A stretch of 52,397 nt of DNA, taken from Vicinamibacteria bacterium. GTDB lineage: Bacteria > Acidobacteriota > Vicinamibacteria > Fen-336. Of this stretch, positions 1-52,397 are shown piece after piece (positions within the stretch are counted from its first letter, which is position 1; every line of letters begins with the position of its first letter). The DNA lies in the NCBI GenBank assembly GCA_016934575.1, contig JAFGSN010000115.1:1-52397 (forward strand), written 5' to 3'. Both the position numbers and the translations under genes were made by a program. The notes under the pieces are model-generated. The model made no database searches, had not been told where the DNA came from, and was given only the letters and a program-made list of their open reading frames with translations.

Positions 1-86
1 TCGCGATGGAGAAGGGACTGCGCTTCGCGATCCGCGAGGGCGGCCGGACGGTCGGCGCCGGGACGGTGACCGAGATCATCGAGTAG
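1..86 (+). CDS. tuf: Elongation factor Tu, C-terminal end (partial)
   Basis: Only the last 27 codons are present. The readable tail [20 protein letters not shown] followed by TVTEIIE and a TAG stop is the classic end of EF-Tu beta-barrel domain 3, the part that helps hold aminoacyl-tRNA. The gene enters from the left edge. tuf directly upstream of rpsJ is a common bacterial arrangement, so it is probably co-transcribed with the S10 block. A 12-base GC palindrome (92-103) lies just after the stop. Confidence 0.93.
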
Positions 87-134
87 GAATCGCGCCCGGG
101 CGCTCACGACACGAGGATACCTGAGGGTAAGCAC

Positions 135-467
135 ATGATGCTCAACGAGAAGATCCGGATCCGACTCAAGTCTTACGACTATCGGATTCTGGACCAGTCA
201 ACGAGCGAGATCGTCGACACGGCGAAACGCACGGGCGCGCGTGTCGCCGGACCGATACCTCTTCCGACGGTCAAGAATCGTTGGACCGTTCTGCGCTCGC
301 CTCACGTCGACAAAAAGAGCCGTGAACAATTCGAGATCCGAACGCACAAACGATTGATCGACATTTTCGAGCCGACGCCGCAGACCGTGGATGCTCTGAT
401 GAGACTGGATCTGCCGGCCGGAGTCGACGTCGAGATCAAAGCGTTCGGAAAGGAGCACGCCCGATAG
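135..467 (+). CDS. rpsJ: 30S ribosomal protein S10
   Basis: S10 is a small-subunit head protein and also the NusE antitermination partner of NusB. The 110-residue product shows the family core: [16 protein letters not shown] near the N-terminus, the GPIPLPT loop around residue 40, and [19 protein letters not shown] near residue 75. Two ATGs are adjacent (135 and 138); upstream GAGGGTAAGC gives a weak ribosome site. It follows tuf by 48 bases and starts the S10 gene block. Length is slightly above the usual 101-105 residues. Confidence 0.97.
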
Positions 468-482
468 AACGGGAGAGGGACA

Positions 483-1130
483 ATGGGAGTCCAGGGCATC
501 ATCGGACGTAAAGTGGGCATGACTCAGATTTACGGCGAGAACGGCGCGGCGATCCCGGCGACAGTCATCGAAGCCGGCCCATGCGTTGTCATCCAGAGGA
601 AGACGGCGGCCAAGGACGGCTATGAAGCCGCGAAACTTGGTTTAGTCGCGAAAAGCAAGGTGAAGCGGATCAGCCGGTCCGTCAAGCAGTGTTATGAGAA
701 GATCGGATTGCCGCCGTGCCGCGTGTCGCGAGAGATCCGCGTCGACGCCGACGCCGAATTCCAGGTGGGCGATCGCATCGCGGTCGATATGTTCACGCCC
801 GGCGACAGCGTCAATATCACGGGCGTCAGCAAGGGGAAGGGTTTTCAGGGAGTCATCCGGCGTCACGGATTCAGCGGCGGAGCCAAATCGCACGGATCGA
901 TGTTCCATCGCGCGCCCGGATCGATCGGCGCTTCCGCCTATCCTTCGCGAGTGCTGAAAGGCATGAAGGCCGCCGGCCACATGGGCGACGCTCGCATCAC
1001 GGTGGGCAACTTAAAAGTCGAGCGGATCGACGTCGAGAACAATCTGCTGATCGTACGCGGCGCGGTGCCCGGCGCCGCCGGCGGTTATCTCATCATCATC
1101 CGGAAAAGCGGAGCGCCCTTGAAGGGTTGA
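483..1130 (+). CDS. rplC: 50S ribosomal protein L3
   Basis: L3 is a primary 23S rRNA binder whose long loop reaches the peptidyl-transferase centre. Diagnostic segments are [13 protein letters not shown] at the N-terminus and [17 protein letters not shown] followed by [20 protein letters not shown] in the middle, including the region carrying the glutamine that PrmB methylates in other bacteria. Length is 215 residues, normal for bacterial L3. It lies 15 bases after rpsJ with a GGGAGAGGGA ribosome site. Confidence 0.97.
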
Positions 1131-1155
1131 ATAAGCGATGACGCGGAGAGTAAAG

Positions 1156-1821
1156 ATGGAATCGAGCCGACGGCGCGAGAAGAATCCGACCGTGTCCCGG
1201 AACGCGGTCGTGATCGGGCCGGAGATCGAACCGGTGGGCGAGGTGACGCTGTCGCCGGAAGTGTTTGGAGTCGGCGTGAACGCTCATTTGCTCTATGAGG
1301 CCGTGAAGCAAGACCGATCCGGCATGCGGCGCGGCACGCACATGACGAAGAATAGAGCGCTCGTTTCGGGATCCGGAAGAAAGCCCTGGAGGCAAAAAGG
1401 AACCGGTCGCGCACGCGTCGGCGAGTCGCGCAATCCTCTCTGGCGTCATGGAGGAACCGTGTTCGGGCCGACGCCTCGCGATTATGGCTTGTCCATGCCG
1501 CGATCGGCGCGGCTGGCGGCGCTCCGCGCGGCGCTGTCGCAGAAAGCGTCTGAAGGAGCGCTCAAGGTCGTTCAGGGATTCCGTTTGCAGGCTCCCAAGA
1601 CGCGCGAGCTTCGCTCGTTGTTGGCGCGCATGGGGATCAACGGAAAAGCGCTTCTTGTCGACGCTCCCGTCGCGGAGGCCTTGGCGCTGGCGGGCCGCAA
1701 TCTCGCCGGCGTGCATGTCGTCGATCCGTATCACATGACGGTTTATGACGTTCTGAACTGCCGCACGATCGTCATCTCACAGGAAGCGCTGCGGAGTCTG
1801 GAGGAGCGGCTGACGCCATGA
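1156..1821 (+). CDS. rplD: 50S ribosomal protein L4
   Basis: L4 binds 23S rRNA and lines the exit tunnel; in Escherichia coli it also autoregulates the S10 operon. The conserved tunnel-loop region is clear: GSGRKPWRQKGTGRARVG then SRNPLWRHGGTVFGP. I chose ATG 1156 because GGAG (1145-1148) sits seven bases upstream; ATG 1138 is an in-frame alternative giving 227 residues. Either way the N-terminus is longer than usual before the core begins. The 3' end overlaps rplW by the four bases ATGA. Confidence 0.94.
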   Translation: MESSRRREKNPTVSRNAVVIGPEIEPVGEVTLSPEVFGVGVNAHLLYEAVKQDRSGMRRGTHMTKNRALVSGSGRKPWRQKGTGRARVGESRNPLWRHGGTVFGPTPRDYGLSMPRSARLAALRAALSQKASEGALKVVQGFRLQAPKTRELRSLLARMGINGKALLVDAPVAEALALAGRNLAGVHVVDPYHMTVYDVLNCRTIVISQEALRSLEERLTP

Positions 1822-2111
1822 AGAACGTTCACGAGATCATCCGTCGCCCGCTGATCACCGAGAAGTCGTCCGCGATTCGAGAGACGCAGCGAGCGGTCTG
1901 TTTCGAGGTACAGAGGAAAGCGACAAAATCCGAGATCAAGAAGGCCGTCGAGCGCTTGTTCGAAGTCAAGGTCGCAGCGGTGCGGGTGGCCAACTTCCAA
2001 GGCAAGCTCAAGCGGCAAGGGCGTTATGTCGGACGGCGTCCCGCTTGGAAGAAGGCCTACGTGGTCCTCAAGAAGGGCGAAAAGATGATCGAGTTCTTCG
2101 AGGGCGCTTGA
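1818..2111 (+). CDS. rplW: 50S ribosomal protein L23
   Basis: L23 sits at the tunnel exit and is the docking site for trigger factor and signal recognition particle. The 97-residue protein has the expected IIRRPLITEKSS opening, the KSEIKKAVERLFEVKVAAV helix-strand segment and a basic loop ending with RPAWKKAYVVLKKG. Length is typical. The start codon overlaps the rplD stop (ATGA), so translation is probably coupled. Confidence 0.96.
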   Translation: MKNVHEIIRRPLITEKSSAIRETQRAVCFEVQRKATKSEIKKAVERLFEVKVAAVRVANFQGKLKRQGRYVGRRPAWKKAYVVLKKGEKMIEFFEGA

Positions 2112-2153
2112 GATGGCTTTTTGGCGCGCTCGTGAAAACGCAGGGATGAGTCG

Positions 2154-2972
2154 ATGATGAGAGCTTTCAGTCCGACCTCGCCGGGCCGTCGGTTCATGAC
2201 GGTGCTCGACTTCGAGGAGATCTCCAGGAAGGCGCCCGAGAAGCGACTGATCGGTCCGAGGAAACGCACCGGCGGTCGCAACAACAAAGGGCGGATAACG
2301 ATTTGGTTCCGCGGCGGAGGCCACAAACGTCGTTATCGGGCCATTGACTTCAAGCGCGACAAGCGCGAGATTCCCGCCAGAGTGGCCGCGATCGAGTACG
2401 ATCCGAACCGCTCGGCGCGACTCGCGTTGCTGCATTACGCCGACGGGGAAAAGCGATACATCCTCTGCCCGGACGGCGTCCATGTCGGCCAGACGATCAT
2501 CGCCGGCGAGCAGGCGGACATCCTGCCGGGGAACTGCTTGCCGCTCGCCGCCATCCCCTCCGGAACCTTCATTCACAACATCGAGTTGCGTCCAGGCAAG
2601 GGCGGACAGCTCGTTCGTTCCGCCGGGACGGTGGCGCAACTGGTGGCGCGCGAAGGCGAATACGCGCAGGTAAAGCTCCCTTCGGGAGAAATACGCGCGA
2701 TCAACGTCGCCTGCGTGGCGACGATCGGTCAGGTCGGCAACATCGACCACAAGAACGTTTCGATCGGAAAGGCCGGGCGGAGTCGGTGGCTGGGGCGGCG
2801 TCCCCACAACCGCGGCGTCACGATGAATCCTGTTGATCATCCCCATGGCGGCGGCGAAGGCAAGACCGCCGGCGGCCGGCATCCGGTCACTCCTTGGGGC
2901 AAGCCCACCAAGGGCTTCAAGACGCGCAACAACAAGCGCACGCAGCGGTTCATTCTCAAGAGGCGAAAGTAG
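2154..2972 (+). CDS. rplB: 50S ribosomal protein L2
   Basis: L2 is needed for subunit association and peptidyl-transferase assembly. The protein has 272 residues with [14 protein letters not shown] at the N-terminus, [20 protein letters not shown], and the C-terminal [13 protein letters not shown] motif that contains the conserved histidine near the catalytic centre. Two ATGs are adjacent (2154, 2157); the second is equally possible. It is separated from rplW by 42 bases and from rpsS by two. Confidence 0.97.
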
Positions 2973-2974
2973 CC

Positions 2975-3268
2975 ATGGCGCGCTCACTCAAAAAGGGTCC
3001 ATTCATCGACGCTCATCTGTTGAAGAAAATCGATCAGATGAACGCCGTTCGAGAACGGCAGGTCGTTAGAACCTGGTCGAGGCGCTCGACGATCACGCCG
3101 GAGATGGTCGGTCACACGATCGCCGTGCACAACGGCAGGAAATTCATACCGGTCTACATCACGGAAAACATGGTGGGTCACAAGCTCGGCGAGTTCTCGC
3201 CCACGCGTCAGTTCAAGGGCCACTCGTCCAAGGTTGAAAAAGCGGCCAAGATGGCCGCCGCCAAGTAA
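2975..3268 (+). CDS. rpsS: 30S ribosomal protein S19
   Basis: S19 binds the 30S head with S13 near the A-site finger. The protein is 97 residues starting [19 protein letters not shown], with the signature [20 protein letters not shown] and a C-terminal [15 protein letters not shown] chose ATG 2975, two bases after the rplB stop; a longer frame starting at 2894 would lie inside rplB and has no family match before residue MARS. Family length is about 92, so it is nearly standard. Confidence 0.97.
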
Positions 3269-3280
3269 TCGAGGGACAGC

Positions 3281-3640
3281 ATGCTCGAGGCGTATGCGGA
3301 AGCCAAATACATTCGGACGTCGGCGCAGAAGGCCAAGCCGGTGATGGATCTCATCCGAGGCAAGAAGGTGTCGGAAGCCCTGTCGATTCTGCACTTCACC
3401 AAAAAGGCCGTGGCTCGAGAGATCGAAAAGGCGCTTCGTTCCGCCGTCGCCAACGCGAACGTCATCGCCGAACGCAACCAGAAGCGTCAGGTCGACGTGG
3501 ACGAGCTCTTCGTGAGCGCATGCTACGCCAACCAGGGTCCTTCGCTGAAAAGAGTTCGTCCCGCGCCGATGGGGCGGGCGTATCGGGTGATCAAGCGAAC
3601 GGCTCACCTGACCGTTCGCGTGGCCGAGAGGGAGAGTTAG
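3281..3640 (+). CDS. rplV: 50S ribosomal protein L22
   Basis: L22 spans the large subunit and its beta-hairpin narrows the exit tunnel beside L4. The 119-residue protein shows YIRTSAQKAKPVMDLIRGK, a middle with SAVANANVI, and a C-terminal hairpin with GPSLKRVRPAPMGRAYRVIKR. A GAGGGA ribosome site precedes ATG 3281. Gaps to rpsS (12 bases) and rpsC (3 bases) indicate one transcript. Confidence 0.97.
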   Translation: MLEAYAEAKYIRTSAQKAKPVMDLIRGKKVSEALSILHFTKKAVAREIEKALRSAVANANVIAERNQKRQVDVDELFVSACYANQGPSLKRVRPAPMGRAYRVIKRTAHLTVRVAERES

Positions 3641-3643
3641 CTC

Positions 3644-4291
3644 ATGGGGCAGAAAGTCCATCCGATCGGCTTCCGTCTCGGTTTTAACAAGACCTGGCGC
3701 AGCCGATGGTACGCCGAGAAGGAATACGCCGGACTGCTTCACGAAGACCTGGAATTGAAGCGCGAGCTCAAGAAGCGCTTCGGCCATGCCGGCGTGTCGC
3801 GCGTCGAGATCGAACGCGCCGCGAACAAGCTCAAGATCGGCATATTCACGTCGCGGCCCGGAATCATCATCGGGCGCAAAGGTCAAGAAGTCGAGAAGCT
3901 CAAGCAGGAGCTGATCAAGCGTACGGGCAAGGAGGTCTTCATCAACATCCAGGAGATCCTCAAGCCCGAGCTGGACGCGCAGCTCGTTTCCGAATCGGTC
4001 GCATTGCAGCTCGAGAAACGCATCGCGTTCCGTCGAGCCATGCGCAAGGCCGTCGACGCGGCTCTGCGCTTCGGGGCCAAGGGGATCAAGATTCGAGTGT
4101 CCGGAAGGCTGAACGGCGCTGAGATCGCTCGTTCCGAGTGGTATCTATTCGGTCAACTGCCTTTGCACACGCTGCGCTCGGACGTGGATTACGGATTTTG
4201 GGAAGCGCGGACGACGTTCGGCCAGATCGGCGTGAAATGCTGGATCTACAAGGGCTCGCAGAGCGACGCGCGTTCGCCCAAGGGGATATAG
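3644..4291 (+). CDS. rpsC: 30S ribosomal protein S3
   Basis: S3 lies at the mRNA entry tunnel and contributes to the ribosomal helicase activity. The 215-residue protein begins [18 protein letters not shown], carries a KH domain with the [12 protein letters not shown] loop near residue 75, and ends with the S3 C-terminal domain ([24 protein letters not shown]). It is followed by a 90-base gap containing two strong inverted repeats before rplP. Confidence 0.97.
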
Positions 4292-4323
4292 AGAGATGTT
4301 TTTTCACCAGGCTTTTTCTCTCT

Positions 4324-4381
4324 GCGGCGCCGCGCGCCGCGTTAGGATTCCGTGGAATGGGATCCAGGGGAGCGGAATCCT
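4324..4381 (+). promoter_or_regulatory. Two tandem inverted repeats in the rpsC-rplP gap
   Basis: The first is GCGGCGC (4324-4330) and GCGCCGC (4334-4340) around a three-base loop. The second is AGGATTCC (4344-4351) and GGAATCCT (4374-4381), whose right arm ends immediately before the rplP ATG. The likely Shine-Dalgarno GGGGAG (4367-4372) lies in the loop of the second. Both arms are perfect matches. This placement could control rplP translation or readthrough, but function is inference. A U-rich stretch (about 4298-4320) precedes them rather than following, so neither is a standard terminator. Confidence 0.45.
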
Positions 4382-4804
4382 ATGTTGATGCCCAAGAAGG
4401 TCAAATTCCGCAAGCAGCAGCGCGGACGCATGAAAGGCAAGGCCTGGACGGGAGGCTCGGTTGCCTTCGGAGATTTCGGGCTCAAGGCCCTCGAACCGGG
4501 TTGGATCACGGACCGGCAGATCGAGGCAGGACGCATCGCCATCACGCGTTTCATCAAGCGCAGCGGACGGATCTGGATCCGCGTTTTCCCGGACAAGCCG
4601 ATCACGAAGAAACCGCAAGAGACACGAATGGGCAAGGGCAAGGGCGCGCCGGAGGGATGGGTGGCCGTGGTCAAACCTGGACGCATACTCTATGAGATGG
4701 AAGGCGTGACCGAGAAGGAAGCCCGAGAAGCGTTGAGGCTGGCGGCCCAGAAGCTTTCGATAAGAACGCGAATCGTGACAAGACAGACGGAGGTCAAGCT
4801 GTGA
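4382..4804 (+). CDS. rplP: 50S ribosomal protein L16
   Basis: L16 helps position A-site tRNA and organises the large subunit late in assembly. The protein starts [19 protein letters not shown] and includes [20 protein letters not shown] and the [17 protein letters not shown] motif. Start ATG 4382 matches the family and has GGAG (4369-4372) nine bases upstream; an in-frame ATG at 4352 would add ten unconserved residues. The length of 140 is normal. The stop overlaps the rpmC start. Confidence 0.97.
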
Positions 4805-4998
4805 AAGCCGAGAAGGTGCGGGAGATGAGCCTTGACGAGCTGGCCACTCGCGAGAACGAGCTTTCGGAGCAGCTTTTCCGCCTTCGTCTTCAGAAGGCGG
4901 TAGGACAACTCGACAACGCCGCGAAGTTGCGCGGGATTCGTCGAGACATCGCCAGGGTCAAGACCTTTCTCAGGCAGAAACGCGGCGTCGCACGCTAG
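4801..4998 (+). CDS. rpmC: 50S ribosomal protein L29
   Basis: L29 is a small two-helix protein next to L23 at the tunnel exit. The 65-residue product has the [26 protein letters not shown] and [19 protein letters not shown] segments expected for the family. It uses a GTG start that overlaps the rplP stop by four bases (GTGA), which suggests translational coupling. Confidence 0.95.
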
Positions 4999-5038
4999 AG
5001 AGCGTCGAGCTGAGGGGAGCGGAGCGGGTAGGTTCAAG

Positions 5039-5383
5039 ATGGAGCAACAGACGAGCAGTAGTCAAAGAGAAGGGGAAGTGAACGCTTCCTCGTCAAGACC
5101 ACGTCGCCGAAACGTCAAGACCGGCGTGGTCGTGAGCGACAAGATGCAGAAAACGGTGGTCGTGGCGGTCCAGAGACTGGTGCGGCACCCGCTTTACAAG
5201 AAGACGATGAGAAGGTCTTCGAACTTCCTGGCGCATGACGAGAAGGGCGCCCACAAAGGCGACAAGGTTCGCATCGTGGAGACTAGGCCGCTCTCTCGAC
5301 GCAAACGTTGGAGCGTTGAGGAAATACTCGATAGGGGCGCGGACGTTGCGGCGGTCGTAACTGAAACGGAAACCACGGCGTAG
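5039..5383 (+). CDS. rpsQ: 30S ribosomal protein S17
   Basis: S17 is an early-binding OB-fold protein of the 30S body. The core starts near residue 25: [20 protein letters not shown], then [19 protein letters not shown] and a [19 protein letters not shown] segment. The 114-residue length is longer than the common 85 because of a serine- and arginine-rich N-terminal leader and a short tail. GTG 5078 is a possible later start, but ATG 5039 has better spacing. Confidence 0.94.
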
Positions 5384-5395
5384 AGGGAGATCATC

Positions 5396-5770
5396 ATGAT
5401 ACAGATGAGAACCATTCTCGACGTGGCCGACAATTCAGGCGCGCGCAAAATCTCGTGCATTCTCCCCATCGGAGGATCAACGGGGCGTTACGCCGGACTG
5501 GGCGACATCATCACGGCGAACGTCAAGGAATCGGCGCCAGAAGCGCCGGAACCCGTCCGAAAGGGCAAGGTGGTCAAGGCAGTCATCGTCCGCTGCGCCA
5601 AGGAGCAACGGCGCAAGGACGGCAGTTACATCCGCTTCGACCGCAACGCGGCCGTTTTGATCAACGACGCCCGCGAGCCCGTTGGCACTCGAGTGTTCGG
5701 ACCCGTGGCGCGCGAGCTGCGTGAAAAGAAATTCATGAAGATCGTTTCGTTGGCGCCGGAGGTGCTATAG
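5396..5770 (+). CDS. rplN: 50S ribosomal protein L14
   Basis: L14 forms part of an intersubunit bridge and is the RsfS docking site in other bacteria. The 124-residue protein begins [18 protein letters not shown] and has [43 protein letters not shown] and the [23 protein letters not shown] end. Length and motifs are standard. It sits 12 bases after rpsQ and two before rplX. Confidence 0.97.
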
Positions 5771-5772
5771 CG

Positions 5773-6117
5773 ATGTCTGCTGACCGCGTTCAGGTCCGGA
5801 TGAGATTGTGCAAGAACGACACGGTGGTGGTGATCGCCGGCAGGGACGCCGGAAAGCGCGGCAAGATTCTGCGCGTCATACCCGAGAAGAATCGCGTGAT
5901 CGTGCAGGGGGTATCGTTCATCAAAAGGCATACGCGCCCCAATCCGCAGAAGGGAATCAAGGGCGGCATAGCCGAGCGAGAAGCGCCGATCCATGCCAGC
6001 AACCTCATGATCGTGTGTGGGGAGTGCGGCAAGCGTACGCGCATCGGAACGAAAAGGCTGGACGACGGACGCAAGGTGAGGATATGCCGTAAATGCCACG
6101 GCGTCCTGGATCGATGA
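5773..6117 (+). CDS. rplX: 50S ribosomal protein L24, with C-terminal zinc motif
   Basis: L24 starts large-subunit assembly. The KOW segment (VVVIAGRDAGKRGKILRVIPEKNRVIVQGV) covers residues about 17-47, followed by KRHTRPNPQKGIKGGI. The C-terminus keeps two cysteine pairs, CGECGK and CRKCHG, as expected for a zinc-binding L24 variant. Length is 114 residues. It is followed by 48 bases before rplE. Confidence 0.96.
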   Translation: MSADRVQVRMRLCKNDTVVVIAGRDAGKRGKILRVIPEKNRVIVQGVSFIKRHTRPNPQKGIKGGIAEREAPIHASNLMIVCGECGKRTRIGTKRLDDGRKVRICRKCHGVLDR

Positions 6118-6165
6118 GAGGTTCTTCATGACGAAACGTACACTTGAAGCTGACGTGAGGTCACG

Positions 6166-6714
6166 ATGAGCGCCCGAATCAGGGAGGAATTCGTCAAGCG
6201 AATCCTTCCGCGACTCATGAAAGAGCACGGCTATCCCAACGTGATGGCGGTGCCGCGGCTCAAGAAGATCGTCATCAACATGGGCGTCGGCGAGGCGACG
6301 CAAAACATCAAGGCGCTTGAAAACGCCATGGATGATCTGGCGCGCATAACCGGGCAAAGGCCTGCGATCCGCCGCGCGCGCAAGTCGGTCGCGGCGTTCA
6401 AGCTTCGCTCCGGGATGCCGATCGCGGCCACGGTGACGCTGCGCGGCGATCGCATGTTCGAGTTCGTAGATCGTCTGTTAAACGTGGCGTTGCCGCGCGT
6501 CAGGGACTTTCGCGGAGTGCCGACGAACTCGTTCGACGGGCGCGGGAACTTCACGCTAGGGCTTCGTGATCAGATCATCTTTCCCGAGGTGGATTATTCA
6601 AAAGTGGAGAAGCTGCGCGGCATGAACGTCACGTTCGTGACCAGCGCCGCAACCGACGAGGATTCGCGTCGACTTCTCGAGCATCTCGGAATGCCGTTCC
6701 GGAGAAGCCGATGA
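6166..6714 (+). CDS. rplE: 50S ribosomal protein L5
   Basis: L5 binds 5S rRNA and contacts P-site tRNA. The 182-residue protein shows [15 protein letters not shown] near residue 25, the [20 protein letters not shown] region, [25 protein letters not shown] and the [13 protein letters not shown] motif. Length is standard. The following gap to rpsN is unusually long for this operon, 211 bases. Confidence 0.97.
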
Positions 6715-6925
6715 AACACTGCTCCGTGACATTCACGCCGTTCATGCGATTGTCATGGCCGGATGACTTATGCATGCACGGCCTGCCTGCCGGCGGGCGG
6801 GCACGGCATCGCGCGGCACGCCTTCAGGAGCGCGGCCGGAGTCCCCGTCGAGACGGAATGTGCAAACGGGCGCCGGCGGTCTTGAACGCGAAATGCGCAC
6901 CACGGGCCGTGAGAAGGAGACGAGC
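6715..6925 (+). other. Long non-coding gap inside the spc block, with a hairpin
   Basis: All neighbouring gaps are below about 90 bases, but 211 bases separate rplE from rpsN. I see no convincing protein here; a frame starting at 6711 overlaps the rplE stop but has arginine-rich, shadow-like composition. The gap holds GCCTGCCTGC (6781-6790) and GCGGGCGGGC (6793-6802), which can pair fully as RNA with two G-U pairs. It may be a dispersed repeat or a control site. Confidence 0.4.
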
Positions 6926-7111
6926 GTGGCGAAGAAATCGCTGATAGCCAAGGCGCAGAGAACGCCCAAGTTTCAATCTCGGAGATACACGCGCTGTCGT
7001 CGATGCGGACGACCTCGCGGCTACCTGAGAAAGTTCCAACTGTGCCGTATCTGTTTCCGCGATTTGGCCCTGGCGGGAGAGGTCCCCGGGGTCATCAAGG
7101 CGAGTTGGTAG
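6926..7111 (+). CDS. rpsN: 30S ribosomal protein S14, zinc (type Z) form
   Basis: S14 is a 30S head protein. GTG 6926 gives a 61-residue product beginning [19 protein letters not shown], exactly the length of type Z S14. Four cysteines form CRRC and CRIC pairs separated by [12 protein letters not shown], the zinc knuckle. An AAGGAGACGAGC ribosome site supports this start over the longer open frame that begins at 6770. It precedes rpsH by 26 bases. Confidence 0.96.
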
Positions 7112-7137
7112 CGAAAGCGTAAAAAGAGGTATAGCCG

Positions 7138-7536
7138 ATGAACATGACCGATCCCATCGCGGACATGCTGACTCGGGTTCGTAACGGAGTCCGCGCCAAA
7201 CTGTCCAAGGTGGACGTCCCCGCCTCGAAGCTGAAGATCGAGATTGCGCGCATCCTCAAGCAGGAGGGCTATGTCTCGAGCGTTAAACTGATCGATAGAG
7301 AACCGCAGAGGATAGTCCGCATTTTCTTGAAGTACGGGCCGTCCATGGAGCGGGCGATCACCAACCTGCAGAGAGTCAGCCGCCCCGGTTGCCGCATCTA
7401 CTGCAGCAAGCATGAGATTCCAAGGGTTCTGGGCGGCATGGGGATCAACATCCTATCCACATCGCGCGGCGTGATGACGGGGAAGGAAGCGGCGCGCAAC
7501 GGCGTGGGAGGAGAGATCCTGTGCAACGTATGGTGA
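7138..7536 (+). CDS. rpsH: 30S ribosomal protein S8
   Basis: S8 is a primary binder of 16S rRNA and, in Escherichia coli, the spc operon repressor. The 132-residue protein begins MNMTDPIADMLTRVRNG and ends with GINILSTSRGVMTGKEAARNGVGGEILCNVW, including the conserved STSRGVMT loop. Length is standard. It is preceded by AAAAAGAGGTATAGCC and sits ten bases before rplF. Confidence 0.97.
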   Translation: MNMTDPIADMLTRVRNGVRAKLSKVDVPASKLKIEIARILKQEGYVSSVKLIDREPQRIVRIFLKYGPSMERAITNLQRVSRPGCRIYCSKHEIPRVLGGMGINILSTSRGVMTGKEAARNGVGGEILCNVW

Positions 7537-7546
7537 GAGGTTAGGA

Positions 7547-8098
7547 ATGTCTCGCATTGGTCTCAAACCCATTCCCATTCCCGCGAACGTCAAGGTCGGC
7601 CTGTCCGAGGACGAGGCCCGGTTCACGGGACCATTGGGCGAGCTGAGCACGCCGATTCCGTCGGGAATATCGTTCGCGCTCGAGGGTGAGTCCCTCGTCT
7701 GTCGGCGTCAGAACGACGATCGGCAGCAGCGCGCCCTGCATGGCCTGGCACGCGCGTTGGCGAGCAACGCCGTCATGGGCGTGACTCGGGGATTCTCGAA
7801 AGAGCTCGACATCGTTGGAGTCGGTTACCGCGCCGCGGTCGACGGCCGCAAGATCGTCTTTGCTCTCGGTTACTCTCATCCTGTGGAGTATCCGATCCCG
7901 GAGGGAGTCAAGATAGCCGTCGATCGACAGACGCATATCGTGATCTCCGGCATCGATCGGCAGAAAGTCGGACAGACCGCCGCCGAGATCCGCGGACTGA
8001 GAAAACCGGATCCATACAAGCAGAAGGGAATCCGCTATGTCGGCGAAACGCTGAAGAAGAAAGCCGGCAAAGCCGGCGCAACCGGGCGGACGAAATGA
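7547..8098 (+). CDS. rplF: 50S ribosomal protein L6
   Basis: L6 lies near the sarcin-ricin loop and L7/L12 stalk base. The 183-residue product begins MSRIGLKPIPIPANVKV and contains VTRGFSKELDIVGVGYRA and, near the C-terminus, the RKPDPYKQKGIRYVGE motif that marks L6. A lysine-rich tail (KKKAGKAG) follows. Length is standard. Confidence 0.97.
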   Translation: MSRIGLKPIPIPANVKVGLSEDEARFTGPLGELSTPIPSGISFALEGESLVCRRQNDDRQQRALHGLARALASNAVMGVTRGFSKELDIVGVGYRAAVDGRKIVFALGYSHPVEYPIPEGVKIAVDRQTHIVISGIDRQKVGQTAAEIRGLRKPDPYKQKGIRYVGETLKKKAGKAGATGRTK

Positions 8099-8119
8099 GC
8101 CGCGATGAGGGCGGGAACG

Positions 8120-8139
8120 CCTGGCATGAGTGTGCCAGG
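8120..8139 (+). other. Perfect 7-bp hairpin in the rplF-rplR gap
   Basis: CCTGGCA (8120-8126) pairs with TGCCAGG (8133-8139) around the six-base loop TGAGTG. It lies in the 61-base gap upstream of rplR, before its GAGGTG ribosome site. There is no T tract, so it is not a standard terminator. It may be a processing or translation element; function unknown. Confidence 0.3.
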
Positions 8140-8159
8140 GCACGCTCGCTGAGGTGACC

Positions 8160-8528
8160 ATGAGCGTCAGAAGCAAAACGGCAATCCGCAGGCGAATCCA
8201 TGAGCGCATCAGAAAGCGTCTCATCGGTTGCAAGGAGACGCCTCGTCTGGCCGTGTTTCGCAGTCAAAAGCATATCTATGCCCAGATCGTTGACGACGCC
8301 GTTAGTCGGACGGTCTGCGCCGCCGGATCGCGCGACCCGGAGCTGCGCCAGTCACTGATGAATCGCGGTTCCAACGTCGAAGCCGCCAAGGCGGTCGGAA
8401 AGCTCATCGCACGGCGGGCCATGGAAAGCGGAGTATCGACCGTGGTCTTCGACCGCGGCGGCTTCAAGTATCACGGTCGCGTGAAGGCCCTGGCCGACGC
8501 GGCGCGCGAGGGCGGACTACGGTTCTGA
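8160..8528 (+). CDS. rplR: 50S ribosomal protein L18
   Basis: L18 binds 5S rRNA in the central protuberance. The 122-residue protein starts [20 protein letters not shown] and carries [19 protein letters not shown] and the C-terminal [29 protein letters not shown] chose ATG 8160 because GAGGTG lies at 8151 and the family starts here; an earlier in-frame ATG at 8130 falls in the loop of a hairpin. Length is standard. Confidence 0.96.
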
Positions 8529-8549
8529 GAGGGATCGCGGAGAGAGAAC

Positions 8550-9104
8550 ATGAGGTCACCCATCGAGAAGATCGACGTTTCAAGCCTTGAACTCAAGGAT
8601 CAAGTCGTGTCCATCAATCGCGTGACCAAGGTCGTCAAGGGCGGCAAGAACCTGTCGTTCACCGCGCTGGTCGTCGTCGGCGACGGCAAAGGTCATGTCG
8701 GATACGGCATGGGGAAGGCGCGTGAAGTCGCATCCGCCATTCGTAAAGGCGTCGAGGCGGCGAAGAAAGGCCTCGTGCGCGTGCCTCTGACGGAGAAGGG
8801 CGCCACGATCCCGCACACCGTCCTGGGACGTTTCGGCTCGGGCGCCGTGTTGCTCAAGCCGGCGTCGGAGGGCACGGGCGTCATCGCTGGAGGCGCCGTG
8901 CGGGCGGTCATGACTTCCGCGGGAATCCAGAACATTCTTTCCAAGAGCCTGGGATCGACGACGGCGCACAACGTCGTCAAGGCGACGATGGAAGCGCTGG
9001 CGCAGCTCAAGGAAATCAAGAAAGTGGCGCATGCGCGCGGCAAGACCGTCGAGGAAGTCTTGGGGATCGAGAAGGAAAAGGATCAAGTCGCGTCGGGCGC
9101 CTGA
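8550..9104 (+). CDS. rpsE: 30S ribosomal protein S5
   Basis: S5 is a decoding-fidelity protein at the mRNA entry site. The N-terminal double-stranded-RNA-binding fold shows [39 protein letters not shown], with the spectinomycin-linked loop. The C-terminal domain has [26 protein letters not shown]. The 184-residue length is normal with a slightly charged tail. GAGAGAGAAC precedes the start. Confidence 0.97.
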
Positions 9105-9130
9105 ATGCGCTCACGTAAGGATGAGTTGAC

Positions 9131-9352
9131 ATGGACGAAACCAGAGCAAAGAAACGCGGAAAATCGAAATCGGGCACGCTGAAGATCAAGATGATCGGCA
9201 GCGTGATCGGTTGCCGCGAGAAACAGCGCCAGACGGTCAGGGGATTGGGTCTTCGACGGTTGCATCAAATCGTCGAGCGGCAGGATACGCCCCAGACGCG
9301 AGGCATGGTCAAGAAGGTCCCGCATCTCGTCGCCATTGTGGAGTCGACGTGA
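9131..9352 (+). CDS. rpmD: 50S ribosomal protein L30
   Basis: L30 is a small peripheral large-subunit protein that many lineages have lost. The 73-residue product has the family core from residue 17: [25 protein letters not shown], then [23 protein letters not shown] charged 15-residue N-terminal leader is extra. The stop region overlaps a possible GTG start for rplO at 9349. Confidence 0.93.
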
Positions 9353-9378
9353 TCAATCGGTCCCAGGGAGCACAGGAC

Positions 9379-9879
9379 ATGAAATCGGAGTCTCCGGCTC
9401 AACCAGCGCCGACCATCGGGCTGAACGCGCTCAAACCCGCCGATGGCAGCATTCGCGAGCGACGCCGCGTGGGGCGCGGCCCGGGAAGCGGGCGCGGCAA
9501 GACCGCCGGACGTGGAGAGAAGGGGCAGAAAAGCCGCAGCGGCTACGGCCGGAAGGTCGGCTTCGAAGGGGGGCAGATGCCTTTGCATCGGCGCGTGCCG
9601 AAGCGCGGCTTCCGCAATCCCAGACGGCGTGAGTACTCCTGTGTCAATCTGGGCTCTCTCGAAAGGCTGGAGCCGGGGACGATCGTGACGCCGGAGGTTC
9701 TGATTCGCGAGGGAATCGTTCGTAAGCTGAGCGGCGGCCTTAAGATTCTTGGCAACGGGGAACTCACAAAACCGCTGACCGTCCAGGCGCAAAAATTCAG
9801 CGCCAAGGCCGTCGAAGCGATCGCCGCCGTCGGCGGAAAGGCCGAGGTCGTCGGCGACCGAATCAGCGAGAAGAGATGA
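9379..9879 (+). CDS. rplO: 50S ribosomal protein L15
   Basis: L15 is a late-assembling large-subunit protein. Diagnostic stretches are [26 protein letters not shown], followed by [18 protein letters not shown] and the C-terminal [19 protein letters not shown] chose ATG 9379 with AGGGAG (9365-9370) eight bases upstream. GTG 9349, which overlaps the rpmD stop, is the alternative and would add ten residues. The length of 166 is slightly above average. Confidence 0.95.
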
Positions 9880-9960
9880 GATCATGCGAGTTGATGCCGC
9901 GCGCGGCGAGATAGCGGTCATGGCCGGAGCGGGTTCCTCACTCCACCGAGGAGTAGCATC

Positions 9961-11370
9961 ATGCTGCAAAGCCTAAGGAATATCTGGGACATTCCCGATC
10001 TCCGAAAGCGATGTCTTTTCACGCTCATGATCCTGGCGATTTATCGCCTTGGAAGCCACATACCGACTCCGGGCATCAATACGGGGGCGCTCAAGGACTT
10101 TTTCGAGCAGAATCGCAGCAACTGGTTCGGTCTGGCGGACATGTTCTCGGGTGGGAATCTGTCCAACGCCACGATCTTCACGCTCGGAATCATGCCTTAC
10201 ATTTCGGCGTCGATTATTCTGCAACTGCTCACGGTCGTCTGGCCGTATCTCGAGAAGCTTTCCAAGGAAGGCGAGCTGGGTCGACGTAAGATCACGCAAT
10301 ACACGCGTTACGGAACGATACTGCTTTCCTGCATCCAGTCGCTGGGCATCGCCGCCTATCTGGAGAACCTCACGAGTTCCGGGAAGCTTCAGATCGTCAG
10401 CCAGCCGGGCTGGGGATTCAAGATCATGACGGTCTTGACGCTCACCACGGGTACGGCTTTCATCATGTGGCTCGGTGAGCAGATCACGGATCGCGGCATC
10501 GGCAACGGCATGAGCTTGCTGATTTTCGCCGGAATCGTGGTCGGTTTTCCGAGCGGCGTGCTCGCGATATTTGTAAAAATCCGCAGCAACGAGCTCAATC
10601 TGATCACGACGATCGCCCTGCTGGGAATGATGTTCCTGGTCGTCGCGATCATCGTCTTCGTCGAGCGCGGGCAGAGGCGCATCACGGTGCAGTACGCCAA
10701 TCGCGTCGTCGGTCGGCGCATGTATCGCGGGCAGTCGACGCATCTGCCGTTAAGAGTCAATACCGCGGGAGTCATTCCCGTCATCTTCGCTTCGTCGATC
10801 ATCGCCTTCCCGCAGACCGTGGCTTCATTCTTTCAGGCCAACAATCCCTGGATGGAGGCGGTTTACGAGCAGTTGCAGTGGGGCTATCCTCTTTACAACC
10901 TTCTTTACGTCTCGTTCATCATCTTTTTCTGTTATTTCTACACGTCGATCGTTTTCAATCCAGACGACGTGGCCGAAAACATGCGGAAATACGGCGGTTT
11001 TATCCCGGGGATCAGGCCGGGAAAGCGCACGGCCGAATACCTGGATCACGTTCTCAGTCGCATTACGTTCGGCGGCGCGGTCTATCTGGCGCTGATCGCA
11101 ATTCTTCCGGAATTCCTCATCTCGGGCTTTCGGGTGGCGCCCATCCCTCTGATTGGAGAGCCGTTGGATGCATTCTTCACGAGGTACGATCTCGGCTGGA
11201 TCACGGAGGGATTGCATCTTCCCTTCTACTTCGGCGGGACGTCGCTTCTCATCGTCGTGGGAGTCGCGATGGACACGGTAGCCCAGATCGAAGCGCAGCT
11301 CGTGATGCGACACTATGAAGGCTTCAGCGGTCCCGGAAAGGGACGAAGAATTCGCGGGAGACGATTCTGA
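9961..11370 (+). CDS. secY: Protein translocase subunit SecY
   Basis: SecY forms the channel for Sec-dependent export and membrane insertion in the inner membrane. The 469-residue protein has about ten hydrophobic segments. Family landmarks are LRNIWDIPDLRKRCLFTLMI at the start, RLGSHIPTPGIN and an FSGGNLSNATIFTLGIMPYI plug region, GERGQRRIT-like VERGQRRITVQYA before the fifth cytosolic loop, and FIPGIRPGKRTAEYLD. GAGGAG lies upstream of the ATG. It is slightly longer than most bacterial SecY. adk does not follow it. Confidence 0.97.
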   Translation: MLQSLRNIWDIPDLRKRCLFTLMILAIYRLGSHIPTPGINTGALKDFFEQNRSNWFGLADMFSGGNLSNATIFTLGIMPYISASIILQLLTVVWPYLEKLSKEGELGRRKITQYTRYGTILLSCIQSLGIAAYLENLTSSGKLQIVSQPGWGFKIMTVLTLTTGTAFIMWLGEQITDRGIGNGMSLLIFAGIVVGFPSGVLAIFVKIRSNELNLITTIALLGMMFLVVAIIVFVERGQRRITVQYANRVVGRRMYRGQSTHLPLRVNTAGVIPVIFASSIIAFPQTVASFFQANNPWMEAVYEQLQWGYPLYNLLYVSFIIFFCYFYTSIVFNPDDVAENMRKYGGFIPGIRPGKRTAEYLDHVLSRITFGGAVYLALIAILPEFLISGFRVAPIPLIGEPLDAFFTRYDLGWITEGLHLPFYFGGTSLLIVVGVAMDTVAQIEAQLVMRHYEGFSGPGKGRRIRGRRF

Positions 11371-11396
11371 AAGGGCATGGCGGCGGGAGAAGCAGA

Positions 11397-12176
11397 GTGA
11401 CGATTCAGAGATCAGTATCGGAGTTGAAACGAATCAGCAGCGCCTGCATGCTAGTAAAGAGCGTTCTGGACGAGCTTGAAAACGCGACGGCGCCGGGCGT
11501 TAAAACGAAGGATCTTGATCGTATCGCTCGCGAGCGGATCATCAAGGAAGGCGGACGCCCTGCTTTCCTCGGATATCGCGGCTATCCGGCGAGTTTGTGC
11601 GTTTCGGTGAACGAGGAGGTCGTCCACGGAATTCCCGGCGAAAGGCGGCTGGAAGACGGCGACATCGTGAGCCTTGATGTCGGCGCGGTCGTCGACGGCT
11701 ATTATGGAGACGGGGCGCGCACCGTGGTCGCCGGCAAAGCCAGCGTAGAGGCCGAGCGGCTGATTCGTGTCACTCGCGAGGCGCTATGGAAGGCCATCGA
11801 GGAATGCCACGTGGGCAAGCGCGTCGGAGACATCGGCTACGCCATCGAGCAACACGCGTTACGCAATGGATACTCGACGGTTCGAGAGTATGCCGGACAC
11901 GGCATCGGGACCAGCCTCCACGAGGAGCCGCAGATTCCGAATTGTGGGCCGCCGGGTCGTCGTGAAAGGCTTCTCACGGGAATGTGCCTGGCGCTCGAGC
12001 CGATGATCAACGTCGGGGAATCCGCGGTGCATGTCCTGAAGGATGGATGGACCGCGGTGACGAACGACGCCGGACTTTCCGCCCACTTCGAGCTGGCGGT
12101 TGCCGTGACTTCGGAGGGCCCGTGGGTGCTCGAGGAGAAGTATCCTTACGGCGATCGGCTGGTGAGCAATGCCTGA
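11397..12176 (+). CDS. map: Methionine aminopeptidase, type I
   Basis: Map removes the N-terminal methionine from new proteins in the cytoplasm. The 259-residue protein has the pita-bread fold residues: GYPASLCVSVNEEVVHGIP, the metal ligands in DIVSLDVGAVVDGYYGDGARTV (two aspartates), the YAGHGIGTSLHEEPQIPN histidine, and glutamates in LALEPMIN and HFELAVAV. The start is GTG 11397. The end overlaps infA by eight bases. Placement after secY without adk is known from several phyla. Confidence 0.96.
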   Translation: MTIQRSVSELKRISSACMLVKSVLDELENATAPGVKTKDLDRIARERIIKEGGRPAFLGYRGYPASLCVSVNEEVVHGIPGERRLEDGDIVSLDVGAVVDGYYGDGARTVVAGKASVEAERLIRVTREALWKAIEECHVGKRVGDIGYAIEQHALRNGYSTVREYAGHGIGTSLHEEPQIPNCGPPGRRERLLTGMCLALEPMINVGESAVHVLKDGWTAVTNDAGLSAHFELAVAVTSEGPWVLEEKYPYGDRLVSNA

Positions 12177-12393
12177 CGCCCATGGAGAAGCTCGGGAGAC
12201 TCAAGGCGTTGTCGTCGAGGCTTTGCCCAACGCGCTGTATCGCGTCGAGCTCGCCGACGGGAATCGACCGCGTATCGTGGCGCATATCGCCGACTCCTTG
12301 GGTTTGCTCCGCGTTCTGCCGGGCGACGAGGTTTGCGTCGAGATCGCCGGGCTCGATGCGTCGAGGGCGAGGATCGTGAGGCGCTGCAAGTGA
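12169..12393 (+). CDS. infA: Translation initiation factor IF-1, divergent
   Basis: IF-1 is an OB-fold protein that occupies the 30S A site during initiation. The 74-residue product has [19 protein letters not shown], then AHIAD and [15 protein letters not shown], and RARIVRRCK at the end, all in family order. What is odd is the loop after AHI: the usual SGKMRxNYIRI is replaced by ADSLGLLRV, two residues shorter and without the conserved lysine and first arginine. The start overlaps map by eight bases, and the gene sits in its usual place before rpmJ. Confidence 0.9.
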
Positions 12394-12460
12394 TCCGGCC
12401 TCGGCGGCGCATCGGCGAGGCATGGGCCGCTTGTTTGGACGAATGGGATGGAGTGAAATC

Positions 12461-12574
12461 GTGAAAGTGAGATCGTCAGTCAAAAAGATTTGCGCCAAGT
12501 GCAAGGTGATTCGAAGGCACGGCGTGGTGCGGGTGATTTGCGTCAATCAAAAGCACAAGCAGAGACAGGGGTAA
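12461..12574 (+). CDS. rpmJ: 50S ribosomal protein L36, zinc form
   Basis: L36 is the smallest large-subunit protein. GTG 12461 gives 37 residues, [20 protein letters not shown] followed by [17 protein letters not shown]. The CAKC pair plus the later cysteine and histidine form the expected zinc knuckle. GGAG (12450-12453) sits seven bases upstream. An in-frame ATG at 12422 could add 13 residues but does not match the family. rpsM follows after three bases. Confidence 0.96.
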
Positions 12575-12577
12575 GGC

Positions 12578-12958
12578 ATGGCACGCATAGCTGGTGTTGA
12601 TCTCCCGCGACAAAAGCGGGTGGAGTACGCACTGACCTACATCTACGGCATTGGATCGGCTCGCAGTCAATCGATTCTCGGAAGCGCGGGCATCGACGCG
12701 TCGATACGAGTCAAGGATCTTTCGGAGGAGGAAGTCAGTCGTATCGCGAAAGTGATCGACGCCGAGGGCGGAGTCGAGGGCGACCTGCGGAAAGAGGTCG
12801 CCATGAACGTCAAAAGGCTGATGGAAATCGGCTCCTACCGCGGCATGCGGCATCGACGCAGCCTGCCTGTGCGAGGCCAGAGGACGCACACCAATGCGAG
12901 AACGCGCAAGGGGCCGCGACGCGGCACCGTGAGAGCGAAAAGCGTGAAAAAGGCATGA
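12578..12958 (+). CDS. rpsM: 30S ribosomal protein S13
   Basis: S13 is a 30S head protein that contacts P-site tRNA through its tail. The 126-residue product begins [20 protein letters not shown], has the [13 protein letters not shown] helix-hairpin-helix and [34 protein letters not shown], the family signature. Length is standard. A GGGGTAAGGC region precedes the start. Confidence 0.97.
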
Positions 12959-12990
12959 CCTTGGACGCGGCGCGAGGAGAGTAAGAAATA

Positions 12991-13377
12991 ATGGCGAAAG
13001 GCGTTAGAAAAGGCAAGCGGGAGAAAAAGCACGTCGTGCACGGCATTGCGTATATCCATGCTTCCTTCAACAACACACAAGTGACGATCACCGACGTCGA
13101 GGGAAACGTCGTCACGTGGTCGAGCGCCGGGACGTTGGGCTTCAAAGGATCGAGGAAAGGGACGCCGTACGCGGCCCAGCAAGCGGCTTCTACGGCGGCG
13201 AGCGCCGCCAAGGATTCAGGCTTGCGCTCGATTGAAATCCGCGTCAAGGGGCCGGGCAGCGGACGTGAATCTGCCATACGCGCGATTCAGGCGTCCGGCG
13301 TCGAGATCAAGTCGATCAGGGACGTGACCCCGATTCCTCATAACGGCTGCCGGCCGCCCAAGCGGCGACGGGTCTAA
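12991..13377 (+). CDS. rpsK: 30S ribosomal protein S11
   Basis: S11 lies on the platform of the 30S subunit near the Shine-Dalgarno cleft. The 128-residue product has [39 protein letters not shown], the [20 protein letters not shown] segment and the highly conserved C-terminal [26 protein letters not shown] precedes the ATG. Confidence 0.97.
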
Positions 13378-13389
13378 GGGAGCGAGAAC

Positions 13390-14025
13390 GTGGCGAGATA
13401 TACGGGTTCAGTATGCCGTCTGTGCCGTCGCGAGGGCATGAAGCTCTTCCTCAAGGGCGATCGGTGCTTCACCGAGAAATGCGCCATCGAGAAGCGCAAT
13501 TACGCCCCCGGACAACATGGGAAGAACGTTCGCGTGAAGAGCAAGCTGCAGGGTTACGGACTGCAGTTGCGCGAGAAGCAGAAAGTCAAGCGGCTCTATG
13601 GAATGATCGAGAGTCAGTTCGCTCTCACGTTCCGTCGCGCTGCGCAGGAGAAGGGCGTCGTGGGCGAAATGCTGCTGTCCCGGCTCGAGCGACGCCTCGA
13701 CAACGTCGTCTATCGCCTTGGTTTCGGAAGCTCGCGCGCGCAAGCGCGACAGCTTGTGCGACACGGTCAAGTCACGGTGAACGAGCGCAAGACGGACGTC
13801 CCTTCGTTCCAGGTCAAGGTGGGGGATATGGTCAGCCTGTCGCCGCGCGCGACGAAGAACGCCTACGTTCTCGCCTCGGTCGAGGCGGTCAAGGGACGCG
13901 GCGTTCCCAAGTGGCTCGAGCTGGACGCCGCCGCGCTCAAAGGGCGGGTGCTTTCCCTGCCAGCTCGCGACGACGTTAACTTTCCGATTCAGGAACAGCT
14001 CATCGTCGAGCTGTATTCCAAATAA
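13390..14025 (+). CDS. rpsD: 30S ribosomal protein S4, zinc form
   Basis: S4 nucleates 30S assembly and guards decoding fidelity. The 211-residue protein starts at GTG 13390 as [20 protein letters not shown]. Four N-terminal cysteines (CRLC, then C and C in DRCFTEKCA) indicate the zinc-containing S4 type. NYAPGQHGK follows, and an S4 RNA-binding domain covers [34 protein letters not shown]. Length is standard. It is 12 bases after rpsK. Confidence 0.97.
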
Positions 14026-14087
14026 AAGAACCGCGGTCCGCCGCGCGCATCGAGCTCGCGGGCGGCCGCCGGGAGGACTGTCACGAG

Positions 14088-15092
14088 ATGCTGTGGAAAG
14101 GGTTCCAGAAGCCGAAGCGCCTCGAGGTCGACGAGGAAACTTTAACGGAAACTTATGGCCGTTTCTACGCGCAGCCTTTTGAACGCGGCTTCGCGACGAC
14201 CATCGGCAACGCCTTACGACGAGTGCTGCTCTCCAGCATCGAAGGCGCGGCCGTCACCGCGGTGCGCGTGGAGGGCGTTCTGCACGAGTTCTCGCCGATA
14301 CCCGGCGCGGTCGAAGACACTACCGATCTGGTGTTGAACCTCAAGCGTGTTCCGTTGCTGATGCACGTCGATCACCCCAAAACGATCCTGTTGCGCACCT
14401 CGGAGCCTGGCGAGGTTCGCGCCAAACACATCACCCCCGACCCAGACGTCGAGATTCTCGATCCCGAGGTCTATCTCGCCACCCTCGGATCCGGATCCTC
14501 ACTGGTCGCGGAGATCCGGGTGAAAACGGGCCGTGGGTACGTCTCGGCCGAGAAGAACTTCGATGAGGATCTCACCATCGGTTGGATCCCGCTCGACTCG
14601 GTACACTCTCCGATCAAGAAAGTGAACTACTTCGTGGAAGCCGCCCGCGTCGGCCAGGCCACTGATTACGAGAAGCTGACGCTTGAAGTATGGACCAGCG
14701 GCGCGATCGGTCCGCGCGATGCCGTGAGTCTGGCGTCGAAGCTCACGCGAGAGCACCTGTCGATCTTCATAGAGTTCGATGACGAGGACGCGGACGAAGA
14801 GCGGCCGGTTGAAATTCCGGAAGAAGAACGCGAGGCTTTCTGGGAGAAGCTCGGAAAAAGCGTGGACGAGCTGGAGCTGACCGTAAGGTCATATAACTGC
14901 CTCAAGAACGCCAATATTCGCACGATCGGCGATTTGGTGCAGAAGTCCGAGTCCGAGATGCTGCGCACCAAGAACTTTGGCAAGAAGTCGCTAACCGAAA
15001 TCAAGGCGATCCTGGCGCAGATGGGGCTTTCGCTGGGCATGAAACTGGATCACTATCATCCGCAGTCGCAGGAGGGAGGCGCTCAATCTTGA
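14088..15092 (+). CDS. rpoA: DNA-directed RNA polymerase subunit alpha
   Basis: The alpha dimer is the platform for RNA polymerase assembly, and its C-terminal domain binds UP elements and activators. The 334-residue protein has the N-terminal dimerisation region ([21 protein letters not shown] near residue 30; [20 protein letters not shown]) and a C-terminal domain from about residue 260 with [22 protein letters not shown] and [23 protein letters not shown] precedes the start. A micro-ORF starts on its stop codon. Confidence 0.97.
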
Positions 15093-15160
15093 TGGAGCTT
15101 CTTCTCAACGGACGATCCCTCTCGGTGGCGGCGCGTGAACTCCGCATGGAACTGAGCTGA
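15092..15160 (+). CDS. 22-residue micro-ORF bridging rpoA and rplQ
   Basis: ATG 15092 shares its A with the rpoA TGA (sequence TGATG). The frame reads [20 protein letters not shown] then LS and stops at 15160, one base before the rplQ ATG at 15162. It therefore fills the gap exactly. rplQ has no strong Shine-Dalgarno of its own, so the micro-ORF could pass terminating ribosomes from rpoA on to rplQ. I recognise no family. It could be chance, since short open frames are common. Confidence 0.35.
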   Translation: MELLLNGRSLSVAARELRMELS

Positions 15161-15161
15161 A

Positions 15162-15620
15162 ATGAGACACAGTGTTGATCGAAGAAAGCTGGGACGCGTC
15201 ACTCCGCATCGCATCGCCCTTCTCCGCAACATGACTGCGGCGTTGATCGAGCGCGAGAGGATTCGCACGACTCTCGTCAAGGCCAAGGAACTGCGACGTT
15301 TCGCCGAGAGGATCATCACGACGGCCAAGCGGGACGGGAACGGCGTTCACTTGCGACGTCTCGTCCGTCGCGACCTGAGCGACCCGAGGGTGGTCAGGAA
15401 ACTTTTCGACACGATCGGACCTCGATTCGCCATGCGTCCTGGAGGTTACACGCGGATTCTCAAGCTTGGACCGCGTCCTGGAGACGGAGCTGAAATGGCG
15501 CAAATCGAGCTCCTCGGCTCCGAGTATCAGCCCAAGGACAAGGACAAGAAAAAGAAAAAGAAGAAGAAGGGGGCCGTCGCGCCCGCCGAGGGCAAAGGGC
15601 AAGCGGACGCGCAAGAGTGA
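15162..15620 (+). CDS. rplQ: 50S ribosomal protein L17, with polylysine tail
   Basis: L17 is an early large-subunit assembly protein at the tunnel exit side. The core (residues 1-120) has MRHSVDRRKLGRVTPHRIALLRNM, ERIRTTLVKAKELRRFAERII and GGYTRILKLGPRPGDGAEMAQIEL. Unlike most L17 proteins of about 120 residues it has a tail containing KDKDK and eight consecutive lysines. The coding DNA there (15535-15571) is almost pure A and G and is a possible slippage site. This gene ends the super-operon, 18 bases from a convergent ABC-F gene. Confidence 0.95.
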   Translation: MRHSVDRRKLGRVTPHRIALLRNMTAALIERERIRTTLVKAKELRRFAERIITTAKRDGNGVHLRRLVRRDLSDPRVVRKLFDTIGPRFAMRPGGYTRILKLGPRPGDGAEMAQIELLGSEYQPKDKDKKKKKKKKGAVAPAEGKGQADAQE

Positions 15621-15638
15621 GGCGCGGCCGCGGCGCGC

Positions 15639-17705
15639 TCAAGGAATGGACGCGCTACGCGAAGTTTTGTCGAACGTTTCCTGAAAAGACTCCCACTCCG
15701 TCATAAGAGCGGAAAGCTGATCACGTAGGCTCTGGTATCGGGCTACCGCTTGCGTCGCACGCCCGGCGTTCGCATAGAAACCGGGCGCTGACATCTGCCG
15801 CTCGATTTCTCGCATCTCCGTCTCATGCTCCGCGATGCGCCGCTCGACGTCGCCCAGGAGGGACTTGAGTCGGCGAGCCTCTCGCTCGCGTGCGTGCCGG
15901 TCGGGAGGCGCATTCCTGGGTTGCAGTCGGGGCGCCAGAGGGTCACGATTTGGATGCGTGCTGCGCGCGTCGGGAGTTTTCTTCGAGCGTCGCTTGCCGC
16001 GAATCGCTGGCGTTTGAGCCGGAGGCGGTTTGGTGGACCGGTCGGCGACGGCCTCTTGCGGCATGTCGACCGCGGACCGAGACGAAAGCGGAGGGACGGC
16101 GCCGCGTTCCTTCATCGCGAGAAAATCCTCGTAGCCGCCCGGATAGAGCAGGGCATGTCCGGATCCGACGTCGACGACTTTTGTGGCCAGACGATCGACG
16201 AAATATCTGTCATGAGAGACAAAAACGAGCGTGCCGCAGTAATCAAGCAGGGATTCAAGGAGTATCTCCTTGGAATCCAGGTCCAAGTGGTTGGTCGGCT
16301 CGTCGAGAAGAAGAACGTTGCTGGGCTTGAGCAGCATCCGTGCGATGGCGAGTCGATTGCGCTCGCCTCCCGAGAGGACGGAAACTTTTTTGTGGACGTC
16401 ATCGCCCGAGAATAGGAAACCGCCAAGAATCTCGCGAATCATCGGGACCATGGTCGTGGGACTGCCGCCTTCCATCTCCTCGTAGATGGTATTGTCGGGA
16501 CACAACACTTCGGCTTGATTCTGCGCGAAGTACTCGCTCATGACCCGGTGGCCCAACAGGCGCCGTCCCCGGTCAGGGAGATCGACGCCAGCCAAGATTC
16601 GCATGAGAGTCGACTTGCCGGCGCCGTTAGGCCCGACGAGACCGACACGATCGCCGCGCTCGATGATGAGATTAACGCCCGCGAGAACGTGCTTCTCGCC
16701 GAAGGCCTTGTGAATATCCTCGACATCGAGCACGATTCGTCCCGGACGCGGCGCCTCGGGAAAGCGAAAGCGGATGCGTTTGCGTTGGGGCGGAATCTCG
16801 ATACGCTCGATCTTCTCAAGCATCTTGATTCGGCTCTGCACTTGACGGGCCTTCGTCGCCTGGTAGCGGAACCTGTTGATGAAGGCGGTGGCGCGTTCGA
16901 TATCCTCCGTCTGGCGTCTGTGGCGCTCGATCAGGCGCTCCATGCGGGCCGCGTGCTCGGACGAGTAGTGCGAATAGTCGCCGTGATAGTCCGTGAGCGA
17001 GCGCAGTCCGACCTCGGTGATACGCCTGACGGTGGCGTCGAGAAAGTATCGGTCGTGGGACACCAGAACGACCGCTCCGGCGTAGTCCGCGAGATACTCC
17101 TCCAGCCAGTTGCGCGCGGGCAGGTCAAGATGGTTCGTCGGCTCGTCCAGGAGCAGAAGGTTCGGGCGCGAGAGAAGCAGCTTGGCGAGCGCGATTCGCA
17201 TCTGCCAGCCGCCGGAGAACTCCTCGGTCCGTCGTTCGCGGTCGAGAGCGGCGAATCCGAGCCCCTGGAGAACGTCGGAGATGCGGGCGTCGATTTCCCA
17301 ACCGTCCAGTTGCTTGAAACGATCGGTGACTTCCGCGTACCGATCGAGCAAGCGCTCCTGCTGTTGGTGGTCGGGAGGAAGATCGGCGAGCAGGTCCTCG
17401 ATTCTTCGCTGCTCGCGGCGCAGCTCGAGCAACGGCTCGAACGCCAGCACGACCTCTTCATGAACGGTGCGTCCATGATGGACGATGCCGTCCTGCGGCA
17501 GGTAGCCGATGGACGTGCTGGAGGCCATGCGGATGCTGCCAGCGTCCGGCCGCTCGATTCCCGACAGCAAACGCAAGAGAGTCGTCTTGCCGCTTCCATT
17601 CGTTCCGGTCAGGCCGATCCGATCGCGTTTCTTGACGTGCCAGGAAACGTCCTCGAACAGGACCCGATCACCGAAGCGTTTATGCAAGCCTTCAACGTGA
17701 ATCAT
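15639..17705 (-). CDS. ABC-F family ATPase (translation factor type)
   Basis: ABC-F proteins have two ATPase cassettes and no membrane domain; known members act on the ribosome E site to relieve stalls or protect against antibiotics. The 688-residue protein has cassette 1 (Walker A GTNGSGKTT near residue 36, signature FSGGW, LLLDEPTNHLDL, VSHDRYFLD), a helical linker (about 240-310), cassette 2 (GPNGAGKST, LSGGERNR, VSHDRYFVD) and a charged C-terminal coiled coil from about residue 600. The closest named groups are Uup/YdiF-like, but I cannot fix a subfamily. A TATAAT box lies 61 bases upstream. No good ribosome site precedes ATG 17705. It converges on rplQ. Confidence 0.93.
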   Translation of the reverse strand: MIHVEGLHKRFGDRVLFEDVSWHVKKRDRIGLTGTNGSGKTTLLRLLSGIERPDAGSIRMASSTSIGYLPQDGIVHHGRTVHEEVVLAFEPLLELRREQRRIEDLLADLPPDHQQQERLLDRYAEVTDRFKQLDGWEIDARISDVLQGLGFAALDRERRTEEFSGGWQMRIALAKLLLSRPNLLLLDEPTNHLDLPARNWLEEYLADYAGAVVLVSHDRYFLDATVRRITEVGLRSLTDYHGDYSHYSSEHAARMERLIERHRRQTEDIERATAFINRFRYQATKARQVQSRIKMLEKIERIEIPPQRKRIRFRFPEAPRPGRIVLDVEDIHKAFGEKHVLAGVNLIIERGDRVGLVGPNGAGKSTLMRILAGVDLPDRGRRLLGHRVMSEYFAQNQAEVLCPDNTIYEEMEGGSPTTMVPMIREILGGFLFSGDDVHKKVSVLSGGERNRLAIARMLLKPSNVLLLDEPTNHLDLDSKEILLESLLDYCGTLVFVSHDRYFVDRLATKVVDVGSGHALLYPGGYEDFLAMKERGAVPPLSSRSAVDMPQEAVADRSTKPPPAQTPAIRGKRRSKKTPDARSTHPNRDPLAPRLQPRNAPPDRHAREREARRLKSLLGDVERRIAEHETEMREIERQMSAPGFYANAGRATQAVARYQSLRDQLSALMTEWESFQETFDKTSRSASIP

Positions 17706-17765
17706 GCGAGAGTGGAAGCGACGGCGGGAAGGAGCCGAACCGCGCGTTCAAACCAAGGCCTGATA

Positions 17766-17771
17766 ATTATA
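17766..17771 (-). promoter_or_regulatory. Candidate -10 box (TATAAT) for the ABC-F gene
   Basis: On the minus strand the sequence CAGATATAATTATC gives a perfect TATAAT about 61 bases before the ABC-F start. The hexamer 17 bases upstream (near TATCGG) is a poor -35 match. This suggests the ABC-F gene has its own promoter and a short leader, separate from the gene group upstream of it. Confidence 0.4.
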
Positions 17772-17816
17772 TCTGAAATGCATGGCGGCCGATACGCCGC
17801 GAGAAGATGCGGCGAT

Positions 17817-18077
17817 TCACTGAAAACGGCCGCGCGAGATCGCGGCTTCGACGGTGTGCAGCGCCTTATCCATCAATGAGCGCAGCTTCTGCTCCTGTTC
17901 TTCTCGCGGGAGACCTTGGGCCAGAAGCTCCTCGTACGAGACGCGCTTGTTGAGCAGCACCGTGCCGCCTTCGTAGACCCGCACTTCGAAACCGGCGTTC
18001 TCCAGACCCATGTCCTCGATTTGAAGATGATACTGCTTCCCCCCGTGCTCGAAGACGCGATTAAGGCCGATGATCAT
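17817..18077 (-). CDS. Small conserved-looking hypothetical protein
   Basis: The 86-residue product begins MIIGLNRVFEHGGKQYHLQI and continues with EVRVYEGGTVLLNKRVSYEELL, then a charged C-terminal helix ending VEAAISRGRFQ. It is predicted soluble, with no signal or membrane segment. It looks like a small beta-sheet protein with a helical tail, but I do not recognise a named family. ATG 18077 is preferred; a TTG at 18089 would add four residues. It is the last gene of the amidase-actin-NTPase group, 35 bases after the soluble NTPase gene. Confidence 0.7.
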   Translation of the reverse strand: MIIGLNRVFEHGGKQYHLQIEDMGLENAGFEVRVYEGGTVLLNKRVSYEELLAQGLPREEQEQKLRSLMDKALHTVEAAISRGRFQ

Positions 18078-18112
18078 GACCGCATGCAATCACGCGAAAC
18101 CGCATTCCGCTC

Positions 18113-19192
18113 TCACGATGGTCGCTTTTCCTGGAATGAAGATGGCCGCGCGCGCACAAGCCAGCGCTTGAAAAAGGAGTTGCCGATCCGATACTTGTCA
18201 TCGTCAAGCGCGAGGTATCCCATCGTACGAAGAGCAAAGAGGGCGAGGGCGAGGACTTCAGGATCGCGCGTCGCAGAAGCCGTGAGTTCTTGCCGCGTGA
18301 CCTGATCGAGGCGGGCGACTTCGGAGAGAATCTCCTGTTCGGCGGGATCGAGCGCCTGAAAATCGTTGGAGAAAAAGCTCGCGATCATCTCGTCCGCGGC
18401 AATTTGCTCGAGGGTCGTCGAGATGTCGGCGCCGTCATAGAGACGACTGGCCACGAGCTGAAGAAGAAAGGGATGGTTCGCGGTACGGTTCATGATTCTC
18501 CGCACCGTTTCCGGCGTGAAGTCGCCGCGGGCGAGCAGGGCAAGAGCCTCGTCGGGAGAGAACGGCGTGAGATAAACCGGGGGAGCGAAGCCTTGAAGGA
18601 AAGGTGAAGTGACGAAGTCCGTGCGCATGTCGATACGACCCAGGCGGCGAGTCGAAGTAAGAACCGTTCGTAACTCAGGGCCGCGATGAAAGATGCGTCG
18701 TAGACGCAGAAGCGCGCCGGAATCGTTGCGAGCGACGGTCAGGAATTCCTCCGCTTCGTCGAGAAGCAGGAGCAGGCGCCATCCGCTCCGAACCGTCTTG
18801 CGCACGAGCGTCGTCAGAAGATCGGTGACCGACAGTCCCTCCACCTCGTCAATCGAGAGATCGATAGAGCGGCGAAAGTTTTCACAGTCTTCGACGCTGG
18901 CGACGAGACTCTCGGCCAGGCCGCGAGGGTCGGCGCTGCCCTCGAGATCCCAGTAAAGCGGGACGAAGGGGCAGTGAGGACTGCGCTGGGCGCGATACTC
19001 GAGCTCTTTCAAAAGGCTCGTTTTACCGAGGCGTCTGGGGCCGACGACCCAGAGGGCGTCACGCGGCCCGTCGAAGATCTCGTTGATGATGCCGGACCGG
19101 CCGAAAAAGTGCTCGCCGCGAACCCAACTGCCGACGATGAAGGGGTTGCGCATGCGCGCGGGTCGGTGAAGATTCTGTGAGTGGGCTCTCAT
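18113..19192 (-). CDS. Soluble P-loop NTPase (AAA/STAND-like), paralogue of the next gene
   Basis: This 359-residue cytoplasmic protein is an archaeal-ATPase/STAND-like P-loop NTPase. It has an NPFIVGSWVRGEHFFGR entry motif near residue 16, Walker A GPRRLGKTS (51-59) and Walker B LLLLDEAEE (141-149), then STRR, a likely sensor region. After about residue 250 comes a helical and winged-helix-like region (LDPAEQEILSEVARL; ALFALRTMGYLALDDDKYRIG). The adjacent membrane NTPase shares the entry motif and the R-R/L-G-K-T-S loop. It starts seven bases after that gene's stop, with AGGA five bases before ATG, so the two are probably co-translated. Substrate and partner are unknown. Confidence 0.85.
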   Translation of the reverse strand: MRAHSQNLHRPARMRNPFIVGSWVRGEHFFGRSGIINEIFDGPRDALWVVGPRRLGKTSLLKELEYRAQRSPHCPFVPLYWDLEGSADPRGLAESLVASVEDCENFRRSIDLSIDEVEGLSVTDLLTTLVRKTVRSGWRLLLLLDEAEEFLTVARNDSGALLRLRRIFHRGPELRTVLTSTRRLGRIDMRTDFVTSPFLQGFAPPVYLTPFSPDEALALLARGDFTPETVRRIMNRTANHPFLLQLVASRLYDGADISTTLEQIAADEMIASFFSNDFQALDPAEQEILSEVARLDQVTRQELTASATRDPEVLALALFALRTMGYLALDDDKYRIGNSFFKRWLVRARPSSFQEKRPS

Positions 19193-19199
19193 GCCAATC

Positions 19200-21644
19200 C
19201 TAAGAGCTCCTAGTTTGCCACAAAAGAGGCGATTCCGGCTCAGTCAAACCGCCGCCGTCAGCCAAGGCGGTCAGGCTGTCGCGAACCGCCTCGACGTCAC
19301 TCGCGGTCACGATCGTGCGCCCGTCGTCGAGCATGCGATTCAGCGACTGGATGCAGAACTTCTGGATGAGATAGGGCTTGAGCTGGCTGTGATCGAGGAT
19401 CCTGTCGACAGCGTCGTTCTCGTAACGGAATACGTTCGCCACCGGATTGCGCACGAGGTCTCTGGCTTCCTCGTGAGTCAGCGGGGAGAGGTTGATTTGC
19501 TCGAAGAAATTGTACCAGGGGCTGCCCTCGCCGCGCCAGCCGCGCTTCAGGTCGACGCCGCTCATGACGGCGACGAGATGCTCGGAAAAAGTCTTCATGA
19601 ACGTGCTGCGGAACTGTTGATTCGTTCGCTCGGAGTAGTCGTTGAGAACGTCGACCTCGTCGATGAGCAGCACGAGGCGAACCTTCTTGACGCTGCGACG
19701 CTTGAGATCGGAGATGATTAGCTGCAGATCATGACCGAAATCGCGTCCCTCGTAGCGCTCCTGAGCATGATTGTGGCGAAGCTCGTCGCTTAACGCCGGG
19801 TCCGGCTTCAATTCCTCCAGTATGTCGCCCATCAACGCCTCGAAAAGCCCTGTTTCATTGACGCCCTGCAGGTCGGTAAAGACGGGGAAAAAGCGGTAGT
19901 CGGAACCGGAGTCGACTTCCAGGACGCGTTTGAGATGGTAGAGCAACGAGGTTTTGCCGATGCGCCTTTCGCCCGTGATCATCAGCGAGTTGTGAGGCAG
20001 AAGGCCGAGGATTCGCTCCACGAGCTTCTGGCGGCCGAAAAACATGTGATCGTTCATCACCGGCGCGCCCGCGATATAGGGATTGAAGCGGCTGCGAACG
20101 GCGTGCTTGCGGCGCACTCTCACGACGACGAGAATGACAAGCAGCACGGAGAGCGAGGATACGAGAGCCGACGGGAGAAACGCCTGCGTCTCGTGGAAAC
20201 GCAAGCGACGAGAGATTTGAAACGACTGCTCTTGCTCAACGCCCAGGATGTCTGTCGCACGGACACGGATCTCGTTGGGTCCCGGTGACAGGGCCAGTTC
20301 GCGTTTGAAAGGCATGTGGCGTTGCGGATCACCGCCGTCAAGGCGAGGGGGGATGACGTGCTCCGCAACGAGCTGAGAGGACAGATAGAACTCCAGCTTC
20401 GCCAGGCCGCGGTCGTCGGTGGCCACGCCCTCGATCGTCGCCGTCGGCTTCGTGATCTCGGCACTTGTTTCTTGCGGCTGGAAAAAGGTGAGCACGGGCG
20501 CTTGATTCGGGCGCCATTTCTCGAAAAGCGTCTGTTCGCTCATACGTTCCGCGTAAGCGGCGCGCTCGATCGCCCGGGCGTGCGTCGCGTCCAGCTCGAG
20601 GACGTTCTGGAACTGGACCCGGGCCGCATCGGGCTTATTCAGTGACAGCAGGCGCTCACCGGCGTCCATGCGGCGCTCGATCTCCATTCGGATGTCGCGC
20701 TGGCGTCGAAGGCGCGCCACCGCCTTCTGCGCGCGATCCAGGAGAGCCTTGGCGTCTTCGTTGGAAGCGTCAGCGGCCGCTTCGGCGAGATGGTCCAGGG
20801 CCTCTTCATAGCGACCGCCGTCAACCAAAGCTTTGCCGCGTTCGAAGGATTCCCGACGTTGCTGGCGGGTCGTTCGGACAAGGATGCGATCGCTCGCCTC
20901 GCGCTTGCCTTCCGAGGCCGGCTGGTTGGTAGGATCGAGCCTCAGAACGCCGTCAAACTGAACGATCGCCTCCTTGTCTTGGCCGGATTCCTGCAGACGA
21001 TGCCCCTCCTCCAGCATCTGGTCGATCTGGCGGCGCCGCGCCTCGCTCTGATCCTGTCTCGTCTTAAGTTCTCTGTAATCGGAGATACGATCGGCGATCA
21101 TCCGCTGCGTTAGCGGGTCGAGCGCGCTCGATGCTTGTTCGGCCTCGGCCAGCAGAATGAGCGCTTCCTCGTATCGACGCGCTCGCGCCAGGGCGGTGCT
21201 CCTCTTCGTCAAGGCGTCGACCTTCTCTCTCGCGCGCTGGACGAAGATTTGTCGCTCGAGACGATCGATCTCGCTTTGCGCCTCTTTTCGTCGTTCCTGC
21301 AAGTCGTGAAAAAGCCGCGACCGCTGCCGGATGAATCCCAGAGATTCTTCCTTGTCGAAGCTGGTCACGGCGTTCTGGTAATCGCCCATTCGATGGTGGC
21401 AAAGGCCCAGATAGTAGTACGGCAGGTAATCGATGAACTGAAGGCCATAGGTTTGTTCGCCCAACGCGGACATGGGCTTGATCCGGACGGCTTCGTTCAG
21501 GCTGCGCAGGGCGGCGGTGTATCGGAAAGCCTTGAATTGCCGCTGCGCCGACAGATAATGCTCGTACCATTCTTGAGCGCAGACGCCTTCACGCGGCGCG
21601 ACGAGAAAGACGAACAGCATGAAAAGAAAAAGACGGCGTCTCAT
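19200..21644 (-). CDS. Transmembrane TPR/Ig-like sensor with cytoplasmic P-loop NTPase
   Basis: The 814-residue protein has a signal peptide (1-23, ending GVCA), TPR-like repeats (about 25-110, 205-245, 265-300, 320-365) with a coiled-coil stretch (110-200), and an Ig-like beta domain (385-480, with PTATIEGVATDDRGLAKLEF and SPGPNEIRVRATD). One membrane helix (about 491-510) leads to an NTPase domain: NPYIAGAPVMNDHMFFGR, Walker A GERRIGKTS (558-566), Walker B VLLIDEVD (658-665). The predicted topology puts TPR and Ig modules in the periplasm and the ATPase in the cytoplasm. That suggests a sensor that transmits an envelope state. The role is inferred; I know no named family with this order. 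Confidence 0.85.
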   Translation of the reverse strand: MRRRLFLFMLFVFLVAPREGVCAQEWYEHYLSAQRQFKAFRYTAALRSLNEAVRIKPMSALGEQTYGLQFIDYLPYYYLGLCHHRMGDYQNAVTSFDKEESLGFIRQRSRLFHDLQERRKEAQSEIDRLERQIFVQRAREKVDALTKRSTALARARRYEEALILLAEAEQASSALDPLTQRMIADRISDYRELKTRQDQSEARRRQIDQMLEEGHRLQESGQDKEAIVQFDGVLRLDPTNQPASEGKREASDRILVRTTRQQRRESFERGKALVDGGRYEEALDHLAEAAADASNEDAKALLDRAQKAVARLRRQRDIRMEIERRMDAGERLLSLNKPDAARVQFQNVLELDATHARAIERAAYAERMSEQTLFEKWRPNQAPVLTFFQPQETSAEITKPTATIEGVATDDRGLAKLEFYLSSQLVAEHVIPPRLDGGDPQRHMPFKRELALSPGPNEIRVRATDILGVEQEQSFQISRRLRFHETQAFLPSALVSSLSVLLVILVVVRVRRKHAVRSRFNPYIAGAPVMNDHMFFGRQKLVERILGLLPHNSLMITGERRIGKTSLLYHLKRVLEVDSGSDYRFFPVFTDLQGVNETGLFEALMGDILEELKPDPALSDELRHNHAQERYEGRDFGHDLQLIISDLKRRSVKKVRLVLLIDEVDVLNDYSERTNQQFRSTFMKTFSEHLVAVMSGVDLKRGWRGEGSPWYNFFEQINLSPLTHEEARDLVRNPVANVFRYENDAVDRILDHSQLKPYLIQKFCIQSLNRMLDDGRTIVTASDVEAVRDSLTALADGGGLTEPESPLLWQTRSS

Positions 21645-21718
21645 GTCCGTGACAGTCTAGCACTCTGGAAGCGCGGGAAAAACGAGAAGCCGCGAATTTC
21701 GCGGTCTATTCCGTAAGA

Positions 21719-22771
21719 TCAGCGCTCGTACATGGCGGCGATCAGAGCGCCGCGCGCGGTCGCGGTCAAGGGATCCCGGGCCAATCGCACCTCCGAAATC
21801 GGCATTGGCAGGGGCCGGGTATTGAGCGTTTTCTCGAACAGGTCCTTGAATCCGCGCGGACGGGAGGTTCCTCCGGAGAGCACGATCGGCATCGGACGCT
21901 CGCTCTTGCGCTCGGACTTGACGATTCGCTGACGAAGAGTCTCGACGAGCGTTTCTACGAGATCCTGGTAATAGATATGCAGCGCCCGGTCGAATTTGTC
22001 GCGAGGCGGGCGCGAGAGATCCAGGTTCTCCTCCTTGACGATCTTGACGCGAGTGGCGTGCTCATTGACCACCATTCCGACCGAGTGATCGATATAATCG
22101 CCGGCCTTCGGGATCGCGAACATGATGAAGGGGATCGAGAGATGAGCCAGCGTCACGTTCGTCATGCCGCCGCCGCACGAGATGCCTATTCCCGTGAAGT
22201 TGTGGTCTTCGAGCTCGGAAAAAATCACGGCGACGCCTTCGTTGATCGGACGCGCCGTGTAGCCCAACGATTCGAAGTACTGGCGAAGCATGGCTTCGTG
22301 GTAGGTGAGCGCCGCCTCGCGATCCTCGCCCGCCGGAACGGAGAAGGCCATGATTTCGCCTTGTGTGCGCGGCTTGGGCACCAGGCCGCCCAGAATGGCT
22401 TCCAGCACCGGCATCGCCAGCTTTTCCTTGGGATTGACCATGCCGTCGGCCATGGGGCGGCGCGTCTCGGCGTTGAAAAGGTTGGCGAAGCGCTCGGCGG
22501 CCGTGCCGTAAACGATAAGATCGTCGTCTTCGCGGTAATGGGCGATGGCGTTCTGGGTTAGCGTGGATTCAGTGAAACGCGAATAGGGGACCGGGATGAA
22601 CGCGTTGATCTGGGCGCTGGTGTCCACATCCTTCGTGCGTCGCAGCGCGACGACGATCTTGCTCGTGCCGACGTCGACGCCGACCGGGGAAGTCGCCGTC
22701 TTAACCAGATCCTCGATGCGCTCCTCGGCGTCGAGGGCCACCTTCCAGAGATGATCCTTTCGTTCTTCCAT
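21719..22771 (-). CDS. Actin-like ATPase (MreB/FtsA superfamily), unassigned
   Basis: The 350-residue protein has the actin-fold ATP site: phosphate-1 loop VGVDVGTSKIVVALR (about 33-47), phosphate-2 loop GIGISCGGGMTNVTLA (about 196-211) and adenosine loop PIVLSGGTSRPRGF near residue 297. The end, DPLTATARGALIAAMYE, resembles MreB. Length fits MreB, but the P1 loop reads more like FtsA/PilM, and I cannot assign it to MreB, FtsA, ParM or MamK. GGAGG lies seven bases before ATG. It is 12 bases after the amidase gene. A cytoskeletal or regulatory partner of the amidase is a reasonable inference. Confidence 0.85.
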   Translation of the reverse strand: MEERKDHLWKVALDAEERIEDLVKTATSPVGVDVGTSKIVVALRRTKDVDTSAQINAFIPVPYSRFTESTLTQNAIAHYREDDDLIVYGTAAERFANLFNAETRRPMADGMVNPKEKLAMPVLEAILGGLVPKPRTQGEIMAFSVPAGEDREAALTYHEAMLRQYFESLGYTARPINEGVAVIFSELEDHNFTGIGISCGGGMTNVTLAHLSIPFIMFAIPKAGDYIDHSVGMVVNEHATRVKIVKEENLDLSRPPRDKFDRALHIYYQDLVETLVETLRQRIVKSERKSERPMPIVLSGGTSRPRGFKDLFEKTLNTRPLPMPISEVRLARDPLTATARGALIAAMYER

Positions 22772-22783
22772 GCACGATCCTCC

Positions 22784-24166
22784 TCACGAGCCGCCGCGGG
22801 CGGCCCGTCGTGTCGAATGCGGGGGTTGATTGTCGTTCGGCACATGTTGAGACAGCCACTCATCGTAGCGCGCCTGCTTCTCCATTCGCAAAGCCGTGAG
22901 CGAGATGCCGCGTCGGGCGGCCTCGGCCGCGAGAAAGCGCTCGGCCGTTCTGATGCCCGGCCAAGGTTCCACTACTTCATTCAAGAAATGATCGTCGTAA
23001 TCGAACCCGAAGACGGCGATGCTCGGCGGAGGCCTGCGATACTGATCCGGCAGACCGAGCGCGTCAAAGGGAAGGCCGCGGGCCCAGTCGAGGTGGTGCC
23101 CGATGAGGTGGCGCGTCGGGTTGACGCTCGCCATACCGTGGCCGGCGCACATTTCGGGGGCGATTCCATAACGAAATCGCAGACAGTCCGTCAGGCTTCG
23201 CGCCGTCGTGATCTGCGCCGTCGTGATCGGCAGCGACACGCCGCCTTCCCATCGACTCTCGAAGCAGATGCCGATGAAAGGATGGTTCAGGTTCAAATAG
23301 TAGCGGCCGTTGTGTCCCCAGATCGAGTGGCCCGAGTGGTTCGCCTTGCAGTGCTCCTCGACGACGCGAAAGCTCCGGCCGAAACGATCGATGACGTAGT
23401 TGTACAGCCGCCGCCGGCGGATGTATCGGATGAGTCGGTCGCTGCTATCACGCAGACGCTCGTTGAAAGAAGCCTCGAGCGGCCAGATATCGCTCTCGGA
23501 AGTATGGTAGAGAATTCCGACGGGCGCATGATGGATTTCCTCCAGTCGTCCGGTGTCGTCGAAGACGTGGAAGCGCCTGGGATCGCCCGGAACGGAGTAG
23601 CGAGTGTCGATGCGAAGACCGTTGCTGTATTGCTCCCAGTCCTTTCCGCGCTCGACGAGCCAGACGGAAGGCGGCGGGGAACAACGTGGGGTCGCGGCCG
23701 GCGGATCGAGCCGGAGAGAGCGCGCGGGTGCGCTTTCTCGGGCAAGCGCGTCCGAAGGCTGGGACGTCATTCGCGCGGACAGCGACGGGATCATGACCAG
23801 AATGGCGATCGACGACGCCGTGATTCCACACAAGATGAGCGACGATGCAAGACCCGACCAGAAGCGCCCCAGCCAGAGAGCTCGACGCAAATGGGCGCGA
23901 TGATATGGGGACAGGGTGCGTGCGTCGGCGTAAGAACGGAAGCGCTCGAGGCTCAGCCAGCGATAGGCCGCGCGCCGTATGACGGCCAAAGGGATCCAAT
24001 CCACGCGACGTCGGAGGCTTTCGTACTGAGCCAGCGATTCGCGGAGGAACTGAAGCTTGACAACCGGGTTGCGTATCGAGGACCCGATGATTTCGAGCGC
24101 GCGTTCGAATTCGCGCAGCCTTGTTTTCTGAAGAAGTTCCGCCCTGGACAGGTGATTCGTTTTCAT
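22784..24166 (-). CDS. Membrane-anchored N-acetylmuramoyl-L-alanine amidase (amidase_2/PGRP fold)
   Basis: The 460-residue protein (from ATG 24166) has a charged cytoplasmic region of about 100 residues, one membrane helix (about 104-127: SLILCGITASSIAILVMI), and a periplasmic amidase_2 domain (about 212-366). Zinc-site candidates are the histidine in GILYHTSES (221) and those in IGHHLDWARG (357-358), whose context resembles T7 lysozyme and PGRP amidases. The predicted reaction is cleavage of the bond between MurNAc and the stem peptide. An open frame runs up to 24298, but the added residues are proline-rich and unlike coding sequence. It leads the group with the actin-like and NTPase genes. 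Confidence 0.85.
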   Translation of the reverse strand: MKTNHLSRAELLQKTRLREFERALEIIGSSIRNPVVKLQFLRESLAQYESLRRRVDWIPLAVIRRAAYRWLSLERFRSYADARTLSPYHRAHLRRALWLGRFWSGLASSLILCGITASSIAILVMIPSLSARMTSQPSDALARESAPARSLRLDPPAATPRCSPPPSVWLVERGKDWEQYSNGLRIDTRYSVPGDPRRFHVFDDTGRLEEIHHAPVGILYHTSESDIWPLEASFNERLRDSSDRLIRYIRRRRLYNYVIDRFGRSFRVVEEHCKANHSGHSIWGHNGRYYLNLNHPFIGICFESRWEGGVSLPITTAQITTARSLTDCLRFRYGIAPEMCAGHGMASVNPTRHLIGHHLDWARGLPFDALGLPDQYRRPPPSIAVFGFDYDDHFLNEVVEPWPGIRTAERFLAAEAARRGISLTALRMEKQARYDEWLSQHVPNDNQPPHSTRRAARGGS

Positions 24167-24399
24167 GCTCCGGGGCCCTTGGATAGGAGTATAGGACGGG
24201 TGGCGAACTGGCACAAGCGGAGCACCATACGGTCGAAGACCATGGCCGGGAGGTGATTGATCAGGCGCCCGGATCATCGGGGTAACGCATCTGCCCATCG
24301 CGCCCTTGTGTCGGTTTTATACGTTTTGTCGTGGATCGAAGCGACTGATGACGATGCCTCTGAGGATTCCGCGCCCCGCCTGGCGTTTGGTGACGGACA
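24167..24399. other. Divergent intergenic region between the amidase group and the recG operon
   Basis: This stretch separates the minus-strand amidase from the plus-strand operon and should hold promoters for both. On the minus strand a TATAAA box (24316-24321) lies about 150 bases before the amidase start, without a clear -35. On the plus strand I see no convincing promoter. The open frame continuing upstream of the amidase start covers part of it but looks non-coding. Confidence 0.3.
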
Positions 24400-25035
24400 G
24401 TGACCGCGCTAAAATGCGCTATCGTGGGTGGGATTGTTACATTATGGTTGATATGTTGTGCGCTTGCGACGCCGGACGGATCCTTACTCGTGAGTCACGC
24501 TATCGAGCAGAGCCGGGAAGACGCGAACTCGCTGGAACGTAAGCTGCGCGCGATCAAGCGTCACGATGAGGGCGCGGACACAAGCTCGCGGCTTTCAAGC
24601 GTCACGCTCACCCAAGCGGAGATCAATTCCTACCTGAGCTCGCCGACGGCGATGGGCATGCTGGCCGGCGTGAGCGATGTATGTCTGCGTCTCGAATCGG
24701 GGCGAATCCACTTGAGCGCGCGCGTGGATCTGACGCGGATTCACGACACCTTCTCATCGTTGACGGTTTCGCATCCCGCCGTGTCCCTCTCCGGTCCAAT
24801 GCCGGTGGAGATCAGCGGCACGATCGACAGCGCGGACGGTTTTGGCGCCGTGTCACTGGACGCGATCCAACTCGGGCCCGCGATCGTCTCCTCGGAGGTA
24901 GCCGGCCGTTTCGTGCGCTTGATCACGCGAAGCGCGCGTAATCCGCAGGGAATCGACATTCTTTCGCCGTTTCGTCTGCCGTTTTCCATCCGCAAGATCA
25001 ATCTCAAGACTGGTCGCGCGGTTCTATTTTTCTGA
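24400..25035 (+). CDS. Secreted protein of unknown function
   Basis: The 211-residue product begins at GTG 24400 with a hydrophobic segment (AIVGGIVTLWLICCALA) that looks like a signal peptide or anchor. The mature part has SSVTLTQAEINSYLSS, a motif seen in secreted bacterial proteins with a beta-rich, lipid-binding-like repeat. It ends LSPFRLPFSIRKINLKTGRAVLFF. I do not recognise a named family; similarity to LmeA/AsmA-like beta proteins is only an impression. It is followed by recG after nine bases and leads that operon. Confidence 0.75.
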   Translation: MTALKCAIVGGIVTLWLICCALATPDGSLLVSHAIEQSREDANSLERKLRAIKRHDEGADTSSRLSSVTLTQAEINSYLSSPTAMGMLAGVSDVCLRLESGRIHLSARVDLTRIHDTFSSLTVSHPAVSLSGPMPVEISGTIDSADGFGAVSLDAIQLGPAIVSSEVAGRFVRLITRSARNPQGIDILSPFRLPFSIRKINLKTGRAVLFF

Positions 25036-25044
25036 GATTCGGAC

Positions 25045-27147
25045 TTGCCGAGCCCGACGGCGCTTTCGCTCGACAGTCCCGTGCGACAGATTCGGGGCGT
25101 GGGTCCGAGCCGAGCATCGGCGCTTGAGAACGCGGGAATCACGACGGTCGAGGATCTGCTCTACCACATCCCGTTTCGTTATGAAGACCGCCGTCAATTC
25201 ACGAAGATACGCGATCTCGAGATCGGCCGGCGGGCCGTGATACGCGGCCGGATCGCGCGGATACTCCTCCATCGCAGGTTCCGGCGCACGTTTCTTGAGG
25301 CGTGGATCGAGGATGAATCGGGTCGTATCCGGGCGCTCTGGTTCAACCAGCCCTATCTTGCATCGAGACTCGTCGTAAATGCCGGCGTCGTGCTCTGCGG
25401 GACCGTTGCGATCGACCGGCGGCTGGGTATCAAGACGCTTATGTCGCCCCAGCTTGAGCTGCCGTCCGATCATGGCTCCGCGCGCATTACCGGCATCGTC
25501 GCTGTCTATGAGAGGTTGGGCGGCCTGAGCAGCCGCGTTCTGCGTGGCGTGATCATGCGGCTTCTCGACGATCTGTCGTCGCGAATGGATGATCCATTGT
25601 CCGCCGACGTCGTCCGACGTCTGGAGGTCACGGGACGCGAGGAGGCGTTCCGAATCATCCACTTGCCGGACGGAGACCAGGACGTCGAGAAGTTGAACGT
25701 CCGGCGCAGTCCGGGCCATGTCCGTCTGATACTCGAGGAGTTGTTCCTTTTCCAGCTTGGATTAGCGTCGCGCCGAAGGCTCGCGCGTCTGGGCTTTCAG
25801 GACGCGCGTTTCATGATCGACGAGCGCGTTAGGGCGGCCGTTCGGAGGATACTGCCGTTTCGATTGACGGAGGCGCAGCAACGCGTGGCGCGTGAGATCG
25901 CGGACGACATGCGCGCGCCGCACCCCATGCGCCGCCTGATTCAGGGAGACGTCGGCGCGGGCAAAACGGTAATCGCGTTGCTGGCATGCGTCATCGCCGT
26001 CGAGAATGGACGTCAGGCGGCCTTCATGGCGCCTACGGAGATTCTTGCCGAGCAGCACTTCTCGACATTCCGTCGTTACCTTGCGGATGCGTATTCAGCG
26101 CGGCTGCTCACGTCGCGCCTGCGCGGTCGGGAGCGAGAGCGGGCGGTTCGGGACGTCGCTGAAGGATCGGCGCGAATCGTCATCGGCACTCATGCCCTCA
26201 TTCAGGAGGCGGTGCGCTTCAAGCGCCTGGGGCTCGTCGTCGTAGACGAGCAGCATCGCTTCGGAGTGCTCGCAAGAGACGAGTTGATTCGCAAGGGCTG
26301 GCGCGCCGATCTGCTTGTCATGACCGCCACGCCGATTCCGCGCACGCTGGCATTGACCGCTTTCGGCGATCTAGACGTTTCCGTGATCGACGCACTGCCG
26401 CCCGGACGCGGCGCGATCAGGACGATGCATCTGTCGTCGGCCGAGCCGCGGAGAATCAATGCGCTATTGGAGGAAACGCTTGACGCGGGCCGTCAAGCAT
26501 ACGTCGTGTATCCGCTGGTCGAGGAGTCGGCGACGCTCGACGAGGTGCGCTCCGTCATGAGAATGACCGCGGTCTGGCGCGCGGCGCTTCCGCATCGCCG
26601 AGTGGGAATCCTGCACGGACGCATGTCGAGCGCCGAAAAGGAACGCGCCATGACGGCGTTCTCGCGCGGCGCCATCGACGTCCTCGTGACCACTTCCATC
26701 ATCGAGGTCGGCATCGACGTGCCCAACGCCACGCTGATCGTGATCGAGCACGCCGAGCGTTTCGGGCTGGCGCAGCTTCATCAGCTCCGCGGACGCGTCG
26801 GTCGCGGCGGGCATCCGTCGACGTGCCTGCTTGTCTCCCACGGCCCGCTTTCCGCCGAGGCGCGCGCGCGCGTCGAGACGTTGACGGCCACTCACGACGG
26901 TTTTGTAGTCGCGGAGCGCGATCTTGAGCTGCGCGGTCCCGGCGACCTGGTCGGTACCCGGCAGTGGGGCGCGCCGCGAATGCGCATCGCCGATCTTCAG
27001 CGCGACTTCGATCTGCTGGCGCATGCGAGAAGCCATGCGTTTGATTACGCGGAAGCTATTGACGCGGATCCCGGAGCGCGGTCTCTCCGCGAGTTCATTT
27101 CGGGGCCGGGCTGGGAGCGGCGGTTTGGAATGTCGCTCCGCGTTTGA
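25045..27147 (+). CDS. recG: ATP-dependent DNA helicase RecG
   Basis: RecG remodels stalled replication forks and branched DNA. The 700-residue protein has the N-terminal wedge/OB domain (about 50-150), helicase motif I GDVGAGKTVIALLA, motif II VVDEQHRFG (DEQH), motif III TATPIPRTLALT, motif V TSIIEVGIDVPNAT and motif VI QLRGRVGRG. The RecG-specific TRG region ERDLELRGPGDLVGTRQWG follows. The start appears to be TTG 25045; GTG 25081 is a possible alternative. Length is typical. Confidence 0.97.
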   Translation: MPSPTALSLDSPVRQIRGVGPSRASALENAGITTVEDLLYHIPFRYEDRRQFTKIRDLEIGRRAVIRGRIARILLHRRFRRTFLEAWIEDESGRIRALWFNQPYLASRLVVNAGVVLCGTVAIDRRLGIKTLMSPQLELPSDHGSARITGIVAVYERLGGLSSRVLRGVIMRLLDDLSSRMDDPLSADVVRRLEVTGREEAFRIIHLPDGDQDVEKLNVRRSPGHVRLILEELFLFQLGLASRRRLARLGFQDARFMIDERVRAAVRRILPFRLTEAQQRVAREIADDMRAPHPMRRLIQGDVGAGKTVIALLACVIAVENGRQAAFMAPTEILAEQHFSTFRRYLADAYSARLLTSRLRGRERERAVRDVAEGSARIVIGTHALIQEAVRFKRLGLVVVDEQHRFGVLARDELIRKGWRADLLVMTATPIPRTLALTAFGDLDVSVIDALPPGRGAIRTMHLSSAEPRRINALLEETLDAGRQAYVVYPLVEESATLDEVRSVMRMTAVWRAALPHRRVGILHGRMSSAEKERAMTAFSRGAIDVLVTTSIIEVGIDVPNATLIVIEHAERFGLAQLHQLRGRVGRGGHPSTCLLVSHGPLSAEARARVETLTATHDGFVVAERDLELRGPGDLVGTRQWGAPRMRIADLQRDFDLLAHARSHAFDYAEAIDADPGARSLREFISGPGWERRFGMSLRV

Positions 27148-27196
27148 AGCGAGGCGCGTTGCGTCGGCGATGCGTTCGTAGTTCACTTGGCGTGCG

Positions 27197-27781
27197 ATGT
27201 CGCGCATCATCGGAGGAACGCGCAAGGGACGGCGGCTGCGGGCGCCGGCCGGGCGCTTGACGCGTCCAACCGGCGCGCGCGTACGACAGTCGTTCTTCGA
27301 CCTGCTTGCGGGCAGGACGAACGGATGCCGTTTCCTGGATCTGTTCGCAGGAGCTGGCGGCGTGGGGATCGAGGCGTTCTCGCGCGGAGCCTCGCGCGTG
27401 GTTCTCGTCGATCATGCCAGGGGGGCGATAGCAGCGATTCGGCGCAATCTGTCCGGGCTTGACGAGGCGAGGGGCGTCGTCGAGGTGCGGCGCGCGGATT
27501 TTCGCTCGGCGCTTGCGCAATTGTCGGACGCACGAATGCATTTCGACGTCGTGTTTGTCGATCCGCCCTACACGGCGGAATACGAGGCGATACTCGATCG
27601 TGTCGTCGCATCGGGTGTTCTCGCGCCGGAAGCGATCGTCATCGTCGAGCGCTTTCATAAAAGGACGCTCCCGGAGAGAATAGGCATGCTGGGGCGTTTC
27701 CGGGACGTCAGGATCGGCGATCATTGCCTGAGTCTTTACCGGCCGTGGCGGGCCGCCGCCGTGGAGGGAAGCGAGAATTGA
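27197..27781 (+). CDS. rsmD: 16S rRNA (guanine966-N2)-methyltransferase RsmD
   Basis: RsmD methylates G966 of 16S rRNA using S-adenosylmethionine. The 194-residue protein begins MSRIIGGTRKGRRLRAP, has the cofactor loop FLDLFAGAGGVGIEAFSRGA near residue 46 and the catalytic DPPY motif (VFVDPPYTAEYE) near residue 120. Length fits the family. The stop overlaps the coaD start (TTGA). rsmD-coaD adjacency is common in bacteria and supports both assignments. Confidence 0.96.
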   Translation: MSRIIGGTRKGRRLRAPAGRLTRPTGARVRQSFFDLLAGRTNGCRFLDLFAGAGGVGIEAFSRGASRVVLVDHARGAIAAIRRNLSGLDEARGVVEVRRADFRSALAQLSDARMHFDVVFVDPPYTAEYEAILDRVVASGVLAPEAIVIVERFHKRTLPERIGMLGRFRDVRIGDHCLSLYRPWRAAAVEGSEN

Positions 27782-28317
27782 CTGCAAAGAGATCAAAAGC
27801 CGTTTTCCCGGGGTCCTTTGACCCGATCACGAACGGACATCTCGACATCATCGATCGTGCCCTGAAGGTGTTCGAGGAGGTGATTCTCGCGATCCTCGTC
27901 AATCCGGAAAAGCGTCCGTTGTTTTCCGTGGATGAGCGCGTGCGTTTATGCCGGGAAGCTTGTCGCGGCCGCCGCAGAGTGCGGGTCACGACATTCTCGG
28001 GTCTGCTTGTCGATTACGCGGAAAGCGCCGGCGCGCGCGTCATCGTACGCGGCCTGCGCGCCATCTCGGACTTCGAATACGAGTTCCAGATGGCGTTGAT
28101 GAATCGTCGCCTGAATTCCGAGATTGAAACCGTGTTCATGATGCCGGCGGAAAGCTATTCCTATCTTTCGTCGAGAATGGTCAAGGAAGTTTCAGCGCTG
28201 GGAGGCCAGGTCGGGCGGTTCGTCCCGGCCGTCGTCGAGCGCCGGCTCAGGTTGCGGTCGCGATCCAATGGAAGACGCGCTCGGACGGCCGGGCGGCCAC
28301 GAAAGACTAAGAAGTGA
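27778..28317 (+). CDS. coaD: Phosphopantetheine adenylyltransferase
   Basis: CoaD makes dephospho-CoA from 4'-phosphopantetheine and ATP. The protein has AVFPGSFDPITNGHLDIIDR with the nucleotidyltransferase T/HxGH element (NGHL), VRGLRAISDFEYEFQMA and YSYLSSRMVKEVSALGG. I chose TTG 27778: it overlaps the rsmD stop and has GGAGGG (27762-27767) upstream. An ATG at 27724 lies inside rsmD and adds unrelated residues. The length of 179 is about 20 longer than usual because of a basic C-terminal tail. Confidence 0.95.
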   Translation: MTAKRSKAVFPGSFDPITNGHLDIIDRALKVFEEVILAILVNPEKRPLFSVDERVRLCREACRGRRRVRVTTFSGLLVDYAESAGARVIVRGLRAISDFEYEFQMALMNRRLNSEIETVFMMPAESYSYLSSRMVKEVSALGGQVGRFVPAVVERRLRLRSRSNGRRARTAGRPRKTKK

Positions 28318-29522
28318 TCAAACGGGAGCGTGGCGAGATCGAGTTGGCGCGAAGGGCGCGTTTCACGTCGGTCTCGCCGACCGTGGCAATGGCGCAAGCC
28401 GCCGACGCTCGCCGCCAGCGCGGCCTCGAGGTCATCGATCTCACCATCGGCGAGCCCGATCAACCGACGCCCCGACATATCGTGGCCGCGGCCGAATGCG
28501 CCCTGCGGAAGGGATGGACCCGCTACACGTCCGCGGCGGGTCTCGGCGAGTTGCGCGCTGCCGTGGCGCGACGATACAACGACGACCACGCCCTCGCTCT
28601 CGATCCGGACGAGACGATGATTTGCTGCGGGGGCAAGCATGCGCTCTACCTCGTATGTCAGGCGATTCTTGACCGCGGAGACGAAGTCATCGTTCCGTCG
28701 CCGCACTGGCCCAGCTTTGAACAGGCGGTGCGGCTGGCTGGCGCGCGGCCGGTGATAGTACGCGCCGAAGAGCGGAAGAGTTTTCACGTCAGCGCGCGCA
28801 TGATCGCCCGAGCGATAGGAACGCGGACACGGGCCGTGATTCTCAACAGTCCGGCTAATCCCACGAGCGCCGTCATCGCGGAGGAGGAGCTGCTGGCGAT
28901 CGCGCGAGTCGCGCGTCGGCGGCGATTGGTTGTTCTCTACGATGACGCATATGCGCGGTTGATCTATGGTAAAACGGAATCGGCGCCATACCGGCGTCTG
29001 CGAGAGACGCTTGGAGAGCGCCTCGTCATTCTGGGGACCGCGTCAAAGACTTATTGCATGACCGGCTGGCGCATCGGCTGGGTGCTGGGATCGAGATCAA
29101 TCGTGGCGGCCTGCGTTGCGCTGGCTTCGCACAGCACTCAGTGTCCGACCACGTTCGCGCAGGTGGGCGCGATTCAGGCGCTCGCGGGGCCGCAGGCGCA
29201 GGTTCACCAGATGGCCAAGGAATACCTGCGGCGTCGTGACGCCGTTCTTCCGGCGCTGCGCGCCATTCCAGGCGTCGAATGCGTCGAGCCCGAGGGCGGT
29301 TTTTACCTGTTTCCGAACGTCAAGGCGTATGTCGGAGCGCGCCCGGGCGCGACTGTCGATTTCGCGCGCCTGCTGCTCGATCGAATCGGCGTGGGAGTCG
29401 TGCCGGGCGAAGCATTCGGCGCGCCGGGGCATTTGCGCATCTCCTTCGCCCGGCCGACCGCTGAAACGCTGGAAGGCGTGTCACGAATGAAGACGTTACT
29501 CAGGCAATTAGGAGCGTCATGA
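28314..29522 (+). CDS. Class I PLP-dependent aminotransferase (aspartate aminotransferase-like)
   Basis: The 402-residue fold type I enzyme probably transfers amino groups between an amino acid, most likely aspartate, and 2-oxoglutarate. Landmarks are LTIGEPDQPTP at the start, GGKHALYLVCQAIL, NSPANPTSAV, the DDAYARLIY segment, and the Schiff-base lysine in GTASKTYCMTGWRIGW. RISFARPT near the end carries the substrate-carboxylate arginine. The start is GTG 28314, overlapping coaD by four bases. The exact substrate cannot be read from sequence. Confidence 0.92.
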   Translation: MIKRERGEIELARRARFTSVSPTVAMAQAADARRQRGLEVIDLTIGEPDQPTPRHIVAAAECALRKGWTRYTSAAGLGELRAAVARRYNDDHALALDPDETMICCGGKHALYLVCQAILDRGDEVIVPSPHWPSFEQAVRLAGARPVIVRAEERKSFHVSARMIARAIGTRTRAVILNSPANPTSAVIAEEELLAIARVARRRRLVVLYDDAYARLIYGKTESAPYRRLRETLGERLVILGTASKTYCMTGWRIGWVLGSRSIVAACVALASHSTQCPTTFAQVGAIQALAGPQAQVHQMAKEYLRRRDAVLPALRAIPGVECVEPEGGFYLFPNVKAYVGARPGATVDFARLLLDRIGVGVVPGEAFGAPGHLRISFARPTAETLEGVSRMKTLLRQLGAS

Positions 29523-29881
29523 GAGGCTTGCCCGTCGGATCGATCATCGTGCTGAATCTGCACACGCCCAAGCAGAAGGTCTGGGGCCTTTTGCTCGATG
29601 TGAACGCCGCTGGCGTCGTCATACGCGGGCTTGACCTCGAAGTTTTCGACGACTGGATGCGTCAAGAGGCGCGCGGGGGAGAGATGCAGATTGGGGTCAC
29701 GACCGTCTTTTTCCCCCTGGCGCGAGTCGAGCGCATCGAGCTTGACGAGTCCGTCGGTTGCGTCATCGGATATGCCGTGCGTTATGAAGAGATCGTGGGA
29801 CGTCCCGCCGGCGAAGCGCTGAAAACAACTGACCAACGAGTGAACGGCGACGACCCGGATGATGGCGGAGACGGCGCGTGA
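29519..29881 (+). CDS. Conserved-looking small protein
   Basis: The 120-residue product has VGSIIVLNLHTPKQKVWGLL, GVVIRGLDLEVFDDWMRQEA and TVFFPLARVERIELDES. Short beta strands like these are seen in Sm-like or small barrel proteins, but I do not recognise a named family. The tail is acidic and looks disordered (DDPDDGGDGA). It overlaps the aminotransferase stop by ATGA and ends the recG operon. No signal peptide. Confidence 0.75.
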   Translation: MRGLPVGSIIVLNLHTPKQKVWGLLLDVNAAGVVIRGLDLEVFDDWMRQEARGGEMQIGVTTVFFPLARVERIELDESVGCVIGYAVRYEEIVGRPAGEALKTTDQRVNGDDPDDGGDGA

Positions 29882-29931
29882 TACCTCGCGGCTCACAGCT
29901 TTAGACGCCTACGCAGAATGCGGTTTGTTTG

Positions 29932-30390
29932 CTAATTGTCGGCCGGCAAGCCGATCGCATCGTCATCCAATTCGTCCGGGACGGTATAAGCGTCTTGCCT
30001 GGAACGTAAACGACGTGCGCGGTTCATGAGTCGTGAGCCCGAAGGAGCGATCACGAACCAGGAATCATCATGCCGTGAAGAGTTCCGATAATAGCGCGCA
30101 AGGGCGTAGGGGTCGATGACGACGGACTCGGTGTCTGACACGTTTTCCTTTTCGTGCGCAGTCGTCTCCCCTAAGCGATAGAAACGAGCGAGATCGTATG
30201 GATTACGAAGAACCCGAATGTGAAAAACGGCTTCGCCGCTCGATGTGTCTTCGTCTTCAATCTCCGCGGCGACCGCATCTTGCTCTGTATTGGCCGCCGC
30301 GGCGTCTTGAGCAGCAGAGGGCGTTTCCGCCAGACACGGCAGCGCTAAACCGAATGCCAGGCTCAGAAGCAGCATCCATCGTATGCTCAT
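29932..30390 (-). CDS. Small secreted protein of unknown function
   Basis: From ATG 30390 the product is 152 residues. It starts with a clean signal peptide (MSIRWMLLLSLAFGLALPCLA, then ETP). The mature protein is acidic and has two related-looking segments, VLRNPYDLARFYR and VIDPYALARYYR, spaced about 35 residues apart. The repeated DPYxLARYYR-like element suggests a short internal repeat. GGAGGA lies four to five bases before the start, which decides against the longer frame up to 30504. Family unknown. Confidence 0.7.
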   Translation of the reverse strand: MSIRWMLLLSLAFGLALPCLAETPSAAQDAAAANTEQDAVAAEIEDEDTSSGEAVFHIRVLRNPYDLARFYRLGETTAHEKENVSDTESVVIDPYALARYYRNSSRHDDSWFVIAPSGSRLMNRARRLRSRQDAYTVPDELDDDAIGLPADN

Positions 30391-30511
30391 CGCGTTCCTC
30401 CAACTCAGTGCCAAACGTCTGACCCCTCGAGACGGACCGTGATTATCACGGCCGGCGCGGGGATCTTTGGACCGCGCTAAAGATTGATACGAAATCGCGG
30501 TCAAACTTGAG

Positions 30512-30527
30512 TGTGATCTTCATCACT
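30512..30527. promoter_or_regulatory. CRP/FNR-family-like palindromic operator
   Basis: The sequence TGTGATCTTCATCACT matches the CRP consensus TGTGA-N6-TCACA at nine of ten positions. It is 122 bases upstream of the secreted-protein start (30390, minus strand) and 365 upstream of serA. No regulator is encoded in the window. A chance match is possible. Confidence 0.35.
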
Positions 30528-30574
30528 CGCGGCGATATCCTCAGTAATAGCGAGGACGGTGGAACCAGTGCGAG

Positions 30575-30603
30575 TTGTGACCTGTGCATATCTCTAATTT
30601 ATA
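30575..30603 (+). promoter_or_regulatory. Possible sigma-70 promoter upstream of serA
   Basis: TTGTGA (30575-30580) is followed after 17 bases by TTTATA (30598-30603); a one-base shift gives TTATAG. It is about 290 bases from serA, so a closer TATGAT box (30774-30779) may be the real one. Weak match. Confidence 0.25.
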
Positions 30604-30891
30604 GAATCCATAGGAGTTGCGAATGGAGTGCACCATGATTCCACAACTTTTCCACAGTTCTTGCGCAGGATCAGCACAATTATCCATGAAGCCATGATAT
30701 CAGAGAGTTGTTTGATTCCGATCTCTGATTCTTTTTCGACCGATGGTCGATTTCACATGACGCGTTCCTCGGATATGATGGCGCCACCACCTGCCGGTCT
30801 GGAAGATGTGGCCGGGTCAGGTAGGACGCGAGATCTCCCGACCGAAGCGCACGTCGTGGCGTGAGAACCGCGATCGAGTCATAGAGAAACG

Positions 30892-32499
30892 ATGATCATG
30901 AGCGAGGATAAAACCTTGAAAATACTGGTTTCTGATGGCATCAGCAAGCGTGGCGGGGAGATACTCCGCGCCGAAGGTTGGACCGTCGACATCTGGCCGA
31001 AGCCTCAACCGCAGGAGGAGCTCATCAAGGCGATACCGCCATACGATGCTCTCATCGTCCGGAGCGCAAGCAAGGTGTCCGCGGGAGTGCTGGAAGCGGC
31101 GGAGAACCTTAAAGTCGTAGGGCGAGCCGGAGTCGGCGTTGACAACGTGGACCTGACGGCGGCGACGCGGCGTGGCGTCATCGTCATGAACTCGCCCCAG
31201 GGCAACATGGTGGCCACCGCGGAGCTGACAATGGCCTTAATGCTGGCGCTGGCACGGAACGTGCCGCAGGCGCATGCCTCGATGAAAGGCGGCAAATGGG
31301 ACAAGAAGACGTTCGCCGGAGTCGAGCTCATGGGCAAACGCGTCGGCGTCGTCGGCCTCGGCCGTATCGGACGCGAGGTGGCCCTGCGTTGTCGTAGCTT
31401 CGGAATGGAGATTGTCGCGTTCGATCCGTTCATCGCGCCCGGTGTGGCCGAACCGATGAACGTCAGTCTGGTCTCGCTCGACGAACTGCTCCAGACGTCG
31501 GATTACATCACGCTTCACACGACCCTGACGGATGAGACGCGACATCTGCTACGTAAGGAGACCCTGGTCAAGGTCAAGCCGGGCGTCCGCATCGTCAACG
31601 CGGCCCGCGGCGGGCTGATCGACGACGAAGCGCTGATCGCGGCGTTGGAGGAAGGACGCGTGGCCGGCGCGGCTCTCGATGTCTATGCCAGCGAGCCTCC
31701 CAAGGACTGGCGCATCATCGAACACCCGCGGGTGATCGCGACGCCGCACCTCGGCGCATCGACAGCCGAGGCGCAGCAGAAGGTCGGCAACGATATCGCC
31801 ACCCAGATTCGGGATTATCTGAAGGGAGGCGCGATCCGACAGGCGGTCAACTTCTTCTCGATTTCGGGAGAGCTTTACGATCAGGTGCGTCCGGCCATGG
31901 ATTTGGCGCAGAGACTCGGGTCGATCCTGGGTCAGCTCTCCGCCGAGGCGCCTCGGGGCGTCGATCTGTGCCTCTATGGCGAGCTGAACGAAATCGAGGG
32001 TACGCCGATCGCGGCGGCGGCGACCGCAGGGCTGCTCCAGCCGTTCCTCCATGAAAGCGTGACGGCCGTCAACGCGCTGGCCATCGCCAAGGAAATGAAC
32101 ATCGGCGTCAGCCACTCGACGTCCACGACGCCGATCACCTTCTCCAACATGATGGAACTGCGGATCGCCACAAAGGCCGGCGATCTCTCGGTCGCCGGCA
32201 CGATATTCGGCGGCAACCACATGCGTGTCATCGAGTTCGACGGAGTCGACGTTGAAGCCGTTCCCCAGGGGCGTATCCTGTTCGTCAGGAATGACGACAC
32301 TCCCGGTGTCGTGGGCAACATCGGTACGATTCTTGGCCGATGCACCGTCAACATCGCGCGCATGACGGTCGGCCGGCAGGCGGGCGGGGACGCTCTCATG
32401 TTCATCGAGGTCGATCAGGATCTTGCAGAAAGCGTCCTGGGAGAGATCGTGAAGATTCCCGGCGTGCGCCAGGCGCGCGCTGTTAGCCTGCCTGAGTAA
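30892..32499 (+). CDS. serA: D-3-phosphoglycerate dehydrogenase
   Basis: SerA oxidises 3-phosphoglycerate to 3-phosphohydroxypyruvate, the first step of serine synthesis. The 535-residue protein is the long type: substrate domain, NAD domain with VGVVGLGRIGREVALR, catalytic NAARGGLID arginine region and the PHLGAST histidine. An intervening domain (about 320-455) and a C-terminal ACT domain (about 460-535, with VRNDDTPGVVGNIGTIL) follow. The ACT domain is usually the serine-binding feedback site. Starts 30892 and 30898 are both possible. Confidence 0.97.
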   Translation: MIMSEDKTLKILVSDGISKRGGEILRAEGWTVDIWPKPQPQEELIKAIPPYDALIVRSASKVSAGVLEAAENLKVVGRAGVGVDNVDLTAATRRGVIVMNSPQGNMVATAELTMALMLALARNVPQAHASMKGGKWDKKTFAGVELMGKRVGVVGLGRIGREVALRCRSFGMEIVAFDPFIAPGVAEPMNVSLVSLDELLQTSDYITLHTTLTDETRHLLRKETLVKVKPGVRIVNAARGGLIDDEALIAALEEGRVAGAALDVYASEPPKDWRIIEHPRVIATPHLGASTAEAQQKVGNDIATQIRDYLKGGAIRQAVNFFSISGELYDQVRPAMDLAQRLGSILGQLSAEAPRGVDLCLYGELNEIEGTPIAAAATAGLLQPFLHESVTAVNALAIAKEMNIGVSHSTSTTPITFSNMMELRIATKAGDLSVAGTIFGGNHMRVIEFDGVDVEAVPQGRILFVRNDDTPGVVGNIGTILGRCTVNIARMTVGRQAGGDALMFIEVDQDLAESVLGEIVKIPGVRQARAVSLPE

Positions 32500-32611
32500 A
32501 TGTCGAAACGTGGGAGATATGGAAGCGCGGGGCGGAGTCGCAAAGGCATGAAACGTCGCAAATAGTGATCAAAGATCGCGGTCATTGCGAGAAGGGCTGG
32601 GGGACGACGGA

Positions 32612-33991
<1,380 letters not shown>

Positions 33992-34029
33992 CGCGCGGAA
34001 CGCTCGTCGTTTGAAACGGGAGCCCAGCA

Positions 34030-34992
34030 GTGATCAAGAAAGCGTTCATCACCGGCATCACGGGCCAGGACGGCAGCTATCTCGCCGAGCTGCTTCTCGA
34101 GAAGCAGTACGAGGTGCATGGTCTCGTCCGGCGCAGCAGCTCTTTCAACACCTGGCGCATCGATCATATCCGCGACCGTATTCGACTCCATTACGGCGAT
34201 CTCGTCGACCAGCACAGCCTGGTGCAGACGCTGGAGAAGGTCCAGCCCGACGAGGTGTACAACCTCGCCGCGCAGAGCCACGTCAAGGTGTCGTTCGACA
34301 TGCCCGAGTACACGGCGGACGTCACGGCCGTGGGCGTTCTCAGGCTGCTCGACGCCGTGCGCGAGCTGGGGATGGATGTTCGCGTCTATCAGGCCGGAAG
34401 CTCGGAGATGTTCGGCAAGGCGGTAGAGACGCCGCAAAACGAAAAAACGCCCTTTCACCCGCGTTCGCCTTACGCGGCGTCGAAGGTGTTCGCGCATCAC
34501 GTCGCGGTAAATTATCGCGAGGGCTACGGAATGCACATTTCGAACGGCATTCTTTTCAACCACGAGTCGCCGCGGCGCGGCGAGAACTTCGTCACGCGCA
34601 AGATCACCCTGGGCGTGTCGGCGATCAAGCGCGGCAAGATGCGCGAGCTGCGCCTCGGCAACCTGGACGCCAAACGGGATTGGGGGTATGCGCGGGACTA
34701 TGTCGAGGCCATGTGGATGATGCTTCAGCAGGAGACGCCCGACGACTATGTTGTCGCCACCAGCGAGACGCATTCCGTGCGTGAGTTCCTCGAAGAGGCC
34801 TTCTCGATTGCCGGTCTCGACTGGAAAGAGTTCGTGAAAGTCGACCGGAAGTACTTCAGGCCGGCCGAGGTCGACTTGCTACTGGGGGACCCGAGCAAGG
34901 CGCAGCGCACGCTGGGTTGGACGCCGAAGGTCGGTTTCAAGGAGCTGGTGCGGCTCATGGTCGAGTCCGACATGGACGGTCCGCGCCATTGA
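34030..34992 (+). CDS. gmd: GDP-mannose 4,6-dehydratase
   Basis: Gmd converts GDP-mannose to GDP-4-keto-6-deoxymannose, the precursor of fucose, rhamnose-D and related sugars. The 320-residue protein has the NADP loop [41 protein letters not shown], the active-site YAASK and the family-specific [19 protein letters not shown] 34030 is the start. Length is at the short end of the family. No GDP-fucose synthase or Rmd gene follows, so the next enzyme must be elsewhere. Confidence 0.96.
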
Positions 34993-35006
34993 GGCCTCCC
35001 ATTCAA

Positions 35007-35026
35007 CCCAAAAACTGCGGTTTGGG
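35007..35026. other. Short inverted repeat after gmd
   Basis: CCCAAA (35007-35012) and TTTGGG (35021-35026) flank an eight-base loop. It is 15 bases past the gmd stop. There is no T run after it on the plus strand, so it is a weak terminator candidate. Confidence 0.2.
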
Positions 35027-35221
35027 CTCACGAAAATAGGCGCGACGGCGCGGAGACGCCAAGAGAAAGAATGCCGGCGATCCGCCGTGCCATTCAGAAG
35101 ATTTTCGGGGATCATACGTACGCGGAGTTTACGGGATGATGAACGTGTTCGGAGCGTTCGACCTTTCGCCGACTGCGTCCCAACGGCCGCCGGGGGACAT
35201 CGTCTTGCGGAAATCCGAGCG

Positions 35222-36463
35222 ATGAGAGTCGCCCTTCTCGCCCGTGGCGCGCATCCCTTGCACGAGCCCGGCGGCATGGAACGCGCCGTCTATCACCTCG
35301 CCGGGCAGCTCAAGAAGCTTGGGCTTCATCCGACGCTCTACACGCGCCCGGCGCTGCACGACAAGCCGTTTCCCGGCGAAGTCGTCGTCGTGCCGTACCG
35401 GCGTTGGCCGGCGGGACCGCACGGGAGCGTGCTCGATCGCACGATCAACTACCCGATCTTCGCGGAGAGAGCGGGAGAGAGGGTCGCTCGGGACGCGCGC
35501 TCGGGTCGGATCGACGTCATAGATGCGCAGGGCATCGCCGGTCTCGGATATCTGCGCGCCAGGCGCCGTGATCCGGAGTTGCGCGCGCCCGTCCTGATCA
35601 ATCCCCAGGGAATGGAGGAACACAAGACGCGCGGCTTCAAGCGTCTGGCGCTGTGGCGCCTGCGCCGTCTGTCGCGCGAGGCGGCGCGCCTGGCGGACCG
35701 CGTCGTCGCCACCGACGAATCGATCGTCGGCGAGATCCCGGAGTATCTCGCCGTCGATCCGTCGCGAGTCGTTCTTCTGCGTAACGGCGTCGATATCGAA
35801 GAGATCGACGCGATCACGCCGTTGGACGCAAGGGGAGTCGTCGGCAATCTGCTTCCGGCGCTTGGAGGGGCGGATCCCGTGCTGATCTCGGTTGGCAGGC
35901 TGGAAGAGTACAAGGGATTTGGAGACGTTCTTGAAGCGCTCATTCGATTGCATGCGTCGGCCCGCCTGCCGGAGAAGTGGGCATGGATCGTTCTGGGCGA
36001 CGGATCGTTGCGTCCCGCGATGGAAAAGCGCATCGCCGAGCATGACGGTTCCGCCGGCGTCTCCGATCCGGTGTCGCCGCACGTTCATTTCGCGGGCTGG
36101 GTGCGGGACCTGCCGGCGCTTCACGCTTACTACGCGCGCTCCGATGTTTTTGTCCATGCGACGCACTACGAAGGCTCGAGCATCGTGACCATCGAGGCGA
36201 TGGCGCACTCGCTTCCCGTCGTCGGCGCCCGCGCGGGAGGCATTCCCGACAAAGTTAGTGACGGAGAAAACGGCTTCCTCGTGAGACCGGGCGCGATCGA
36301 CGCCCTGGCTGAGCGCATCGCCGCGTTGTCCGCGGACGCGGGATTGCGAAAGGACATGGGGCATCAGGGACGTGAACGAGTAGAGCGGCGCTTCTCGTGG
36401 GAAAGCATCGCGCGTTCGACCGTCGCCGTGTACGAAGAGCTCGTGCGCGAGTCGCGCGCCTAG
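35222..36463 (+). CDS. Glycosyltransferase family 4
   Basis: This 413-residue GT-B enzyme is a retaining sugar transferase of the GT4 type. The N-terminal domain starts MRVALLARGAHPLHEPGGME with the glycine loop, and the C-terminal nucleotide-sugar domain has LISVGRLEEYKGFGDVLEAL and the EGSSIVTIEAMAHSLPVVG segment, whose E-x7-E pair marks GT4. ATG 35222 gives the family start; the open frame extends upstream to 35087 without similarity. Donor and acceptor are unknown. Location next to gmd and an epimerase suggests surface polysaccharide work. Confidence 0.9.
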   Translation: MRVALLARGAHPLHEPGGMERAVYHLAGQLKKLGLHPTLYTRPALHDKPFPGEVVVVPYRRWPAGPHGSVLDRTINYPIFAERAGERVARDARSGRIDVIDAQGIAGLGYLRARRRDPELRAPVLINPQGMEEHKTRGFKRLALWRLRRLSREAARLADRVVATDESIVGEIPEYLAVDPSRVVLLRNGVDIEEIDAITPLDARGVVGNLLPALGGADPVLISVGRLEEYKGFGDVLEALIRLHASARLPEKWAWIVLGDGSLRPAMEKRIAEHDGSAGVSDPVSPHVHFAGWVRDLPALHAYYARSDVFVHATHYEGSSIVTIEAMAHSLPVVGARAGGIPDKVSDGENGFLVRPGAIDALAERIAALSADAGLRKDMGHQGRERVERRFSWESIARSTVAVYEELVRESRA

Positions 36464-36726
36464 AGGAAGGGCGTGGAGTGAGGGTTCAGAGCTCAGGAAT
36501 CGGCGAAGAATCACGGGCAACGACAGATGAAAGCCGGCTGGCGAATGGGCGTGGAATGTCGTGGACTGCCGGCGTCGGCGTTCCTGACACGCCACGGACG
36601 GAGACAGGCTTCGCCTTCGTGGCCGGCGTGAGCCATGAAGCGCCGGCCGGGGAGCGCGGGCGACATCAGCGTGGTTGCGGCCTGATGCCGCGCTAGACTG
36701 GCGCGCTTAAGCAAGGAGACGATGAC
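36464..36726. other. 263-base gap with an 8-bp inverted repeat
   Basis: I see no gene. GGCCGGCG (36621-36628) and CGCCGGCC (36641-36648) form a perfect stem around a 12-base loop. A TAGACT box near 36695 could serve the next gene. The GC-rich repeats resemble those at 37791-37880. Confidence 0.3.
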
Positions 36727-37746
36727 GTGAGATATCTGATCACGGGCGGAGCGGGATTCATCGGGAGCAACGCCGCGGCGCGATGCGCGCGCGAGGGGCA
36801 TGAAGTGCTCGTGCTGGACAACCTCTCGCGTTTCGGAAGCGACGTCAACGCTGCATGGCTGAGCGCGGATCACGGCGTCGTCGTCGATCGGACGAACCTG
36901 TGCGACGCTTCCGCCGTGCGCGGCGCCGTCCGCGATTTCGCGCCGGATGCCGTCATTCATTGCGCCGGCCAGGTCGCGGTCACCACGTCGATTCTCGATC
37001 CGCGGCGCGATTTCGAGGAGAACGCCCTGGGAACGTTCAACGTGCTCGAGGCGTTGCGGATCGAAGCGCCGGGCGCGATTCTCGTGCACGCCTCGACGAA
37101 CAAGGTCTATGGCGGAATGGAGGATGAGCGCATAGAGCTTCGCGACGGGCGATGGGCGTATGCGAGCTTGCCGCACGGCTGTTCGGAGGAGCGCAATCTG
37201 GACTTCCACTCGCCGTACGGCTGCTCGAAAGGCGCCGCCGACCAGTACGTGCGCGACTATGCGCGGATCTACGGCCTCAGGACCGTCGTCCTCAGGCAAT
37301 CCTGCATTTATGGATATCGGCAATTCGGCATCGAGGACCAAGGATGGGTGGCCTGGTTCACGATCCAGAGCGTGCGGGATGCGCCGGTCACGATCTTCGG
37401 AGACGGCCGCCAGGTCCGCGACGTGCTCTTCATCGACGATCTGCTCGATGCGTACTTCGCCGCAGTCGCGCGCATCGCGGCGGTACGTGGCCGGGTCTAC
37501 AACATCGGCGGCGGTCCGGCCAGCATTATCTCGATTCGCGAGCTGGTCGACAAGATCGAGACGCTCAATGGACGGCGACTCGATGTTACTCACGCCGATT
37601 GGCGGCCGGGAGATCAGCGAGTGTTCATCGCGGATATCCGCAAGGCCGGACGGGAGCTGGAATGGCGGCCGCGCGTGTCGATCGACGAGGGTTTGCGACG
37701 GCTGCATATGTGGATTCAAGAGAACCGCGAGCTCTTTCGCAATTGA
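36727..37746 (+). CDS. NAD-dependent epimerase/dehydratase, CDP-paratose 2-epimerase-like
   Basis: The 339-residue short-chain dehydrogenase-type sugar enzyme has YLITGGAGFIGSNAAARC, HASTNKVYGG, the YGCSKG active-site motif and VLRQSCIYGYRQFG. The segment around NKVYGGMEDER and FHSPYGCSKGAADQY is like CDP-paratose (CDP-tyvelose) 2-epimerases (RfbE/Tyv). The predicted reaction is C2 epimerisation of a nucleotide-linked dideoxy or related sugar, but the substrate is inferred. AAGGAG lies eight bases before GTG 36727. Confidence 0.85.
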   Translation: MRYLITGGAGFIGSNAAARCAREGHEVLVLDNLSRFGSDVNAAWLSADHGVVVDRTNLCDASAVRGAVRDFAPDAVIHCAGQVAVTTSILDPRRDFEENALGTFNVLEALRIEAPGAILVHASTNKVYGGMEDERIELRDGRWAYASLPHGCSEERNLDFHSPYGCSKGAADQYVRDYARIYGLRTVVLRQSCIYGYRQFGIEDQGWVAWFTIQSVRDAPVTIFGDGRQVRDVLFIDDLLDAYFAAVARIAAVRGRVYNIGGGPASIISIRELVDKIETLNGRRLDVTHADWRPGDQRVFIADIRKAGRELEWRPRVSIDEGLRRLHMWIQENRELFRN

Positions 37747-37945
37747 GAAAGCCGATTGTCGTGCGATGCGATTGGACGGCGGCGCCCGAGACGCCTGGGG
37801 CGTGAAGGGAGCGGGGAATAGCGAGGCTCGCGGCGAGCGGCGGCCCGGCCGAGGCGTGTTTCACGCCGGCGCACCCAGGCCTACCGACGCATTCAATCGG
37901 ATGGCGCGGGGCGCGTCAAGGAGACGATCACCCGCCGCGATCGGC
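37747..37945. repeat. Inverted repeats between convergent genes
   Basis: Several perfect inverted repeats fill this 199-base gap: ACGCC/GGCGT (37791-37803), GGCGTG/CACGCC (37853-37867, three-base loop), and GCCTGGG (37793-37799) with CCCAGGC (37874-37880). The genes on both sides point inward, so these may act as a two-way terminator. There is no T tract. Confidence 0.3.
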
Positions 37946-39316
37946 TTATGGCGCCGTTTCCGTGCGCGGTTTTTCGGCAGTAGTCGCCATGCGACGCAGC
38001 CTGTCTGACGAGAGCAGAAGCGCTCGCGCCGTATGATAACTCGCGAACCAATCGTGGCTTTTGGCGTGACAGACGGCGCTCCCGTGATGATCGATTCCGG
38101 GGCAGACTCCCGGATGCTGGCGATCGGTCAGCGTGTCCAGTGCGAGCGTCCAGGCCTTTAGAAAGGCAGTCCAGTATTGATTGCTATCCTGCCCGTGACG
38201 TTCGTGCATCAAAAGAAAGGCGTTGAAGGCTTCGAACTGCCCCCACCATTCGATCGATCGGTCGATTGGCGGTCCATAAGCGCTTCCGCTCTCGAAGAGC
38301 TGGCCCCGCACGGGATCGAAGCCCAGCGCGAGCGCGTGGTCGACGAGCATCCGAGCCGCACGATCAGTGGTCGGATCGACCGGGCGGCCCAGCGCCTCCT
38401 CGGCCTCGATCAGGAGAAAAGCGGTTTCAACGTCGTGACCGAAGGAAACCGGCGCGGGAACGGCTCGTCCATCAGGATGGAGAGCGAAGTACAAGCAGCC
38501 GGGTTCGACGAACAGGCGGTCACGAACAAAGCCGAGCAGCTCCTCGGTGCGACTCCGCAGCCCGGGATCCGGCCAGGAACGGAACAGCTCCGAATAGGCC
38601 TCGAGAAGATGGATGTGATCGTTCATCGTACGGCATGTGGAAGGGATTGGAAGAGCCGCCGGTCCACGCCTCTCGTTCACTTGTCGATCGGGGACAGGCT
38701 GACCGTCGGGTTGCAGCGAATTGCGATAACCCGGACCAAGGTCGTCGCGATAATGCTCCTCGATCCAGCGATAAGCGCGGCGCGCGAGATCGAGAGCCTC
38801 TTCATCGCCGGTCACCGCGTGAGCCGCGGCCAAGGCGTAGATAGCGAACGCTTGTCCATATACCGGGCGGTGGCCCATGAACATGAACTGGGACGGATTG
38901 CCGGAAAGATCGACGTATGTGTGGAATCCGCCATTCTTTCGATCCCACATGACGTCAGCGAGATAACGGATTCCGTGACGAACGTACGGCAGGCATTCCG
39001 AGCGTGAGTCAGGACGAAGACGCGCGACGATCGCGGCTGTCCACGTCAGCCGGGCCTGGTAAACGATGAAGCGACCGCGGTCGTTCAGCGCCGACCAGTC
39101 TTGGCCGTAGTTGGTATGAAAGCCGCCGTGATCCTGATCCACGCAGACCGGCAAGCGTGGATTAAGCACGTGCCGCCATAAATAGGCGTCCATCTCGTCC
39201 GCGAGCCTGTGATACTCCGTTGGCGCGGGCGGTTCCGAGAATGCCCGCGGTAGACTCGGTCCGACCAGCGTCGCGACACATGCCAGATGCATGAATTGAA
39301 AGCGGAAAAGACCCAT
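37946..39316 (-). CDS. Exported AGE-family sugar epimerase (N-acylglucosamine/cellobiose 2-epimerase-like)
   Basis: The 456-residue (alpha/alpha)6-barrel protein belongs to the AGE family, which interconverts C2 epimers such as GlcNAc/ManNAc or glucose/mannose units. Catalytic histidines fit NDHIHLLEAYSELF, SFGHDVETAFLLIEAEEAL and KSHDWFASYHTARALLL. From ATG 39316 it has a signal-like N-terminus (hydrophobic FMHLACVATLVGPSL, then RAFSEPP), which is unusual for a family that is mostly cytoplasmic. AAGGAG lies five bases before the start; the frame extends to 39409 without support. Which sugar it uses cannot be told. Confidence 0.88.
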   Translation of the reverse strand: MGLFRFQFMHLACVATLVGPSLPRAFSEPPAPTEYHRLADEMDAYLWRHVLNPRLPVCVDQDHGGFHTNYGQDWSALNDRGRFIVYQARLTWTAAIVARLRPDSRSECLPYVRHGIRYLADVMWDRKNGGFHTYVDLSGNPSQFMFMGHRPVYGQAFAIYALAAAHAVTGDEEALDLARRAYRWIEEHYRDDLGPGYRNSLQPDGQPVPDRQVNERRGPAALPIPSTCRTMNDHIHLLEAYSELFRSWPDPGLRSRTEELLGFVRDRLFVEPGCLYFALHPDGRAVPAPVSFGHDVETAFLLIEAEEALGRPVDPTTDRAARMLVDHALALGFDPVRGQLFESGSAYGPPIDRSIEWWGQFEAFNAFLLMHERHGQDSNQYWTAFLKAWTLALDTLTDRQHPGVCPGIDHHGSAVCHAKSHDWFASYHTARALLLSSDRLRRMATTAEKPRTETAP

Positions 39317-39668
39317 GGAGACTCCTTCTGCAGAACAGAACACAGAACGACCACGGAAAGTATAGCCGTTAATCCTCTCCGTTTCGTGAGTCGCGGCGTG
39401 CGCGACCACGGCCGCACGGGCGTCACATACGAGGAGGACGACATCATGGTAAGCTCTCGCTTCGTTGGGCCGTTGGCGTTCGCAAGCTCGGGGAAGGGCG
39501 CGACAAAGTTACGATTCCATCCCCAACCATGATCTCAACTCTTGTTGGTGATGCAGCGGACGTTTCGAAAATCAGATCAACCATCCTTGGCCGTGAGGTC
39601 CGCGGCGGGAAATGCCTGTCGGTCACAAGCGCCGGTAGAGCATCAGACTAAAAAGGAGAGTCACGTCG
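39317..39668. other. 352-base intergenic region, no gene seen
   Basis: The flanking genes diverge, so promoters for both should lie here. I see no convincing coding frame. AAGGAG (39653-39658) is the ribosome site for the lipoprotein. I could not pick a promoter with confidence. Confidence 0.35.
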
Positions 39669-40154
39669 ATGCCGAAGACAGTCTCGACTATCTTTTCCAT
39701 GATCGTTTTGGTATTTCTTTCGGGGTGCAGCGAGCAGGTGCCGCTTAATCCTGTGGCTCCATCGACGCCGACTCCGACTCCGACTCCCATCCCGACTCCG
39801 ACGCCTTATGTTCCCCCGGAACCCGGCGAGGCCTCTTGCGACGAAACCGAGCCGCTGTTCGCGGGCATAGTCTTTTCTTCAATCAATCAGGTCTTGGAAG
39901 AGAATCCGGAATGGTTCGATCATGAAAGCATGCAGGATTGGGTCATCGCCAAAGAGCCCGAGAAATTTCTGGAGTCCGTGCTCGATAAGATCAACGCCCA
40001 ACCGCCGCACAAAGCGGCGCCCGGATGGTTTTTTCCCTGGGCCGTCATCAGCGTCAAGACCAACAATAGACGCTCCGAGGACTACCATCTAATGACGAGT
40101 TCGAACGCGGTTCGCTGGTTCTACGGGCAGACGTGCAGTCCGGCCACGTTCTGA
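39669..40154 (+). CDS. Lipoprotein with Thr-Pro linker
   Basis: The 161-residue protein has a lipoprotein signal (VLVFLSGC, lipobox LSGC, cysteine about residue 20). After EQVPLNPVAPS comes a repeat of Thr-Pro pairs (about residues 33-46; DNA repeat of CTCCGA units near 39766-39800) that forms a stiff linker. The globular part has two or three cysteines and reads AGIVFSSINQVLEENPEWF and GWFFPWAVISVKTNN. Function unknown; it is probably anchored to a membrane. A strong ribosome site supports the start. Confidence 0.8.
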   Translation: MPKTVSTIFSMIVLVFLSGCSEQVPLNPVAPSTPTPTPTPIPTPTPYVPPEPGEASCDETEPLFAGIVFSSINQVLEENPEWFDHESMQDWVIAKEPEKFLESVLDKINAQPPHKAAPGWFFPWAVISVKTNNRRSEDYHLMTSSNAVRWFYGQTCSPATF

Positions 40155-40261
40155 GTTCGACGTCGCTCAACCCGATACGCGGTTGTTCGTAAGGCGCGCG
40201 GAGGCGGACATGCGACGGATTGTCGCGCGCCTGAAGATTGCGTCAAGTCCATCCATGACGC

Positions 40262-40297
40262 GGGCCCCGACTGGATAGTCTCACAAAGTCGGGGTCC
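40262..40297. terminator. Strong inverted repeat between convergent genes
   Basis: CCCCGACT (40265-40272) and AGTCGGGG (40287-40294) pair perfectly around a 14-base loop, and three more outer pairs (one G-T) extend it to 11. It lies between the lipoprotein and the converging synthetase gene. There is no T tract on either side, so it may act as a two-way or factor-assisted terminator. Confidence 0.4.
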
Positions 40298-40335
40298 TCA
40301 ACGTCTGCCTGGCACGGCGTATACGCGACGTCTCC

Positions 40336-41640
40336 TCAGATGCCGTGGAGCATCTCCTCGAACGTCACGCCCCCCGCTTCCTCGACGTCGTAACGTACGC
40401 GCGCCGTCTCGTGTCGCAGCGTCAATATTCGCGCGAGGTCGATCGGCGTTCCGATGAGAACCAGATCGCAGGGAGTCGCGTTGATCGTGGCTTCGAGGTC
40501 GGCGCGTTGCTCGGGATTATATCCGATCGCGGGCAGGACCGGACCGAGATGAGGATAGGCTTTGAAAACGGCGCGGATCGTGCCGCAAGCATGGGACCGC
40601 GGATCAACGAGTCGAGCCCCGGCGCGCCGCGCCACGAGCTCGGCCGCGCCCGCAGGCATGCCGCCGTGCGTCAGAGTCGGGCCGTCGTCGACGGCCAGGA
40701 CGTCGAGCCCGGCGATGGGGCGGTCGTTGTCGACGTGGATGGGCAATCGCGCCGTCATGACGCGCGCCCGGGGATTCAACGAAATGATGCTGGCGCGCGT
40801 CAATTCGACGGCTTCAGGCGCGGCCGTATCCGCCTTGACGATGATCGCGACATCCGACATACGCAGGTTGGCTTCACCCGGATGATAGCGACTTTCGTGA
40901 CCCGCGCGGTGCGGATCGACCAGGCACACATGAAGCGCCGGCCTTACGAACGGCAGGTCGTTGTTACCGCCGTCCCAGACGATCACTTCAGCTTCCGCCT
41001 CGGCCTGCCGAAGAATTGCGGCGTAATCAACTCCGGCGAAGACAACACAGTCGTTCTCCAGGTGCGGTTCGTACTCCTCCCGTTCCTCGATCGTGACCTC
41101 GGCGCGATCGAGTTCGCTCAGGCTTGCGAAACGCTGCACGCGCTCGGCCCGCAGGTCTCCGTAGGGCATCGGATGGCGCAGAACAACGACGCGACGTCCG
41201 CGTGAACGCAGCATGGAAACGATGCGCCGGCTGACCGCGCTTTTCCCGCAACCCGTGCGCACCGCCGTGACTGCGATGACCGGCAGGCGCGATCTCAGCA
41301 TCGTGCGGGCCGGGCCTAAAAGCGTGAAGTCGGCGCCGGCGGCCAGCGCGCGGCTGGCGAGATGCATGACGTCTTCGTGGCTCACGTCGCTGTATCCGAA
41401 GACGACGTCGTCGACCTTACTTTCCTTGACGATGCTCGCCATGTCGCCCTCGTCCTTGATCGGGATGCCTTCCGGATAGCGCCCGCCCGCGAGCAACGTC
41501 GGATAACGGCGGTCGGCGATGCCGGGAATCTGCGCCGCCGTGAACGCCACAACTTCGACGTTCGAATCGTCTCGAAACACGACGTTGAAATTGTGGAAAT
41601 CACGTCCTGCCGCTCCCAGTATCAGGACTCGTTTCTTCAT
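40336..41640 (-). CDS. Cyclic 2,3-diphosphoglycerate synthetase-like P-loop protein
   Basis: The 434-residue protein resembles the enzyme that makes cyclic 2,3-diphosphoglycerate in thermophilic methanogens. It begins VLILGAAGRDFHNFNVVFRD, has a P-loop AVRTGCGKSAVSRRI (about 126-140), VLRHPMPYGDL, VIVWDGGNNDLPF and VCLVDPHRAGHESRYHPGE. Bacterial members are often simply called GTPases, and I do not know that they make the cyclic phosphate. GGAG lies eight bases before ATG 41640. It stands alone between an inverted repeat and purB. Confidence 0.85.
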   Translation of the reverse strand: MKKRVLILGAAGRDFHNFNVVFRDDSNVEVVAFTAAQIPGIADRRYPTLLAGGRYPEGIPIKDEGDMASIVKESKVDDVVFGYSDVSHEDVMHLASRALAAGADFTLLGPARTMLRSRLPVIAVTAVRTGCGKSAVSRRIVSMLRSRGRRVVVLRHPMPYGDLRAERVQRFASLSELDRAEVTIEEREEYEPHLENDCVVFAGVDYAAILRQAEAEAEVIVWDGGNNDLPFVRPALHVCLVDPHRAGHESRYHPGEANLRMSDVAIIVKADTAAPEAVELTRASIISLNPRARVMTARLPIHVDNDRPIAGLDVLAVDDGPTLTHGGMPAGAAELVARRAGARLVDPRSHACGTIRAVFKAYPHLGPVLPAIGYNPEQRADLEATINATPCDLVLIGTPIDLARILTLRHETARVRYDVEEAGGVTFEEMLHGI

Positions 41641-43236
<1,596 letters not shown>

Positions 43237-43269
43237 GCCGGACGATGTTCGCTCCAGCCGGACCGATCA

Positions 43270-43298
43270 CGGCGTGGCGTGTGCCGCCGCCGCGTTTT
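43270..43298 (+). terminator. Probable terminator after purB
   Basis: CGGCGTGGC (43270-43278) pairs with GCCGCCGCCG (43283-43292), with one bulge, around loop GTGT, followed by CGCGTTTT. It is 33 bases past the purB stop. The T tract is short. Confidence 0.35.
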
Positions 43299-43335
43299 GC
43301 ATGTGACCGTCGCCAAAGCAAGCTGGATTCCGGCT

Positions 43336-44796
43336 TCAGACTCTTCTCGCAAGCACGATGAGCTCGGCTCCGAGAATGTATGCATGTCGCAGAGGCTCGA
43401 ATCCGGCGCGTTCGAGTTGTTGATCAAGGCCGCGCCGGTCGTAGTGAGTGATGTGCTCATCGGCGTATCCGTGAGGATGAACGCGCTTGTAGAGGCCCTC
43501 GATGAAGGGCCAGTAGGGGCGTCCATAATCCGGCGTGCCGGCGACGAGCAGCCCGCCGGGACGGATCACCCGCCCCAGCTCGCGAAAAGCCGTCTCGTCC
43601 TGGGGCACATGTTCCAAGACCTGCGAGCAGACGACGTTTTCGAAGGAGGCGTCTTGGAACGGGAGATCGAAGACGCTGCCCTGCACGACCGTCGCATGTC
43701 GCTGTCGCAGGTAGCGCAACTTGGACAGAGAGACGTCGAGCCCGATCGCCAGGGGCAGGTCGTGCAAGATGCGGCTCGATCCGCAACCGACGTCCAGGGT
43801 CGCTCCGATGTGATTTCGCAGCCACCCGACGACGATGCCATGCCGGCGCCTGTGCCAGTAGCGTTGCAGCGGAATGCGACTCGAGAATCCTCGCTCGTCA
43901 TAGTCCGCGGCCGCGATCGAGCTGCGCAGCCGCCAGAGCATGAAGAAGCTGCGCAATAAACAGACACCGAAGGAGAGGAGCCGCGCCTTTGATCGGCCGC
44001 GGTCACGCTGGGCGTAGTGAAAGGGAATCTCGCTGACGCTCCAGCCGTCCATATAGACGCCCAACAACAGCTCTTCGAGCGCCTCGAAGTTGACGCCGCG
44101 AATGACGACGTCCTTCAGGCAATCGGCCAGATAAAGGCGCAGGCCGCTCGACATGTCGCGAACGGGGATCGAGAGACCGTGACGGAAGACGAAGTTGAGA
44201 ATCCGGCTGAGGAGCCTGCGTAGCAAAGGGCCGTCGAAACGGGCGCCTTCGAGGAAGCGTGACGCTATCACGAGATCGCTCTGGTCGCGTGCTCTCCAGA
44301 GACGTTCTACATAAAGGGCCGGATGGGACAGGTCCGCGTCCATTGTCATGATGCGTTTTCCGCATGCCGCCTGGAAACCTTCGGTCAATGCGCTTCCATA
44401 GCCGGGCCGCTTTTGCATGATGACGCGCGCGCCGCGCGCACGCGCGACCTCGACGGTGTCGTCGCTTGAACCGCCGTCGACGACGAGGATTTCGTATCGA
44501 ATCTCGATCTCCCGTAGGACGTCTTGAACCTGGGTCATAAGGACACGGAGATTCTCGCTCTCGTTGAGCGCCGACATCAGAATGGTGAGATCGACGTTCA
44601 CGGCCGCGGCGGTCGAGGCGACATCTCGGCCAAGAAACAACGGGATACCGCGGTGAACGCCGAAGGATGAAGCGCAGCGGCCGCATCGAATGCCGCCGTC
44701 CTCCTCGCGCAGATCACTGCTACGGCACTTGGGGCAAGCCCATCGCGATTTGATGATCGTTGAAACGGAGTCGGCGCTCGAACAGATGTCAGTCAT
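43336..44796 (-). CDS. Zinc ribbon - GT2 glycosyltransferase - methyltransferase fusion
   Basis: The 486-residue protein joins three modules. Residues about 20-55 form a zinc ribbon (CPKC and CGRC at 21/24 and 38/41, then GIPLFL), like Trm112-type ribbons. Residues 68-290 are a GT2 glycosyltransferase of the dolichol-phosphate mannose synthase type (VVDGGSSDDT, MTMDADLSHP, ASRF). Residues 330-486 are a class I SAM methyltransferase (LDVGCGSSR, VLEHVPQD). The GT2 part may transfer a sugar to a polyprenyl lipid and the second part methylate a glycan or lipid. That is inference. It overlaps the upstream PA14 glycosyltransferase by ATGA. Confidence 0.88.
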   Translation of the reverse strand: MTDICSSADSVSTIIKSRWACPKCRSSDLREEDGGIRCGRCASSFGVHRGIPLFLGRDVASTAAAVNVDLTILMSALNESENLRVLMTQVQDVLREIEIRYEILVVDGGSSDDTVEVARARGARVIMQKRPGYGSALTEGFQAACGKRIMTMDADLSHPALYVERLWRARDQSDLVIASRFLEGARFDGPLLRRLLSRILNFVFRHGLSIPVRDMSSGLRLYLADCLKDVVIRGVNFEALEELLLGVYMDGWSVSEIPFHYAQRDRGRSKARLLSFGVCLLRSFFMLWRLRSSIAAADYDERGFSSRIPLQRYWHRRRHGIVVGWLRNHIGATLDVGCGSSRILHDLPLAIGLDVSLSKLRYLRQRHATVVQGSVFDLPFQDASFENVVCSQVLEHVPQDETAFRELGRVIRPGGLLVAGTPDYGRPYWPFIEGLYKRVHPHGYADEHITHYDRRGLDQQLERAGFEPLRHAYILGAELIVLARRV

Positions 44797-47153
44797 TGAA
44801 GGGGCGGGGAAGCCGAAGCGCGAGCGTCTTCAGGCGACGGAGGCAAACGAAGGACCGCGCAATCGAGCACGCTTTCCGATGAGCCCGGAGAAGTCCAGAA
44901 GACGCGCAATACGCCAGTAAAGGCTTCGTTGACGTAGCGCAGGCGGACTGAGTGCCGGCCCGCGTCGAGTCGGATGACGCCGGAGACGGATATGGGATGG
45001 TGTTTCCCGCCGTTGTTCACGACCAGGCGATCGTTGATTGTAAGAGTTGATCCGTCATCGGACTCGAGACGGAAAGCATGATCACCAGCCGAGGAAGTCT
45101 CGATCCGGCCGATCCACTCGGCGCTGAAAAACGGCGTCGAAACGGGGAATACGTCTTGCCAACTGAACAGGAAAAAAGTGTCCACCCGGACGAGCTCGGG
45201 ATCGCCCTCCCAGCGGGTGTTAGGGTAATAGCGCCCAAGCAATCCGCAGTCGGATCGAGGGGGCTTGGGCGGCGTCTCGGCGATCTCGTAGATCTTGATA
45301 GTCGGGCCCGGACGCCGCATTGATGAAAGTCCGGAAACCGGCAGATAGAAGGCGTCGGCCGGGTCAAAAACCGCGCGTTTGGCGAGACCCGGAATGAAAG
45401 GATCGTATCGTTCTCTCAAACGCCCGCGCGCGTTAAGCATTTCAACGGCCGATTCGGGCGGCGGCGGCGAATAGTAACGGATCGGAGAATCGTCAAGGAG
45501 AGCCCAGCGCGCCAGAAGGCCCCGGCCGCTCTCGATGTCGACGTACTGGTAACCGTGCGGCAGCTCCGGCTTGCCGTAGACAAACGCGCGATGAATGGCG
45601 ATGTCCGATCCGCCAGGAACGTGACGCTTGATCCAATCGCGTGCGATCTGGCGCGTGTCCGTCTTGGCAAGCAGCCGAGAAGTCAGAGCCGACCGATATG
45701 CGGGGCCCAGGCTCGCGAGCCCCAACGCCAGACCGGCGACAAGCGGCACGCGCTTCGCGCGGATAACCCGTGATGCCAGCGCGACGACGAGAGCGGCGGC
45801 GAGGATTGCTGCGACGGGCATCAACGGAGCGACGTACCGGAGGAAGATCCAGCGCGTCCAGATCAAAGGAATGCACAAGGCGATCACGAATGAAGCCAGC
45901 ACCAAGGCCGGCGCGTCACGCCGCGGACCATAACGCAGAGCCCTGAGCGGAGCCAGAAGAATCGCGATGATCAAGAGCGTCATGAGAGCTACGCCGGCCG
46001 CATGCGGCAGGCCGAACTGGAACAACCAGGCGAATCCGAGCGGCATTTCGAGGCCCGCGACGCCTTCCTGTGCGAACGGCAGTTGATAGGCGAGATTTTG
46101 CCGCACGGTCGCGATGTCGATGAGCAGATACGGCGATCCCATGATGAAAGCCATAAAAAAACAGACGCCAGCGACGATGAGCGCGCCGGCGTGCTGAGCG
46201 GCCACGTGGAAGACCTTCGCCAGTCGACGATCCGTGATGCCGGCGCCGGATCGAAGTCGGGCGACCTCTTCAAGCGCGCGCAACGCGGCGGCGACGACCA
46301 GAGGGACGAGAGCGGCGGCGGCGGGGTACTTCGTGCTCGCGGCAAGCCCTATCAGTAAGCCCGACAGGAAATAGCGTCTCAGCCGGCCGTCGTTGACGAG
46401 ACCGACGATCTCGGTAAAAGCAAAAGTGAGAAGCAGCGTCATTGGTATGTCGGTAGTGGCGAAGTGCGATTCGCGGACGTGGGAGAAGTTGACGGCCAGG
46501 ACGCCCGCCGCCAGAAGCCCGACTGTCTTTCCGTACGCGACCCGGCCCAGACGGAAGACGGCCCACACTCCGATCACGCCCGAGGTCGCCGTCGTGGCGC
46601 GCGCGATGACGTATAACGGCGCGAAGTGATGACGGCCGAGAAAGTCCATGAAGCCGCCAGATCCGAAGGCTCCAAGCCACTCGCCCGACAGGCGCACGAA
46701 GCCGAAAACGGCTGCAAGCACGTACATGTAAAGAGTCGGATAGATGAAGAAATGAGGATTGAGATCGCCTGAGTGGAATGTCAGAGCGCGCGAGACGAGG
46801 TACTCCTCGTCGGGACGGTACTTGCCGGGATATCCAAAAGCGAGGCCCCAGAAGCGCAGCACCGCGGCGATCCCCAGGATGGCGAGCAACGGCGCGTTGT
46901 CCGAGGCGAAAGAGCGCGCAAGAATCAAGATTCTTGCCGGAAAGCCTCGAAGCAGGCGTCTGATGATGAGGAAGTCGAGACGTGGCCGCAGGGGCGGCGG
47001 CCAGGCCGGCATAGCATCGTGCGCGTCGCCGCTGGCGATCTTCGGAACTTCGGAGGGAGCGGAAGATTCGCAGGCGTCCGGTCGATCGACGAGATGATTC
47101 TCGATGTCGTCTCGATCGTCGTCTGGATTCGTGAGTTCGTAAGGATCGCTCAT
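44793..47153 (-). CDS. Polytopic GT39/PMT-like glycosyltransferase with C-terminal PA14 domain
   Basis: The 786-residue protein has a hydrophilic, acidic N-terminus (about 1-75), then about ten hydrophobic helices up to residue 500. The first extracytoplasmic loop has the acidic motif YRPDEEYLVSRALTFHSGDLN, as in PMT/ArnT-like (GT39/GT83) transferases that use polyprenyl-phosphate sugars. A periplasmic segment follows and a PA14 domain covers about 636-765 (GLLGRYY, FRLESDDGSTLTINDR, GRHSVRLRYVN), a fold known to bind carbohydrates or host sugars. It lies next to the GT2 enzyme, which could make its lipid-linked donor. The start has no clear ribosome site. Confidence 0.87.
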   Translation of the reverse strand: MSDPYELTNPDDDRDDIENHLVDRPDACESSAPSEVPKIASGDAHDAMPAWPPPLRPRLDFLIIRRLLRGFPARILILARSFASDNAPLLAILGIAAVLRFWGLAFGYPGKYRPDEEYLVSRALTFHSGDLNPHFFIYPTLYMYVLAAVFGFVRLSGEWLGAFGSGGFMDFLGRHHFAPLYVIARATTATSGVIGVWAVFRLGRVAYGKTVGLLAAGVLAVNFSHVRESHFATTDIPMTLLLTFAFTEIVGLVNDGRLRRYFLSGLLIGLAASTKYPAAAALVPLVVAAALRALEEVARLRSGAGITDRRLAKVFHVAAQHAGALIVAGVCFFMAFIMGSPYLLIDIATVRQNLAYQLPFAQEGVAGLEMPLGFAWLFQFGLPHAAGVALMTLLIIAILLAPLRALRYGPRRDAPALVLASFVIALCIPLIWTRWIFLRYVAPLMPVAAILAAALVVALASRVIRAKRVPLVAGLALGLASLGPAYRSALTSRLLAKTDTRQIARDWIKRHVPGGSDIAIHRAFVYGKPELPHGYQYVDIESGRGLLARWALLDDSPIRYYSPPPPESAVEMLNARGRLRERYDPFIPGLAKRAVFDPADAFYLPVSGLSSMRRPGPTIKIYEIAETPPKPPRSDCGLLGRYYPNTRWEGDPELVRVDTFFLFSWQDVFPVSTPFFSAEWIGRIETSSAGDHAFRLESDDGSTLTINDRLVVNNGGKHHPISVSGVIRLDAGRHSVRLRYVNEAFTGVLRVFWTSPGSSESVLDCAVLRLPPSPEDARASASPPLQ

Positions 47154-47235
47154 GTTGAGTCGTTCGAGAAAACGAGGTTAACCTTTCAACAAACGTCGCG
47201 TCAAGGTTCCGTCGGCGATCCAGCGTCGATGCGGA

Positions 47236-47835
47236 CTACATCGCTCCCATGCTCAGCGCCCATTTCGCCTTGTCCAAAAGCGGCGGCGGATGGTAATCAT
47301 GAAATCGTTCCAAAAGCCGCGCGGGATCGGAGTCAACCAGCAGCATGTCACGGTGCCGGGGTTCGACAAACCGTTGTTCGACGGCATAATCGACGAAATC
47401 CATCAGCCGACGGTAGTATCCAGCGACGTCGATGAGACCGCATGGTCGGCTGTGCATGCCGAGCTGCGCCCACGTGAGCGCCTCGAACAACTCCTCGATC
47501 GTCCCCAATCCACCGGGGAGGGCGATGAAACCGTCGGCCAGTTCCGCCATCAGCGCCTTGCGCTCGTGCATGGTGCCGACGACTCGCAGGTCCGATACCT
47601 GCATGAAGGCCAGATCTCTCTCCACGAGTTGACGGGGGATCACGCCGATGACCGTACCGCCGACGTCCATCACGGTCCGAGCGAGGCGTCCCATCAGACC
47701 AATGCGCCCTCCGCCATAGACCAACTGGATCCCTCGTTCGGCCAATGCCAACCCGAGTTGCCGGGCGGCGTGAGCGTACTCGGAATCGGCTCCCGGACTG
47801 GAGCCGCAGAAAACGCAGATGCGCCTGAGAGTCAT
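47236..47835 (-). CDS. LOG-family nucleotide 5'-monophosphate phosphoribohydrolase
   Basis: The 199-residue Rossmann-like protein belongs to the LOG (lonely guy) family, which releases the base from (cytokinin) nucleoside 5'-monophosphates. It begins RICVFCGSSPGADSEYAHAA, has VYGGGRIGLMGRLA and the catalytic PGGLGTIEELFEALTWAQLG. Bacterial members often act on AMP or purine monophosphates or are called TIGR00730 Rossmann-fold proteins. Older databases label them lysine decarboxylase, which is wrong for this motif. Confidence 0.93.
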   Translation of the reverse strand: MTLRRICVFCGSSPGADSEYAHAARQLGLALAERGIQLVYGGGRIGLMGRLARTVMDVGGTVIGVIPRQLVERDLAFMQVSDLRVVGTMHERKALMAELADGFIALPGGLGTIEELFEALTWAQLGMHSRPCGLIDVAGYYRRLMDFVDYAVEQRFVEPRHRDMLLVDSDPARLLERFHDYHPPPLLDKAKWALSMGAM

Positions 47836-48129
47836 TCCATAGGCCTCGAGAGAAGGCGCGTCATCGCTTGCGAAGCCGCAGTCTGTGCTGCGCCCGCATC
47901 CCTCGACTCGCCGGAATCCGTCGACAGGCGGCGTGACGAGAACGGCGACGACATCGAGACTCTAGGTAACCCGCCGAACGAAGTCAATCGAGGAGTCGGT
48001 GTGAGCATGAACCCGGGAAACATGCCGATGGCTGCGTGGTATCCTGCGACGTAAAGCAACCGCTGACGTCGACTGAAGGACGACATATATCGGCGCTTGA
48101 CCAAGACGTGCAACGCTCGGTATCGTTTG
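47836..48129. other. Divergent gap between LOG and PA14 glycosyltransferase genes
   Basis: 294 bases without a convincing gene. I see no clear promoter; CATATAT near 48085 is a possible -10-like element for the plus strand. Confidence 0.25.
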
Positions 48130-50421
48130 ATGCTGATGAATCCAAACGGGGAAGGCGGATCAACTCGGACAGGCGGCCGATGGAACGTCTGGCGGCGTGA
48201 GCACAAGGTCGAGATTGCACTGTTCCTGCTTGTCTGGATGAGTGGTGCGTATTTCTATCACTCTCCACAGCATAACGAGAACGCGCGCTGGGATCAGATG
48301 CGCGCGGTTCTGGAGCAAGGCACGCTCGCGATCGAGCGTTACGCCTACAACACGGCCGACGTCGTCGAGATCGAAAAAAACGGCATGCGTCTGATTTATC
48401 CGAACAAGGCGCCCGGAACGACGATTCTGGGCCTTGGGCCGTTCGGGCTCTTTAGAAGCGCGCTGCGACCGGCGCTGAAGGCGAAGCTTGTTGGCGAGGC
48501 GCGATACTGGCACCTCGTCGCATATTTGACGCGAACCTTTACCGTGGGACTTCTGAGCGCTCTCGCGGCCGCTCTGGTGTGCCGCCGTTTACGACAGCTC
48601 ACGAACGACGCTCTTTCATCGGCGCTCGCGGTCGTGGCGGTTTTTCTGGGAACGATCGCGTTTCCGTACATGACGCTCTTCTACAGTCACCAGCACGCCG
48701 CTGCTCAGCTTACAATCGCGTTTTGCCTGATCGTTGGATGCCATGACGGCCGCATGCGTTTAATGAGAGCCTTCTGGCGCTATCTGACGTCGGGATTTCT
48801 TCTGGGATTCAGCGTGGCGACCGAGTATCCCACGGCGATACTCGCGGCCTTGATCGGCCTTTACGTCATGGTGGTTCTTGCCGGCGATCGTGGCCTTTCC
48901 TGGCGGAGGAAGCTCGGATCGCTGTCGCTGCTCGGCGCAGGAAGCGGCATGGGAGGACTGGTTCTCGTCTTCTACAATCTCGCGGCTTTCGGTCGCGTTT
49001 TCTTCACGCCTTATCAGATCTATGCCGAGAAACCGCCGCCCATGTTCGAATCGCACTCCTTGGGCTTCATGGGCGTGCACTGGCCCGGGTGGCGGTCCTT
49101 TCTCGACGTGCTCGCGGAAACGACCGTTCGCCCGCAGCGGGGGCTCGTCTATATCGGCTATGACGACGGCTGGCTGTATGCGTGCAGCCCGGTCTTGTGG
49201 CTGGCGTTGCCCGGCATCGTCGCCTTGGCGTGGCGTCGTCGTCTGCGGATAGAGGTTGTTCTATTCTCGGCGATGCTCGCCGCTTATCTGACGTTCAACG
49301 CGTGCTATGGAGAGTCCATCGTTTTTTGGGGAGGTGCGACGTCCGTCGGACCGCGGCATGTCATCCCTGTTTTGCCGTTCGCGGCTTTCCCGCTTGTGTA
49401 TGTCGTCCGGCGCCTACGTTCTATCTTCCTTCCATTGCTATTGATCTCGGTTTTTTCAATGCTTATGGCGACCGCGACCGAGCCGCGCGCGCAGTACGAG
49501 TGGGCGCAGCCATGGCGCCAGTTCTACGTGCCTGCCTTTCTGGAGAGCCGACTAGCCATCGGAGTCGACGGGCTTTTCCGTCCCGGCGAGTTCGCGTTTG
49601 GAAACACGAACTCATTCAATCTCGGATGGTGGTCGGGGCTGCCGCCGGCATGGCAGCTTGCGCCGCTTGTTCTCGCCTGGCTCGTTTTCGGCGTGTTGAT
49701 GATCCGCATGACGCGGCGGGAAGCGGCTTCGTCGAAATCCGCGATGTCGGTTGGAGAGCCAATCAGCGGGGACTCCGAAATCGAACCGGACGTCGGATCC
49801 GCCGGTATCGCTTCAGTGCGCAGAAGCGAGATCGGCCCAGAGCATGCGGCTGAGCATGCTCCATCAAGGACTTGCGACATGCTTGAATTGTCGTCGCAAC
49901 ATGACTCTTCTCGTCTCGTTTGGAGAGACTACGTTTTGATCGCCTTGCCCGCAGCGATGATCGCCTTGGCGCCGCCTTGGTATCAGCATGCGACGCGTCT
50001 CGTCGATCCTCGCCACGGGCTTGTCGGACGCTACTACCGCACACACAACTGGCAGGGGCCGTCGCATGTGCGTCTGGATCCGACGCTTGACTTCGACTGG
50101 AAGAACGAGCCTCCATATCCGGTGCCGTTCAGCGTCGATTGGACTGGATTCCTGCGCGTTCCCGTGAGCGGAGATTATCGCTTCACTCTCGAATCGGACG
50201 ACGGCTCGACCCTGGAAATCAACGACCGAATCATCGTTGATAATGGCGGTCATCACGGTCGTCTTCGTAGGGACGGCGCGGTCCGGCTGGAGGCGGGAGA
50301 TCATCCCATCCGGGTTCGTTTCTTCAACTCCCAGTTCGACGCCGAATTCCGCCTTTACTGGACCGTGCCCGATAGACCGGAGGACACGATTCCAAACGAA
50401 GCGCTGTTGCCTCCAATGTAA
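48130..50421 (+). CDS. Second polytopic glycosyltransferase-like protein with C-terminal PA14 domain
   Basis: The 763-residue protein (from ATG 48130; TTG 48097 is an alternative) has a short basic N-terminus, then about a dozen hydrophobic segments. The first loop has NENARWDQMRAVLEQGTLAI and YPNKAPGTTILGL, as in GT39-like proteins of the dolichyl-phosphate-mannose type. A long hydrophilic loop (about 535-605) precedes a last membrane helix, then a PA14 domain (about 630-750) with LVGRYYRTHNW and FTLESDDGSTLEINDR. This PA14 shares its key motif with the protein encoded at 44793-47153, although the membrane parts are only distantly similar. Substrate unknown. Confidence 0.87.
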   Translation: MLMNPNGEGGSTRTGGRWNVWRREHKVEIALFLLVWMSGAYFYHSPQHNENARWDQMRAVLEQGTLAIERYAYNTADVVEIEKNGMRLIYPNKAPGTTILGLGPFGLFRSALRPALKAKLVGEARYWHLVAYLTRTFTVGLLSALAAALVCRRLRQLTNDALSSALAVVAVFLGTIAFPYMTLFYSHQHAAAQLTIAFCLIVGCHDGRMRLMRAFWRYLTSGFLLGFSVATEYPTAILAALIGLYVMVVLAGDRGLSWRRKLGSLSLLGAGSGMGGLVLVFYNLAAFGRVFFTPYQIYAEKPPPMFESHSLGFMGVHWPGWRSFLDVLAETTVRPQRGLVYIGYDDGWLYACSPVLWLALPGIVALAWRRRLRIEVVLFSAMLAAYLTFNACYGESIVFWGGATSVGPRHVIPVLPFAAFPLVYVVRRLRSIFLPLLLISVFSMLMATATEPRAQYEWAQPWRQFYVPAFLESRLAIGVDGLFRPGEFAFGNTNSFNLGWWSGLPPAWQLAPLVLAWLVFGVLMIRMTRREAASSKSAMSVGEPISGDSEIEPDVGSAGIASVRRSEIGPEHAAEHAPSRTCDMLELSSQHDSSRLVWRDYVLIALPAAMIALAPPWYQHATRLVDPRHGLVGRYYRTHNWQGPSHVRLDPTLDFDWKNEPPYPVPFSVDWTGFLRVPVSGDYRFTLESDDGSTLEINDRIIVDNGGHHGRLRRDGAVRLEAGDHPIRVRFFNSQFDAEFRLYWTVPDRPEDTIPNEALLPPM

Positions 50422-50429
50422 GACGCGAT

Positions 50430-50443
50430 CGCGGCATGCCGCG
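50430..50443. repeat. 14-base perfect palindrome
   Basis: CGCGGCATGCCGCG lies eight bases past the stop of the PA14 protein gene, in the gap between it and the convergent broken glycosyltransferase gene. It could be part of a terminator; there is no T tract. Confidence 0.3.
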
Positions 50444-50611
50444 GCGGAGACGGGATCGAAAACGACCCTCGAATCCGAGTCCGGAGCATACAGGGCGCGA
50501 TTCTTGGGGATTCAGTCCCGGGCATCAAAAGCAGAAGCTGCGGCGACCCCAATGAACATCGAGGGAGCGACATTTGGTAGCCGCATTACAATTCCGAAAG
50601 CGCTCATGGAA

Positions 50612-51659
50612 TCACCTTGATCGTGACGTTGCGCGATAGAGCGCCGTCAATCGCTTCATCAGAGGCTTGCGCCCGAATCCGGGAGGCGCGGAGCACCGCC
50701 GGCCGATCGCGGCACGCAGAGAGTGCGCAAGAGCGCCATGATCCCCCCAAGGCGCCAGAATGCCCGGATGCCACTCGCCCATGCCGCCCGAGTTCCATGC
50801 CACGACGGGAACTCCCATGGTCAAAGCTTCGAGCCCCGTGATGCCGAAAGGTTCCTGCCAGCGGGAGGGCATGAGAACCGCGGTGGCGCGCCGATAGAGA
50901 GAAGAGAGATCCTCGTGTGAGATCCAGCCGAGAACGTCTGCTCCCATGTCCACGAGCCGCGGGCGCAATGGACCTGTTCCAGCATAGACAAGCGGCAGAT
51001 CGATCCCTGCCCGACGCCAAGCGCACGCGGCGTCTTGCGCTCCTTTGGCGTCAACGAGCCGTCCGACAAAGAGTACGCACGCCGGGCCATTTGAGGCGGC
51101 GGCGAGGTCAAGCCCATGTACGAACGGCGCGATCACATGAATCCGATCCTGGGGCACTCCGACGAGCGACAGCTCGTGTTTCATGTAGCGCGAGAGAACG
51201 ACAATCGTCAGTCGGCGCACGGCCGCGAGCCGCTCCTCGGTCAGGCGCACGATATGTCTCATGTATGCGGCATCGGAGAAACATCCCGCGCAGCGCGAGG
51301 CGCTCATCGGATCGCGGCAGGGCTTGTTCGACGCAGTCCACTTGCCGCGGCCGGGACAGAAGTATCGATGGTCTTGCGTGTTTAGCGGCCCACTCGAGAA
51401 CCGTGGGATTCATGATGGTGTGAAGATGGACGACATCCGGTCGAAAGGACGCCGCGATCTCGTCAAGCGCGACGTTGCGGCGGTCCGGACTGTCCAGTCC
51501 GTCCACAATGACGACCGCGCAGGGGAGTCGGGCGTCCGGATCGCGACGGCCGGCCGCGACGAGACTCACATGCTCGGATGAGCAGTCCAGGATCGAGCGT
51601 AGATGCCAGTAAGCTCCACCGTGAACGCTGGCGCGGTCCGTCAGGTGTAGAATGCGCAT
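50612..51659 (-). pseudogene. GT4 glycosyltransferase, frameshifted
   Basis: Two overlapping frames together make one GT4 protein. The first, from ATG 51659 (MRILHLTDRASVHGGAYWHL), reads through DVVHLHTIMNPTVLEWAAK. The next part of the family pattern, TQDHRYFCPGRGKWT then CAGCF, occurs in the +1 frame and continues to a normal C-terminal domain (CVLFVGRLVDAKGAQDAACA; PFGITGLEALTMGVPVV with an E-x7-E type motif) ending near 50612. The break is near 51371-51385. Only about one to five residues lie between WAAK and QDH, fewer than usual, so a short deletion that is not a multiple of three fits. An assembly error is also possible. Confidence 0.75.
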
Positions 51660-51862
51660 CAACTCCGATGATTCTCGAGCGGAGAGATGAGGTCAAGCGG
51701 GAACAGGCAAAAGGCCGTCGGCAAGGTCAGCGCATCTTGACGGCGGCTACGTGAATCCGCTGTTTGGCATGACACGTTCATGATATGTTCGAGAATACGG
51801 ATGCTCGTCAGGTCTAAAACGACGGAATGACGGTATCGTGATCTTGCGCGAGGAGGCGCTTC

Positions 51863-52303
51863 ATGGACGGATGGACGGTGCGTGAGCTGATGAGCAAGGA
51901 TCCCCATACGCTCCATGAGGACGAGCCGCTGGCGCAGGCCGTCGAACTGGTCGTCGTGCGCAAGATGCGTCATATCCCAATTCTCAATTCCCAGAAGGCC
52001 CTGGTCGGCATCGTCACCGACCGCGACGTCAAGCGCTCGCTTCCCAGCCCCTTCTCGATCGCGGCATCGGAGGAGTATGACCGCATCGTGAACGACACGC
52101 CGCTATCGCGCGTGATGACGCGCGATCCGGTGACGATCGACGCCGACATGGAAGTCGAGGAAGCGGCCCAGCGGATTCTCGATCTTCGAGTTGGAGGCCT
52201 GCCGGTTCTGAGCCAGGGCAAACTCGTCGGCGTGTTCACCGAGCGCGACGCGCTGCGCGGATTGTTGAAACGCCTGATCGGGAGCGCGCGCCAGGCCGTT
52301 TGA
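51863..52303 (+). CDS. Two-CBS-domain protein
   Basis: The 146-residue protein consists almost entirely of a CBS pair: domain 1 (about 5-60: VRELMSKDPHTLHEDEPLAQ, VGIVTDRDVKRS) and domain 2 (about 80-136: VMTRDPVTIDADMEVEEAAQ, LVGVFTERDALRGLL). Such modules bind adenine nucleotides and act as energy or ligand sensors, often resembling AcuB or IMPDH-type regulators. No enzyme domain is attached. GAGGAGG lies six bases before ATG 51863. The remaining 94 bases to the window edge show no gene I can support. Confidence 0.92.
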   Translation: MDGWTVRELMSKDPHTLHEDEPLAQAVELVVVRKMRHIPILNSQKALVGIVTDRDVKRSLPSPFSIAASEEYDRIVNDTPLSRVMTRDPVTIDADMEVEEAAQRILDLRVGGLPVLSQGKLVGVFTERDALRGLLKRLIGSARQAV

Positions 52304-52397
52304 TCATTTAGGATGAGACGGTGGTCGTTCCGTGTCCGCTGTTCTGCGGCGCTTCTGATTGCTCTGGGACGGTGAGGCTGACGGGCAAAGCGAGTCA

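Follow-up and report, generated by a model that had tools for sequence, protein, structure and literature searches.

The window analyzed here is a stretch of 52,397 nucleotides from a member of the Acidobacteriota, whose genome (G000) comprises 4.0 Mb in 247 contigs and whose closest named relatives are Acidobacteria/Vicinamibacteria MAGs. Positions 17817 to 24166 hold five open reading frames (ORFs), all on the minus strand and separated by successive gaps of 12, 74, 7, and 35 bases, which is the arrangement given in the original prediction. The genes and the features within them are as follows.

22784..24166, minus strand: bitopic peptidoglycan amidase of the Amidase_2 family, 460 amino acids (ORF and profile match)
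24032..24073, minus strand: candidate actin-docking motif, amidase residues 32 to 45, RNPVVKLQFLRESL, consensus DPVxRLRFLR (alignment and motif count)
23789..23845, minus strand: predicted transmembrane segment of the amidase, residues ~108 to 126 (topology and structure prediction; charges favor N-in)
22847..23674, minus strand: catalytic domain of the amidase, with invariant H221, E303, H343, H358, and D360 (profile, alignment, and fold)
21719..22771, minus strand: Volactin-family actin-like ATPase, 350 amino acids (PF25216, 3.2e-79; structure model; fold matches)
21690..21704, minus strand: hairpin and T-rich tail in the actin/TPR gap, which might be a terminator or attenuator between two modules
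19200..21644, minus strand: transmembrane TPR/NTPase, 814 amino acids, accessory module (ORF and domain matches)
18113..19192, minus strand: soluble P-loop NTPase, 359 amino acids, accessory module (ORF and domain matches; paralogue of the NTPase domain of the 814-residue protein)
17817..18077, minus strand: protein with a RomY N-terminal domain, 86 amino acids, accessory module (NCBIfam RomY_Nterm)

A reading of the locus as a defense system was rejected, since PADLOC gave no meaningful match.

The product of the second gene matched the Pfam family Volactin (PF25216) at 267 bits (cut-off, 35 bits; E = 3.2e-79) over residues 30 to 346, and a Haloferax volcanii control sequence also scored above the cut-off of this profile. 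The namesake of the family is the H. volcanii volactin, an actin of cell shape that forms dynamic filaments in vivo (PMC10869688), and no description of the family outside the haloarchaea was found in the open-access literature. A profile search of the window genome detected this single volactin. The predicted structure had a mean pLDDT of 85.8 (20 sequences in the alignment), and the solved folds that matched it best were those of MreB, BeeR, and MamK, with a weaker match to an EutJ structure. Residues D33, G35, T36, G200 to G202, G300, and G301, in the expected nucleotide-binding loops, were invariant in the alignment. Both the profile score and the actin fold thus bear out the earlier assignment of this gene to an actin-like ATPase. 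Based on its fold and family, the protein is expected to assemble into filaments in an ATP-dependent manner, with the qualification that not all superfamily members make long filaments and that EutJ-like and FtsA-like proteins need not do so. Its identification as MreB was rejected, given its score of 17.2 bits against MreB_Mbl (cut-off, 27 bits) and the presence of a separate, canonical MreB on contig C117 (1e-146), as were its identification as FtsA (TIGR01174, 16.3 versus 175.85 bits) and as MamK (NF040964, 31.3 versus 400 bits). Weak family-model matches were obtained to FtsA and EutJ. Because the organism has its own separate MreB, the concern that the actin might be its sole ordinary MreB does not apply. 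The genome also encodes a second, divergent MreB-like protein (L028, G000:C29:38761-39699; 201 bits) besides the canonical one.

The product of the first gene matched Amidase_2 (PF01510) at 43.6 bits (cut-off, 26 bits; E = 4.6e-11) and failed the cut-off of the AmpD equivalog NF008758 (22.5 versus 143 bits). Its predicted structure runs from a helical cytoplasmic part through a transmembrane helix and a disordered linker to a domain like that of AmpD and AmiD. The catalytic positions were invariant across 28 aligned sequences from both Acidobacteriota and Desulfobacterota; H343 and E303 align with AmiD, and D360 may serve as a metal ligand. Full-length amidases have a single transmembrane segment after approximately 100 residues, and the charges that flank it favor a cytoplasmic N terminus in 58 of 74 amidases. 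The description of the window protein as a single-pass amidase with a cytoplasmic region of about 100 residues therefore stands, with Amidase_2 over its cut-off and one transmembrane segment predicted at residues ~108 to 126. The cytoplasmic part of these amidases is variable apart from one motif, DPVxRLRFLR, which was found in 69 of 73 sequences, compared to 0.57 expected after shuffling; the four sequences that did not match include one near match (L045) and one that is cut off (L047). Residues P34 and L38 of the motif were invariant (alignment A2), and the amidases of Bryobacterales have kept the motif in a shorter tail. This conservation suggests that DPVxRLRFLR is a candidate actin-docking helix.

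Gene order was compared at 81 loci, mostly from MAGs, made up of the window and the best 80 of 153 hits obtained with the actin as the query, a selection that favors close relatives. The amidase and actin genes were adjacent and on the same strand at 77 of the 81 loci, in both Acidobacteriota and Desulfobacterota, far more often than chance would give. The amidase gene came first in 60 of these pairs and the actin gene in 17, the latter order being that of the Desulfobacterota and of a group with duplicated actins. Many of the loci have a start/stop overlap (-4) or a very short gap between the two genes. At all four loci where the genes were not adjacent (L052, L053, L054, and L106), the amidase was encoded elsewhere in the genome, and in genome G299 both genes were present on different contigs. 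The retained adjacency of the pair, seen in many Acidobacteria as well as in some Desulfobacterota, suggests guidance of the enzyme's cutting site by an internal filament. Two tandem volactin genes, whose products form separate groups in the actin tree, precede the amidase gene at L051, L057, and L061 and in their relatives L017 to L026. In a MAG labeled Acidimicrobiia (L097), the amidase-actin pair groups with sequences of Terriglobia/Bryobacterales, reflecting either transfer or misbinning.

The co-occurrence of the two genes was scored over 297 evenly drawn Acidobacteriota genomes, with volactins counted when over the cut-off and amidases when E was <1e-80. Volactin was present in 17 genomes and the amidase in 14; 13 genomes had both, four had the actin only, and in one the amidase was present without the actin, at the edge of a contig (Fisher P = 2e-18, uncorrected for relatedness). 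Among 297 Desulfobacterota genomes, nine had a strong volactin, and the amidase was found only in G329. The eight other Desulfobacterota volactins sit in a non-amidase actin clade, where they group with the divergent actins of the four actin-only Acidobacteriota (support, 81/96; this split alone was used from a tree that has weak forks in places and includes L036_1_1887, a spurious shadow ORF). Since the actin-only genomes fall in this separate clade, the amidase goes with one bacterial volactin clade and not with the whole family. The link between amidase and actin is thus upheld by a gene order conserved in two phyla, co-occurrence when unlinked, a conserved tail motif, and an actin that is neither MreB nor FtsA. 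In the non-amidase clade, one volactin with a fused response-regulator domain adjoins a ParA-like gene (L171:9250-10941), and another adjoins ParA and ParB (L207:9442-10584), which suggests a DNA-segregation role for that clade.

In many Blastocatellia (20 loci), the gene directly upstream of the pair encodes a SPOR protein with a zinc-ribbon-like start, a transmembrane segment, and the SPOR domain, and at four Desulfobacterota loci, an AMIN-domain protein is encoded directly downstream of the pair. Denuded glycan is the ligand of SPOR domains, and AMIN domains target division amidases. These neighbors in other lineages therefore favor the division site as the place where the pair acts. At nine Blastocatellia loci (L052, L053, L054, L056, L058, L064, L070, L072, and L084), an HU-like domain lies in frame and N-terminal to the actin, as called by PF00216 in L053 (1.2e-12) and by sequence similarity in the other eight. 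A GGAGG sequence is found just upstream of an in-frame ATG at the HU/actin junction in nine of nine cases, compared to 1 case among the 97 remaining in-frame ATGs of these genes. In the simplest reading, each such locus is likely to be one gene with two starts, giving both an HU-actin protein and the actin alone.

The 814-residue protein encoded after the actin is predicted to have a signal peptide, a periplasmic TPR and Ig-like region, a transmembrane segment, and a cytoplasmic P-loop NTPase. The original prediction had called it a TPR/Ig-like NTPase, of which the TPR part was supported by a profile (TPR_2, 5.9e-15), whereas the matches to the Ig-like Big_7 (18.4 versus 24.1 bits) and to ATPase_2 and AAA_16 (27 versus ~33 bits) were below their cut-offs. 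The soluble NTPase that had been proposed for the next gene scored above the cut-off of AAA_22 (31 versus 27 bits). The small protein, which had been left unnamed, is 86 residues long and passes RomY_Nterm (59.3 versus 50 bits); it is a paralogue of a canonical RomY encoded on contig C88. Roadblock proteins are also encoded in the window genome, and at one locus (L213, G000:C131), an MglB-like roadblock gene precedes one for an MglA-like GTPase. Together with the canonical RomY, this MglB-MglA pair makes it seem that the organism has a polarity module.

Within the window's family, both NTPase genes follow the amidase-actin pair wherever the contig allows, as does the RomY paralogue in most cases (it was not found at L044 and L045). 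The three-gene module of the sister family (L040 and L043) is on the opposite strand and a few kb away, and three other Acidobacteriota families (L228, L229, L230, and L231) have an NTPase pair unaccompanied by actin or amidase. A Pfam Toluene_X (FadL/TodX-type) outer-membrane gene lies immediately before the NTPase pair at L229 and L231, and ORFs like the FadL/TodX type are near it at L228 and L230. This free-standing combination of TPR-NTPase and soluble NTPase is a separate envelope module. Hairpins of varied strength could also be discerned in the actin/TPR gap of L035, L036, and L042. Because the three genes are on the other strand in the sister family and the NTPase pair is found elsewhere without the core pair, we consider the NTPases and the RomY paralogue to be an accessory, separable, lineage-specific module. 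The proposed single five-gene system is not supported, since it is only in the window's family that the NTPases and the RomY paralogue go along with the pair, the modules being separate elsewhere. When the neighborhood of the 814-residue protein and the actin was followed across genomes, as had been suggested, it was the amidase-actin pair that remained together, and the 814-residue gene followed it only in the window's family. The core of the system is the amidase-actin pair, the half of the earlier interpretation that is strongly supported, and not the full five-gene set. The canonical RomY and the MglB-MglA pair make a link to polarity possible, and we tentatively suggest that the accessory module probably either regulates the pair or ties it to the MglA/MglB polarity system.

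Taken together, these results make it probable that the amidase and the actin are a cytoskeleton-guided wall-cutting pair. The actin, judging from its fold and family, would assemble ATP-dependent filaments in the cytoplasm. The amidase, predicted to span the inner membrane once, would present to them a cytoplasmic tail carrying the short helix DPVxRLRFLR, whose conservation suggests that it docks on the actin. Docking would concentrate, and probably switch, the periplasmic amidase at chosen sites, where the enzyme would strip stem peptides off glycan strands. The domains of the neighboring proteins suggest that these sites would most likely be the division septum or others at which denuded glycan is needed. 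A more speculative version, to which we give rather little credence, is that a second bacterial actin system, other than MreB or FtsA, directly holds and switches the amidase by way of its tail helix. In some Blastocatellia, the actin gene would also give an HU form from an upstream start, and one filament might then link wall cutting to the nucleoid, so that, for example, daughter cells would separate only once the chromosomes had cleared.

Several other explanations were weighed against a wall-cutting pair acting at division. The pair might instead shape the growing cell, with filaments positioning the amidase along the side wall or at a growth zone, as BacA does with LmdC; this is a serious alternative, although not one we think probable. 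The BacA-LmdC layout is equal, with a polymer, a bitopic hydrolase carrying a conserved cytoplasmic motif, and overlapping genes (PMC10945521), and Haloferax volactin acts in cell shape (PMC10869688), but the SPOR and AMIN neighbors point more to denuded glycan and division than to side-wall growth, and the removal of whole stem peptides by an amidase suits separation better than insertion. It is unlikely that the actin is a non-polymerizing ATP switch of the FtsA or EutJ kind that toggles the amidase via its tail and provides no scaffold. The best fold matches of the actin are the filament formers MreB, BeeR, and MamK, and Haloferax volactin makes dynamic filaments in vivo (PMC10869688), which argues against such a switch despite the weak matches to the FtsA and EutJ families and to the EutJ structure.

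We also find it distinctly unlikely that the operon is a device for polarity or surface motility, in which the RomY paralogue joins MglA/MglB to the pair and one pole of the cell has its wall opened to accommodate pili or gliding machinery. Such a role would fit the RomY_Nterm score and the canonical RomY, roadblock proteins, and MglB-MglA pair of this genome, yet RomY with the NTPase module is confined to the window's and sister families and does not go with the core pair in other lineages. AmpD and similar Amidase_2 enzymes work in recycling, and the catalytic domain here matches the same family, PF01510. The amidase could on that basis be one that merely recycles or trims peptidoglycan, its gene being next to that of the actin by descent only, but the existence of two gene orders in two phyla, the joint retention of the genes when unlinked, and the conserved cytoplasmic motif make this highly improbable.

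A cytoskeleton-guided amidase would connect an actin to an amidase, paralleling the link between bactofilin and endopeptidase, in a phylum in which the machinery of division and cell shape has received little study. It would also be relevant to how bacteria keep dangerous amidases in check; in Escherichia coli, this control is exerted through FtsEX-EnvC and NlpD. Haloferax volcanii has no peptidoglycan, and the pair would give a peptidoglycan-tied bacterial role to an actin family known from archaea without this polymer. Sharp tests are possible, involving one ten-residue motif, one enzyme, and one filament.

Compared to known systems, the pair resembles MreB-RodZ in having an actin fold and a bitopic membrane partner with a cytoplasmic part, but this actin fails MreB_Mbl in a genome with its own MreB, and its partner is an enzyme. 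The amidase shares its catalytic fold and conserved Zn/catalytic positions with AmpD, AmiD, and AmpDh2/3, from which it differs in being membrane anchored, in its conserved cytoplasmic tail, and in scoring far under the AmpD equivalog cut-off. The 86-residue protein passes RomY_Nterm, as in the Myxococcus RomY/MglB/MglA system (PMC9481161), but it is a paralogue whose gene neighbors those of the NTPases, actin, and amidase, with the canonical RomY elsewhere in the genome. BeeR of Verrucomicrobiota (PMC11929497) is also a bacterial actin, one whose N-terminal extension is poorly ordered, and is similar by fold alone (TM, 0.72); the paper describes it as closest to MamK and of unknown function and reports no pairing with an amidase. 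The volactin of H. volcanii (PMC10869688) belongs to the same Pfam family, PF25216, well over the cut-off, whereas here the actin is bacterial and is paired with a wall amidase. In the open-access literature on actin-amidase pairs, the only precedent found was that of a bactofilin with an M23 peptidase, BacA and the endopeptidase LmdC of Hyphomonas and Rhodospirillum (PMC10945521), in which a motif in the cytoplasmic tail recruits the wall hydrolase to the polymer. This nearest experimental precedent has in common with the present pair the side-by-side encoding of a cytoskeletal protein and a bitopic hydrolase, their widespread pairing, and a conserved motif in the hydrolase's cytoplasmic tail. 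The motif is helical in the present amidase and a beta-hairpin in LmdC, and an actin and an Amidase_2 amidase, with no homology to the proteins of the other system, take the place of the bactofilin and the M23 peptidase. Since both of its proteins are from other families, the amidase-actin pair would work like bactofilin-LmdC without being a member of that system.
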